Position numbers and translations under genes: made by a program. Source: Candidatus Melainabacteria bacterium (lineage in GTDB: Bacteria > Cyanobacteriota > Vampirovibrionia > LMEP-6097). Taken from it: a DNA stretch of 41,677 bases. Below, piece after piece: positions 1-41,677 of the stretch (position 1 is the first letter of the stretch; the number at the start of each line of letters is the position of its first letter). The stretch is from NCBI GenBank assembly GCA_018695135.1, contig JABHOV010000073.1, positions 1 to 41,677 on the forward strand, in the 5' to 3' direction. The notes beneath the pieces are model-generated. The model worked only from the letters and a program-made list of their open reading frames with translations, was not told where the DNA came from and ran no database searches.

Positions 1-651
<651 letters not shown>

Positions 652-666
652 TTATTAAGGAAAGAT

Positions 667-688
667 TGCTATAATTCTGAAAGGAGGT
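667..688 (+). promoter_or_regulatory. Extended -10 promoter and strong ribosome-binding site
   Basis: TGCTATAAT at 667-675 is a perfect extended -10 box. No good -35 box lies at the right distance. AAAGGAGGT at 680-688 is a near-consensus Shine-Dalgarno sequence 6 bases before the ATG at 695. If transcription starts near 682 the leader is only about 13 bases, so the -10 assignment is less certain than the ribosome-binding site. Confidence 0.5.
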
Positions 689-694
689 CAGACA

Positions 695-1426
695 ATGCAG
701 TTTGATTTAAATCCTATACAAGATAGGCGTGGTTTTTTGCGCACAGTAAAGACAGGAGCAGTGAAAACTGCCGCTACTCTTGCTGTGCCTAACCCGCTTG
801 GTTTGAACCAAGTTGCTGCTCTTGGACACAATGGGCTTGGTTTTGTTCTTTCTCGTACTGACCCAGCTTTTGTTCAAAGGGTAAAAATGATTCATCGAAT
901 CAAAGATGAACTTGGGCAAGGAGCTAAATTGGATGAAACTCAATTAAGTGAGAGGCAAATTCTTTACTTTGCAAAGAAAGTATGTAAGTTAATATATAAT
1001 CCGTCTCTGACAGAAACTCAAGCTAGGCGCTCTCTAAGGGGAGTGATTAGCTTTATTACTGGCTCCAGTAAAGTAATTAATCTTGAGGATCAGAAGCTTT
1101 TTGATAGTCATAAAGAAAATATGCAAACTTATTGGGATCGTTATGAGGCTTTATCGGAGAGTAGCTTAGAGATTTTGAAGAATTCTAATCATGATTTTAT
1201 TAGAAACATCGATGACCATACTGATGATTACAATGATTTCTCACATGAACTTGGGTCTTTGATGTGGTCTCTTGCATGGAATTATGAATTAGATCTGGAA
1301 AAGGCAAAGAAAGATATTGGGATATTTATTACTCAATACTGTCTTGCTGGTGAATTTGCTGAGCCCCTGGTCTCTTCTAGCACCGATGATAGAAGACGAG
1401 AAAACAAAGAATTATTTCAAAGATAA
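695..1426 (+). CDS. Unknown protein with a Tat-like N-terminus
   Basis: I do not recognise this 243-residue protein. Its start is well supported by the AAAGGAGGT just upstream. Residues 11-15 read RRGFL, followed by a small, mildly hydrophobic stretch rich in Ala and Thr, which resembles a twin-arginine (Tat) export signal. The hydrophobic core is weak, so export is only a possibility. The rest is charged and probably helical, with no transmembrane segment and no catalytic motif I can name. It is the first of three unknown genes in the same direction. The gap to the next one is 17 bases, so they may form an operon transcribed divergently from atpD. Confidence 0.75.
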   Translation: MQFDLNPIQDRRGFLRTVKTGAVKTAATLAVPNPLGLNQVAALGHNGLGFVLSRTDPAFVQRVKMIHRIKDELGQGAKLDETQLSERQILYFAKKVCKLIYNPSLTETQARRSLRGVISFITGSSKVINLEDQKLFDSHKENMQTYWDRYEALSESSLEILKNSNHDFIRNIDDHTDDYNDFSHELGSLMWSLAWNYELDLEKAKKDIGIFITQYCLAGEFAEPLVSSSTDDRRRENKELFQR

Positions 1427-1443
1427 ATGCTATATTATGTTGA

Positions 1444-2286
1444 TTGACTCAAGCGGCAACTAGACAGCAATGCGTCCCAGGGTATTTTCCCGATTTTGGA
1501 CCACTTTCAACAGAAATACCTGTTGACGATGCTTTGCGTCTGACTAGTCCTGGTTTTGAAGACGAGATGAGAGATTGGGCTGTTGCTATTCATGATGCCA
1601 GGTTTGCAGAGATTCCAGATGAGATTCGTGAAGCGACTGACGATTGCTCTGAAGATGATTTTGATAATTTTGTTCGTTATGGTGTGAAGCAGGATCTTGG
1701 GCTTGATTTAGATACAGCTTTAGTTACTTTGTCAGAGATTACAATTACATTTTTGCAGCAAATGATATTAAGACCTATAGCTTTAGTTATTGCAAGAGCA
1801 TCTAATTATCATAATGAGGATATTAATATTGAGAATGGTCTTGAGTTTTTGAGAGATCATATACCTGATACTTTCAAGAAACTTGAATTGAGTTTGATTA
1901 ATGCGGTGGGTAGTTTTGTTCCACTGCTAGGAATTATTCCTCAAGTTGCTCGGGCTGAAGATTTTGACTTGGATGCAAGTGGTTTTCAAGATTTATGGAG
2001 AAAGACACAATCAATATATTTACAAATGAATCCTGAGCCTTTGCCTGGTGCGAGAATCTTGCATCAGAACTCTGCTGAGCCCGTTATCGCGCGAGCTTAT
2101 ACTAAACTAGATCCAGGATTATTTGAGCTTGCCATGAATGGTGATTTGCAAATGAAAGATAGTGAAAATGAAAGCACTGCTGGAGCGAATAAACTAACCA
2201 AGCTAATGCACAAATATATGGTTATGATCTTAGATAAGTATCTTTACCCTGAACTAGAGGCACGTGGATGGACATCAAAAAACTAA
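1444..2286 (+). CDS. Unknown protein, uncertain start
   Basis: This is a 280-residue protein of unknown function. The reading frame opens only just before a TTG at 1444, which has no Shine-Dalgarno sequence. The first in-frame ATG is at 1567 and would remove 41 residues, so the start is uncertain. The middle contains a hydrophobic run (about residues 156-166, GSFVPLLGIIP) ending in ARAED. The composition is otherwise acidic. It overlaps the next gene by 19 bases, which points to coupled translation. Despite lying between two unknown genes of similar size, it shows no clear sequence similarity to them by eye. Confidence 0.65.
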   Translation: MTQAATRQQCVPGYFPDFGPLSTEIPVDDALRLTSPGFEDEMRDWAVAIHDARFAEIPDEIREATDDCSEDDFDNFVRYGVKQDLGLDLDTALVTLSEITITFLQQMILRPIALVIARASNYHNEDINIENGLEFLRDHIPDTFKKLELSLINAVGSFVPLLGIIPQVARAEDFDLDASGFQDLWRKTQSIYLQMNPEPLPGARILHQNSAEPVIARAYTKLDPGLFELAMNGDLQMKDSENESTAGANKLTKLMHKYMVMILDKYLYPELEARGWTSKN

Positions 2287-3026
2287 GATTCGGATTATTA
2301 ACCAAGGCTTTGCAAGAAGTTTTGCCTTCGGTCAAGATTGATTGTGCTGGTTTTGTTTTGAGTGAACGTGCTGATGAGAGTTTGAACCGCTTGGCGCTTG
2401 CAATGGTGACTCAGTATATTAAACAAACTGACGAAAGATTTTGGGAGATTTATTGGGCTCTCTTGGATCAAGCTGAAGCAGAGTATCCTGAGTTTTGTTA
2501 CAACCCTGGTTTTGAAAAGGAGCATATGGCTTTTGCAATTAGCAATGCATTTTTTTATTACCTCTCGACTATTGCTTTTATTCCAAAACTATACAAGAAA
2601 AAATACTCACGGGAGATTGAGCCAGCAGACTACCGTAAGGCAGCTGGCAATATACTTGTGCTGGGTTATCAGTTGAGCAAGTTTCATTTTGATGTTTTTC
2701 GTGCTTTTGTTTTTGCAACAAGCAAAACTAATGCTGGACTGAGTCCAAAGTTGCATCTTTTTGATCCTGATTGTTTTGATTTGGATGATGATTTGGTTTT
2801 GTGTTTAAGCAGCAAGGTCAAGACTTTGATTAAAGTAGAGATTAGTAAACTGGAAACCAAAGGCAGGCTCAGAGTGGATCAGCCTACTATTGGTTGTCCT
2901 GGATTATTTGTAAAGGATGATCAAGGACAGGATATGATTAGTATTTTGCATAATCAAGTCTTGGATTGTTTAGAGGAAGTATCTTTTTTTGAGTCTTGCG
3001 CAGGTTTGTTGACCAAGTCAACATAG
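2268..3026 (+). CDS. Unknown protein; 3' end overlaps an antisense gene remnant
   Basis: This is a 252-residue unknown protein starting at an ATG inside the end of the previous gene. It is rich in aromatic residues and has a moderately hydrophobic central region (around residues 85-105), but no motif I can assign. Its last 25 or so codons lie antisense to a remnant of an AtpZ-like reading frame (2954-3046, minus strand). Its C-terminus (SCAGLLTKST) may therefore not be ancestral. A hairpin-bearing 24-base repeat follows directly at 3044. Confidence 0.65.
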   Translation: MDIKKLRFGLLTKALQEVLPSVKIDCAGFVLSERADESLNRLALAMVTQYIKQTDERFWEIYWALLDQAEAEYPEFCYNPGFEKEHMAFAISNAFFYYLSTIAFIPKLYKKKYSREIEPADYRKAAGNILVLGYQLSKFHFDVFRAFVFATSKTNAGLSPKLHLFDPDCFDLDDDLVLCLSSKVKTLIKVEISKLETKGRLRVDQPTIGCPGLFVKDDQGQDMISILHNQVLDCLEEVSFFESCAGLLTKST

Positions 3027-3046
3027 CGTTGGATTTTGACAACGGA
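2954..3046 (-). pseudogene. Remnant of a second AtpZ/AtpI-like C-terminus
   Basis: On the minus strand this stretch reads VVKIQRYVDLVNK and then a charged tail ending KQSKT and a TGA at 2954-2956. The intact AtpZ-like protein nearby has IVKIKRYIDIVNK at 3146-3180, so 9 of 13 residues match and the other four changes are mostly conservative. The two DNA stretches (3011-3045 and 3146-3180) are clearly related. There is no start codon or N-terminal part here. It is best read as the tail of a lost tandem paralogue, or as the original tail displaced by a duplication/insertion of about 100 bases. Confidence 0.55.
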
Positions 3047-3067
3047 CACGCTAAAAACGAAGTTTTT
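3044..3067. repeat. Repeat C, copy 1 (24 bases with a GAA-loop hairpin)
   Basis: These 24 bases (GGACACGCT followed by an AAAAAC-GAA-GTTTTT hairpin) occur again without any mismatch at 5137-5160. The hairpin overlaps the stop codon of the minus-strand AtpZ-like gene (stop at 3066-3068). It lies between convergent genes, where a weak bidirectional terminator role is possible. Confidence 0.8.
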
Positions 3068-3326
3068 AAGTCGGGTCCTTGATATGAGGTTCTGACTCTG
3101 CTGAGTCAGACAAGGCTTGAGATTTTATATTGGGTTGTTGTTTATTGACTATGTCAATATAGCGCTTGATTTTAACAATAGTCAGTATCAAGCCACAAGC
3201 AGCTGCAATTAAAATAGAGTTGACTAAGTAATCACCTTCACGATGATTTTCAAGCCAAGTACCAACGAAGTAACCGATGGCTACAGTTGCGGGGATTACA
3301 TAGGCGATGTCAATTAGTTGTCCCAA
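3066..3326 (-). CDS. AtpZ/AtpI-like small membrane protein
   Basis: This 86-residue protein has two likely membrane helices (about residues 6-23 and 36-53) joined by a short polar loop. Its pattern IGYFVGTWLENHREGD...SILIAAACGLILTIVKIKRYI fits the AtpZ/AtpI family, which helps assemble the ATP synthase c-ring or carries Mg2+/Ca2+ for it. The start is a TTG with GAGGG a few bases upstream, two bases after the stop of the previous small gene. The last 25 residues are hydrophilic and are coded by a perfect 8-bp hairpin (3091-3110) and repeat C, so this tail looks acquired. The family call is moderate because such short proteins are hard to assign. Confidence 0.6.
   Translation of the reverse strand: MGQLIDIAYVIPATVAIGYFVGTWLENHREGDYLVNSILIAAACGLILTIVKIKRYIDIVNKQQPNIKSQALSDSAESEPHIKDPT
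3091..3110. repeat. Perfect hairpin inside the tail of the AtpZ-like gene
   Basis: TCTGACTC at 3091-3098 and GAGTCAGA at 3103-3110 form an 8-bp stem with loop TGCT. It is translated as part of the hydrophilic tail (SDSAES) of the AtpZ-like protein. Confidence 0.6.
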
Positions 3327-3328
3327 AA

Positions 3329-3448
3329 CTATCCCTCTAGTTTATCAATAAAAGGGATTTTCTCTGGGTGAAATCCGAGGTACGCAAAATACACCATGGC
3401 TGCAACCATTATAAAAATTCCAAGATAAGCTCCAAACACAGGGTTCAT
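3329..3448 (-). CDS. 39-residue single-pass membrane protein
   Basis: A short gene fits neatly between its neighbours. Its ATG (3446-3448) overlaps the TGA of the 83-residue gene in an ATGA junction, and its TAG ends two bases before the TTG of the AtpZ-like gene. AAAGGAG lies 10 bases upstream. The product begins MNPVFGAYLGIFIMVAAMVY, which is mostly one membrane helix (about residues 6-25), and ends with a short charged tail FHPEKIPFIDKLEG. The function is unknown. Its position, ribosome-binding site and clean helix support a real gene, possibly an accessory membrane peptide working with the AtpZ-like protein. Confidence 0.7.
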   Translation of the reverse strand: MNPVFGAYLGIFIMVAAMVYFAYLGFHPEKIPFIDKLEG

Positions 3449-3696
3449 TTTCTTTTCACTCCTTTAGCAAGATCAATCTTAATATTGAAATAGATGCTTA
3501 AGCCTAAGAACATTATACCAACTATCAGTAATGCTAAACAGAGATAAAGATTGGTGCCACTCAAGTCTTCTTGAAAAGCTATATCCTTTACATATAGTCC
3601 CATAAAGGAGCAGAAGGAAAAGCCAACAGCAATTGATATAGTCGAAAGAGACTTATAATAGTTTTCTTTTAGTAAATTGTTGAAACTAAATTGCAT
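3445..3696 (-). CDS. Small two-helix membrane protein
   Basis: This is an 83-residue protein with two probable membrane helices (about residues 19-36 and 49-70) and a basic C-terminus ending KGVKRK. I do not recognise a family. It is followed by an ATGA overlap into the 39-residue membrane gene and then the AtpZ-like gene. It starts 12 bases after the stop of lexA, so all four may be one transcript. No good Shine-Dalgarno sequence is seen before its ATG. Confidence 0.7.
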   Translation of the reverse strand: MQFSFNNLLKENYYKSLSTISIAVGFSFCSFMGLYVKDIAFQEDLSGTNLYLCLALLIVGIMFLGLSIYFNIKIDLAKGVKRK

Positions 3697-3708
3697 ATGC
3701 GTCTTGTT

Positions 3709-4416
3709 TTAAGTCTTCCTAACAACACCCTTAACGATCCCCTGAATCTTGATATCGTCTAAGTTTGGATCTATATAAATAGGTTCCATAGTGGGGTTTT
3801 CTGGTTGCAATCTTATTCTGCCATCTTCTTTGTAATAACGCTTGAGGGTTGCTGCTTCATCATTAATCAGAGCAACTACAATCTCTCCATTGTGAGCCGT
3901 ATCTCTTGGTTCGATGAGTACCAAGTCACCATCAGAGATTAAAGCATCTATCATGCTTTGACCTTTGACTCTGAGTGCGTAGCAACCCTCTGAAAAATAA
4001 GTATCAAGCTCAAGAAAGTCATTTGCTTTTTCCATAACGTCAAGCGGCACTCCGGCAGCGATTTTACCGAGTATTGGAATCTGACTGCGTTCAACACTAA
4101 ACTCAGGAGCGCCAGCTTCAATAGAACGAGAATCAAAATTGCCATTGAATTTATCAGCTTTGCTTATTTCTGGGAATTTTGCTCTGCAATGTCCTAATAC
4201 TTCTTGATCAGAAATCTGTACTGAACGAGCCGAACCAGTGTTCCAGGTGACAGCTAATTTCTTGCGAAGTGCTGTCATATGGTACTGGAGTGTTCCCTTG
4301 GTGATGCCCATTTGTGCGGCTATCTCGTCGAGGGTTGGAGGATAATGAAATTGATTGGTGAGCTGGTATATTACTTCAGCTGTTTCTTCTTGTTTTGGGG
4401 ATAATTTTGTGGCCAT
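3709..4416 (-). CDS. lexA: LexA repressor, SOS regulator
   Basis: The 235-residue protein has a winged helix-turn-helix N-terminus (about residues 6-66, including YPPTLDEIAAQMGITKGTLQ). A long linker follows, then a LexA/S24 peptidase domain. The Ala-Gly self-cleavage site is at A121-G122 in KIAAGVP. The catalytic serine is S154 in GQSM and the lysine is K192 in TLKR. LexA represses DNA-repair genes until RecA filaments trigger self-cleavage. It is about 30 residues longer than typical LexA, mainly in the linker. The recognition helix differs from that of the common proteobacterial form, so the operator may differ too. Its own promoter region carries an inverted repeat (4439-4450) suited to autoregulation. 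Confidence 0.95.
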   Translation of the reverse strand: MATKLSPKQEETAEVIYQLTNQFHYPPTLDEIAAQMGITKGTLQYHMTALRKKLAVTWNTGSARSVQISDQEVLGHCRAKFPEISKADKFNGNFDSRSIEAGAPEFSVERSQIPILGKIAAGVPLDVMEKANDFLELDTYFSEGCYALRVKGQSMIDALISDGDLVLIEPRDTAHNGEIVVALINDEAATLKRYYKEDGRIRLQPENPTMEPIYIDPNLDDIKIQGIVKGVVRKT

Positions 4417-4433
4417 TTGTTGCTCCTATTTGA

Positions 4434-4455
4434 GAGAGTCTCACTTGAGAGACCC
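4434..4455 (-). promoter_or_regulatory. Candidate LexA operator
   Basis: Between the lexA -10 box and its ribosome-binding site lies TCTCA-AG-TGAGA on the minus strand (4439-4450), a perfect inverted repeat. A further TCTCTCAA follows in the same orientation. Placement just downstream of the start point fits autorepression. The match to a known operator is not claimed. Confidence 0.45.
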
Positions 4456-4463
4456 TTACTTAT

Positions 4464-4492
4464 ATAGTAGCATATGGATGTATGGATGACAA
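4464..4492 (-). promoter_or_regulatory. lexA promoter
   Basis: On the minus strand TTGTCA (4487-4492) is followed by a 17-base spacer and TACTAT (4464-4469). This is a good sigma-70-type promoter directed at lexA, about 48 bases before the ATG. Confidence 0.7.
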
Positions 4493-4538
4493 GAAGTGTT
4501 TGAATTTATCTTGTAAGTGATACTGGTAAAGATAGAGG

Positions 4539-4561
4539 GACTTCCGCAGGAAGTCTAATGA
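4539..4561. repeat. Hairpin sharing the end of repeat A
   Basis: GACTTCC-GCA-GGAAGTC (4539-4555) is a perfect 7-bp hairpin just beyond the stop of the minus-strand DUF4149-like gene. The 17 bases 4545-4561 are identical to 13595-13611, the right end of repeat A in the propeller-like gene. No T-tract follows on the minus strand, so it is not a classical terminator. Confidence 0.55.
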
Positions 4562-4563
4562 AC

Positions 4564-5046
4564 CTATATAAAGTAGGTAAGTAAAAAGACACTTAGTAAG
4601 AAATTAATACGATGCATCATTTCACTGCGTTTGTGAAGGCTTTTGAATTCATTTGAATCATCTTCAAATGATTGAATTATTGCTGGTGATAATTTAAAAG
4701 TGATATAGAGACTGATGGCTGAGATTACTATCACCAGGAGTGTTGAATTAATTAAATCGCCATTCATGACTTTGGTGATTGCCTCTCCAGTACCGGTTTC
4801 TATAGCGAAGTTAAACTTGTGCACAAAAATCAATTCAGAGAATTTGGCAATTGCAAGCGCAAGCGCTGAGAATTTGATCCAGCAATCGAATTTACCAAAC
4901 GTCGCAATCATGATAGTGCTCGCTTCTTCTCGACAGAGATTAGCAAATAGAGTTGGTGCAACTAATGCGCCGATAACTAGAGTGCCGCCGCTGATTATCA
5001 CCAAAGCTAGTAATTGAACGAGATTAAGAATTTCTTGAATGGACAT
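4564..5046 (-). CDS. DUF4149/TMEM205-like four-helix membrane protein
   Basis: The 160-residue protein has four predicted membrane helices (about residues 8-32, 56-72, 100-118 and 144-160). Two features fit the DUF4149 family: GALVAPTLFANL after the first helix, and FKSLHKRSEMMHRINFLLS before the last helix. The family is widespread in bacteria and its role is not established. The ATG at 5046 has no obvious Shine-Dalgarno sequence. The gene stands alone between lexA and tsaB. Confidence 0.75.
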   Translation of the reverse strand: MSIQEILNLVQLLALVIISGGTLVIGALVAPTLFANLCREEASTIMIATFGKFDCWIKFSALALAIAKFSELIFVHKFNFAIETGTGEAITKVMNGDLINSTLLVIVISAISLYITFKLSPAIIQSFEDDSNEFKSLHKRSEMMHRINFLLSVFLLTYFI

Positions 5047-5136
5047 AAGGTTTAAAACATCCTAACATCAGTTTACCAGAAGCTTTTTCCTCTGCTGTAA
5101 AAACTTGATTTATTGAATATTTATTTAATTCTAAAA

Positions 5137-5160
5137 AGGACACGCTAAAAACGAAGTTTT
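5137..5160. repeat. Repeat C, copy 2
   Basis: This is an exact copy of the 24 bases at 3044-3067, including the AAAAAC-GAA-GTTTTT hairpin. Here it is free of genes. Confidence 0.8.
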
Positions 5161-5352
5161 TCTTGTTAGGGTTGAGACTTTGCATTGTTCAGTGCAGCCT
5201 CAATAGAATATGAGTTTTCACAGACCTTTTGTACGGCGCTCAATCTAGTCTCGCTATAGTTTGAAACAATTATAGGCGTGTTTGACTTGAGTGAGCGAGA
5301 CTTGTTGAGCTGATTCTAAAACAGTGAACTGATAAATGCAAATGGCTTGGGC

Positions 5353-5358
5353 TATACT
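5353..5358 (+). promoter_or_regulatory. tsaB -10 box close to the start codon
   Basis: TATACT is followed after only 8 bases by the ATG of tsaB (5367). There is no Shine-Dalgarno sequence, so a leaderless or nearly leaderless message is likely if this box is used. No convincing -35 box is seen. Confidence 0.45.
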
Positions 5359-5366
5359 AGTGACAG

Positions 5367-6131
5367 ATGTTAGTCCTAGCCCTAGATTCAAGTTGCAAAC
5401 AACAGTCTATTACTCTCTTTGATACAGAGATTGATAAGACTTTGTCTAGTTTTCAGGCAGAGCAGAAGTCATCACAATTGATGCCGGCTTTGGTTCAAGC
5501 CTTTGAGGGAGCGGGTATCAAGCCCCAAGAACTTGAGCTCATTGCTTGCTCAGTTGGACCTGGTTCATTTACTGGGATTCGCACTGCTCTGACTATTGTC
5601 AAAACAATGGCAGCACAATTGAATCTGCCGATTATAACTCTTAACAATTTTGATTTATTGCGTCATAAATTCAAGCTTGGTCCCAAGGATCCAGTCTTGA
5701 TGCATGCTGGCAAGAATGATTATTTTTTGTCTTTAGATGATGATTATGATAATCCCGAGACTAATTTCTTTTCTTTTGAGACCCTGGGCTATGACTTATT
5801 AGATTTGACAGAGGTGAAGAGCCTATCTGAAAAGCTTCCAGATGCAAGGCTTGCGACGCAAGTGGTGTCTGAGTTGACTGAGCCGGAGATGTTCAGGGAC
5901 GCTGAACAGGTAAACTCATCAAAGCTGGACGGGAGCCCCGTAAGCACTTCCTCTTTTGAGTGTAACGCAGCAGATGGGACTTTTCGGACAGGCTCAAATA
6001 CTGCTGACTTGATAATTGACTACATGCAGGCTCATCCAGAACTTCAGTCAATGAAATACACAGAACTTCAGCCTTATTATTTGCGTGAGCCGAGTGTTAA
6101 TCAAAAAAAATCTCCTGGTTTGCCAGCATAG
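5367..6131 (+). CDS. tsaB: tRNA threonylcarbamoyladenosine biosynthesis protein TsaB, with an inserted element
   Basis: The 254-residue protein is TsaB, the partner of TsaD in making the universal t6A37 modification of ANN-decoding tRNAs. Family marks are LALDSS at the N-terminus, the SQLMPALVQAF helix, and CSVGPGSFTGIRTALTIVK at residues about 61-79, with ELQPYYLREP near the end. Residues about 168-208 (ELTEPEMFRD onward) do not belong to the family. They are coded by repeat B and match the linker in the double sulfotransferase. Without them the protein has the usual length of about 215 residues. The insert keeps the frame and lies shortly before the C-terminal segment, so the product is probably functional. 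There is no Shine-Dalgarno sequence. Confidence 0.93.
   Translation: MLVLALDSSCKQQSITLFDTEIDKTLSSFQAEQKSSQLMPALVQAFEGAGIKPQELELIACSVGPGSFTGIRTALTIVKTMAAQLNLPIITLNNFDLLRHKFKLGPKDPVLMHAGKNDYFLSLDDDYDNPETNFFSFETLGYDLLDLTEVKSLSEKLPDARLATQVVSELTEPEMFRDAEQVNSSKLDGSPVSTSSFECNAADGTFRTGSNTADLIIDYMQAHPELQSMKYTELQPYYLREPSVNQKKSPGLPA
5869..5990 (+). repeat. Repeat B inserted in tsaB
   Basis: The left end CTGAGTTGACTGAGCCG is shared with the copies at 40428 and 26837 (reverse). A hairpin TGTTCAG-GGACG-CTGAACA follows. A block GAGCCCCGTAAGCA and the right end GAGTGTAACGCAGCAGATGG come next. It is translated in frame as about 41 extra residues of TsaB. Its exact right border is uncertain. Confidence 0.85.
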
Positions 6132-6148
6132 CTAACGCATAGCTCACC

Positions 6149-6865
6149 ATGACGGCTTATAATAGGACTATGTCCTTAGAGCAAGCTCTCAAATATTTTA
6201 GAGAGGCAGACTTTGCTGCTGCTCTTAATGCTTGTATCAAAATAGAACAAGACCTTCATCAAGCAGACTTAAAAGAAATCCAAGAACTCAAGGCACGTTG
6301 TTTGCTTGAATTGAAACAAGCGCAAGAAGCTAGTGTGATTTTTGAAGAACTAGAACTCTATAGTCAAGCAGCTTATGCGGCGATATTGAATCGGGATCTT
6401 GAACGTGCTACTCGCCTATATAAAGAAGCGGAGTATTCACCAGCGCGTAAGTGGGGAGAGTTTTTGATTGCGTTTTTGCAAAGTGATGACAAGCTCTCGA
6501 TTGCTAGTCCTGGTTACTTGACTTTTAGATTGTACACAGAAGCTACTATTGGTTATTTTTTGACTTATGATCTTAAGGACTATTTTGATAAATTTATGCG
6601 ACATCGTAATGATTTAATTCAGGTTTATCCAGAAACGATTAAAGATATTGGTTCTGCGTATTTAGCACGTAAAGAATATCAAACAGCGCTGGTCCTATTA
6701 GAAGAAGCGAAAAGCAAATTCGTGCATGATACCGGGGTTCATTTCAAGTCGGCTATGGCTTATTTTGCTTTGGATATGCCTGAAAAGGCAAAACCCTTCT
6801 TAAATACAGTAGCTAAAATGCTACCAGGTAGTACTTTAATCCAGAGATTGTTGAAAATTCACTGA
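6149..6865 (+). CDS. Tetratricopeptide-repeat protein
   Basis: The 238-residue all-helical protein carries degenerate TPR units. Examples are ALKYFREADFAAALNACIKIEQ near the N-terminus and AYLARKEYQTALVLLEEAKSKF and AMAYFALDMPEKAKPFLNTVAKMLP at the C-terminus. TPR proteins are protein-binding scaffolds, and the partner here is unknown. There is no signal peptide, so it is probably cytoplasmic. An in-frame ATG at 6170 (MSLEQAL) is an alternative start, since neither ATG has a good Shine-Dalgarno sequence. It begins 17 bases after tsaB and is likely cotranscribed with it. Confidence 0.8.
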   Translation: MTAYNRTMSLEQALKYFREADFAAALNACIKIEQDLHQADLKEIQELKARCLLELKQAQEASVIFEELELYSQAAYAAILNRDLERATRLYKEAEYSPARKWGEFLIAFLQSDDKLSIASPGYLTFRLYTEATIGYFLTYDLKDYFDKFMRHRNDLIQVYPETIKDIGSAYLARKEYQTALVLLEEAKSKFVHDTGVHFKSAMAYFALDMPEKAKPFLNTVAKMLPGSTLIQRLLKIH

Positions 6866-6997
6866 CAAAAGCAGCATATTAACCCTTATTTAGCCAATTT
6901 GTAATACGAATAACCTAGCTGAGCGATTAAATAGTCCTTTTGGCCTATCTAGCTGGGCCATGCATACCGGGAATATATATATTAAGAGACCCAATTT

Positions 6998-7315
6998 ATG
7001 GATATCAAAGGTATTAATTCAAATGAATCGACCAATGCAATGGAGCAAATCTTGCTTTATGGTGATAAGTCAAGTACGAAAGAGTCAGCTAAGACTCAAT
7101 CTAATATAGAGTCACCAGGATTAGATCAAGCCCAGGCTGATGCTTTTAATGCTGTAAAAGCAGAAGTTAGAGCAGCAGGAAACGAATCAAGAGTTAAGAT
7201 GGTCGCGGAATTACGTCAGAAATTTTTGGCTGGTGAATTAAACGCAGCATACCAAGGAGCAGATATTGCTGACTCTTTACTGGCTGATGGTTACGGAGAA
7301 TTTTTAGTTAGTTAG
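6998..7315 (+). CDS. flgM: FlgM-like anti-sigma-28 factor
   Basis: The 105-residue protein has a disordered, Ser/Asn-rich N-terminus. Its C-terminal region fits FlgM: RVKMVAELRQKFLAGELNA followed by ADIADSLLADG. FlgM binds and inhibits the flagellar sigma factor FliA until the hook-basal body is complete, when FlgM is exported. The next gene is FlgN-like and starts 7 bases later, which is the usual flgM-flgN order and supports both calls. Sequence similarity in this family is weak, so context carries much of the weight. Confidence 0.75.
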   Translation: MDIKGINSNESTNAMEQILLYGDKSSTKESAKTQSNIESPGLDQAQADAFNAVKAEVRAAGNESRVKMVAELRQKFLAGELNAAYQGADIADSLLADGYGEFLVS

Positions 7316-7322
7316 GATTGTT

Positions 7323-7796
7323 ATGAAGTACTTATTAGATATTTTGGATAAAGAGACTGAGGTTTATACAAACTACTTAGATCTTGCTACTCAAAAAAAG
7401 ACAGCATTGATTGAAAACGATATCGATGCACTTGAATTAATTACTGATCAGGAAAAAGGTTTATCAACTAAGGTGCTAGCTCTTGAAGCAGCGCGCGTTG
7501 AATTCTTGCGCGAGCAAGGCTTTCCAGCATCTATTCAATTGAGTGAATTAGTTCCTCAATTGGAAAAAGAAGATCGCAAAGAACTTACTAACAAGGCTGC
7601 AGTCCTTAAAGAAGTTCTTACTCAGTGCAAAAAAGTTACTGAGAGTAATATGGCGCTTATGAAGCAGTCATCTAATTATATAAATCATATGATTAAAATC
7701 TTTACATCATCACTCAATGGCTCTAAGCCGGCGACGTATTCAGAAAAAGGGACGAATAAGTTTGAGGCGGGAAAAATTGCAGATATTCAAGGATAG
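7323..7796 (+). CDS. flgN: FlgN-like flagellar export chaperone
   Basis: The 157-residue, strongly helical protein has the FlgN layout. An N-terminal coiled coil starts LLDILDKETEVYTNYLDLATQKKTALIENDIDAL, followed by EKGLSTKVLALE, and a second long helix has a polar C-terminus. FlgN escorts the hook-filament junction proteins FlgK and FlgL to the flagellar export gate. AGGA precedes the ATG. It lies between flgM and motA, 9 bases before motA. No flgK or flgL follows in this window. Confidence 0.78.
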   Translation: MKYLLDILDKETEVYTNYLDLATQKKTALIENDIDALELITDQEKGLSTKVLALEAARVEFLREQGFPASIQLSELVPQLEKEDRKELTNKAAVLKEVLTQCKKVTESNMALMKQSSNYINHMIKIFTSSLNGSKPATYSEKGTNKFEAGKIADIQG

Positions 7797-7805
7797 AACA
7801 ACGTT

Positions 7806-8669
7806 ATGATGACAATTGTTTTTTTAGTACTGGTTTCGGTTTGCGTTTTCGGTGGCTACATGCTCGAGGGCGGTCCGATTCATGCTATTTATTCTGTTTG
7901 GCAAGAGTACATAATTGTTTTTGGTTCTGGTGGGTTTATCTTTTTGGCTATGATGCCAAGTAAAATTTTGAAGCATATTGGTACTTATATGAGTGGTCCT
8001 TTTGTTGCTTCTAAATACGAAAAAGATACTTATACTGATGCTCTTAAAGTAATGTATGAGTGCTTTATTAACCTCAAGCGTAATGGTCTATTGAGTTTAG
8101 AGAAAGATGTTTCTAACCCTGAAGCTAGTTCTATTTTTTCGAAATATCCAAGTTTTTTGGGTGATCATCACGCACTTGATTTTTACTGTGACTCACTTAA
8201 GTTAGTCATTAACTATAATTCAAAACCAGAAGATGTTGAACAAGCAATGAACGCTGAACTTGACGCGCATCATGCTGAAGCAAATATTGCACCGGGCGCT
8301 ATTAATAGACTTGCGGATGCGATGCCAGCGGTTGGTATTGTGGCTGCGGTTCTTGGTATAATTATTGCGATGGCTCATATTGATGGTCCTCCATCAGAGC
8401 TGGGACACAAGGTATCAGCTGCATTGACGGGTACACTACTCGGGATTTTTACAGCTTATGGTTATTGTCAACCAATTGCACAACATATTGAATATCTTGG
8501 TGAAGACGAAGCTCAATATTTTCAATGTCTTAAAGAAGGGCTTATCACTTATTTAGGTGGAGCTGAACCAATGGCAGCTGTTGAGATAGCTCGCCGTTCT
8601 ATTCATAGTTATAACCGTCCAAGTAGTATGGAATTAGAAGAAGCGATTTCTGGAATTAAGCCTAGATAG
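7806..8669 (+). CDS. motA: Flagellar motor stator protein MotA
   Basis: The 287-residue protein is MotA, the membrane part of the ion-driven stator. It has four membrane helices (about residues 3-19, 32-50, 172-192 and 203-222). It also has the cytoplasmic loop with LKRNGLLSLEKDVSNPEAS-S-IFSKYPSF, which holds the charged residues that contact FliG. Both signature segments are present: LADAMPAVGIVAAVLGIIIA with the conserved proline, and LGHKVSAALTGTLLGIFTAYGY. It fits the MotA form without a long loop insertion. MotB, normally next door, is not in the window. The gene's 3' end overlaps a convergent unknown gene by 8 bases. Confidence 0.95.
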   Translation: MMTIVFLVLVSVCVFGGYMLEGGPIHAIYSVWQEYIIVFGSGGFIFLAMMPSKILKHIGTYMSGPFVASKYEKDTYTDALKVMYECFINLKRNGLLSLEKDVSNPEASSIFSKYPSFLGDHHALDFYCDSLKLVINYNSKPEDVEQAMNAELDAHHAEANIAPGAINRLADAMPAVGIVAAVLGIIIAMAHIDGPPSELGHKVSAALTGTLLGIFTAYGYCQPIAQHIEYLGEDEAQYFQCLKEGLITYLGGAEPMAAVEIARRSIHSYNRPSSMELEEAISGIKPR

Positions 8670-9741
8670 TTCTTTTATGAATAACTAAATAAGGAAGCCA
8701 TTGAGCAGTCAAGTTTTGGCATAGAGCCTCTCTGTGAGGTGGATTGATATTGAGCGGGAGATAAAGTGCTTCTTTGGGTTTAGTTTGAGCGTCAAGCTTA
8801 GCTTGGTAGATCTTTTTTACTGCTTGCTGGACGGATTTAGCAGCACTTTTGGCTTTTCTACCTTTGCTCTCTTTAATACTTAGATATTCAAATCCAAAAC
8901 CTTTCGCTAAAACAAAATGAAAAGATAGAATGCGTTTGAGTCTTGGGTTTTGCTTTAATAGCTGATCAATAAGTCTTTGGTTAGAGTTGTGAATTAGTTC
9001 TGTTCTGTTTGTGCGACTCATGTAAGAATGAGTTGTACTACTAAGGTAATTTGCAAGTAGTCTTGCGTTTTGATCTAGTTTTGTTTCTGTTTCATCTTCT
9101 GGTTTGAGTTTGGGGTTGATGATTTGTTTCGCTCTTTCGTTAAGCATTTGAAGAATGATAAAGTCAATGAAATCCATGAAATTCTCTAATACTAGGGGTT
9201 TGATTTCAGGATTTGCTTGGTGGTCAGGACTATTAAGCAGAGCAGCATTGAATAAAGCTTTGGGTTTACAGAGATAAGCGTCTTGTATTATACGGTCTAA
9301 TTTTGATCGCGTGTCAGTGGGTTCAAGTATTTGTGTTTCTGATTCACAAATTAATACTGGGATCAATCCTTGATAACTTGTTTGAGGAGTTTTGGAGGCT
9401 GAAACATGATAACGAGTACCGAGATAGTGTTGGGTTAATTTAGCTAAGTTGATTTGAGCATGAACAAAACTAATTAAGTTGTCACTTGAGCTGACTTTGT
9501 GCAATTGACTTGTTGCGAGTCGATTTTGATCTTCTCGTTTGCTGAGTTTTTTTGCTCGCTTAGTAAGATCGGAGATATTAATTACAGTAGGCTGATCAGA
9601 TCTAATAGCTAGCCTGCAAATAGGAGCTTCTGTATTTAGAAATGGTCTATCTTTCAGGTTCATCAAGCAGGATGATCGCATATTATGTAAAGCGCATTGC
9701 GGTTTCTTATGTTTTCTCAACAATGTGAGACGGGCTGTCAT
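8662..9741 (-). CDS. Unknown protein of 359 residues
   Basis: I do not recognise this basic, soluble-looking protein. It has a Lys/Arg-rich N-terminus, a central segment with LENFMDFIDFIILQMLNERAKQI, and a C-terminal basic helix (KGRKAKSAAKSVQQAVKKIYQAK). No export signal or catalytic motif is clear. The true start may be one of the internal ATGs at residues 21 or 27, because the first 20 residues look unstructured and no ribosome-binding site precedes 9741. It converges on motA with an 8-base overlap and diverges from the next gene with 20 bases between start codons. Confidence 0.65.
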   Translation of the reverse strand: MTARLTLLRKHKKPQCALHNMRSSCLMNLKDRPFLNTEAPICRLAIRSDQPTVINISDLTKRAKKLSKREDQNRLATSQLHKVSSSDNLISFVHAQINLAKLTQHYLGTRYHVSASKTPQTSYQGLIPVLICESETQILEPTDTRSKLDRIIQDAYLCKPKALFNAALLNSPDHQANPEIKPLVLENFMDFIDFIILQMLNERAKQIINPKLKPEDETETKLDQNARLLANYLSSTTHSYMSRTNRTELIHNSNQRLIDQLLKQNPRLKRILSFHFVLAKGFGFEYLSIKESKGRKAKSAAKSVQQAVKKIYQAKLDAQTKPKEALYLPLNINPPHREALCQNLTAQWLPYLVIHKRTI

Positions 9742-9761
9742 TCTTTGCTAAAATAATATAC

Positions 9762-10322
9762 GTGGAATTGAGATTAATGGATAGATTCCGGTTGATTCCG
9801 GTTGCTGTTGCGACTGCTGCAACAAGGCTTTTAGGTAGATCTAAAATAGAGCTTCCTACTGAGCTTCACGATACGAGCCTTGGATATTTAGCCAAGCAAG
9901 CTCTCACTGAACATGCTTATCTAACACAGCTTCGAGCTCAAGATTTTAACAATGCTGTGAATGGAGCGATGTCAATCACTATGGATCTGTCTGATTTCCA
10001 GACTCAGATTAAGGACTCTCTTTTTGAAGAACCGGTGAATGATCAGCAACGACTTTTCAATTTGGCTATTGAGGACTTAGCTTCAATTCGTTTTTCACAA
10101 AAACATCGTCACGTTGGTCGTAGAGTTTTGGATACAGTGAATTTGCAAAAGTTTCAAAGAGCTTTTGCTTTTTTGAGTTTTTTACGTCCTGATATTACGG
10201 ACTCAAATAATCCATTCCGTGACAAATTCTCTTCCGACAACTTTGGTATTGTAGATCGATTTATGATTGGGATGGGCGACGGTATAGGTGATCGTCTTGG
10301 TGAAATGAGGGCTGTTGTTTAA
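9762..10322 (+). CDS. Unknown protein of about 181-186 residues
   Basis: The frame opens with GTG at 9762, and an ATG at 9777 (MDRFRLIPVAVATAATRLLG) is an equally good start. TGCTAAAAT at 9746-9754 is a possible extended -10 box, which would leave almost no leader. The N-terminus has a short amphipathic, mildly hydrophobic stretch followed by a helical soluble domain. The end is Gly/Asp-rich (GMGDGIGDRLGEM). No family is recognised. It converges on mscS with a gap of only two bases. Confidence 0.6.
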   Translation: MELRLMDRFRLIPVAVATAATRLLGRSKIELPTELHDTSLGYLAKQALTEHAYLTQLRAQDFNNAVNGAMSITMDLSDFQTQIKDSLFEEPVNDQQRLFNLAIEDLASIRFSQKHRHVGRRVLDTVNLQKFQRAFAFLSFLRPDITDSNNPFRDKFSSDNFGIVDRFMIGMGDGIGDRLGEMRAVV

Positions 10323-10324
10323 GT

Positions 10325-11377
10325 CTATTTCTCAAGAATCAAGGTTTGAGTAGGGAAAGCCATATCAATACTAGCTTTTTCAAATTCTTCTTTGATTCTT
10401 AGGTTAATGATTTCACGGACACGCATGTACTCGGCGTAGTTACCAGAGAGGTGATAGTAGACGATTTCAAAATCGAGACTGAAAGAATTAAACTGAAAGA
10501 AATTTACCCTATCAAGATCAGCGTTTTCAACTTTGTCAAAAATCTTGGTGATGAGTTCTGGGATGAGTTTACATTTCTCCAAGCTCGTGTCGTAAGTAAC
10601 ACCAATAGTAAATGGAATACGACGCTTGTTCATTTTTTTGAAATTTTGTACGCGAGCACTTGTCAGTTCTTTGTTTGAGATGACAATCTCTTCTCCTTGA
10701 AGTGCTTCTAGGCGAGTGCTTTTCATGCCGATCTTTTTGACAGTACCCATATGCTCACCGACAGTGATGAAATCACCAACGGCAAAGGGTTTGTCAAAGT
10801 AAATAGAAAATGAGCTGAAAATATCACCAAGTATGTTTTGCACTGCAAGAGCAATTGCAATACCACCAATACCCATACTGGCAGCAAGTGAGGTGACGTT
10901 CACTCCTATGTTAGAAAGGAAGAGCAGTAGACCAACTCCCCAGAGACCAATTTTGATAAAGAGACTAATACCACTAAACATCATTTGGTCAGCTTCATTA
11001 GTTTGATTATTTTGGAGTGCTTTGTGTAAGAAATATTCAAGAATCTTTTGAGAAGCGTTGATTAATTGAATGAGTAGAATCGCCAAGAAAATCCCATTGA
11101 TTCCTTTGGATAAAGTAGTTGGCAGAGTTAGATAGTGGCTTGCAAAATAGAATGCGGTAATATCATAAAAACGCGGATGAATCGCATCAAAAATATCAAC
11201 TAATTTGTCGTCAAGTTTGGTGGTGGTGGCATCAGCGAACTTGCGTAATCTACCAATAATGATTTTGCGAAAGATTCTAAATATAATGAGTAGTCCAAGG
11301 AAAATCCCGAATGCCTGGAGATGCTGTTCTACTGTGTTGCCGTAGAGTTCTTGTGAAAGGAGTTGTTGGTAATCCAT
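10325..11377 (-). CDS. mscS: MscS-family mechanosensitive channel
   Basis: The 350-residue protein has several N-terminal membrane helices (roughly residues 19-36, 65-82, 88-108 and 130-150). The MscS pore helix follows (NVTSLAASMGIGGIAIALAVQNILGD, about residues 165-190). The cytoplasmic beta domain has PFAVGDFITVGEHMGTVKKIGMKSTRL and NKELTSARVQNFKKM. Such channels open under membrane tension and release solutes during hypo-osmotic shock. The length is intermediate between E. coli MscS (286) and the larger YbdG-type members. It is a single gene with its own start after the divergent panE region. Confidence 0.93.
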   Translation of the reverse strand: MDYQQLLSQELYGNTVEQHLQAFGIFLGLLIIFRIFRKIIIGRLRKFADATTTKLDDKLVDIFDAIHPRFYDITAFYFASHYLTLPTTLSKGINGIFLAILLIQLINASQKILEYFLHKALQNNQTNEADQMMFSGISLFIKIGLWGVGLLLFLSNIGVNVTSLAASMGIGGIAIALAVQNILGDIFSSFSIYFDKPFAVGDFITVGEHMGTVKKIGMKSTRLEALQGEEIVISNKELTSARVQNFKKMNKRRIPFTIGVTYDTSLEKCKLIPELITKIFDKVENADLDRVNFFQFNSFSLDFEIVYYHLSGNYAEYMRVREIINLRIKEEFEKASIDMAFPTQTLILEK

Positions 11378-11502
11378 GTTGATATTTTAGCAGAGGCTTT
11401 GTTGCTGCGATATTATGTGTTTTCTGGGTTGGTTAAGTAATTACCCGGTTAATATAGCTAATCTGCACAGAGATATGTCACAATTGGGCCGATTAGGCTT
11501 AT

Positions 11503-12441
11503 ATGTTAAAACAACAAGTTCATTTTGTAGTACTAGGAATGGGAGCTGTAGGAGGTTTTTATGGTTTGCGTTTGGCGAAACATTTGCAAGAACATCCTGG
11601 TGAATTTGGCTTGAGTTTTATTGCACGTGGCAAAACACTTGAGGCTTTGCGTGAAGGAGCTAGCTTGATTGATTGTGATGAAGAGACCAAGTTTACTAGA
11701 CTTAATTGTTTTGGGAGTTTTGGTGATATTGATTTTAAAGCTAATGAGCAAGTCGTAGTTTTGCTTTGTGTGAAATCGAAGGATACGCTTGAGGCAGTAA
11801 ATAGCATTGATCGCAATGACATAGCGGTCATCTCCATCCAAAACGGTGTAGAGAACGAGCAGCGAATTGCTTCAGTGCTTGGTGAAGAGCGGACGATTGG
11901 TGCATTAACAAATATTGCTGCAGAGGCACTAGAGCCAGGTAACTATATTAATAAGGGCAAGTATAGTTTAGTTATTGGAGAGCTTGATGGTTCTTCTAGT
12001 GAGAGGCTTGAGCGAATAATGGAGCTTTTGCGTGCTGCTGGAATTAATACTCGAATCAGTGAGGATATCTACAAAGAGCTTTGGTCCAAACTAGTTTGGA
12101 ATGCAGGTTTTAATCCAACTAGTGTTTTGTATCAAATGACAGTCGGTGAGCTTTTGGCTGATCCAGAAATCAGAGCAATCATTGTGGGCGTGATGCAAGA
12201 AGTTAAACAAGTAGCCCATGCACTTGGCTATGATTTAGCTGATGATCTTGATCAAAAACATATAGCAAGAACGGACACTCCTGAATGGTATAGCTTTAGA
12301 ACTTCAATGCTGCAAGATCACCAGAAAGGCAAAGTTATTGAATTGGATGATTTGCTTGGTGTTGTCGTGCGTAAGGGGCAGGAATTAGGGCTTGGTGTCA
12401 GTGTTTCTAAGAAGCTGTATCAGGATTTACTGTCCTTATAG
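11503..12441 (+). CDS. panE: 2-dehydropantoate 2-reductase (ketopantoate reductase)
   Basis: The 312-residue protein makes pantoate for coenzyme A synthesis, using NADPH. The N-terminal Rossmann motif is VLGMGAVGGFYG (residues 9-20). The central ISIQNGVENE and the catalytic lysine region ELWSKLVWNAGFNPTSVL are typical of PanE, as are the C-terminal helices. The ATG at 11503 has only a weak AGG upstream. Related ketopantoate reductase-like enzymes of unknown substrate exist, but all key PanE motifs are here. The next gene starts 13 bases after the stop. Confidence 0.92.
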   Translation: MLKQQVHFVVLGMGAVGGFYGLRLAKHLQEHPGEFGLSFIARGKTLEALREGASLIDCDEETKFTRLNCFGSFGDIDFKANEQVVVLLCVKSKDTLEAVNSIDRNDIAVISIQNGVENEQRIASVLGEERTIGALTNIAAEALEPGNYINKGKYSLVIGELDGSSSERLERIMELLRAAGINTRISEDIYKELWSKLVWNAGFNPTSVLYQMTVGELLADPEIRAIIVGVMQEVKQVAHALGYDLADDLDQKHIARTDTPEWYSFRTSMLQDHQKGKVIELDDLLGVVVRKGQELGLGVSVSKKLYQDLLSL

Positions 12442-12454
12442 TAGAATAAGCTTA

Positions 12455-14071
12455 GTGCAGATATTAATAGCCATACTACTTATATGCCTCCCTGCTTCAG
12501 CAGCTTTGCCTGAAGCAATAGTCTCTGAGTTTCAACAGCATTATAAAGATGCTAAAGAAAGACCAGATGGTTTGATGCAGGCTGGTAATAAGGATTGGCT
12601 CTTGTTTAAAACTAATAAGCAATCTACAGATTCTGAGATCAAATTAGTTATCAAAGATGGAGACGATCTTTTGTTCTCTGATGAAATTAACGACTGGGTT
12701 TTTACACCGATTAAAGGCAATACAGTCAAGAGTTTTGATTTCTTGCATCCACAAATTCAAGCAAAGATACTATCAACCAATATTGTCCCGACTTTTTTGG
12801 TACCTAGTGGTTTTGAGTTGCCGCGTGATTTAGCTATTACCATGGGACGTTTGCCGCTGAGCTTGAGAACTGTAGAGCTTGCTTCTGATAGAGAGTTGCG
12901 ATTTAGAGAGAGGTTGGCTGAAGAGCAAGCTAGTAAACCGATTGATGCGATTTCGTATTCTGTTAAAACTGGATTGCTCAAGCGTGTTGGCTTTAGTGAT
13001 TTGCCACTTGTGGAAAATCTAGACGAAATGAGTGCAGGCTTAACTTATGTCTCTGAAATCAAAACCATCGATGGTGATTTATACTTGCTTGATTACCATC
13101 AAGCCAAAGTTTTTCAGATTACTAGTCCTGAAACCAAGCATGATTCTTTAAAGCCTAATGAGCAAATATTAATCGAATCAAATTTGGAGATGACAGAATT
13201 GTTTGATCTAACAGACCTTGGTCTGGAAGCTGGCTTGCGCGATTTCCAGATTGAAAAAGAAACTGGAGTCGCATATTTCTTAGATAGTCTTGGGTCTAAT
13301 ATTTTTGTTGTCGATATTAAAGCAAAGAGACTCATTAAGACAATCACTATCCCTGCTGGTTGCTCTGATATGATTAAAGTCTCACGTAGTAGTGCTGAAC
13401 CAGTGCAGATTATGATGCTGTCGAAGTCAAAGTCAAGTTTGTTGAGTATTAATAGTTTTGATTATCGAATGTCTAAGGCTCTTGATTTGAATTTATTAAG
13501 CAGGCATCCTTCAAAACGAAGTTTTGCTAGTGATGTCGACACAAAAAAAGTCGGAACGGTGCAGAGCACTAGTTCCGTTAATAAAGAATACTCTCGCAGG
13601 AAGTCTAATGATAACTTTCGTTATATACCACATGCACTTGCCGTTAATGAATCCAAGATTTTTGTGGCTGTTGAAGCAATTAATGCCAATCCTCAAAAAC
13701 AATTTGCTGTTCAAGGCAAGGTTTTAGTACTTGATGCAGTTACCAGTCAATTGATTGCTTCGATTGATTTAGATTATGTGCCCATCGATCTTTTACTGGC
13801 AAAAGACAATAAGCATGTTTATGCACTTGGCTCAAATCAAGATGCAGCCTTTGTTTCCAACATTGATTTTGAAAAGGCTTATTCGGTTGAAAATGCCAAT
13901 CTTGCTCCTGATATAATTGATCCACAAAATATGGTCTTTGCTAATACTGGCAAGTTTGTGTTGATTTCAAGTTCTGGCACAAACACAATCGCAGTTTTTG
14001 ATCTTGCTACTTGGTCCATGGTTCACAAAATTGATATTGGTGATAGTTCTAGTATTTTGTCGGCCTTATGA
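12455..14071 (+). CDS. Secreted propeller-like protein with an inserted element
   Basis: From a GTG at 12455 the protein has 538 residues and opens with a signal peptide (QILIAILLICLPASAALPEA). The frame extends upstream into panE, but this start places the signal peptide at the N-terminus. The second half has repeated beta-strand units such as YFLDSLGSNIFVVDIKAKRLIKTITIP, IFVAVEAIN...VLVLDAVTSQLIASIDLD and FVLISSSGTNTIAVFDLATWSMV. These resemble YVTN-type beta-propeller blades. The function is unknown, and it is probably periplasmic or surface-exposed. Residues about 351-386 (HPSKRSFASDVDT onward) come from repeat A and match an insert in AroA. They lie between two propeller blades, a place likely to tolerate a loop. 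It overlaps hemW by 4 bases. Confidence 0.75.
   Translation: MQILIAILLICLPASAALPEAIVSEFQQHYKDAKERPDGLMQAGNKDWLLFKTNKQSTDSEIKLVIKDGDDLLFSDEINDWVFTPIKGNTVKSFDFLHPQIQAKILSTNIVPTFLVPSGFELPRDLAITMGRLPLSLRTVELASDRELRFRERLAEEQASKPIDAISYSVKTGLLKRVGFSDLPLVENLDEMSAGLTYVSEIKTIDGDLYLLDYHQAKVFQITSPETKHDSLKPNEQILIESNLEMTELFDLTDLGLEAGLRDFQIEKETGVAYFLDSLGSNIFVVDIKAKRLIKTITIPAGCSDMIKVSRSSAEPVQIMMLSKSKSSLLSINSFDYRMSKALDLNLLSRHPSKRSFASDVDTKKVGTVQSTSSVNKEYSRRKSNDNFRYIPHALAVNESKIFVAVEAINANPQKQFAVQGKVLVLDAVTSQLIASIDLDYVPIDLLLAKDNKHVYALGSNQDAAFVSNIDFEKAYSVENANLAPDIIDPQNMVFANTGKFVLISSSGTNTIAVFDLATWSMVHKIDIGDSSSILSAL
13504..13611 (+). repeat. Repeat A inserted in the propeller-like gene
   Basis: CATCCT leads into the hairpin CAAAAC-GAA-GTTTTG. 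A 20-base block starting TTGCTAGTGATG is identical to the aroA copy. A second hairpin CGGAAC-G-GTGC-AGA-GCAC-TA-GTTCCG follows, and the right end is CGCAGGAAGTCTAATGA. It is read in frame as about 36 residues. The aroA copy is at 21064-21176 on the other strand. Confidence 0.88.
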
Positions 14072-15198
14072 TTTTGACTAAGCCGCGCGGTATTTATATT
14101 CATTTACCTTTTTGTAAAACTAAATGTCCTTATTGTGATTTTGCTAGTTTCGCCAAAGAAGATGATAAACGTCAGGTTTATATCGATGCTTTAGTGCGTG
14201 AGATTGATACGCGTATGCAAAAATGGGCATTTGAGCCTGGGACTATTGAGACCATATTCTTTGGTGGTGGTACTCCAAGTGTGCATAGTAAAGCAGAGCT
14301 TGCCCAGGTCTTGGATAAAATCAAGCAACACTTTAGCTTAGCTGATTCAGTGGAAATCACTCTAGAAGCGAATCCTGGGACTATAGATCGAAGCAAGCTT
14401 GAGCAATTTCTTGAGCTTGGTGTTAATAGAATTAGTTTTGGTGCGCAGAGTTTTGATGCTGCATTATTAGATAAACTTGGGCGCGGACATAGTGTGCAAG
14501 ACTCAATTGATTTTATTGAGGTATTAACTGAGCTCTTTCCTGATTCTTTAAATTCATGGAGCTTTGATTTGATTTATGGCTTACCTGGACAAAGCATAGA
14601 GTCTTGGCTTTCGACCGTTGAGACTGCCCTAAGTTATAAGCCGCCACACATCTCGGCTTATTGTTTGAGTATTGAAAAAAATACTCCTTATGGCAAAATA
14701 TATAAGGATTCTTCACATGCCACTTTGCCCCAAGAGGATGATTTGGTGACTATGTATGAAAGAGCCAATGAGCTTTTTGCTGCAGCTGGTTTGCAGCGAT
14801 ATGAGATTAGCAATTGGTCAAAGCCTGGACATGAGGCTCAGCACAACTTGATTTATTGGCGTGCTCAAGAGTACTATGCTTTTGGTTTGAGCGCGCATGG
14901 TTACGTAGACTCTTGCCGCTATCAGAATACTCGAGATTTAGATGAATATATTGCTGGTATTAGTGAGACTCAGAGCTCTCGTATCCCCAATGACGAAAAA
15001 CTTGAAGAGAAAATAATGCTGCAATTAAGACTTCGCGAAGGCTTAGACTTGGATGAAGATATCCAGGCTTATATTAATACCGTGAATCTTGAAAAAATGA
15101 AGAAACAAGGCTTTATTAGTGGTGACAAAACTATAAAGCTAACAGATAAGGCGCAGATGCTTAGTAATAGGATTATTGCAGAGCTTTGCTATCATTAG
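14068..15198 (+). CDS. hemW: HemW-like radical SAM protein
   Basis: The 376-residue protein has the radical SAM cluster motif CKTKCPYC (C16, C20, C23), followed by FFGGGTPS, EANPGT, GVNRISFGAQSF and DLIYGLPGQS. A C-terminal HemW domain contains YEISNWSKPGHEAQHNLIYW. HemW proteins look like oxygen-independent coproporphyrinogen oxidase (HemN) but act in heme handling. Here the cysteine motif has HemW rather than HemN spacing (no fourth Cys). Substrate confusion with HemN is common in annotation. It starts within the stop of the propeller-like gene (ATGA-type overlap) and ends 6 bases before the AsmA-like gene. Confidence 0.9.
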   Translation: MILTKPRGIYIHLPFCKTKCPYCDFASFAKEDDKRQVYIDALVREIDTRMQKWAFEPGTIETIFFGGGTPSVHSKAELAQVLDKIKQHFSLADSVEITLEANPGTIDRSKLEQFLELGVNRISFGAQSFDAALLDKLGRGHSVQDSIDFIEVLTELFPDSLNSWSFDLIYGLPGQSIESWLSTVETALSYKPPHISAYCLSIEKNTPYGKIYKDSSHATLPQEDDLVTMYERANELFAAAGLQRYEISNWSKPGHEAQHNLIYWRAQEYYAFGLSAHGYVDSCRYQNTRDLDEYIAGISETQSSRIPNDEKLEEKIMLQLRLREGLDLDEDIQAYINTVNLEKMKKQGFISGDKTIKLTDKAQMLSNRIIAELCYH

Positions 15199-15204
15199 CA
15201 TAAG

Positions 15205-18200
15205 ATGTTTTCAAAGGGCAAAAAGCAGCTTATTATAACTATCATTACTTCAGTGCTTGCTTTGGCGCTAGTATTAGGATTGCTTAGTAGAGTTGATTGG
15301 AAACATCAAATTGGTTCTATCTTAAATAACCAGATCAACAGTAGCCTTAATGGTGATTTGAGTTTTGATAATTTTGATTTGGAATTCTCAAAAGCTAATT
15401 TCTTACTTAGTTTGGATAACCTATTAATTAAGGATTTATCTGGCAATACAGTAATCAAAGCAAACAAGCTGAGCCTTGATATTGATATTACTCGGTTGCT
15501 TGCATTGAAAATCAAATTGAAACGTGTTGCTTCTGAGTACTTGCAAGTCAATGCTATACGCAATGACAAGCTCCAGTGGAATATCGCGAACCTTTTTAAA
15601 TCTAGAGATAAGTTGTTTACATTTAGTTTTGGTGAAGTAGATTTCAGCAATATCGATCTTGAAGTCATAGATCAGCTTAGTTTGAATCAAGTTAATTATG
15701 ATGGATTACGATTGGGGATTAAGCCAGAGCGAGGACATTATAATATCAATATTGAAACTCAAAAAACTCCAAATAATTATATTCGAGCTTTTGGTAGCTT
15801 GCCAAAATCTAAGAAAAAGAATCTTCTAAGTAAACAATCTAAACTCAAATTGCAAATTATCAATCTTGAACCATTGTCTATCAGCTTGATTAGTGCCTTG
15901 CTAGCTTCAAGTGCCGACTTGAATGAATTGATAGATAGTTATATCGCTGATACTACTTTCTCGCTCAATTTTGATTATGACAATTATGACAAAGGCGGTA
16001 AATTAGTTCGTCTTAAATCAAGGATAGCTAATTTAGAGGAGGTAGAAGATCTTCTGTTTGAATCTAGTTTTATTTTAGATGAAAATATTCAATTTGAAAA
16101 AGCATCATTGATTTATGGTGCTACTTCTATTGATCTTGCTGGCTTTATCAAAGATTGGCAAGAAGCTGATGCTGAGCTTGGTTTGACTCTTGATCTGGTA
16201 GATCTCAATTTATTTGATTTGGTAGATCGTTTTCCAGAGCTAGAGTACTATATTCCTAGTTTCATTTTGGAGATCTTTAATATTTTGCATGGTAATGACT
16301 ATCTCAATGGTAGATTGGATTTAAGCTCCAAGCTTAGTGCGCCTAATTTGCTTGCCAAGCTCAAGATTAATACCAAACAAGAACGCCTTTTGAGTTCTAC
16401 AAATGAGCAAATTGTGCCGACTTTGGTTGATAAACAAGGTGAAGTGATTGCTCATTTGCATTACGAGGGTTCCAGGATAGTAGTGCACGAATTCAAGTTA
16501 CCAGTTGATTATTCTGAGCTTGTCTTGAGTGGTAATTATGATTTGGACGAGCATAGTTTCCAGATACATCTTGCGGCAGAAGATTTACCTTTAAGTAAGA
16601 TACGCCCAATTGCAGCCAGTATCCCAATGCTCGAAGAGTACCGTACGAGTTTAACTCAATCTGCGATTATTGGTTATACAAGCTTTGACTTGGATGTTAA
16701 TAGGAAGCTCAATGATCAAAAGCAATTGGAGACTGTCGTTAAGGGTCCTTGTCGTTTTGCCAAATTGAGCTATAAGTCTTTGACTTACCCGCTGACAATA
16801 GGTGGTGTTAATGCAAGTTTTGAGATCGATTCTGATCAAGTTACTGTTAATAATTTTGGTGGCTATGCTTATCATTCTAGTTTTGGACAAGCTGAGGCTG
16901 AGAATTATATCGAAGCCAAAGGACACTTTCGTCTTTCGAAGCCAGACCTTCATTTTGAACTAGCGTCTCCCACTATAGACGCACAGACACTGATAGAGTC
17001 TGGGATTGTAGGCTTGCTTTCTCCCAAGCTTAAATTAGATCTGGCTACTGGGAGTTTTAATGATATTTTGATGCAATTAGATACCAATGGTACAAGTTTT
17101 GACCTTGATCTTATTATGGATATGGACTCAGTTGGATTTCTGAGTGGAAGCCAGGCATTGACCGATCTTAGTGGAGGCTTATCGTATAAGCATGGACGAG
17201 TTAACTTCAATGAAGTGAGCTTCTCTTTGAATGATAAGTCTTTGATTTCTTTGGATGGTTCTATTGAGAGTGATTTGTCACGACCAAGACTGAGTCTCAA
17301 GGCAGTGAACCTTGACTTTGTTAAATTGATGAATTTAGTTAATGGTTCCAAGTTTGGTATTGAAGCTTTGGCTGGTAACCTAGACGCTGATTTGGATTTT
17401 AATGCTAATTCTATTAATGGCAGTGTTGCTTTTGAGGATTTGGATTTTAAATATAAGAACCTTAAACTATATCCCATCACTAGCTTTAACGCTGATCTTT
17501 TGATTAGTGAAGATTTAGATTTTGATAATTTAAGGGCTCATTATGGTGAAAGCCTCATAGAGAATGGGACTTGCCTGATTGAGAATTATAGAAGTAAAGA
17601 TCTTGATAGGATTATAGATCTTGGTTTATACAGTAAAGTAAATATTGATGATTTCTATACTGCGACACCAGATGCAATGAAAAAATTCCTCAAGATCAGT
17701 GGCACGTTTCCTGTGAATATTTTCGCTAAGGGAAATCAACTCAAAAGCAATATCAAAATTAATGCTGATATAAGCAAAGCTAATGATTTTAATTTTGGCG
17801 ATTGGTTTGTAATGGATAAAGATGCAACGCGCTTTAAAATTATTAGCAAGTTCACATTGACGCCTCAGTTAATCAGTTCTACTGATTCTCGTTTGGTTTT
17901 TATTAAAGACACAGACCAAGGTAGGAAGAAGACCAAAGTTTGGTCTACGTTTCATATAGAGGATTATAAGAATAAAGAAGAACTCAGTTATTTCTTGAGC
18001 TTTAAGACTAAGCCAAAAGATGGAATCGCTGACTTGTCTTTCATCGAGCCGCATATAATCTCTCTTCAACCTCTTAATCTTATGCTTGGAGCAGGTGGGA
18101 TTAATTGTGATACTTTTGGCAACCTTCATGAAAGACAAACAATTTGTGAATTTAAAGGCAATGAAGCTATTGCTGAGAAATATGGTATTGGTGATTTGCA

Positions 18201-19056
18201 TGCCAAAGATATTCATGTAGATCTTTTGTCTATTGCTAACAAACCACTTGAGGTACAAGTGGCACTAGAAAAGGGGGATTGGAATAGTATTCCTTATCGT
18301 AAACTCAAGTTTGATTTGAGTGCCAATGGAGATGACATTTTCCTTCGAGACATTAAGGCTCGGTCTGGAGATGGTGTTGTCAGAGGAGAGATTGATTATG
18401 ATATCAAAACACTGGATTCTCGTTTTAAATTAGAAGGGCGAGACTTGCCAGCTCATGATCTTGCTCAAGGCATTTGGGGCTTTGGTTCTGAGGTGCCGGA
18501 AGGCACTATTAGTGGGGTTTTTGAAGGAACTACTAGTGGCTATATGCCGGATCCAATGTTCTATAACATGGCAGGGACTACCAATTTGATTCTCAAAAAT
18601 GGTAAGCTATCACAACTGATTTTGATGCAGAAGGTACTTACTGCTGTTAACACTTTGCGCAATTTTGATTTGAACAATATTTTCCAGACATTAGTTACTT
18701 ACAAGGGTGGTACTTTTGATCATGTAATTAGTTCGATCAAGTATGATCATGGAGTAATGAGCTCTGAAAAGGTTTTGTTGAAAGCCTCACAGATGGAATT
18801 GAATCTTAATGGCTATTTTGATTATAATAAAGATCAACTTTGGGTCAAGGGGCGAGGCTTAATCCCTAAAAAATCCAAGAGTATTTTACAAGGGATTGGG
18901 ATTGGCAAGATCAATCTTGGTAATTTATTATCGATGGATGACTTGAGTGATGGCGGCTCTAAAGAAAAACGCTTCTTTGATTTCTCGATGGTTGGTCCAA
19001 TTAGTGATCCTGATAAGACGGCTGAGAGTCTTAAGTCCAATTTTAAGTGGCAATGA
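15205..19056 (+). CDS. Very large AsmA/TamB-like envelope protein
   Basis: The 1283-residue protein begins with a basic stretch and one membrane helix (about residues 7-28), then a long beta-rich region. Repeating LDLD/FDLD-type strands alternate with short turns. The C-terminal part resembles the AsmA-like C-terminal domain: NLILKNGKLSQLILMQKVLTAVN, then the GTFDHV...KYDHGVMSSEKVLLKASQMELNLNGY segment and a closing DFSMVGPISDPD. Family members bridge the inner and outer membranes and are thought to move phospholipids, or affect outer-membrane protein assembly. That points to a double-membrane envelope. The gene ends at a repeat array that separates it from the convergent cca gene. Confidence 0.8.
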   Translation: MFSKGKKQLIITIITSVLALALVLGLLSRVDWKHQIGSILNNQINSSLNGDLSFDNFDLEFSKANFLLSLDNLLIKDLSGNTVIKANKLSLDIDITRLLALKIKLKRVASEYLQVNAIRNDKLQWNIANLFKSRDKLFTFSFGEVDFSNIDLEVIDQLSLNQVNYDGLRLGIKPERGHYNINIETQKTPNNYIRAFGSLPKSKKKNLLSKQSKLKLQIINLEPLSISLISALLASSADLNELIDSYIADTTFSLNFDYDNYDKGGKLVRLKSRIANLEEVEDLLFESSFILDENIQFEKASLIYGATSIDLAGFIKDWQEADAELGLTLDLVDLNLFDLVDRFPELEYYIPSFILEIFNILHGNDYLNGRLDLSSKLSAPNLLAKLKINTKQERLLSSTNEQIVPTLVDKQGEVIAHLHYEGSRIVVHEFKLPVDYSELVLSGNYDLDEHSFQIHLAAEDLPLSKIRPIAASIPMLEEYRTSLTQSAIIGYTSFDLDVNRKLNDQKQLETVVKGPCRFAKLSYKSLTYPLTIGGVNASFEIDSDQVTVNNFGGYAYHSSFGQAEAENYIEAKGHFRLSKPDLHFELASPTIDAQTLIESGIVGLLSPKLKLDLATGSFNDILMQLDTNGTSFDLDLIMDMDSVGFLSGSQALTDLSGGLSYKHGRVNFNEVSFSLNDKSLISLDGSIESDLSRPRLSLKAVNLDFVKLMNLVNGSKFGIEALAGNLDADLDFNANSINGSVAFEDLDFKYKNLKLYPITSFNADLLISEDLDFDNLRAHYGESLIENGTCLIENYRSKDLDRIIDLGLYSKVNIDDFYTATPDAMKKFLKISGTFPVNIFAKGNQLKSNIKINADISKANDFNFGDWFVMDKDATRFKIISKFTLTPQLISSTDSRLVFIKDTDQGRKKTKVWSTFHIEDYKNKEELSYFLSFKTKPKDGIADLSFIEPHIISLQPLNLMLGAGGINCDTFGNLHERQTICEFKGNEAIAEKYGIGDLHAKDIHVDLLSIANKPLEVQVALEKGDWNSIPYRKLKFDLSANGDDIFLRDIKARSGDGVVRGEIDYDIKTLDSRFKLEGRDLPAHDLAQGIWGFGSEVPEGTISGVFEGTTSGYMPDPMFYNMAGTTNLILKNGKLSQLILMQKVLTAVNTLRNFDLNNIFQTLVTYKGGTFDHVISSIKYDHGVMSSEKVLLKASQMELNLNGYFDYNKDQLWVKGRGLIPKKSKSILQGIGIGKINLGNLLSMDDLSDGGSKEKRFFDFSMVGPISDPDKTAESLKSNFKWQ

Positions 19057-19059
19057 AGC

Positions 19060-19253
19060 GGCTAAAGCCGCGGTTGCGGCATCAAAGATGCCTGGTTGCG
19101 TAAGTCTACGACTTACTGGTTGCGTTCACTTTGTTCACTGCTTGTGGGCTATCATTCTGCAAAACTAGATACACTGCCTTAAGAGGCAGCGAAGCGCAAC
19201 CAGGCATCTTTGATGCCGCAACCGCGAACGTAGTGAGCTCAGTTACCGCAACC
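19060..19253. repeat. Repeat D: GGTTGCG hairpin array with a 32-bp perfect inverted repeat
   Basis: Six copies of GGTTGCG lie here, three on each strand (19072, 19094 and 19118 on +; 19195, 19217 and 19247 on -). They separate small hairpins: GCGGCT-AA-AGCCGC, GCATC-AAA-GATGC, GTAAGTC-TAC-GACTTAC and CTGCCT-TAAG-AGGCAG. Bases 19069-19100 and 19195-19226 are exact reverse complements. It lies between convergent genes and reaches into the 3' end of the cca gene. A terminator role is possible, but there is no T-tract. Confidence 0.9.
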
Positions 19254-20006
19254 AAGCAACTCAAGAGCGCATTCAGCGTTCTTAAGTTGCTTTATTTTCC
19301 CCATTTCAATAGCAAATCTATTCTTTCTCTTTTCCAACCACTCTGGATATTGTGGATCTTTCATGGCTGCTTGCATCCATTCTAGGGTTTGCGGTTCAAT
19401 TTCAAAGTCATACTCAGCAGCGAAGCGCGCAGCTCTATAAATTCTTGTCGGATCATCGATAAAACTATATTTGTGAAAGACCCTGATCAAACCTTTTTGG
19501 ATATCACTCATGCCACCTACATAATCAAGAATTTCTCCAGATGGATGTTTGGCTTTGGGGGGATTGATTGATTCCAGCAGAGCGTTGATAGTAAAATCAC
19601 GTCTTTGAAGATCTTCTTTGATACTGTCGATGATAGTTACTTTGGGGAAGTCGGCTGGTTCGTCATAGGTCTCAGTTCTAGTGCTGGCTAGTTCAATATT
19701 GTAATCTGGTAGATTGTGATCTTTGATTTTGACTGTGCCAAATTGTTTAAACTCTTCTACGACCTCAAAAGTCTCATGATTAGGGTGATTGTCTTGTCTG
19801 TATTTCTGTAGTTTTTGGGTGAATTCGATGGCATTGCAATTAATTACCAAATCCAAGTCATAGCAAGGCTTGAGTTCTTTGCCGCGCAAGTCATGCATTA
19901 ATTGATTACGTACGTAGCCACCAACTAAATATATTTCATGACCTAAGGCAAAGGCTGCTGAGCCAATGTCTTGTAGTAGTGATTCGATTGTGCTACTCGT
20001 TTTCAT
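19239..20006 (-). CDS. cca: CCA-adding tRNA nucleotidyltransferase, shortened
   Basis: The 255-residue protein has the class II nucleotidyltransferase head: YLVGGYVRNQLMHDL (residues 26-40), the metal-binding YDLDLV (49-54) and RRDFTINALL (about 134-143). The neck motif DDPTRIYRAARFAAEYDFEI comes next. It adds or repairs the 3' CCA of tRNAs, or makes related RNA tails. Bacterial members usually run to about 400 or more residues, so most of the body and tail that anchor the tRNA is missing. The last codons (GCGN and stop) lie in repeat D, so the truncation coincides with that element. Its ATG overlaps the aroA stop by 4 bases. Whether the short form is active is open. Confidence 0.85.
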   Translation of the reverse strand: MKTSSTIESLLQDIGSAAFALGHEIYLVGGYVRNQLMHDLRGKELKPCYDLDLVINCNAIEFTQKLQKYRQDNHPNHETFEVVEEFKQFGTVKIKDHNLPDYNIELASTRTETYDEPADFPKVTIIDSIKEDLQRRDFTINALLESINPPKAKHPSGEILDYVGGMSDIQKGLIRVFHKYSFIDDPTRIYRAARFAAEYDFEIEPQTLEWMQAAMKDPQYPEWLEKRKNRFAIEMGKIKQLKNAECALELLGCGN

Positions 20007-21439
20007 AGCCCTTCAATGATATCAAAGAAGTTAGGAAATGAAGTCGCTACAAACTCAGTTTGCAGTATTGTGATTGGCTTAGTTGATTTAAGAGCTGCTA
20101 TCGCAGAACTCATTGCCAACCGATGATCCCCATGCGAATCAATTTGAAGCAAGTCACCAATTTCTTTACCTTGGATAGGCTCAAAATCTCTACCGGCTCT
20201 ACCTTGAATTATCATACCGTCATCAGTTTCTTCAACATCAACACCAAGGATTTTGAGCATATTAATAGTAGTTGCAATTCTATTTGATTCTTTGACTTTA
20301 AGTTCAGCAGCATCCTTGATTATAGTAGTACCTTCTGCTTGAGCCGCTAAAATCGCAATTACAGGAATCTCGTCAATTAATCTTGGGATGATATCACCTT
20401 CTATTGTAGTTGCCTTGATTTTGGAACTGCGCACGATGATATCTGCAATTGGTTCTTTATTTATTTCACGCTTGTTTTCTAGTTGGTAATTTACGTTCAT
20501 TGCTGTTAGTACGTCAAGTATTCCTGTTCTTGTTGGATTGATACCTACATTATTTAGTTTGAGTTTGCAATCATCGAGTATCGCCCCTGCGACTAAGAAA
20601 AATGCGGCGCTGGAGATGTCTCCAGGAATTTCTATAACTTGTCCTGAAAGTTCTTGTCCTGGCTTGAGTGAGACTTCAAGTCCATTAACTTCTAGATCTA
20701 CTCCAAAACCCTGCATCATACGCTCTGTATGATCACGCGATTTTTCTGGTTCAGTTACTATCGTCGTGCCTTGAGCGTTGAGTCCAGCAAGCAGGATAGA
20801 TGATTTGACTTGGGCGGAGGCAATTTTGGACTCATGACTAATTGCTTTTAATCCTAAGCTTGGCTTGATCACAAGAGGAGCTTTACCACCTGGCTGGCTT
20901 TCAATCACGGCACCCATCTTGGTAAGAGGGTCAATCACTCTTGCCATCGGTCTTCCAGACAGTGATTCATCGCCAGTAAGAGTTGTCGAGAAAGGTAAAC
21001 CTGCAAATAAGCCAGCAAGTAATCTCATGCCAGTGCCTGAATTACCTAAGTAAATATCTTCATTAGTATGTTTTTCGTGAGAATTTTGTTCACCTTCATT
21101 AGCGGAACACATGCTTTGCATGGTTCCGACCTCTTGTGTGTCGACATCACTAGCAAGACTTCGCTTTGCAGGATGTCTTGGTGCTTTAAGTCCCGCAAAT
21201 CCTTTGCCTTGGATTTTAACTGTCTTTGCTTCTTTGTTAAAATCAATTTCAACTCCAAGAGCACGGAAGGCATTCATTGTACAAATACAATCCTCACCAG
21301 TAAGAAAGTTACTAACTTCGGTAAGTCCATTAGCTATTGATCCAAATATAATCGAGCGATGTGAAATGGACTTGTCGCCAGGGATATCAATCTGGGCTTG
21401 AACAGCTCTAGTTATTTTACTAATAGTCTCTTGAGCCAT
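20003..21439 (-). CDS. aroA: 3-phosphoshikimate 1-carboxyvinyltransferase (EPSP synthase) with an inserted element
   Basis: The 478-residue enzyme joins phosphoenolpyruvate to shikimate-3-phosphate in aromatic amino acid synthesis. Signature segments are PGDKSISHRSI (20-30), LGNSGTGMRLLAGLFAG (131-147), LTGDESLSGRPM, and further on KVKESNRI and DSHGDHRLAMS. Residues 88-126, between GFAGLKAP and EDIYLGNSGTG, are foreign to the family. They are coded by repeat A and match the insert in the propeller-like gene. Without them the protein is about 439 residues, the normal size. The insert lies in front of the active-site NSGTG segment, in a surface loop between strands. The gene overlaps leuC by one base (TAATG) and cca by four, so the three are probably co-translated. 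Confidence 0.96.
   Translation of the reverse strand: MAQETISKITRAVQAQIDIPGDKSISHRSIIFGSIANGLTEVSNFLTGEDCICTMNAFRALGVEIDFNKEAKTVKIQGKGFAGLKAPRHPAKRSLASDVDTQEVGTMQSMCSANEGEQNSHEKHTNEDIYLGNSGTGMRLLAGLFAGLPFSTTLTGDESLSGRPMARVIDPLTKMGAVIESQPGGKAPLVIKPSLGLKAISHESKIASAQVKSSILLAGLNAQGTTIVTEPEKSRDHTERMMQGFGVDLEVNGLEVSLKPGQELSGQVIEIPGDISSAAFFLVAGAILDDCKLKLNNVGINPTRTGILDVLTAMNVNYQLENKREINKEPIADIIVRSSKIKATTIEGDIIPRLIDEIPVIAILAAQAEGTTIIKDAAELKVKESNRIATTINMLKILGVDVEETDDGMIIQGRAGRDFEPIQGKEIGDLLQIDSHGDHRLAMSSAIAALKSTKPITILQTEFVATSFPNFFDIIEGL
21064..21176 (-). repeat. Repeat A inserted in aroA
   Basis: Read on the minus strand it has the same order of parts as 13504-13611. It starts CATCCTGCAAAGCGAAG, then the shared 20-base block beginning TTGCTAGTGATG, then the hairpin CGGAAC-C-ATGC-AAA-GCAT-GT-GTTCCG. 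It ends near TACTAATGA. The GTGC/GCAC stem of the other copy is ATGC/GCAT here, a paired change. Confidence 0.88.
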
Positions 21440-22782
21440 TATTTTGTGACAAGCGGTTTTGCAGCACTAATTCTTCCGGTAAGCGCTGAGGCTGCTACTG
21501 TAGCAGGGCTTGCTAAGTGAGTTCTTGCACCTGCACCCATACGTCCTGGGAAATTACGATTGGTAGAAGAGATGCAACGATTTTGCGGAGCTACGACACC
21601 CATGCTCATTCCAAGACAAGGACCACAACTTGCATGAGTCCAAAGTGCACCAGCATCTTGAAAAATATCATGAAGCCCTTCTTTCTCTGCTTGGCGTTTC
21701 ACTAATTGTGAACCAGGAGTGATGATAGTCGGGATTGCTACTTTTTTGCCTTTGAGAATATCAGCTGCAATTCTCAGGTCAGAAATTCTTGCATTGGTAC
21801 AACTACCAATAAATGCTTGATCAAGTTCTAAGCTAGCCATTTTATCACCAGGTTTAACTCCCATATACTCCAATGCTTTATCTTCTGCATTTTTAGGGAT
21901 CTCACCAGTAGTCTGGCAAGCCTCTCCAGGATTGATTCCCCAAGTTACCATTGGATCAAGGTCGTTGATATCAAGTTCAACTTCAGCGTCATAAGTCGCG
22001 CCTTCGTCTGCTTTGAAACTAAGCCATTTGTCTTTAAGCTTATCAAATTCTTCATCAGAGATTTGTTCTCTACCTCTAAGGTAATCAAGAGTAGTTTGGT
22101 CTGCTGCAATCATGCCACTAGTTGCACCAGCTTCAATTGCCATATTGCAAACAGTCATACGCTCTTCCATATCAAGATCTTCAATCGCTTCACCGGTATA
22201 TTCAAGTACATAACCAGTACCACCTCTAAAAGTGACTTTCTCGATAATTGCAAGGATAATGTCTTTGGCATAAACGCCTGGTTTGCGCTTGCCAGTGACA
22301 TTGATTCTCATTACTTTTGGTTTTTTGAGTAAGAGACATTGAGACAACATCGCACCAGCGTTTGCAGTCGTTCCAATCCCAAGAGCGAAACATGCAAATG
22401 CACCATTGGTACAAGTATGTGAGTCACCACAGCAAAGTGTAGTACCTGGTCTGACGTAGCCTCTTTCTGGAGCAACGATATGGCAGATACCGTTTTCACC
22501 GATATCAAAGTGACGTATATTGTGTTTCTTTGCCCATTTGCGTAATACTTCAGCTTGAATTGCAGTTGCAGTATCTTTAGCCGGGGCAACGTGGTCATTG
22601 ATTGCTAGGATTTTACTAGGATCAAAAATTCTGCCGCCAAACTCTTCATCAATTTGAATAGCTCCTTGAGGAGTGGTAATTTCGTGAGCCACTATTTTAT
22701 CCATAAATATTAGATAGTTTTCACCAGGCAGTTCTTTAACTACGTGTGCGTCCCAGACTTTTTGAAATAAATTTTTTGCCAT
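21439..22782 (-). CDS. leuC: 3-isopropylmalate dehydratase large subunit
   Basis: The 447-residue protein (starting MAKNLFQKVWDAH; the frame extends six codons upstream) is the aconitase-family large subunit that isomerises isopropylmalate in leucine synthesis. Iron-sulfur ligands are seen in GSCTNARISDL and in ASCGPCLGMSMG. Other family segments are CCGDSHTCTNGAFACFALGIGTT and NRNFPGRMG. The small subunit leuD is not in the window. Homoaconitase and related enzymes share these motifs, so the exact substrate is inferred. It is the first gene of the leuC-aroA-cca operon. Confidence 0.93.
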   Translation of the reverse strand: MAKNLFQKVWDAHVVKELPGENYLIFMDKIVAHEITTPQGAIQIDEEFGGRIFDPSKILAINDHVAPAKDTATAIQAEVLRKWAKKHNIRHFDIGENGICHIVAPERGYVRPGTTLCCGDSHTCTNGAFACFALGIGTTANAGAMLSQCLLLKKPKVMRINVTGKRKPGVYAKDIILAIIEKVTFRGGTGYVLEYTGEAIEDLDMEERMTVCNMAIEAGATSGMIAADQTTLDYLRGREQISDEEFDKLKDKWLSFKADEGATYDAEVELDINDLDPMVTWGINPGEACQTTGEIPKNAEDKALEYMGVKPGDKMASLELDQAFIGSCTNARISDLRIAADILKGKKVAIPTIITPGSQLVKRQAEKEGLHDIFQDAGALWTHASCGPCLGMSMGVVAPQNRCISSTNRNFPGRMGAGARTHLASPATVAASALTGRISAAKPLVTK

Positions 22783-22873
22783 GATTAGTGATTTTAGCAA
22801 ATTGAGGCTGCGTCTGCTTTTTCAAGCATGGATGAGGGTAAAACTAAAGAAAAAATAATGGGCGGGCTTCCAA

Positions 22874-24337
22874 CTATCTCGCCTGCACAATCATATTAAT
22901 TCTCAAAATCTGACTAGCTATCTCTGTAGCAATTTTGAAGGCAGAGCTTTTAACGGCAAGTGGATCTAGAATACCTTGCTCTATTAAGTCAATACTTGAG
23001 CCAGTGGATAAATCAATGCCAGTACTTGCAGACTTGAGTTTGTTTTTGAGTTCGTGAGGATTAAAGCCGGCATTTAATACGATTTGATCAAAGATAGTAC
23101 TAAGTGCTTTGATCATAACTTCAATACCTAAAATGATTTCTTCATCTTGATATTGTGTTTTGAGTTTTTCAATAGCAGGAATGACATTCAATTCGGCGAT
23201 ACCTTCACCCAAAACATAACCTGATTTGGCAGCAGCTGCCATTGCTTTGCAGGCATCAATTGCTATGCGCTTACGTTCATTTAATATAGTTTCAGTTTCG
23301 GCAGAAATTAAAATACTCGCTCTTTGTGCTTTGGGTCCTTGGAAAATAAATCCACCAAGTTCTTCAGAGAGCATAATTGAATTAAGTTTGCTGTTAAGAG
23401 TTTTGAGCGTTTCAATGTCAGAGCTGATTAATTGATTTCTTGTAATTGATTTTGCTCCTGAGATTTTTTCTAATGTTTTGATATCCGAATCCTTAACGTG
23501 AGTTAAAACAAAAACACCTTCTCGGGCGAAGAACTCTTCCATTGCTGGAAACATCGAAGCTGAGCAAATAATCGCTTGGCTACCGGCTTTAACGATCTTT
23601 TTGGCAGCTTCCATTAACGACTGAATATTGTTTTCATATTTTTTGACACCTTCATTGGTGTTGATAGCTTCACTACTCATAGGCTCTGGTTCCATAGGTC
23701 CTTGAACTAAAACCAAATTGATATTCTTGAATTCTCGCGAGTATTTAAAATGGGATTTTTTCTTGATGAAATGTCCATCAATGACTTTTGACTCTAAGCC
23801 GCAACGGGCAATAATTGAATTGGCTAAATCATTTGGATCTTGAGATTTGCTCATTGCTTCAGTTATCAAGCTGGCAATCTCCTCTGAACCTCTTGCGGAG
23901 ATTTTGCTGATTGCTTTAAGAGCAGGGTCGTTAAGGTCTTTGATTTGAATTGAGCTTGCTTGAAGTTCTTTGAGGATTTGTGTATTGGCAATTGCTATTC
24001 CTTCTGCAATTCTATTTGGACTTGCACCAAGATTGATTTTTTCGAGTGCTGCTTGAAGTATTGAATCACACAAGATTGCAACAGTGCTTGTACCATCACC
24101 AACTTGAGTTTCTTGTGACTTGGCTGCTTCAACTGCTAATTTGGCAACAGGATGATCGATTTTGATATTGGCAAGGATTTCGACACCATCATTAGTACAA
24201 GTAAATGCACCAAACTCATCAACCAACATCACGTCTAATCCTTTAGGTCCGATGCTCGCTCTGATTGGGGCCATGATTGCGCTAATTGCTTTTATATTAG
24301 AGCTGAGGATTTCTGGGTATTTAGTTGCTTTGTCCAT
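22874..24337 (-). CDS. Archaeal-like (group III) bacterial chaperonin
   Basis: The 487-residue protein belongs to the Cpn60/TCP-1 superfamily but reads like a thermosome, not GroEL. It has SIGPKGLDVMLVDEFG at residues 28-43 and TNDG at 48-51. DHPVAKLAVEAAKSQETQVGDGTST follows at 61-85. The C-terminal nucleotide-binding stretch starts at G440: GIDLSTGSSIDLIEQGILDP, then IASQILRINMIV. GroEL would have different segments at these places. Such archaeal-like chaperonins are known in a limited set of bacteria (group III). They fold proteins in an ATP-driven double ring, without a GroES lid. The apical part appears somewhat shortened compared with the roughly 540-residue thermosome. No Shine-Dalgarno sequence is seen, and no co-chaperone gene is next to it. 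Confidence 0.88.
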   Translation of the reverse strand: MDKATKYPEILSSNIKAISAIMAPIRASIGPKGLDVMLVDEFGAFTCTNDGVEILANIKIDHPVAKLAVEAAKSQETQVGDGTSTVAILCDSILQAALEKINLGASPNRIAEGIAIANTQILKELQASSIQIKDLNDPALKAISKISARGSEEIASLITEAMSKSQDPNDLANSIIARCGLESKVIDGHFIKKKSHFKYSREFKNINLVLVQGPMEPEPMSSEAINTNEGVKKYENNIQSLMEAAKKIVKAGSQAIICSASMFPAMEEFFAREGVFVLTHVKDSDIKTLEKISGAKSITRNQLISSDIETLKTLNSKLNSIMLSEELGGFIFQGPKAQRASILISAETETILNERKRIAIDACKAMAAAAKSGYVLGEGIAELNVIPAIEKLKTQYQDEEIILGIEVMIKALSTIFDQIVLNAGFNPHELKNKLKSASTGIDLSTGSSIDLIEQGILDPLAVKSSAFKIATEIASQILRINMIVQAR

Positions 24338-24400
24338 ATAATATTCTATTTTAGCCTGTTGACTATAGTTCTTGTGTTTTTTTGAAAATTTTTTGGCAAT

Positions 24401-24421
24401 TTAACCGAAGCATAACTTAAA
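24401..24421 (+). promoter_or_regulatory. Shared upstream motif, copy 1
   Basis: TTAACCGAAGCATAACTTAA lies about 52 bases before the ATG of the gene at 24474. The same motif, with 3 changes in 21 bases, lies about 32 bases before the gene at 25792. It may be a common promoter or operator. No known consensus fits well. Confidence 0.35.
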
Positions 24422-24473
24422 GATGTTACGGATAGTCAGTAACAAACCTGGGCAAAGGAAATAGGTAAACAAA

Positions 24474-25136
24474 ATGAGCGTAGATAATTTAAAACAAGAT
24501 CAAGCAGAAGCAATGGGCGCAATCGCCGCTGCACAAAGAAATTTAAGTGCTGCTGTAGCAGCAGAAACTAATGCACCTGAAGATAAAAAAGAAAGTGCAA
24601 GAAGTAAAATAGATCAAGCAAGACAAAGTATTCAAATAGCAGTCGGTGATCATTCATCAGTTGCAACTGAGCTACGAATGGCTGAAGGTATGGAACGTAA
24701 AGAGGAATCAATAGCGTTACGTAAAGAAGATGAAGCTGTAGAGAAGAAGAATGAAGAAGCTTATAATAAACAAATTCAAGAGAAAAAAGATGATGCCAAA
24801 CCTACTAGCAAAGCCAGTCCTAGTAAGGCTCCTGGGGTCACTCCGTTTACAGGTGAAGACATAGTACGTTCTGGTAAACCGCCAATGACTCAAGATGAAA
24901 TTCTTGCAGAAGTAGCGAAATTGCAGAAAGCAACTATGGACAAAACAGCCGTCCCTACTGAAGCGACAGAAGCTCCAGAGGCAAGCTCTGAAGAAGTAGC
25001 TAGTCAAGGTTTGGCTAGTCCAACTAATAAAAATAGCTCTGCAATAACAAGTTCAACGACCAGTTCAAGTGGTGATAGTGCTGATGAGGGTATTGCCCTA
25101 AAAGCGGCAGCAGCTAGCTCAGAAGCGAGTACTTAA
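24474..25136 (+). CDS. Low-complexity, charged protein of unknown function
   Basis: The 220-residue protein has no signal peptide or membrane helix. The first 110 residues are rich in Ala, Glu, Lys and Gln and are likely coiled coil (AQRNLSAAVAAET, EEAYNKQIQEKKDDAK). The middle has Pro-rich KASPSKAPGVTPFTGEDIV. The last 60 residues are Ser/Thr/Ala-rich and disordered. No family is recognised. AAAGGAAATAGG before the ATG provides a ribosome-binding site, and a strong terminator follows. It shares an upstream motif with the gene at 25792, and both have disordered hydrophilic parts, so they may be co-regulated. Confidence 0.75.
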   Translation: MSVDNLKQDQAEAMGAIAAAQRNLSAAVAAETNAPEDKKESARSKIDQARQSIQIAVGDHSSVATELRMAEGMERKEESIALRKEDEAVEKKNEEAYNKQIQEKKDDAKPTSKASPSKAPGVTPFTGEDIVRSGKPPMTQDEILAEVAKLQKATMDKTAVPTEATEAPEASSEEVASQGLASPTNKNSSAITSSTTSSSGDSADEGIALKAAAASSEAST

Positions 25137-25166
25137 GAACAGGTTTACAATTCTCCCTCCCTCCCT

Positions 25167-25194
25167 ATGGGCTCCATTGGAGCCCATTTTTTTT
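25167..25194 (+). terminator. Rho-independent terminator
   Basis: ATGGGCTCC (25167-25175) and GGAGCCCAT (25179-25187) form a 9-bp perfect stem with loop ATT, followed by seven T. It ends the transcript of the gene at 24474. Confidence 0.95.
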
Positions 25195-25516
25195 GTATAT
25201 TTGTCGCAGAAGGTCCAATAAAGCGTTACTCATTTCGGGGACTCAGTTCCTTTACCGCTAATCACAGGCTTTCCATCTGACGTTCAACCCTTGAAGCATG
25301 CTTCAGGGCGCTCACTCTAGTCAGAATAAACTTCGAATAAACCCCTACGGGGCTCGCAAGCCTTGCTCTCGGGACTCTGGTAACAAGTCTTATAAAACCT
25401 TGTTAACAAAGCTTTTTATTGCATAAATGAGAATTCCATAACCTAAGCTTAAGTTCAAACTGTTATTCATAAGTATAACCACAACGAAAGCAGTTCAGAT
25501 CTAGGGGGAGAGAGAA
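25195..25516. other. Gene-free region rich in small palindromes
   Basis: This stretch of about 320 bases contains the palindrome GAAGCATGCTTC (25293-25304), the hairpin CCCC-TAC-GGGG (25342-25352), GCAAG-C-CTTGC just after it, and AACAAG...CTTGTT around 25382-25404. No ORF with a ribosome-binding site was found. It looks like decayed repeat material plus the promoter region for the gene at 25517, but no full copy of repeats A to E is present. Confidence 0.5.
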
Positions 25517-25735
25517 TTGACTGATATAAATACTGGCAATGATTTTTATAAGCGTAGAGTAGCTTACCACCAATTTGAGGCGGTTAATAAAGCTAAGAAC
25601 GTTCATCAAGCACAAATCAACAAGATTCAACTAGACAAGCCTGAAGGACTAAAGGACTCAGTCGAGCTTTCACAACAGTTTATAGCTAAACATAGAAACA
25701 ATTCTGTTACTTATGACTTTAGAGATTTTTCTTAA
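25517..25735 (+). CDS. Small hydrophilic protein of 72 residues
   Basis: The TTG start is supported by GGGGGAG a few bases upstream. The protein is polar, with MTDINTGNDFYKRRVAYHQFEAVNK at the start and LKDSVELSQQFIAKHRN near the end. The segment DSVELSQ resembles a phrase common near the N-terminus of small flagellar regulators, but this is not enough to assign a function. It ends 56 bases before the next gene, without a terminator, so the two may be cotranscribed. Confidence 0.6.
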   Translation: MTDINTGNDFYKRRVAYHQFEAVNKAKNVHQAQINKIQLDKPEGLKDSVELSQQFIAKHRNNSVTYDFRDFS

Positions 25736-25738
25736 CTC

Positions 25739-25759
25739 TTAACTGAAGCATAATCTAAA
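25739..25759 (+). promoter_or_regulatory. Shared upstream motif, copy 2
   Basis: TTAACTGAAGCATAATCTAA is the counterpart of the motif at 24401-24421 (18 of 21 bases agree over the full motif). It starts four bases after the stop of the small gene and 53 bases before the next ATG. Confidence 0.35.
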
Positions 25760-25791
25760 TTTTTTACAACTAATACAGAAGGAAATAAATT

Positions 25792-26763
25792 ATGTCTGAA
25801 CTCGGAGGAGGACAAGCAGGTGGATTCAATTCCCCTTATAACCCAAATCTTAGAGCGAACAGCTCTAACAGACAGAGCATTCGTAAGACGGCTCCGCAGA
25901 CTCCCGTAGAGACAGCCCCAACTGAAGAAGCTGCACCACAAACTATAGACAAGCAATCAATTGCAAATGAAGTTGTACAACGTAGATTAGATTCACAGCG
26001 AATCCATAAACAGGCAGAACAAAACAGATCAGCGGAAGTTGATTCTTATACAAGTAGAACAGAAACAGGTAATGGTAGAACTGAAATGGTTTCTAGGTTT
26101 GCAAGTCATCCTTACAATGTCCGTGAACAAGAACAGCGTCAACATCGTGAGCGACTAGCACGCAATCTCGATAACGCTTCACTTGGACTTGAAGATGCCT
26201 TAGCTGAAGAAGGCAAGTCCGCCGAAGATCAGAGCTTGGTCTCTCATGTGGCTCAGTCTGCTGAAGACATTGATCCAGATGCCAAGGCACGCAAAGATCT
26301 TAAGAAGAAACGTAATGATATTCTGCGCTTAGGTGGACCAGAAGCAAAACCTTTTATTCGTTTTGTAGATAGTCAAACTATAGACGGTTTAGTTAATGAA
26401 GAAGTACAAGGTCTGATGGATGGCTTTCACGAAAATGTTTTAAAAGAAACTACTCGTATGACACCAGCTGAAATGATTGATGGTGATCATTCAATGAGAT
26501 TTTTTGCTGACAAAATTGATCCAAACAACAAAGAAGATATGCAGGCTTTGAATACAGGCTTAGCTACGGCTCATGGTAGTTCAACTTCACTTAAACAAGA
26601 ACTATATATATCACGCCAAAAGGCAGATCGAAATAGAGTGAGACTGAAACCAAAGGAATTTATTCAAACTGAAGTTAAAGTATCAAAACAAGAAAGAGTT
26701 ATTATGATGGCAGCTAGTTTGCCGACGCCTAAGTGGCCGGAAGGTAGCTTGCAAGCTGCCTAG
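25792..26763 (+). CDS. Unknown protein with a disordered N-terminus
   Basis: The 323-residue protein starts with a Gly/Asn/Pro-rich stretch, MSELGGGQAGGFNSPYNPN, and remains disordered to about residue 60. A highly charged helical region follows (NVREQEQRQHRERLARNLDNASLGLEDAL). A more globular part comes next (RLGGPEAKPFIRFVDSQTIDGLVNEEVQGLMDGFHENVL). There is no signal peptide or membrane helix. A disordered N-terminus plus helical body is seen in type III-exported proteins, but nothing here proves export. AAGGA lies 8 bases before the ATG. No family is recognised. Confidence 0.7.
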   Translation: MSELGGGQAGGFNSPYNPNLRANSSNRQSIRKTAPQTPVETAPTEEAAPQTIDKQSIANEVVQRRLDSQRIHKQAEQNRSAEVDSYTSRTETGNGRTEMVSRFASHPYNVREQEQRQHRERLARNLDNASLGLEDALAEEGKSAEDQSLVSHVAQSAEDIDPDAKARKDLKKKRNDILRLGGPEAKPFIRFVDSQTIDGLVNEEVQGLMDGFHENVLKETTRMTPAEMIDGDHSMRFFADKIDPNNKEDMQALNTGLATAHGSSTSLKQELYISRQKADRNRVRLKPKEFIQTEVKVSKQERVIMMAASLPTPKWPEGSLQAA

Positions 26764-26779
26764 ACCTACCCTCAAAACA

Positions 26780-26837
26780 CCATCTACTGCGTTACGCTCA
26801 TTTTTCACAATCATTATTGACGGCTTAGTCAACTCAG
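26780..26837 (-). repeat. Shortened copy of repeat B
   Basis: On the minus strand CTGAGTTGACTAAGCCG (26837-26821) matches the left end of repeat B in tsaB with one change. ATGAGCGTAACGCAGTAGATGG (26801-26780, two pieces of one block) matches its right end. The middle, including the hairpin, is missing. It lies between genes. Confidence 0.75.
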
Positions 26838-26941
26838 CTTGTGGAAAACTAGCAAGCCTTGTATATGGATCTTTGAGAACCCGCCTAGTGTGAATACGGA
26901 ACAAGTGGTTAATATACTAAGACCAGGGTAAAATACTAGTA

Positions 26942-27607
26942 ATGGCTACAGAAGAGCCTAAAAAAACTGCAAAACAGTTGAGAGAAGAGCGCGAATTGAT
27001 GATGGCAAAGGCTGCTATCAAAATAGCCGTGCTTTCTTACGGTAAGGCAGAAAAAGCAGAACCGCCACCAGAGCTCCAAGAGTTTTGGGATGCACTAGCA
27101 CCAGAAGCTTGGGGTGAACATCTTAGATTATTTGCAAAAGAATTAAAAAAACTCAAAAACGTCGGCGTTAAAAAAATACTTTTTGACTTGGATCATTACA
27201 TCAAGGATTGTAAAAAACTAGTCCCTGGTTTCAAACGTAAAAAAGAAGAGATTTTGTTGATGATGGCAATTGGACAAATTGATATCAAAGACTTTGTTGA
27301 TACTCTCTCGACTTTGCCAAACAACAAAGAAAAACTCGATAGGCAAATTCATAAACAAATCCGAGAACTCGATTGGCAAGATGATTTTGCATTGAGCAAG
27401 CTTGACGGGCTAACCAAAGAACTTGATCAAGAACGAGTCAAGAAATCTGATATCGATAGAATCGAAAGAGAAATTCAAGCACTTGAAGATGGTATCAAAG
27501 GGCGTAAAGCCAAGCGTGATGAGCTGGCACTTAGATTAGTTGAGTGGAAGGCAAGAGGGAATATGGATATAGCAGGGGCCGACGGAAGTTTCCGTCTCGA
27601 CGCCTAA
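26942..27607 (+). CDS. Unknown coiled-coil protein of 221 residues
   Basis: The protein is strongly charged and helical, with no signal peptide. The first half contains PPPELQEFWDALAPEAWGEHLRLFAKELKKLK and LVPGFKRKKEEILLMMAIG. Residues about 165-205 form a probable coiled coil (LTKELDQERVKKSDIDRIEREIQALEDGIKGRKAKRDEL). No family is recognised. The last codons (DGSFRL) are coded by a perfect 7-bp palindrome, GACGGAA-GT-TTCCGTC (27581-27596). Repeat E starts 7 bases after the stop. The gene follows two other unknown hydrophilic proteins on the same strand. Confidence 0.7.
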   Translation: MATEEPKKTAKQLREERELMMAKAAIKIAVLSYGKAEKAEPPPELQEFWDALAPEAWGEHLRLFAKELKKLKNVGVKKILFDLDHYIKDCKKLVPGFKRKKEEILLMMAIGQIDIKDFVDTLSTLPNNKEKLDRQIHKQIRELDWQDDFALSKLDGLTKELDQERVKKSDIDRIEREIQALEDGIKGRKAKRDELALRLVEWKARGNMDIAGADGSFRLDA

Positions 27608-27613
27608 AATACT

Positions 27614-27710
27614 GTCATTGCGAGGAGCCACGCGACGCGGCAACCTAATGCAGGGATTTAAAAGTGGCAGGAGACTTTGCATTAGATTGCTTCGCTATAC
27701 TCGCAATGAC
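27614..27710. repeat. Repeat E, palindromic element of 97 bases
   Basis: The outer arms GTCATTGCGAG (27614-27624) and CTCGCAATGAC (27700-27710) are exact inverted repeats. The inner arms GCAACCTAATGCA (27640-27652) and TGCATTAGATTGC (27678-27690) pair with one wobble. This CATTGCGAG-type palindrome belongs to a class of interspersed repeats seen in many bacteria. It supplies the last codons and the stop of the minus-strand dehydrogenase gene. Confidence 0.92.
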
Positions 27711-28747
27711 GATGTGATCAATACCTTCATCGCTTCCCCAGCAATCATCATCTCCAAAGTCTTCTCAAGTTCTTCAAGTTTCATTTCATGACTAATCAAA
27801 TCACTCATTTGGATTTTGCCTGAAGCAATCAAATCAAGTGCTTCTTTAATATATTTCGGTTGATGATGGAAGCTGCCAATGATTTTGGTTTCTTGGTAAT
27901 GTAATTGAAAACTATCGAGTTCTATTTTACTGCCCTTGGGTGCTCCGCCAAAAAAGTTGACAGTGCCACCAGGGCGCACTAACGACATAGCCGCTTGCCA
28001 AGTTTCTACTTTGCCAACGGCTTCTATGACTTTGTCAGCGCCGTATGTGTAACCCAATTCCTTGATTCGAGTCTTTAAGTCTGGATTGCCACGCCTTTCA
28101 GGCTCGCAATGACGAAGGCAATGATCCGCCCCATTAGCTTCAGCCAGTTCTAATTTCTGCTCGGATCTACCAATTGCAACAACAGTTACGCCATCGATAT
28201 AGTTCTTGCAAAGCTTGATAAAGCATTGTCCAATTGCACCAAGTCCATAAATCGCAACGACGTCGCCAGTTTGAATTTCGGTTTTGATAAATCCTTGTAA
28301 AGCAACAGCTAGAGTTTGAGTCATCACCGCAGCTTTGTAATCTAAGCTATCAGGAATCGTATAGAGATTGTGCTTTGCAATTTGCTCAGGGATTTTAATA
28401 TATTCGGCAAAAGAACCATTGAGAAAATCCAGATTCTCGCAAAGTTGAAATTCTTCTTTCTTACAAAAAAAACATTCGTAGCAAGGAGCGGTGTTGGCTG
28501 CAATTACTCTATCTCCGGTCTTGAATCCAACGGCATTGCTTTCTGTAACTTCTCCAGCAAATTCATAACCAAAGGCAGAAGGTATAGTTTTGATGATGCG
28601 CGGATGACCGCGAAGATAGGTTTTGCTATCGGTGCCACCAGTTACGGCCGCTTTGATTTTTACCAATACTTCGCCTTCGCCAATGATGGGCTGAGGAATT
28701 TCTTCTAAACGAATATCTTCGGGACCGTAAAATAACCAAGAGAGCAT
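27695..28747 (-). CDS. Zinc-binding alcohol dehydrogenase-like protein with inserted repeat
   Basis: The 350-residue protein is a medium-chain dehydrogenase/reductase. It has GYEFAGEV with the catalytic-zinc Glu, and a structural-zinc loop with the cysteine series PCYECFFCKKEEFQLC. The NAD(P)-binding YGLGAIGQCFIKLCK follows. The substrate is unknown; sugar-alcohol or threonine dehydrogenases are possible. Residues about 212-226 (RHCEPERRGNP) interrupt the usual segment before KELGYTYGADKVIEAVG and are coded by a repeat E half-element. The C-terminal SSLRV and the stop are coded by the full repeat E beyond the gene. Repeats of one family have thus altered it twice. Two or three conserved residues at the first zinc site deviate from typical ADH (TGGTDSKTY). 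Confidence 0.88.
   Translation of the reverse strand: MLSWLFYGPEDIRLEEIPQPIIGEGEVLVKIKAAVTGGTDSKTYLRGHPRIIKTIPSAFGYEFAGEVTESNAVGFKTGDRVIAANTAPCYECFFCKKEEFQLCENLDFLNGSFAEYIKIPEQIAKHNLYTIPDSLDYKAAVMTQTLAVALQGFIKTEIQTGDVVAIYGLGAIGQCFIKLCKNYIDGVTVVAIGRSEQKLELAEANGADHCLRHCEPERRGNPDLKTRIKELGYTYGADKVIEAVGKVETWQAAMSLVRPGGTVNFFGGAPKGSKIELDSFQLHYQETKIIGSFHHQPKYIKEALDLIASGKIQMSDLISHEMKLEELEKTLEMMIAGEAMKVLITSSLRV
28081..28113 (-). repeat. Repeat E half-element inside the dehydrogenase gene
   Basis: The minus strand starts GTCATTGCGAG (28113-28103) and continues with a CGTGGCAATCC block, as in the left half of repeat E at 27614. It is translated in frame as HCEPERRGNP. Confidence 0.85.
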
Positions 28748-28888
28748 AGGCGATATCTTAGCAATCGTAATTATCTTAATAATACTGTCTGAGAACCTTT
28801 TTCCTTATAAAGCGTCTTTGTATTAGCGCCTGGTGATATAAATAAAACCAGCAAAAGAGGTAGGAATTACAGATAAAGTCACTAATAG

Positions 28889-28894
28889 TATAAT
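28889..28894 (+). promoter_or_regulatory. -10 box for the TPR-tyrS-pdtaSR unit
   Basis: TATAAT is a perfect -10 box. A weak TTACAG lies 16 bases upstream as a possible -35 box. The expected start point near 28901 falls at the first of two hairpins. Confidence 0.5.
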
Positions 28895-28899
28895 AAAGT

Positions 28900-28941
28900 A
28901 GTCTCTTTTGAGACTTTGAGTATTTCTGCGTTGAAATACTC
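28900..28941 (+). promoter_or_regulatory. Two tandem hairpins in the leader of the TPR-tyrS-pdtaS-pdtaR genes
   Basis: The first hairpin is AGTCTC-TTTT-GAGACT (28900-28915). The second, two bases later, is GAGTATTTC-TGCGTT-GAAATACTC (28918-28941) with a 9-bp perfect stem and a six-base loop. ANTAR proteins bind paired hairpins with six-base loops, usually with A at loop position 1 and G at position 4. The second loop has G at 4 but T at 1. The first can show a six-base loop only if one pair opens. No ribosome-binding site follows before the ATG at 28954. Confidence 0.5.
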
Positions 28942-28953
28942 AACTAATTCAAT

Positions 28954-31077
28954 ATGGTAAAACAGAACAATCATTCAAAACAAATCATATTAGCTGCAGT
29001 TGCTGCAATTGTTTTGACGAGCCCAGTTCAGGCTAAAGACAATGAAGTCGTACAAAACAAATTTATTTCAGCTTACTCAAGTGCTGTTAAGTCTGAGAAA
29101 GGCTTGAATAGATTACAAGCAGTCAAGAGTTTTCAAGCTGCAAGTGAGATTCATTCAAGAGATTTTGCAACTTTGACCAAGCTCGGTTTGATGCATTTAT
29201 ATTCTGATAGTTCTGGTGATATTAAGAATAAAAGCGTTGAGAAGTCAATCACATATTTGACCAAAGCAAATTCAATTAAACCAGGTGACAGCATGGTTGC
29301 TTTATTATTGGGAAGAGCTTATCAAAGTATTGGTGAGAGCGAAAAAGCAATTAAGTTTTTGTCTAAGGCTGCTAATCTTGAACCTGATAATGCTTTATTG
29401 AATACAAGTCTTGGAGCTTTATATTTCGAACAAAAAGAATTTAAGAAGACAATAGAGATCTTCAGTAAAATAGTTGTGGTTTACCCTGACAACCTCAAGG
29501 CAAGAGGATATTTGGGAGCCGCACTTCAAGCGACGGAGAACTATCTTGCTGCAATTGAGCAATATAACTATGTTTTGGGTTATCAACCTGATAACTACAG
29601 TATGCACAAAAACCTGGGTGACTGCTGGTTAGCGCTTAAACAATTTGATAAGGCTCGTGAGAATTATGAATTTGCTAGAGAAGTTGATCCAATGGTGCCG
29701 CATATTTATGCTGATATAGCTTTTGTTGCTAGAACAGAAGCGAAGTATGATCTTGCAATTAATAGTTACCGTAAAGCACTTGAGCTTAAAGATAAGGCAG
29801 ATTGGAAAAAAGCTTTAGCTTATACTCTCTGGACAAATAATCAAGTTGAAGAAGCAATTGAGATTTTTGAGGAAATTGGTGAACACTCTGTCACTGGCTA
29901 TCTTTACCAAAGTCTCGGCAAAACGAATGAAGCTATTGCAAGTTACAAAAAAGCAATAGAGCTAGATCCAAAGGATCACAAGTCTAAATTTAACTTGGCA
30001 AGACTTTACCATGACAGTCTTGAGTTTGATCTTGCCAAAGCTGGTTACCAAAAGGTTCTTGAACAAAAGCCTGATGATGTTGAGACTTTATTTTATTTAG
30101 CAGTGCTTGAACATGAGCAAGGCAATATTGAGATTGCTACCAAGTACTACAATGGTTTACTTACAGAACAGCTAAGTGTTGTAGCTGACTTGCCTGAGCA
30201 TGGGAAATTAATCAAAAACAATGTACATTACAACTTAGCTGTTGCGTACAAATCTACTAACGAGTTTGAGAAAGCGGAAAGCAATTTTGAAAAGTTGTTA
30301 GATGTGGAAGATGATAATGCTGGTTTTAATAAGACAAAGGACGTTTTAAAAGAACTAAGTTTCATCAAGATTGCTTTAGGTAAGGATGAAGAAGCAGAAA
30401 AAATCATTAATGATTGGTTGAGAAAAGATCCAGCCAATGTTGAAGCTCGTAATCTTTATGCTGATTTCTTGGTGCATGTTTCTAAGGATCGCAAAGCAGT
30501 TGACCAATTGCGTTTAGCTTCGGTGCTTGATCAAACTATAGAGTCAAGGCTCAAGCTTGCAAATCTCTTGCATGCGCAGAATAATCTATATGAAGCGCTT
30601 GCTGAATACCAAATGATTTTACAGGAGGATTCAGAAAATCTAAATGCGCTATTAGGAGCTGCCAATAATTTCAAGGCACTTGGTTTTAAAGATGAAGCGA
30701 TTAATATCTACAAAAAAGCTAGCGAGTCGCACCCGGAAGATGTGCTTGCCAATTATAATTACGGACTCTTACTACAGGAATCTAATGAGCTTGCAACTGC
30801 TATCAAGCACTATGAAAGAGTATTAGAGATCAATCCTAATTTCTTGCAAACCTATTATGTACTCGGTCTTGCTTACTGGCAGCAAGGCGAAAAGCAAAAT
30901 GCAAGCGAGCTTTGGGCTAGATTCTTAGAAGAATCTTCTGACGAAAACCTTAAGGCAGAGATTCGCAAGACTATGGATTCTCAACCGCAAGCCATTGAAG
31001 CAGATAAGCTAAAAGAAGAATTGAGTAGTCATAGCTTAAGAAGAGCGGATACAATAAGGCAAGCCCAAGTACTGTAG
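28954..31077 (+). CDS. Exported tetratricopeptide-repeat protein
   Basis: The 707-residue protein starts with a signal peptide (about residues 1-27, ending SPVQAKDNE) and continues almost entirely as TPR units. Good examples are ALLLGRAYQSIGESEKAIKFLSKAANLEPD, AEALAEYQMILQEDSENLNALLG-like units, and YGLLLQESNELATAIKHYERVLEINPN near the end. Roughly 14-16 repeats can be counted by eye. It is expected in the periplasm or attached to the outer membrane as a binding scaffold. The partner is unknown. There is no Shine-Dalgarno sequence, and the leader holds two tandem hairpins. TyrS starts one to four bases after its stop, so the two are coupled. Confidence 0.88.
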   Translation: MVKQNNHSKQIILAAVAAIVLTSPVQAKDNEVVQNKFISAYSSAVKSEKGLNRLQAVKSFQAASEIHSRDFATLTKLGLMHLYSDSSGDIKNKSVEKSITYLTKANSIKPGDSMVALLLGRAYQSIGESEKAIKFLSKAANLEPDNALLNTSLGALYFEQKEFKKTIEIFSKIVVVYPDNLKARGYLGAALQATENYLAAIEQYNYVLGYQPDNYSMHKNLGDCWLALKQFDKARENYEFAREVDPMVPHIYADIAFVARTEAKYDLAINSYRKALELKDKADWKKALAYTLWTNNQVEEAIEIFEEIGEHSVTGYLYQSLGKTNEAIASYKKAIELDPKDHKSKFNLARLYHDSLEFDLAKAGYQKVLEQKPDDVETLFYLAVLEHEQGNIEIATKYYNGLLTEQLSVVADLPEHGKLIKNNVHYNLAVAYKSTNEFEKAESNFEKLLDVEDDNAGFNKTKDVLKELSFIKIALGKDEEAEKIINDWLRKDPANVEARNLYADFLVHVSKDRKAVDQLRLASVLDQTIESRLKLANLLHAQNNLYEALAEYQMILQEDSENLNALLGAANNFKALGFKDEAINIYKKASESHPEDVLANYNYGLLLQESNELATAIKHYERVLEINPNFLQTYYVLGLAYWQQGEKQNASELWARFLEESSDENLKAEIRKTMDSQPQAIEADKLKEELSSHSLRRADTIRQAQVL

Positions 31078-31081
31078 TTTG

Positions 31082-32275
31082 GTGAAAGATATTGCAAATA
31101 ATTTAATGAGTGGAGTGATGGAGCTGAAGCCGGGTGGTTCAGAAGCTCTTGAGAAATTATTGGCTAAGGCCAAGGAAGATGGCAAGCAATTAAGAATCAA
31201 GCTTGGCATTGACCCAACCAGCAATGATCTACATTTAGGTCATATGGTTTGTATCCAAAAACTCAAACAATTTCAAGAAGCAGGACATTTGCCAGTCCTT
31301 TTGATTGGTGGTTATACTGCTCAAGTCGGTGATCCTTCTGGACGCAATGAAATGCGACCGTCCCTTAGTGCCGAGGATGTTGCCGGCTATGCCAAGACCT
31401 ATTTGGAGCAAGTCTCGCGTGTGCTTGATCTAGGCAAGGTCGAAGTAGTCAATAACGCTGATTGGTTTGATAAATATACGATGACTGATATGGTCAAGCT
31501 CGCTTCTAAAGTCACTGTCAATCAAATGATAGCCAAAGACGCTTTTGGTAAGAGACTTGAAGAAGGTAATCCGCTTTATGCTCATGAGATTCTTTATCCA
31601 TTATTGCAAGGGCAGGATAGTGTAGAGATCAAGGCTGATATAGAACTCGGTGGTACCGATCAATTATTCAACTTAATGGTAGGACGAGACTTACAAAAAG
31701 CCAATGGACAAAACCCGCAACTTTGCATGTGCATGCCCTTATTGATTGGTCTTGATGGCACTAAGAAGATGTCTAAAACATCTGGTAATTTCATTGCGCT
31801 CAATGACAGCGCTAAAGAAATGTTCGGGAAGTCTATGAGTATTCCTGATGAGTTGATTTTGGATTACTTTACTTTGGCTACTCGCTCTAGTCCTGATGAA
31901 GTTGAAGCTATCAAATCTCGTTTAGATTCTGGAGAGAATCCGCGTCAAATTAAAGACGAGCTCGCTCAAGCGATTGTGACTATCTATTATTCTGAGACTG
32001 AAGCCAAACAAGAGTCAGAGAATTTCTCTAAGCAATTTGCCAAAAAAGAAATCCCTGATGATATTCCTGAATACAAACTCAATGGCAGTAATAAATTAAT
32101 TGATGTAATGCTTGCTGCTGGGCTATGTGAGACTAAGGGTGAAGCCAAAAGATTAGTACAGGGTGGTGGCGTGAAGCTAGATGGCGTGAAATTAACTGAC
32201 CCACAGGCTGAATTAAATGCTAGTCCTGGAGCTGTTTTGCAGGCTGGTAAGCGCAAGTTTGTGAAATTGGCTTAG
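31082..32275 (+). CDS. tyrS: Tyrosyl-tRNA synthetase
   Basis: The 397-residue enzyme charges tRNA-Tyr. It has the class I signatures HLGH (residues 51-54) after LGIDPTSNDL, and KMSKT (229-233), plus GYTAQVGDPSGRN and GGTDQLFNLMVGRDL. A C-terminal S4-type RNA-binding domain runs from about residue 335 (KLIDVMLAAGLCETKGEAKRLVQGGGVKLDG). It matches the TyrZ/TyrRS type common outside enteric bacteria. The start is a GTG at 31082, directly preceded by an in-frame TTG at 31079. No T-box-like leader is visible; the gene is embedded in an operon. Confidence 0.96.
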   Translation: MKDIANNLMSGVMELKPGGSEALEKLLAKAKEDGKQLRIKLGIDPTSNDLHLGHMVCIQKLKQFQEAGHLPVLLIGGYTAQVGDPSGRNEMRPSLSAEDVAGYAKTYLEQVSRVLDLGKVEVVNNADWFDKYTMTDMVKLASKVTVNQMIAKDAFGKRLEEGNPLYAHEILYPLLQGQDSVEIKADIELGGTDQLFNLMVGRDLQKANGQNPQLCMCMPLLIGLDGTKKMSKTSGNFIALNDSAKEMFGKSMSIPDELILDYFTLATRSSPDEVEAIKSRLDSGENPRQIKDELAQAIVTIYYSETEAKQESENFSKQFAKKEIPDDIPEYKLNGSNKLIDVMLAAGLCETKGEAKRLVQGGGVKLDGVKLTDPQAELNASPGAVLQAGKRKFVKLA

Positions 32276-32278
32276 ATC

Positions 32279-33652
32279 ATGATGACCCAACCTAATATTG
32301 CTAAATTAATAGAATCACTGGATCACAATCTTCAGTTTGTTTCTGAAATGTTGCAGGCTAGTATTAGGCTTTTTGTGAAGGGTAATACTGGAACTACTAT
32401 CCATAATTATTTCCATCCTAATCAGGATTCATTATATCTAGGTCCCAAGACTATAGATCAAAGCCAGGAAGAGCGTTTCCTTGCACATAAAGATATTTCA
32501 GTGGATAAAGCTTTTAAGCTTGGTAGACCAATCGTTGGACAATATGGTTTGGTGATTAACAATAGAAGAATTCAAGAGTTTGCTTATCCAATTCGACTGA
32601 GTGAAGGGACTGACGTGCTTGCGGTTATTGCTGTTGAGAGAGATATTTATGTGACACGTAATATTCTTGGGCAGCATTGGGATTTCATGGCGGATAACTT
32701 AATTAAAGCACTCAAAGAAAAAATCAAAGACGGTACGAGGTTCCCGCAAGTGGCTTTTGGTGAGGGGGCTGTAATTATTAAAGCACCTGATACTATTTTC
32801 TTTGCTAATCCACTTGCTTTTAATTTAATTGCTGAGCTTGCTGAACATGGTTCACAGTTGGTGGGACAGACACTGGATGATTTATTTGCTAGTTTCCCCC
32901 GAAAATATAAAGGCAAAGATCAAGGACTCTCTATTGACGCAATTGAAGAAATTAGCTTGCGTCAACGTACTATTGGCGCGCGTCATGTGAGATTAAGTGG
33001 TGAAATGTCCGTGGTCTTGCTCAAGGATAATTCAGAGATCAAAGTCAAAGAAACCCTGCTCAAAGAAATCCATCATCGGGTAAAGAATAATTTGCAGACA
33101 ATTGCGTCTCTATTGCGCATGCAGAAACGCAGGAATCCGGAGCTGACCGATGCGTTTGATGAAGCGATCAATCGTACCAATAGTATTGCTTTGGTGCACG
33201 AATATTTGTCTCGTTCTCATGATATTGAGAATATTGATTTTGGATTTTTGGTACAAAAGATTCTCAAGGGGTTGGTGTCATCGTTTGGAGCTGAAAAAAT
33301 CACTGTGAATTATGACTGCCCGCACAAAGTTTTTGTGGTGAGTGAAGATGCTACCAATCTTGCTTTGGTGTTGAATGAAATCCTTTCAAACACGCTTGAG
33401 CACACCATAGACAAACTAACTAAAATAGATATTAAACTGTTTAATGATGAGAAATTCCTTACAATGCTTGTTGAAGATGATGGCGGTGGTTTTACTGAGG
33501 GTTTTGATTATAAGCTCAGTAAAGGCTTGGGCTGGGAAATTGTGCGCACTATAACTGAAGAAAGTTTGAGTGGTGAGCTTAGTGTTGATAATTATGAAGA
33601 AGACGATAAGCGTGGTGTTAGGATTCAACTCAAGATACCGCTGGATATTTAG
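32279..33652 (+). CDS. pdtaS: PdtaS-like sensor histidine kinase
   Basis: The 457-residue cytosolic kinase lacks membrane helices. An N-terminal GAF-like sensor region (about residues 1-140) is followed by a PAS-like region (160-245). The HisKA_2 dimerisation box is EIHHRVKNNLQTIASLLRMQKRR, with the phospho-accepting histidine at 265/266. The ATPase domain has NEILSNTLEH (N box), DDGGG and GLGWEIV. The same order is found in mycobacterial PdtaS. It should phosphorylate the response regulator coded 20 bases downstream. The ligand is unknown; it is probably a small molecule in the cytosol. It starts 3 bases after tyrS. Confidence 0.9.
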   Translation: MMTQPNIAKLIESLDHNLQFVSEMLQASIRLFVKGNTGTTIHNYFHPNQDSLYLGPKTIDQSQEERFLAHKDISVDKAFKLGRPIVGQYGLVINNRRIQEFAYPIRLSEGTDVLAVIAVERDIYVTRNILGQHWDFMADNLIKALKEKIKDGTRFPQVAFGEGAVIIKAPDTIFFANPLAFNLIAELAEHGSQLVGQTLDDLFASFPRKYKGKDQGLSIDAIEEISLRQRTIGARHVRLSGEMSVVLLKDNSEIKVKETLLKEIHHRVKNNLQTIASLLRMQKRRNPELTDAFDEAINRTNSIALVHEYLSRSHDIENIDFGFLVQKILKGLVSSFGAEKITVNYDCPHKVFVVSEDATNLALVLNEILSNTLEHTIDKLTKIDIKLFNDEKFLTMLVEDDGGGFTEGFDYKLSKGLGWEIVRTITEESLSGELSVDNYEEDDKRGVRIQLKIPLDI

Positions 33653-33672
33653 TCTGTGTTAAAATTGAGTTT

Positions 33673-34278
33673 ATGACCTCAACCGCTGATATTGATCAAG
33701 ATCTCATCAAGGTAGTTATCGCAGATGACGAGCCTTTGATTCGTATGGACCTGAAAGAACTTCTTGAAGAAGCTTCTACTTATAAAGTTGTAGCCGAAGC
33801 TAAAGATGGTGATGAAGCAGTCAAGGCAATTGAAGAACATGAGCCTGATATTGTTTTTATGGATATCCGCATGCCCAACAAAGATGGCATCGCTGCAGCT
33901 AAAGAAGTCCAAGAAAAAATCAAACGTCGTGTGCCAATTATTATGCTAACGGCTTATAGTCAACCTGAGCTATTTGAAGAAGCAGCTAAAGCTGGTGTCT
34001 TTACTTATCTCACCAAGCCTTTACGAAAAGCTGATCTTGCTCCGGCTATTGAGATTGCGATCGCTAGAGCGATCGAAATGACTGAGCTCAAGGGTGAATT
34101 AGACAAGTTGAATAACAAACTTGAGACTCGTAAAATTGTTGAAAAAGCCAAAGGGCTTTTGATGAAAAAATTTGATCTTGATGAAACTACGGCTTATAGA
34201 AGAATTCAAAAAGCAGCAATGGATCAAAGATCTAACTTGAAAGCTATTTCAGAAGCTATTTTGAAGAATATTGGTTAG
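33673..34278 (+). CDS. pdtaR: PdtaR-like response regulator with ANTAR RNA-binding domain
   Basis: The 201-residue protein has a receiver domain (about residues 10-125) with acidic pocket DDEP, phospho-accepting Asp in VFMDIRMP, the conserved Thr region IIMLTAY and the Lys in YLTKPLRKADL. After a helical linker, the ANTAR domain covers residues about 140-201 (VEKAKGLLMKKFDLDETTAYRRIQKAAMDQRSNLKAISEAIL). ANTAR domains bind paired RNA hairpins and prevent transcription termination, usually when the receiver is phosphorylated. Its kinase partner is the neighbouring pdtaS. The best local RNA target candidate is the twin hairpin at 28900-28941, ahead of the same gene group. Confidence 0.95.
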   Translation: MTSTADIDQDLIKVVIADDEPLIRMDLKELLEEASTYKVVAEAKDGDEAVKAIEEHEPDIVFMDIRMPNKDGIAAAKEVQEKIKRRVPIIMLTAYSQPELFEEAAKAGVFTYLTKPLRKADLAPAIEIAIARAIEMTELKGELDKLNNKLETRKIVEKAKGLLMKKFDLDETTAYRRIQKAAMDQRSNLKAISEAILKNIG

Positions 34279-34295
34279 ATATCTTCTGGCTGAAT

Positions 34296-35351
34296 TTACT
34301 TCTTAGTTTTAACTTCATCACTAACAGTCCAAGTACTACTGTTAAAGAGCAACGATTCTAATTTGCCTTCACCCTTTTTTTCGATAGCAGCAGCTTCTTG
34401 CTGGGCTACGGCAGCATCATAACTGACGTGGTTTACAGATCTAATCACTCCCATTACAGTTGGCATCGATGGTTCATCAATACCAAGGCGACCGATTAGG
34501 TATGCCATTGTTGTATCTTCAGCTTTGGGATCATGAGTGATAAATTTGTTGGTTGTTCCGTCATTAGCTTCAATTGTTAATTTTGGATGGCTGCCACTTT
34601 CAAGTACAATTCCTTTACTGTCTTTGTCAAACAATAATGGTTTGCCGTCTTCAAGGAATAGGTTCTCTACTTCTTTAGTATCTTTGTTCAAGTATTTTGC
34701 AAAAGTGCCGTCATTAAAGATGTTGCAATTTTGAAGGATCTCAACAAAGGCAGTACCTTTGTGTGCTGCAGCTGCTCTGAGAGTTTCTTGTAAGTGTTTT
34801 GGATTGTGTGCTGCTGTTCTTGCAACAAAAGTCGCACCAGAAGCAATTGCAAAACTCACCGGATTGAGTGGTCTATCAATAGAACCCATCAAGGAGGTTT
34901 TGGTTACTTTACCTTGTTCAGATGTTGGTGAGTATTGTCCTTTGGTAAGACCATAAATCCTATTGTTGAACAAAAGTATTTTGAGGTCCATGTTACGACG
35001 GATCGCGTGCATAGTATGGTTACCACCAATGCTTAAGCCGTCACCATCACCGGTGACTACCCAAACTGATAAATCAGGATTGGAGATTTTGACACCAGAG
35101 GCTACTGTTAAAGCTCTTCCATGAATAGTATGAAAACCATAAGTATCCATGTAGTAAGGGAATCTACTTGAGCAACCGATTCCAGAGATAAAAGCGAATT
35201 TCTCTTTGGGAATACCAAGCGTTGGCAAAACTGTTTGCACTGAAGACAGAATTGAGTAGTCGCCACAACCTGGGCACCACTTAACGTCGCCTTCAGCAAC
35301 AAAATCTTTTTTGGTTAATGTACTAGGGTCTGTGTTTGTGATTATTGCCAT
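34296..35351 (-). CDS. korB: 2-oxoacid:ferredoxin oxidoreductase, beta subunit
   Basis: The 351-residue protein is the thiamine-diphosphate subunit. It has KWCPGCGDYSIL (residues about 24-35), GIGCSSRFPYYMDTYGFHTIHGRA, the ThDP/Mg motif GDGDGLSIGGNH and NNRIYGLTKGQ. With KorA it oxidises a 2-oxoacid, most likely 2-oxoglutarate, to the CoA ester with ferredoxin as electron carrier, or runs in reverse. Pyruvate cannot be excluded, but the two-subunit form with this C-terminal length is typical for KorAB. It starts 5 bases after korA. The C-terminal 60 residues are charged and less conserved. Confidence 0.93.
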   Translation of the reverse strand: MAIITNTDPSTLTKKDFVAEGDVKWCPGCGDYSILSSVQTVLPTLGIPKEKFAFISGIGCSSRFPYYMDTYGFHTIHGRALTVASGVKISNPDLSVWVVTGDGDGLSIGGNHTMHAIRRNMDLKILLFNNRIYGLTKGQYSPTSEQGKVTKTSLMGSIDRPLNPVSFAIASGATFVARTAAHNPKHLQETLRAAAAHKGTAFVEILQNCNIFNDGTFAKYLNKDTKEVENLFLEDGKPLLFDKDSKGIVLESGSHPKLTIEANDGTTNKFITHDPKAEDTTMAYLIGRLGIDEPSMPTVMGVIRSVNHVSYDAAVAQQEAAAIEKKGEGKLESLLFNSSTWTVSDEVKTKK

Positions 35352-35356
35352 GATGT

Positions 35357-37195
35357 TTACCGTTTCCCTTCAATGATTTCTTCCGCGATTCTCACTAAGT
35401 CACTTTGATTAAATGGTTTAGTGTTAATTTGATTAACCGCTTTGATGTCGATTAAGAATTTTGCTCTAAGTATCATGTTGAGCTGTCCTGAGTTAAGTTC
35501 AGGTAGCATTACATGTTTGTAGTTTCTTAGAATAGATTCCAAATCGTTTGGTAGTGGATTGATGTGCTTAATATGCGCTTGCGCAACTTTGTAACCACGT
35601 GCTAACAGCTCTTCAACGGCTGATTTATTCGAACCATAAGTGCTGCCCCAACCGAGCAAGAGTAGGTCACCCTTAGTTTTACCATAAATCTCTGTTGCAG
35701 GAAGGTGCTTAGCTATATTGGCGACTTTTTGGGCGCGAATTCTAGTCATCTCTTCATGCGCTTCAGCGCTTAGATTAACCTTGCCGGTGATATTGCTTTT
35801 TTCAAGACCACCAAGAGTGTGCTCGCAACCTGGTGTTCCAGGTATAGCCCATGGTCTAGCTAGATCCTCATTTCGACTATAAGGTTGGAAAGTATCAGGG
35901 TCTGTATGACTTTGAGTTTTGATTTTTTTGAGATCGTCAATGTTCGGTAATAACCAAGGTTCTGAACCAATTGCAATTTGAGTCTCACTCAAAATCACCA
36001 CTGGAGTCATATACTCAAATGCGATTCTGCAAGCCTCAATTGCTGTATCAAAACAATCTGAAGGGGACTTCGCTGCAAGAACAGGGATCGGACTTTCGCC
36101 GTTACGCCCATAAAGTACTTGAAGTAGATCGGTTTGTTCAGTTTTGGTTGGAAGACCAGTACTTGGTCCGCCTCTCATTACATCAACAATCACTAATGGT
36201 AATTCAGTAATCATTGCCAGGTTCATAAACTCAGACTTGAGTGCAATCCCAGGACCAGAGGTTGTTGTAAGCGCAAGTTGCCCAGCGAAGCTAGCACCAA
36301 TGGCTGAACCGATTCCAGCGATTTCATCTTCTGCTTGAAAAGTCTTCACACCAAAGTGTTTGTATTTGGCAAGTGCTTGAAGGATTTCAGTGGCTGGAGT
36401 AATTGGGTAAGAACCAAGAAATAATGATTTATTGGATAATTTACTGGCAGCAACAAAACCGATGGACAGTGCTTCATTACCCGTGATATTGCGATATGTA
36501 CCTGGGGGGATATCAGCCTTGGCTACTTCATAAGTTGAATGAATCATCTCGCAGGTATCACCAAAGTTGTAACCAGCTTTGATTACTTTAATATTGGCTG
36601 CAAGGATATCTGGTTTGTTGCCAAACTTGCCTTCAAGCCATTTAATAGTTGGTTCAAGAGATCTGTTGTACAAGAAGTACATCACACCAAGGGCAAACAT
36701 GTTCTTAGAGCGCTCTTTGAGTTTGGACTGTATTGGTGCATCTTTAAGCGCCTCAAGTGTCATCTTGGTGATTGGCATTTCGTAGACTCTGTATTTAGAT
36801 CTATAAGGTTCGAGGATATCTTCTTCAGGATTAAAACCAGCTTTGCTTAGATTACTGGCTGTAAAGCTATCTTCGTTAATAATAAGGATGCCGTTTTGTT
36901 TGAGATCTTCCAGGTTGGTTTTCATTGCAGCGGGGTTCATTGCAACGAGTGCGTCAAGCTCATCACCTGCAGTGAAAATATCGTTAGAGGAAAAACGAAC
37001 TTGGAATCCTGAGACACCAGCTAAGGTACCAAGAGGAGCACGGATTTCTGCCGGGAAGTTAGGATAAGTTGCGATATCATTGCCAAAAAGTGCGCTGGTT
37101 GTTGTAAACTGATTTCCAGTTAATTGCATTCCATCGCCACTATCTCCGCAAAAGCGAATGGTGACTGAACTAAGTTTTTCTTTGGTGGCTGACAT
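35357..37195 (-). CDS. korA: 2-oxoacid:ferredoxin oxidoreductase, alpha subunit
   Basis: From MSATKEKLSSVTIRFCGDSG the protein has 612 residues. It is the fused gamma-alpha subunit, with an N-terminal gamma domain (residues 1-190, GDSGDGMQLTGNQF) and an alpha domain from about 235 (GFVAASKLSNKSLFLGSYPITPATEI). It also has TTSGPGIALKSEFMNLAMITELPLVIVDVMRGGPSTGLPTKTEQTDLL, covering the CoA and ThDP contact area. The frame extends 14 codons upstream, but the purine-rich AGAAGAAAG before 37195 supports this start. With korB it forms one operon, and it indicates low-potential ferredoxin metabolism. Confidence 0.93.
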   Translation of the reverse strand: MSATKEKLSSVTIRFCGDSGDGMQLTGNQFTTTSALFGNDIATYPNFPAEIRAPLGTLAGVSGFQVRFSSNDIFTAGDELDALVAMNPAAMKTNLEDLKQNGILIINEDSFTASNLSKAGFNPEEDILEPYRSKYRVYEMPITKMTLEALKDAPIQSKLKERSKNMFALGVMYFLYNRSLEPTIKWLEGKFGNKPDILAANIKVIKAGYNFGDTCEMIHSTYEVAKADIPPGTYRNITGNEALSIGFVAASKLSNKSLFLGSYPITPATEILQALAKYKHFGVKTFQAEDEIAGIGSAIGASFAGQLALTTTSGPGIALKSEFMNLAMITELPLVIVDVMRGGPSTGLPTKTEQTDLLQVLYGRNGESPIPVLAAKSPSDCFDTAIEACRIAFEYMTPVVILSETQIAIGSEPWLLPNIDDLKKIKTQSHTDPDTFQPYSRNEDLARPWAIPGTPGCEHTLGGLEKSNITGKVNLSAEAHEEMTRIRAQKVANIAKHLPATEIYGKTKGDLLLLGWGSTYGSNKSAVEELLARGYKVAQAHIKHINPLPNDLESILRNYKHVMLPELNSGQLNMILRAKFLIDIKAVNQINTKPFNQSDLVRIAEEIIEGKR

Positions 37196-37211
37196 GGGCT
37201 TTCTTCTCAAT

Positions 37212-37217
37212 ATTATA
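37212..37217 (-). promoter_or_regulatory. korA -10 box
   Basis: On the minus strand TATAAT lies 17 bases before the chosen korA ATG. The -35 region (CATTGA area) is poor. The 150 bases between korA and galE hold this box, a GC-rich stretch (37266-37276) and nothing else that I can name. Confidence 0.4.
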
Positions 37218-37352
37218 TAGTCTATATATACCCTCAATGTTTATGGCTAACTAAATATTTATGCCTAGCGGGGCGGGACTTATCTTTTGTCAGCTAGGCT
37301 ATTGAAGCTACCGAGGATCTGGCTTTGAGCTTTACTGGTATTATTAGTGCTT

Positions 37353-38336
37353 ATGGCGATACTTGTAACAGGCTGTGCCGGATATGTTGGAGCGATAGCT
37401 TCCAAGCTTCTTCTTGAGGCTGGTTATGAAGTAATTGGTATTGATAATCTTTCAAGAGCCAAGCAGAACAACTTAGTTGATGGGATTGAGTTCTATCAAG
37501 CTTGTATTTCTGATGAGAAGATTTTGGAGACGATAGTAGCAAAGCATAATATAGAAGCTGTTTTGCACTTTGCTGCATTTATTGAGGTGGCTGAGTCAGT
37601 TGAGAAACCAGGTTTATACAAAGAAAATAACTATATAAAGACCACAGTGCTGGTTGATAAATTAATTCAACTTGGAATCAAGAATATGATTTTTTCTAGT
37701 ACCGCGGCTGTTTATGGATTGCCCATTATGGACATTGCTTTGAAAGAAGATGCAGAGCTCAAGCCAATTAATCCTTATGGTGAAAATAAATTAGCCGTTG
37801 AAAGATATTTAGAACTAAAGTCCAAGGAAGAGGATTTTAAATATATAGCTTTGCGTTATTTTAATGTGGCAGGAGCTTATGGTGACTATGGAGAGGCGCA
37901 TGAGCCAGAGAGCCATATCATTCCAATTGCTTTAGATGCTCTTCTAGGACATCGTGAGATTTTTAAATTGTTTGGTAGAGATTACAATACTGCTGATGGT
38001 ACAGCCGTGCGTGATTATGTTCACGTTGTCGATCTTTGTAAGGCACATATTGCTGCACTGGAGCTTTTTAAGTCAGGAAAGGGTATTAATCAAGCATACA
38101 ATCTTGGCTACAACAAGGGCTTTTCAGTATTGCAGATAGTGCGGTCAATAGAGAAAGTAACTGGTCAAGAAATCCCACTAGAATATTCAGACAGGCGTGC
38201 TGGTGATCCAGATCACTTAGTTGCTGATAACACTAAAGCTATTGCTGCTGGGTTTTTCAAGCCAGAGAGAGCTTCCATTGATAGAATAATCGAGGATGCT
38301 TTAAAGCACCGCAAAAAATTCCATGCAAACAGGTAA
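37353..38336 (+). CDS. galE: UDP-glucose 4-epimerase-like protein
   Basis: From ATG 37353 the protein has 327 residues (a GTG two codons earlier is possible). It is a short-chain NAD-dependent sugar epimerase with TGCAGYVGA near the N-terminus, HFAAFIEVAESVEKP, the Ser in FSSTAAVYG and the YGENK catalytic Tyr-Lys pair. RYFNVAGA and RDYVHVVDL are typical of GalE. It likely makes UDP-galactose or another UDP-hexose for the surface glycan built by the following genes. Exact sugar specificity cannot be read from this. It overlaps the flippase by 14 bases. Confidence 0.92.
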   Translation: MAILVTGCAGYVGAIASKLLLEAGYEVIGIDNLSRAKQNNLVDGIEFYQACISDEKILETIVAKHNIEAVLHFAAFIEVAESVEKPGLYKENNYIKTTVLVDKLIQLGIKNMIFSSTAAVYGLPIMDIALKEDAELKPINPYGENKLAVERYLELKSKEEDFKYIALRYFNVAGAYGDYGEAHEPESHIIPIALDALLGHREIFKLFGRDYNTADGTAVRDYVHVVDLCKAHIAALELFKSGKGINQAYNLGYNKGFSVLQIVRSIEKVTGQEIPLEYSDRRAGDPDHLVADNTKAIAAGFFKPERASIDRIIEDALKHRKKFHANR

Positions 38337-39555
38337 TAATTTATTTAAATCATTCTCTTACTTAAGTTTGAGCAATGTCGTTATCATTCCGGCAACTGCT
38401 TTTGCAACGATTTTAATTGCGCAATTCTTGAAGCCGCATGAGCTTGGGATTTTACTTACTGCAGAAGCTTTTGTGGAGATGTTTTCCTTCTTTTATACAA
38501 TGGGTTTCAAAAACTCTATTTTTCAATATGCTTCTAAGCATGTTGATGGTTTTAATGAGGGATTGAAAGAAGCTATGGGCAATGCTTTGCTTGTTCGTTT
38601 GCTAGTAGGTACCCCTGTTGGTTTGTTGATATATTTTATTGCCGCCAAATTCAATCCTGATCCCGTCTTAGTCAAGATTATTGGACTTTATGTTTTGATT
38701 GAATTTTTCATGAGCCTTAGTAATATATTTGGAGTGGTTAGAAGAGCCCTTGATCAATTCAAATTAATTGCAACTATCAATGCGACTAATAAAATAATCA
38801 AGCTTGGATTGATTTTTATTGTCTTTAAGTATTTCGGAGGTTTGCTTGAACTTGTTTATGCTTTTGTTTTAATGGAAGTGATCAAGTTCTTAATCTCTTT
38901 CATTGCTACAATGAATCTCATTAAACCTCGTCTCTCATTGCCGGATATCATGCCAATGATGAAGGATTCAGCACTTTATGGGATTTTTGATTTCCTTGAT
39001 GGTGCACAAAATAAAGTAGATAGACTAATGATTAATTATTTTCTTGGTCCAAGCGCGGTTGCTTTCTATTCTATTCCGTCTAAGCTCAATCGTTTAATTA
39101 AGATGGTGCCTTTGTCTATCAAGCAAGTCTTTTTGCCGCAACTGCACAAAGTCAAAAGCAAAGAAGAACTGAAGCCAATACTCAGCAAGTTAGTTATGAT
39201 ACTTGTCATTGCTGGACTGCCTTTGTTCTTTGGTATTTATTTCTTCTCAAAACCAGTATTGGCGATGTTCTTTAATGAAGAATATCAAGCTGCAATTCAA
39301 TTAGCGCCTTTGTTTGCTTTTATTGCTTTACTTTGGTTTCTCAACACTACGCCTAATATGTTGCTGGCTGCTGAGGGGGATCATAAGGGCAGAAATATAA
39401 TTCAGCTTATTAGTATTCTTCTTAATATTGGGCTTAATATCATCTTTATCCCGCGCTTTGGTATCATTGGTGCGGTACAAGCAACTATTGCAGCCAACCT
39501 TACCAAGTTTGTACTTATGCAGTTGAGGTATCAAACTAAATATGCAAACAAGTAA
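38323..39555 (+). CDS. Polysaccharide flippase (Wzx/MOP type)
   Basis: The 410-residue protein has about 12 membrane helices. The N-terminus is typical of polysaccharide exporters (SYLSLSNVVIIPATAFATILIAQFLKPHELGILLTAEAF). A central GAQNKVDRLMINYFLGPSAVAFYSIPSKL follows, with KPVLAMFFNEEYQAAIQLAPLFAFIALLWFLNTTPNMLLAA in the second half. It probably moves lipid-linked sugar units across the inner membrane. Its start lies inside the galE end and its end inside the sulfotransferase start. Both 14-base overlaps are almost identical in sequence. A loss of 20-60 residues compared with long Wzx proteins is within normal variation. Confidence 0.9.
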   Translation: MQTGNNLFKSFSYLSLSNVVIIPATAFATILIAQFLKPHELGILLTAEAFVEMFSFFYTMGFKNSIFQYASKHVDGFNEGLKEAMGNALLVRLLVGTPVGLLIYFIAAKFNPDPVLVKIIGLYVLIEFFMSLSNIFGVVRRALDQFKLIATINATNKIIKLGLIFIVFKYFGGLLELVYAFVLMEVIKFLISFIATMNLIKPRLSLPDIMPMMKDSALYGIFDFLDGAQNKVDRLMINYFLGPSAVAFYSIPSKLNRLIKMVPLSIKQVFLPQLHKVKSKEELKPILSKLVMILVIAGLPLFFGIYFFSKPVLAMFFNEEYQAAIQLAPLFAFIALLWFLNTTPNMLLAAEGDHKGRNIIQLISILLNIGLNIIFIPRFGIIGAVQATIAANLTKFVLMQLRYQTKYANK

Positions 39556-41377
39556 ATCACCACTGATTCATATTGGATATCACAAGACAGCATCTAGTTG
39601 GCTTCAAGCAAATTTGTTTGATGATTATGGTTTTGAGAAATATTTTTCTCAATCCGAAATAATGAAAAGAATAGTTTTGCCTAATGCTCTAGATTTTAAT
39701 GCTGATGAGTTGAGAGCTTACTATGATTCTGTAGTTGGTGCTGATGATGTTTCTGTGATTAGTAACGAAAGGCTTTCTGGCAATCCACATTCTGGCGGTT
39801 ATGATAGTAAAGAAATTGCTGACAGGCTTTATGCTAGTTTCCCTGAAGCCAAGGTATTGATTGTGATTCGCGAACAAGTCTCTGCAATTCTTTCTAGCTA
39901 TATTCAATATATTCGCGTTGGTGGACCTTGTTCAATAGATGATTACTTGAACCCTCCAAAGCGAAGCTTGTCTGTCTTGCCTTTGTTTGATTTTGAGCAT
40001 TTTAATTACTTGCGTTTGGTTCGTTATTACTATGAGCTTTTTGGTCCTGAGAGAGTTTTGGTTTTGCCTTTTGAAAAATTTAAAGAGAGTCCTGTTGATT
40101 TCTGTTCAAAGGTCACTAGCTTTGTTGATTTGCCTGAGCCTCAATTAGCTGATGTCAAAGTTGCTAATAAAAGAATCTCGACTTTGAGTTCGATGTTTTT
40201 AAGACAGAGCAATAAATTATTTGCAAAATCAAGGCTCAATCCTGCTGCATTCGGCAAGAAGCAAAATCGTTTGATGACTGGTTCTGGGGAGGGTGGTTCG
40301 TACCAGAAGATACTTGCAATGGATGCTTTGATACCCAAGTCTGTGCATAAATTCTTTGATAAGAGATTGCGCGAGATTATTGAAGCGAAAGTTGGAGATA
40401 GGTATAAAGAAGCTAATGAAGAACTGACTGAATTGACCGAGCCGGAGATGTTTAGGGATGGTAAACAAGTGAAATCTTCTGAGCATCAACTGGAGCCCCG
40501 TAAGCATCATGATGAGCGTAACGAAGTTGTCGGAGCTTCATCGCGAGCGACTCTAGTGCATGTCGGTTATCATAAGACCGCCACGACTTGGCTGCAGCAT
40601 AACTTGCTGAATAATCCAGAACTTGGTTTTAAAAGATATATTTCTAAAGATGAGATTCGAGACAAGATCATTGTGCCTAATGCTTTAGATTTTGATGCCC
40701 CGAAACTGAGGGCTTGGTATGAGTCTGTAGTTGATGATGCCTATCTTTCTGTTGTCAGTAGCGAAAGAATTTCTGGACACCCGCACTCAGGAGGCTTTGA
40801 CAGTAAACAAAACGCTGATAGGATCAAAGCTGTTTTCCCAGATGCCAAGATTTTAATAGTGCAGAGAGAACCTGTTGATGCGATTCTTTCTTCATACCTG
40901 CAGTATGTCAAAACCGGTGGTGTTTGTAACTTAGATGATTATATTCAGCCACCTGCTCGTAACTTACCTATTTTGACGGCTTTTGATTTTGAATATTTTA
41001 ACTATGCTAAGTTGGTTGGTTATTATAACGATCTTTTTGATGATGTTTTAGTTTTGCATTACGAGGACTTTATTCAAGACCCTAAGAGCTTTTGTCTTAA
41101 GATCACTAATTTTGCTGGAGCAAAATCACTTGAAGAGCTGCCGTTTAATAAGGTACGCAATAAAGGCTTGTCGTTTATGAGTTGTTTTTGGCTCAGGCAA
41201 TTTAATAAATTATTGAGCAAGACTAGGCTCAATCCAGCTGGTCTAGGTTTAAACGCTTTGCAGAAACAGATTGCTAGATTATTAATTGCTCTTGATGGAT
41301 TGTTTCCAAAGAGTTGGAATAAGGCTTTTAAGCAGTCGATGAAGGATTATATTCGAGCAAAAGCCGAATTTGACTAG
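39542..41377 (+). CDS. Double sulfotransferase: two tandem domains joined by a repeat-coded linker
   Basis: The 611-residue protein holds two homologous sulfotransferase domains, about 1-296 and 340-611. Each has the PAPS-binding HIGYHKTASSWLQANLF or HVGYHKTATTWLQHNLL. Each also has the segment RLSGNPHSGGYDSKEIADRL or RISGHPHSGGFDSKQNADRI, the 3'-phosphate segment IREQVSAILSSYIQYI or QREPVDAILSSYLQYV, and a C-terminal RQ-NKL-RLNPA stretch. They transfer sulfate, probably to a sugar of the neighbouring glycan. Residues about 297-338 (LTEPEMFRDGKQ onward) are coded by repeat B and match the insert in TsaB. The likely history is gene duplication followed by an element insertion that removed the stop of the first copy. 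Typical single-domain family members have 270-310 residues. Confidence 0.9.
   Translation: MQTSKSPLIHIGYHKTASSWLQANLFDDYGFEKYFSQSEIMKRIVLPNALDFNADELRAYYDSVVGADDVSVISNERLSGNPHSGGYDSKEIADRLYASFPEAKVLIVIREQVSAILSSYIQYIRVGGPCSIDDYLNPPKRSLSVLPLFDFEHFNYLRLVRYYYELFGPERVLVLPFEKFKESPVDFCSKVTSFVDLPEPQLADVKVANKRISTLSSMFLRQSNKLFAKSRLNPAAFGKKQNRLMTGSGEGGSYQKILAMDALIPKSVHKFFDKRLREIIEAKVGDRYKEANEELTELTEPEMFRDGKQVKSSEHQLEPRKHHDERNEVVGASSRATLVHVGYHKTATTWLQHNLLNNPELGFKRYISKDEIRDKIIVPNALDFDAPKLRAWYESVVDDAYLSVVSSERISGHPHSGGFDSKQNADRIKAVFPDAKILIVQREPVDAILSSYLQYVKTGGVCNLDDYIQPPARNLPILTAFDFEYFNYAKLVGYYNDLFDDVLVLHYEDFIQDPKSFCLKITNFAGAKSLEELPFNKVRNKGLSFMSCFWLRQFNKLLSKTRLNPAGLGLNALQKQIARLLIALDGLFPKSWNKAFKQSMKDYIRAKAEFD
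40428..40556 (+). repeat. Repeat B forming the linker of the double sulfotransferase
   Basis: It starts CTGAATTGACCGAGCCG, followed by the hairpin TGTTTA-GGGATGG-TAAACA, then GAGCCCCGTAAGCA and GAGCGTAACGAAG. Compared with the tsaB copy, the stem shows a paired C-G to T-A change. The right border is uncertain. Confidence 0.85.
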
Positions 41378-41477
41378 ACTAAAGAGATTTTAAATCATCT
41401 TTTCAAAGTATTTAATTGTATTTAACTGGTCATTAATATTGACTTGTTAATTGTTTTGTAGAGGAATGATAACGAGT

Positions 41478-41677
41478 ATGCAAAAAAGTTTTTTGATGAA
41501 AATAAGCCTAGTAATCTCTTGTATAGGGTTTTCTTGTTTGGCAGTATTGGCTGACGATAAAGTCAGTATCGGCAATGGAGCCGAAGCGACAGTCAATGGC
41601 GCTATTGCTATAGGGCTTCATTTTACAAACAACAAAGCTAATAGTCTTGCAGTTGGTTTTAATAGTGATACTCCTAG
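41478..41677 (+). CDS. Start of a secreted protein, possibly a trimeric adhesin (cut by window edge)
   Basis: The frame is open from an ATG at 41478 (an ATG at 41466 is also in frame but too close to AGAGGA) to the window edge. It codes a signal peptide, MQKSFLMKISLVISCIGFSC and LAVLA, followed by VSIGNGAEATVNGAIAIGLHF and NSLAVGFNSDTP. The repeating [IV]xIGxxAxA-like pattern resembles the head repeats of trimeric autotransporter adhesins. Only 66 residues are visible, so the class is tentative. It lies about 100 bases after the surface-glycan genes and probably has its own promoter. Confidence 0.5.
   Translation, partial: MQKSFLMKISLVISCIGFSCLAVLADDKVSIGNGAEATVNGAIAIGLHFTNNKANSLAVGFNSDTP

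Follow-up and report, generated by a model that had tools for sequence, protein, structure and literature searches.

A mobile palindromic element lying in frame in unrelated protein genes of a Candidatus Caenarcaniphilales bacterium

Introduction

The palindromic elements of Rickettsia (RPE-1 to -3 and others) and of Wolbachia are the described system closest to the element reported here. They are multicopy, hairpin-forming sequences of 100–150 bp that sit within numerous unrelated core genes, keeping the frame and not destroying the gene (PMC2229807, PMC3767692, PMC4224334, PMC10969869). The target duplication of RPE is listed as unknown (PMC2229807). Coding palindromes have so far been described as a peculiarity of these two bacteria and their movement was left unexplained. 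Among the miniature transposable elements (MITEs), RUP of Streptococcus pneumoniae has a length of about 107–111 bp and is thought to be mobilised by IS630-Spn1 (PMC2229807).

An earlier note on a contig of 41,677 nucleotides, analysed here at its full length and called the window, had proposed that a palindromic element behaving like RPE is read in frame in two unrelated proteins. The window belongs to a 2.05-Mb draft genome (G000) of an uncultured relative of cyanobacteria, a Ca. Caenarcaniphilales bacterium (class Vampirovibrionia, “Melainabacteria”); the nearest named matches of its AroA are from Caenarcaniphilales/Melainabacteria MAGs. The genomes used for comparison, all of them drafts, are those of a sister species (G001), of another member of the same genus (G002) and of a bacterium from another genus of the same family (G004).

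Results and Discussion

Two copies of the element in the window

A covariance model based on 71 copies of the element matches both places singled out in the earlier note, at 13501–13607 of the + strand (106 bits, E 1.6e-24) and at 21067–21179 of the − strand (103 bits, E 9.2e-24). The first lies in a gene coding a propeller-like protein and the second in aroA (Table 1). As had been proposed, both lie in frame, and they share one reading frame (RHPxKRS(F/L)ASDVDT...). The extra segment of AroA, estimated before at about 39 residues, is real and has a length of 38 residues (88–125). It is missing in the G001, G002 and other orthologues aligned, among which there was none from a distant phylum with these residues, the finding that would have spoken against the earlier note. 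The AlphaFold model of AroA has a pLDDT of 88.5 but values below 50 for residues 90–125, which are modelled as a disordered loop between the strands 73–79 and 128–130.

Table 1. Element copies, their hairpins and related features of the window.
Feature	Positions	Strand	Remarks
Element copy 1	13502..13606	+	105 nt, AGAC..GTCT type with a 6-nt in-frame deletion; read as RHPSKRSFASDVDTKKVGTVQSTSSVNKEYSRRKS
Hairpin 1, copy 1	13503..13537	+	GGCATC..CAAAAC-GAA-GTTTTG..GATGTC; fold, covariation, covariance-model alignment
Hairpin 2, copy 1	13552..13577	+	CGGAAC-G-GTGC-AGA-GCAC-TA-GTTCCG; fold, covariation
Host ORF of copy 1, propeller-like protein	12392..14071	+	559 aa; insert starts at residue 371
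Element copy 2, in aroA	21068..21178	-	111 nt, CATGC/GCATG subfamily; RHPAKRSLASDVDTQEVGTMQSMCSANEGEQNSHEKH
Hairpin 1, copy 2	21143..21177	-	Fold, covariation, covariance-model alignment
Hairpin 2, copy 2	21103..21128	-	CGGAACCATGC-AAA-GCATG-T-GTTCCG; fold, covariation, covariance-model alignment
Host gene of copy 2, aroA (EPSP synthase, PF00275)	20003..21439	-	478 aa with insert; Pfam 4e-108
3′-end remnant of the element family	4521..4557	+	Intergenic; 17.5 bits, E 0.039; exact 3′ terminus GCAGGAAGTCTA
NAD-dependent epimerase gene	37347..38336	+	Site near 37548 is empty here and filled by an in-frame element in the G001 orthologue

Anatomy and subfamilies

The unit is AGAC...GTCT with a length of 111 nt, and an alignment of its copies over 113 columns needs hardly any gaps. 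Hairpin 1 (columns 3–37) is followed by an A-rich spacer and by hairpin 2 (columns 52–77), and the 3′ arm of the element is complementary to its 5′ end. Short, without a transposase gene of its own and bounded by the terminal inverted repeats AGAC(A)TCCTGC/GCAGGA(A)GTCT (TIR pairs were counted), the element has the features of a MITE. The stems covary across the family: 93% of the cells are paired and changes on both sides number 91 versus 23.7 in shuffled alignments, with fewer in slid controls. The terminal repeats covary too, more weakly than the stems.

The GTGC/GCAC and ATGC/GCAT stems of the two window copies are as described in the earlier note, which took this paired change as a sign that the structure is selected or needed for mobility. 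The CATGC/GCATG form of hairpin 2 is common to seven copies with linked substitutions. Since the paired change separates two subfamilies, it is a subfamily marker and no proof of repair within one copy. The stem covariation of the whole family is real nonetheless and speaks for the structure, while insertion itself is of the transposase type, with a 3-bp ANT duplication (see below).

A longer composite variant was found at four different sites (L025, L030, L038 and L044), where a similar insert of ~85 nt (TAACATGGTTGTGAAT...GACCCATGTTGGGTCTCTTGAGACCCCC) lies inside hairpin 2. Another repeat family (GGACACGCTAAAAACGAAGTTTTT...), which shares the two-hairpin plan, occurs in the window at 3041–3144 and 5135–5205 (+ strand), as well as at L178 near 10946 and L191 near 4352; it has stops in several frames, and its TIR in G001 is AAGGACACGCTGAAAAA/TTTTTCAGTGTATCCTT. 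The window also has a long, strong inverted repeat separating two gene ends (19064–19231), for which Rfam gave a below-threshold MIR172 match on both strands that is surely spurious.

Copy number and taxonomic range

The earlier note had left room for there being no further copies in the genome; the covariance model counts at least 104 copies for G000 and 139 for G001. The 18-mer GCTAGTGATGTCGACACA, common to both window copies, occurs twice in the window versus 0.01 expected, and 65 times in G000 when up to 3 mismatches are allowed (reversed control: 0). The element is carried by 4 of 382 genomes of the class, all from two genera of one family, and a search of 60 relatives was concordant. The exact core pattern had no match in GTDB contigs or IMG/VR, and the element had none in Rfam. 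Neither the host, a Caenarcaniphilales bacterium, nor this distribution places the element within Rickettsiales.

Target duplication and empty sites

The element underwent a recent burst in G004. All 22 recent, near-identical copies of that genome, 0–2 bases from each other's consensus, are flanked by a 3-bp ANT target duplication; some of those at contig ends are possibly copies of the same site. In a duplication test the 3-bp flanks were identical for 33 of 52 G001 copies, versus 15.5 when shuffled, and for 11 of 11 in G004. A reading of the duplication as NTA was dropped in view of the G004 copies, from which the duplication is ANT and the AGAC...GTCT ends are symmetric.

Comparison of G000 with G001 shows sites that are occupied in one of the two species and empty in the other, in the genes of AroA, the propeller-like protein, PGI, a VTC-domain protein and the epimerase. 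The first four inserts are cleanly missing from the G001 orthologues. The G001 propeller gene, which lacks the insert at 371, has an independent in-frame element of another subfamily after residue 260. Some insertion sites are common to both species and these are thus inherited. A copy found directly upstream of a SpoU methylase gene (L002 766–878, L185 11257–11369) is 99.1% identical between the species while its flanks are 86–91% identical, possibly due to a local function or to gene conversion.

A candidate transposase

Two gene fragments of an IS5-family transposase were found in G004. One, on contig C209, is the N-terminal half with HTH_Tnp_4, into which the element has inserted; the other, a C-terminal fragment with DDE_Tnp_4/IS5, lies where contig C170 ends. 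The match to NF033581 (IS5; 7.8e-13) falls short of its curated threshold, as a fragment would. The sequence ACT-AGATTTTTTGCGAAAG lies upstream of the HTH_Tnp_4 half and CTTTCGCAAATGATCT-AAT downstream of the DDE_Tnp_4 fragment; the right ends of the element are, in reverse, AGACCTTTTGCGAAAG. These ends agree with those of the element at 11–15 of 17 bases, the closest at 13–15 of 17 (shuffle frequency <0.001), for genes that are broken and on two contigs. Within the IS5 family, the ISL2 group inserts at ANT targets. The element copy in the C209 half gene (L241, C209:22–134) lies in an IS5-family transposase gene, presumably that of its own partner IS.

No HTH_Tnp_4/DDE_Tnp_4 transposase of IS5 type was found in the drafts G000, G001 and G002, so that the element may no longer move in these genomes, or the drafts may lack the gene. 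Because the transposase is represented by one half gene on each of two contigs of G004 and by none in the other three genomes, we infer rather than observe the IS5 partnership. The PF01609 transposases of G000, G001 and G004 were discarded as partners, their ends being unrelated (e.g., CTGACATTCCGC and CAGCAATTCTTG), and orphan 3′ ends proved too noisy a path to an autonomous element.

It is very improbable that the repeats were spread by recombination, gene conversion or a REP/RAYT (HUH) transposase, with no DDE transposase involved. The element is hairpin-rich like REPs, and the near identity of the copy upstream of the SpoU methylase gene could be taken for conversion; however, terminal inverted repeats and a degenerate ANT site duplicated cleanly over 3 bp fit DDE transposition, and similar ends of IS5 type adjoin the HTH_Tnp_4 and DDE_Tnp_4 fragments. 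To our knowledge, HUH enzymes produce no such target duplication, and a HUH/REP origin was rejected on this ground.

Residence in frame within genes

The 111-nt unit and the 3-bp duplication add up to 114 nt, or 38 codons, and a full-length insertion consequently never shifts the frame. No stop interrupts the sense frame RHPAKxxFASDVDTKKVGTV... in 97 of 114 copies, and three further frames are often open as well. This sense frame is the one used by 32 of the 36 copies found deep inside ORFs (at least 30 codons on both sides; p about 1e-12); the remaining four are read in other frames, in ORFs some of which may be spurious. The mean hydropathy of the used frame is −0.9 to −1.1, while the other frames are near neutral or hydrophobic (up to +1.2). 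Copies whose length is a multiple of three occupy this frame inside ORFs in 27 of 86 cases, those of other lengths in 1 of 27 (p 0.002), and the sole exception apparently precedes the true start. About 15 copies of G001 subfamily II (e.g., L178 11985–12096) have a common 1-nt deletion and a length of 110 nt. None of these is inside a gene in the usual frame, which makes them a natural control for the frame rule. The same frame is open in a divergent G004 subfamily (RHLAKHRFAVDVARKKVATTPLGGSCAKDNSDFHKRS), and one recent G004 copy lies in frame in a gene read from its sequence as bioF-like.

The hosts recognised by Pfam include glycogen debranching enzyme, PGI, PurL-type, MsrA/SelR, RNase HII, NadC, AroA, ArgJ, TsaE, epimerase, GlyS, UvrD, MgsA and cytidylyltransferase (gene names include aroA, pgi, purL, nadC, tsaE, rnhB, glyS and uvrD), and several are interrupted within a single domain. 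The insert apparently sits harmlessly inside core enzymes such as AroA. It is very improbable that selection has spread the peptide into many proteins as a useful, functional linker or domain. The strong preference for one frame and the presence of the same peptide in many enzymes would fit, but no selection at the peptide level was seen: the synonymous share of the changes in ORF copies is 0.234, versus 0.239 expected, and near that of intergenic copies. Furthermore, the segment is a disordered loop in the AroA model, sister-species orthologues do without it, the hosts have no common trait and many copies are intergenic. The frame bias is probably due to selection against other landings. Least probable of all is removal of the insert before function, either as a very small intron or through skipping by the ribosome as in mitochondrial byps, which would suit its place in conserved enzymes and its strong hairpins but would leave the multiple-of-three length and the open frame kept in ORFs needless, as well as the near absence of copies of other lengths from genes. 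Inteins and group I/II introns known to us are far larger than this element.

Proposed mechanism

The element is multicopy and has terminal inverted repeats, a 3-bp ANT duplication, empty sites in a sister species and a recent burst in a related genus. The suggestion that a mobile palindromic element like RPE lies in frame in unrelated proteins is borne out by its copy number of more than 100, by its target duplications and empty sites and by orthologues free of the insert. We infer that it is a non-autonomous MITE moved by a transposase of the IS5 family (HTH_Tnp_4/DDE_Tnp_4), and we are confident in the joint reading of a mobile MITE, probably mobilised in this way, whose insertion is neutral to the reading frame and whose peptide is tolerated with no evident function of its own. 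The transposase would cut or copy the element in trans by recognising ends of the AGACCTTTTGCGAAAG type. A full-length insertion would add 38 codons with the frame kept and, in sense orientation and one phase, would yield a hydrophilic, disordered peptide (RHPAKxxFASDVDTKKVGTV...). Landing in that phase within a loop may be tolerated, whereas landings elsewhere in a gene would usually be removed by selection; copies could in this way accumulate inside essential enzymes, their peptide acting as a tolerated linker. More tentatively, and as a possibility rather than a probability, the lineage itself may have been selected for compatibility with genes. Its multiple-of-three length plus the 3-bp duplication and its stop-free hydrophilic sense frame would then be kept across divergent subfamilies and in two genera because copies surviving inside genes act as donors, and the transposon would be adapted to coding sequence.

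Comparison with known systems

A few IS5-family insertion sequences (HTH_Tnp_4/DDE_Tnp_4) resemble the element in their ends. A homologue carried by D. ficus pDFI1 lies between AGACCCGTTGCGCA...TGCGCAATCGGTCT ends with a 3-bp duplication; its ends AGACC...GGTCT are like those of the element, as is the right end ...AAGGTCT of the Acaryochloris pMB07 IS. Unlike the element, both encode a transposase, whose identity to the N-terminal fragment of G004 is only about 37%. RUP can be found inside the gene of its presumed partner transposase (PMC2229807), as is the element on G004 contig C209, but it has stops in all frames and its partner family is IS630, not IS5.

Correia/NEMIS (107 bp), ERIC and YPAL/RU-2 are MITEs with ORFs, and Correia, ERIC and YPAL also yield in-frame fusions. 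For this reason the element is classed here as a putatively IS5-type, frame-neutral, coding MITE of Vampirovibrionia. It differs from Correia, ERIC and YPAL in that its ORF insertions share one preferred frame and that many are in core enzymes. Bacterial MITEs are described as mainly intergenic, whereas some 30 of the insertions studied here, from two genomes, are located well within ORFs.

The element works like RPE, to which it is likened by size, by structure and by residence in frame in many unrelated protein genes (one frame for 32 of the 36 copies deep inside ORFs) and not by sequence homology, and we do not claim it as an RPE. It differs from RPE by its occurrence in another phylum, by a defined ANT duplication, empty sites and a recent burst, by a unit that makes exactly 38 codons with its duplication and by a proposed transposase family, so that its mobility is better defined. 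It is a second, apparently unrelated case of a coding palindrome, and its target duplications, empty sites, recent burst and candidate transposase make the mechanism testable. It also suggests a simple rule by which mobile DNA can enlarge essential proteins without death of the host: a length that is divisible by three together with the duplication, and an open frame that is hydrophilic.
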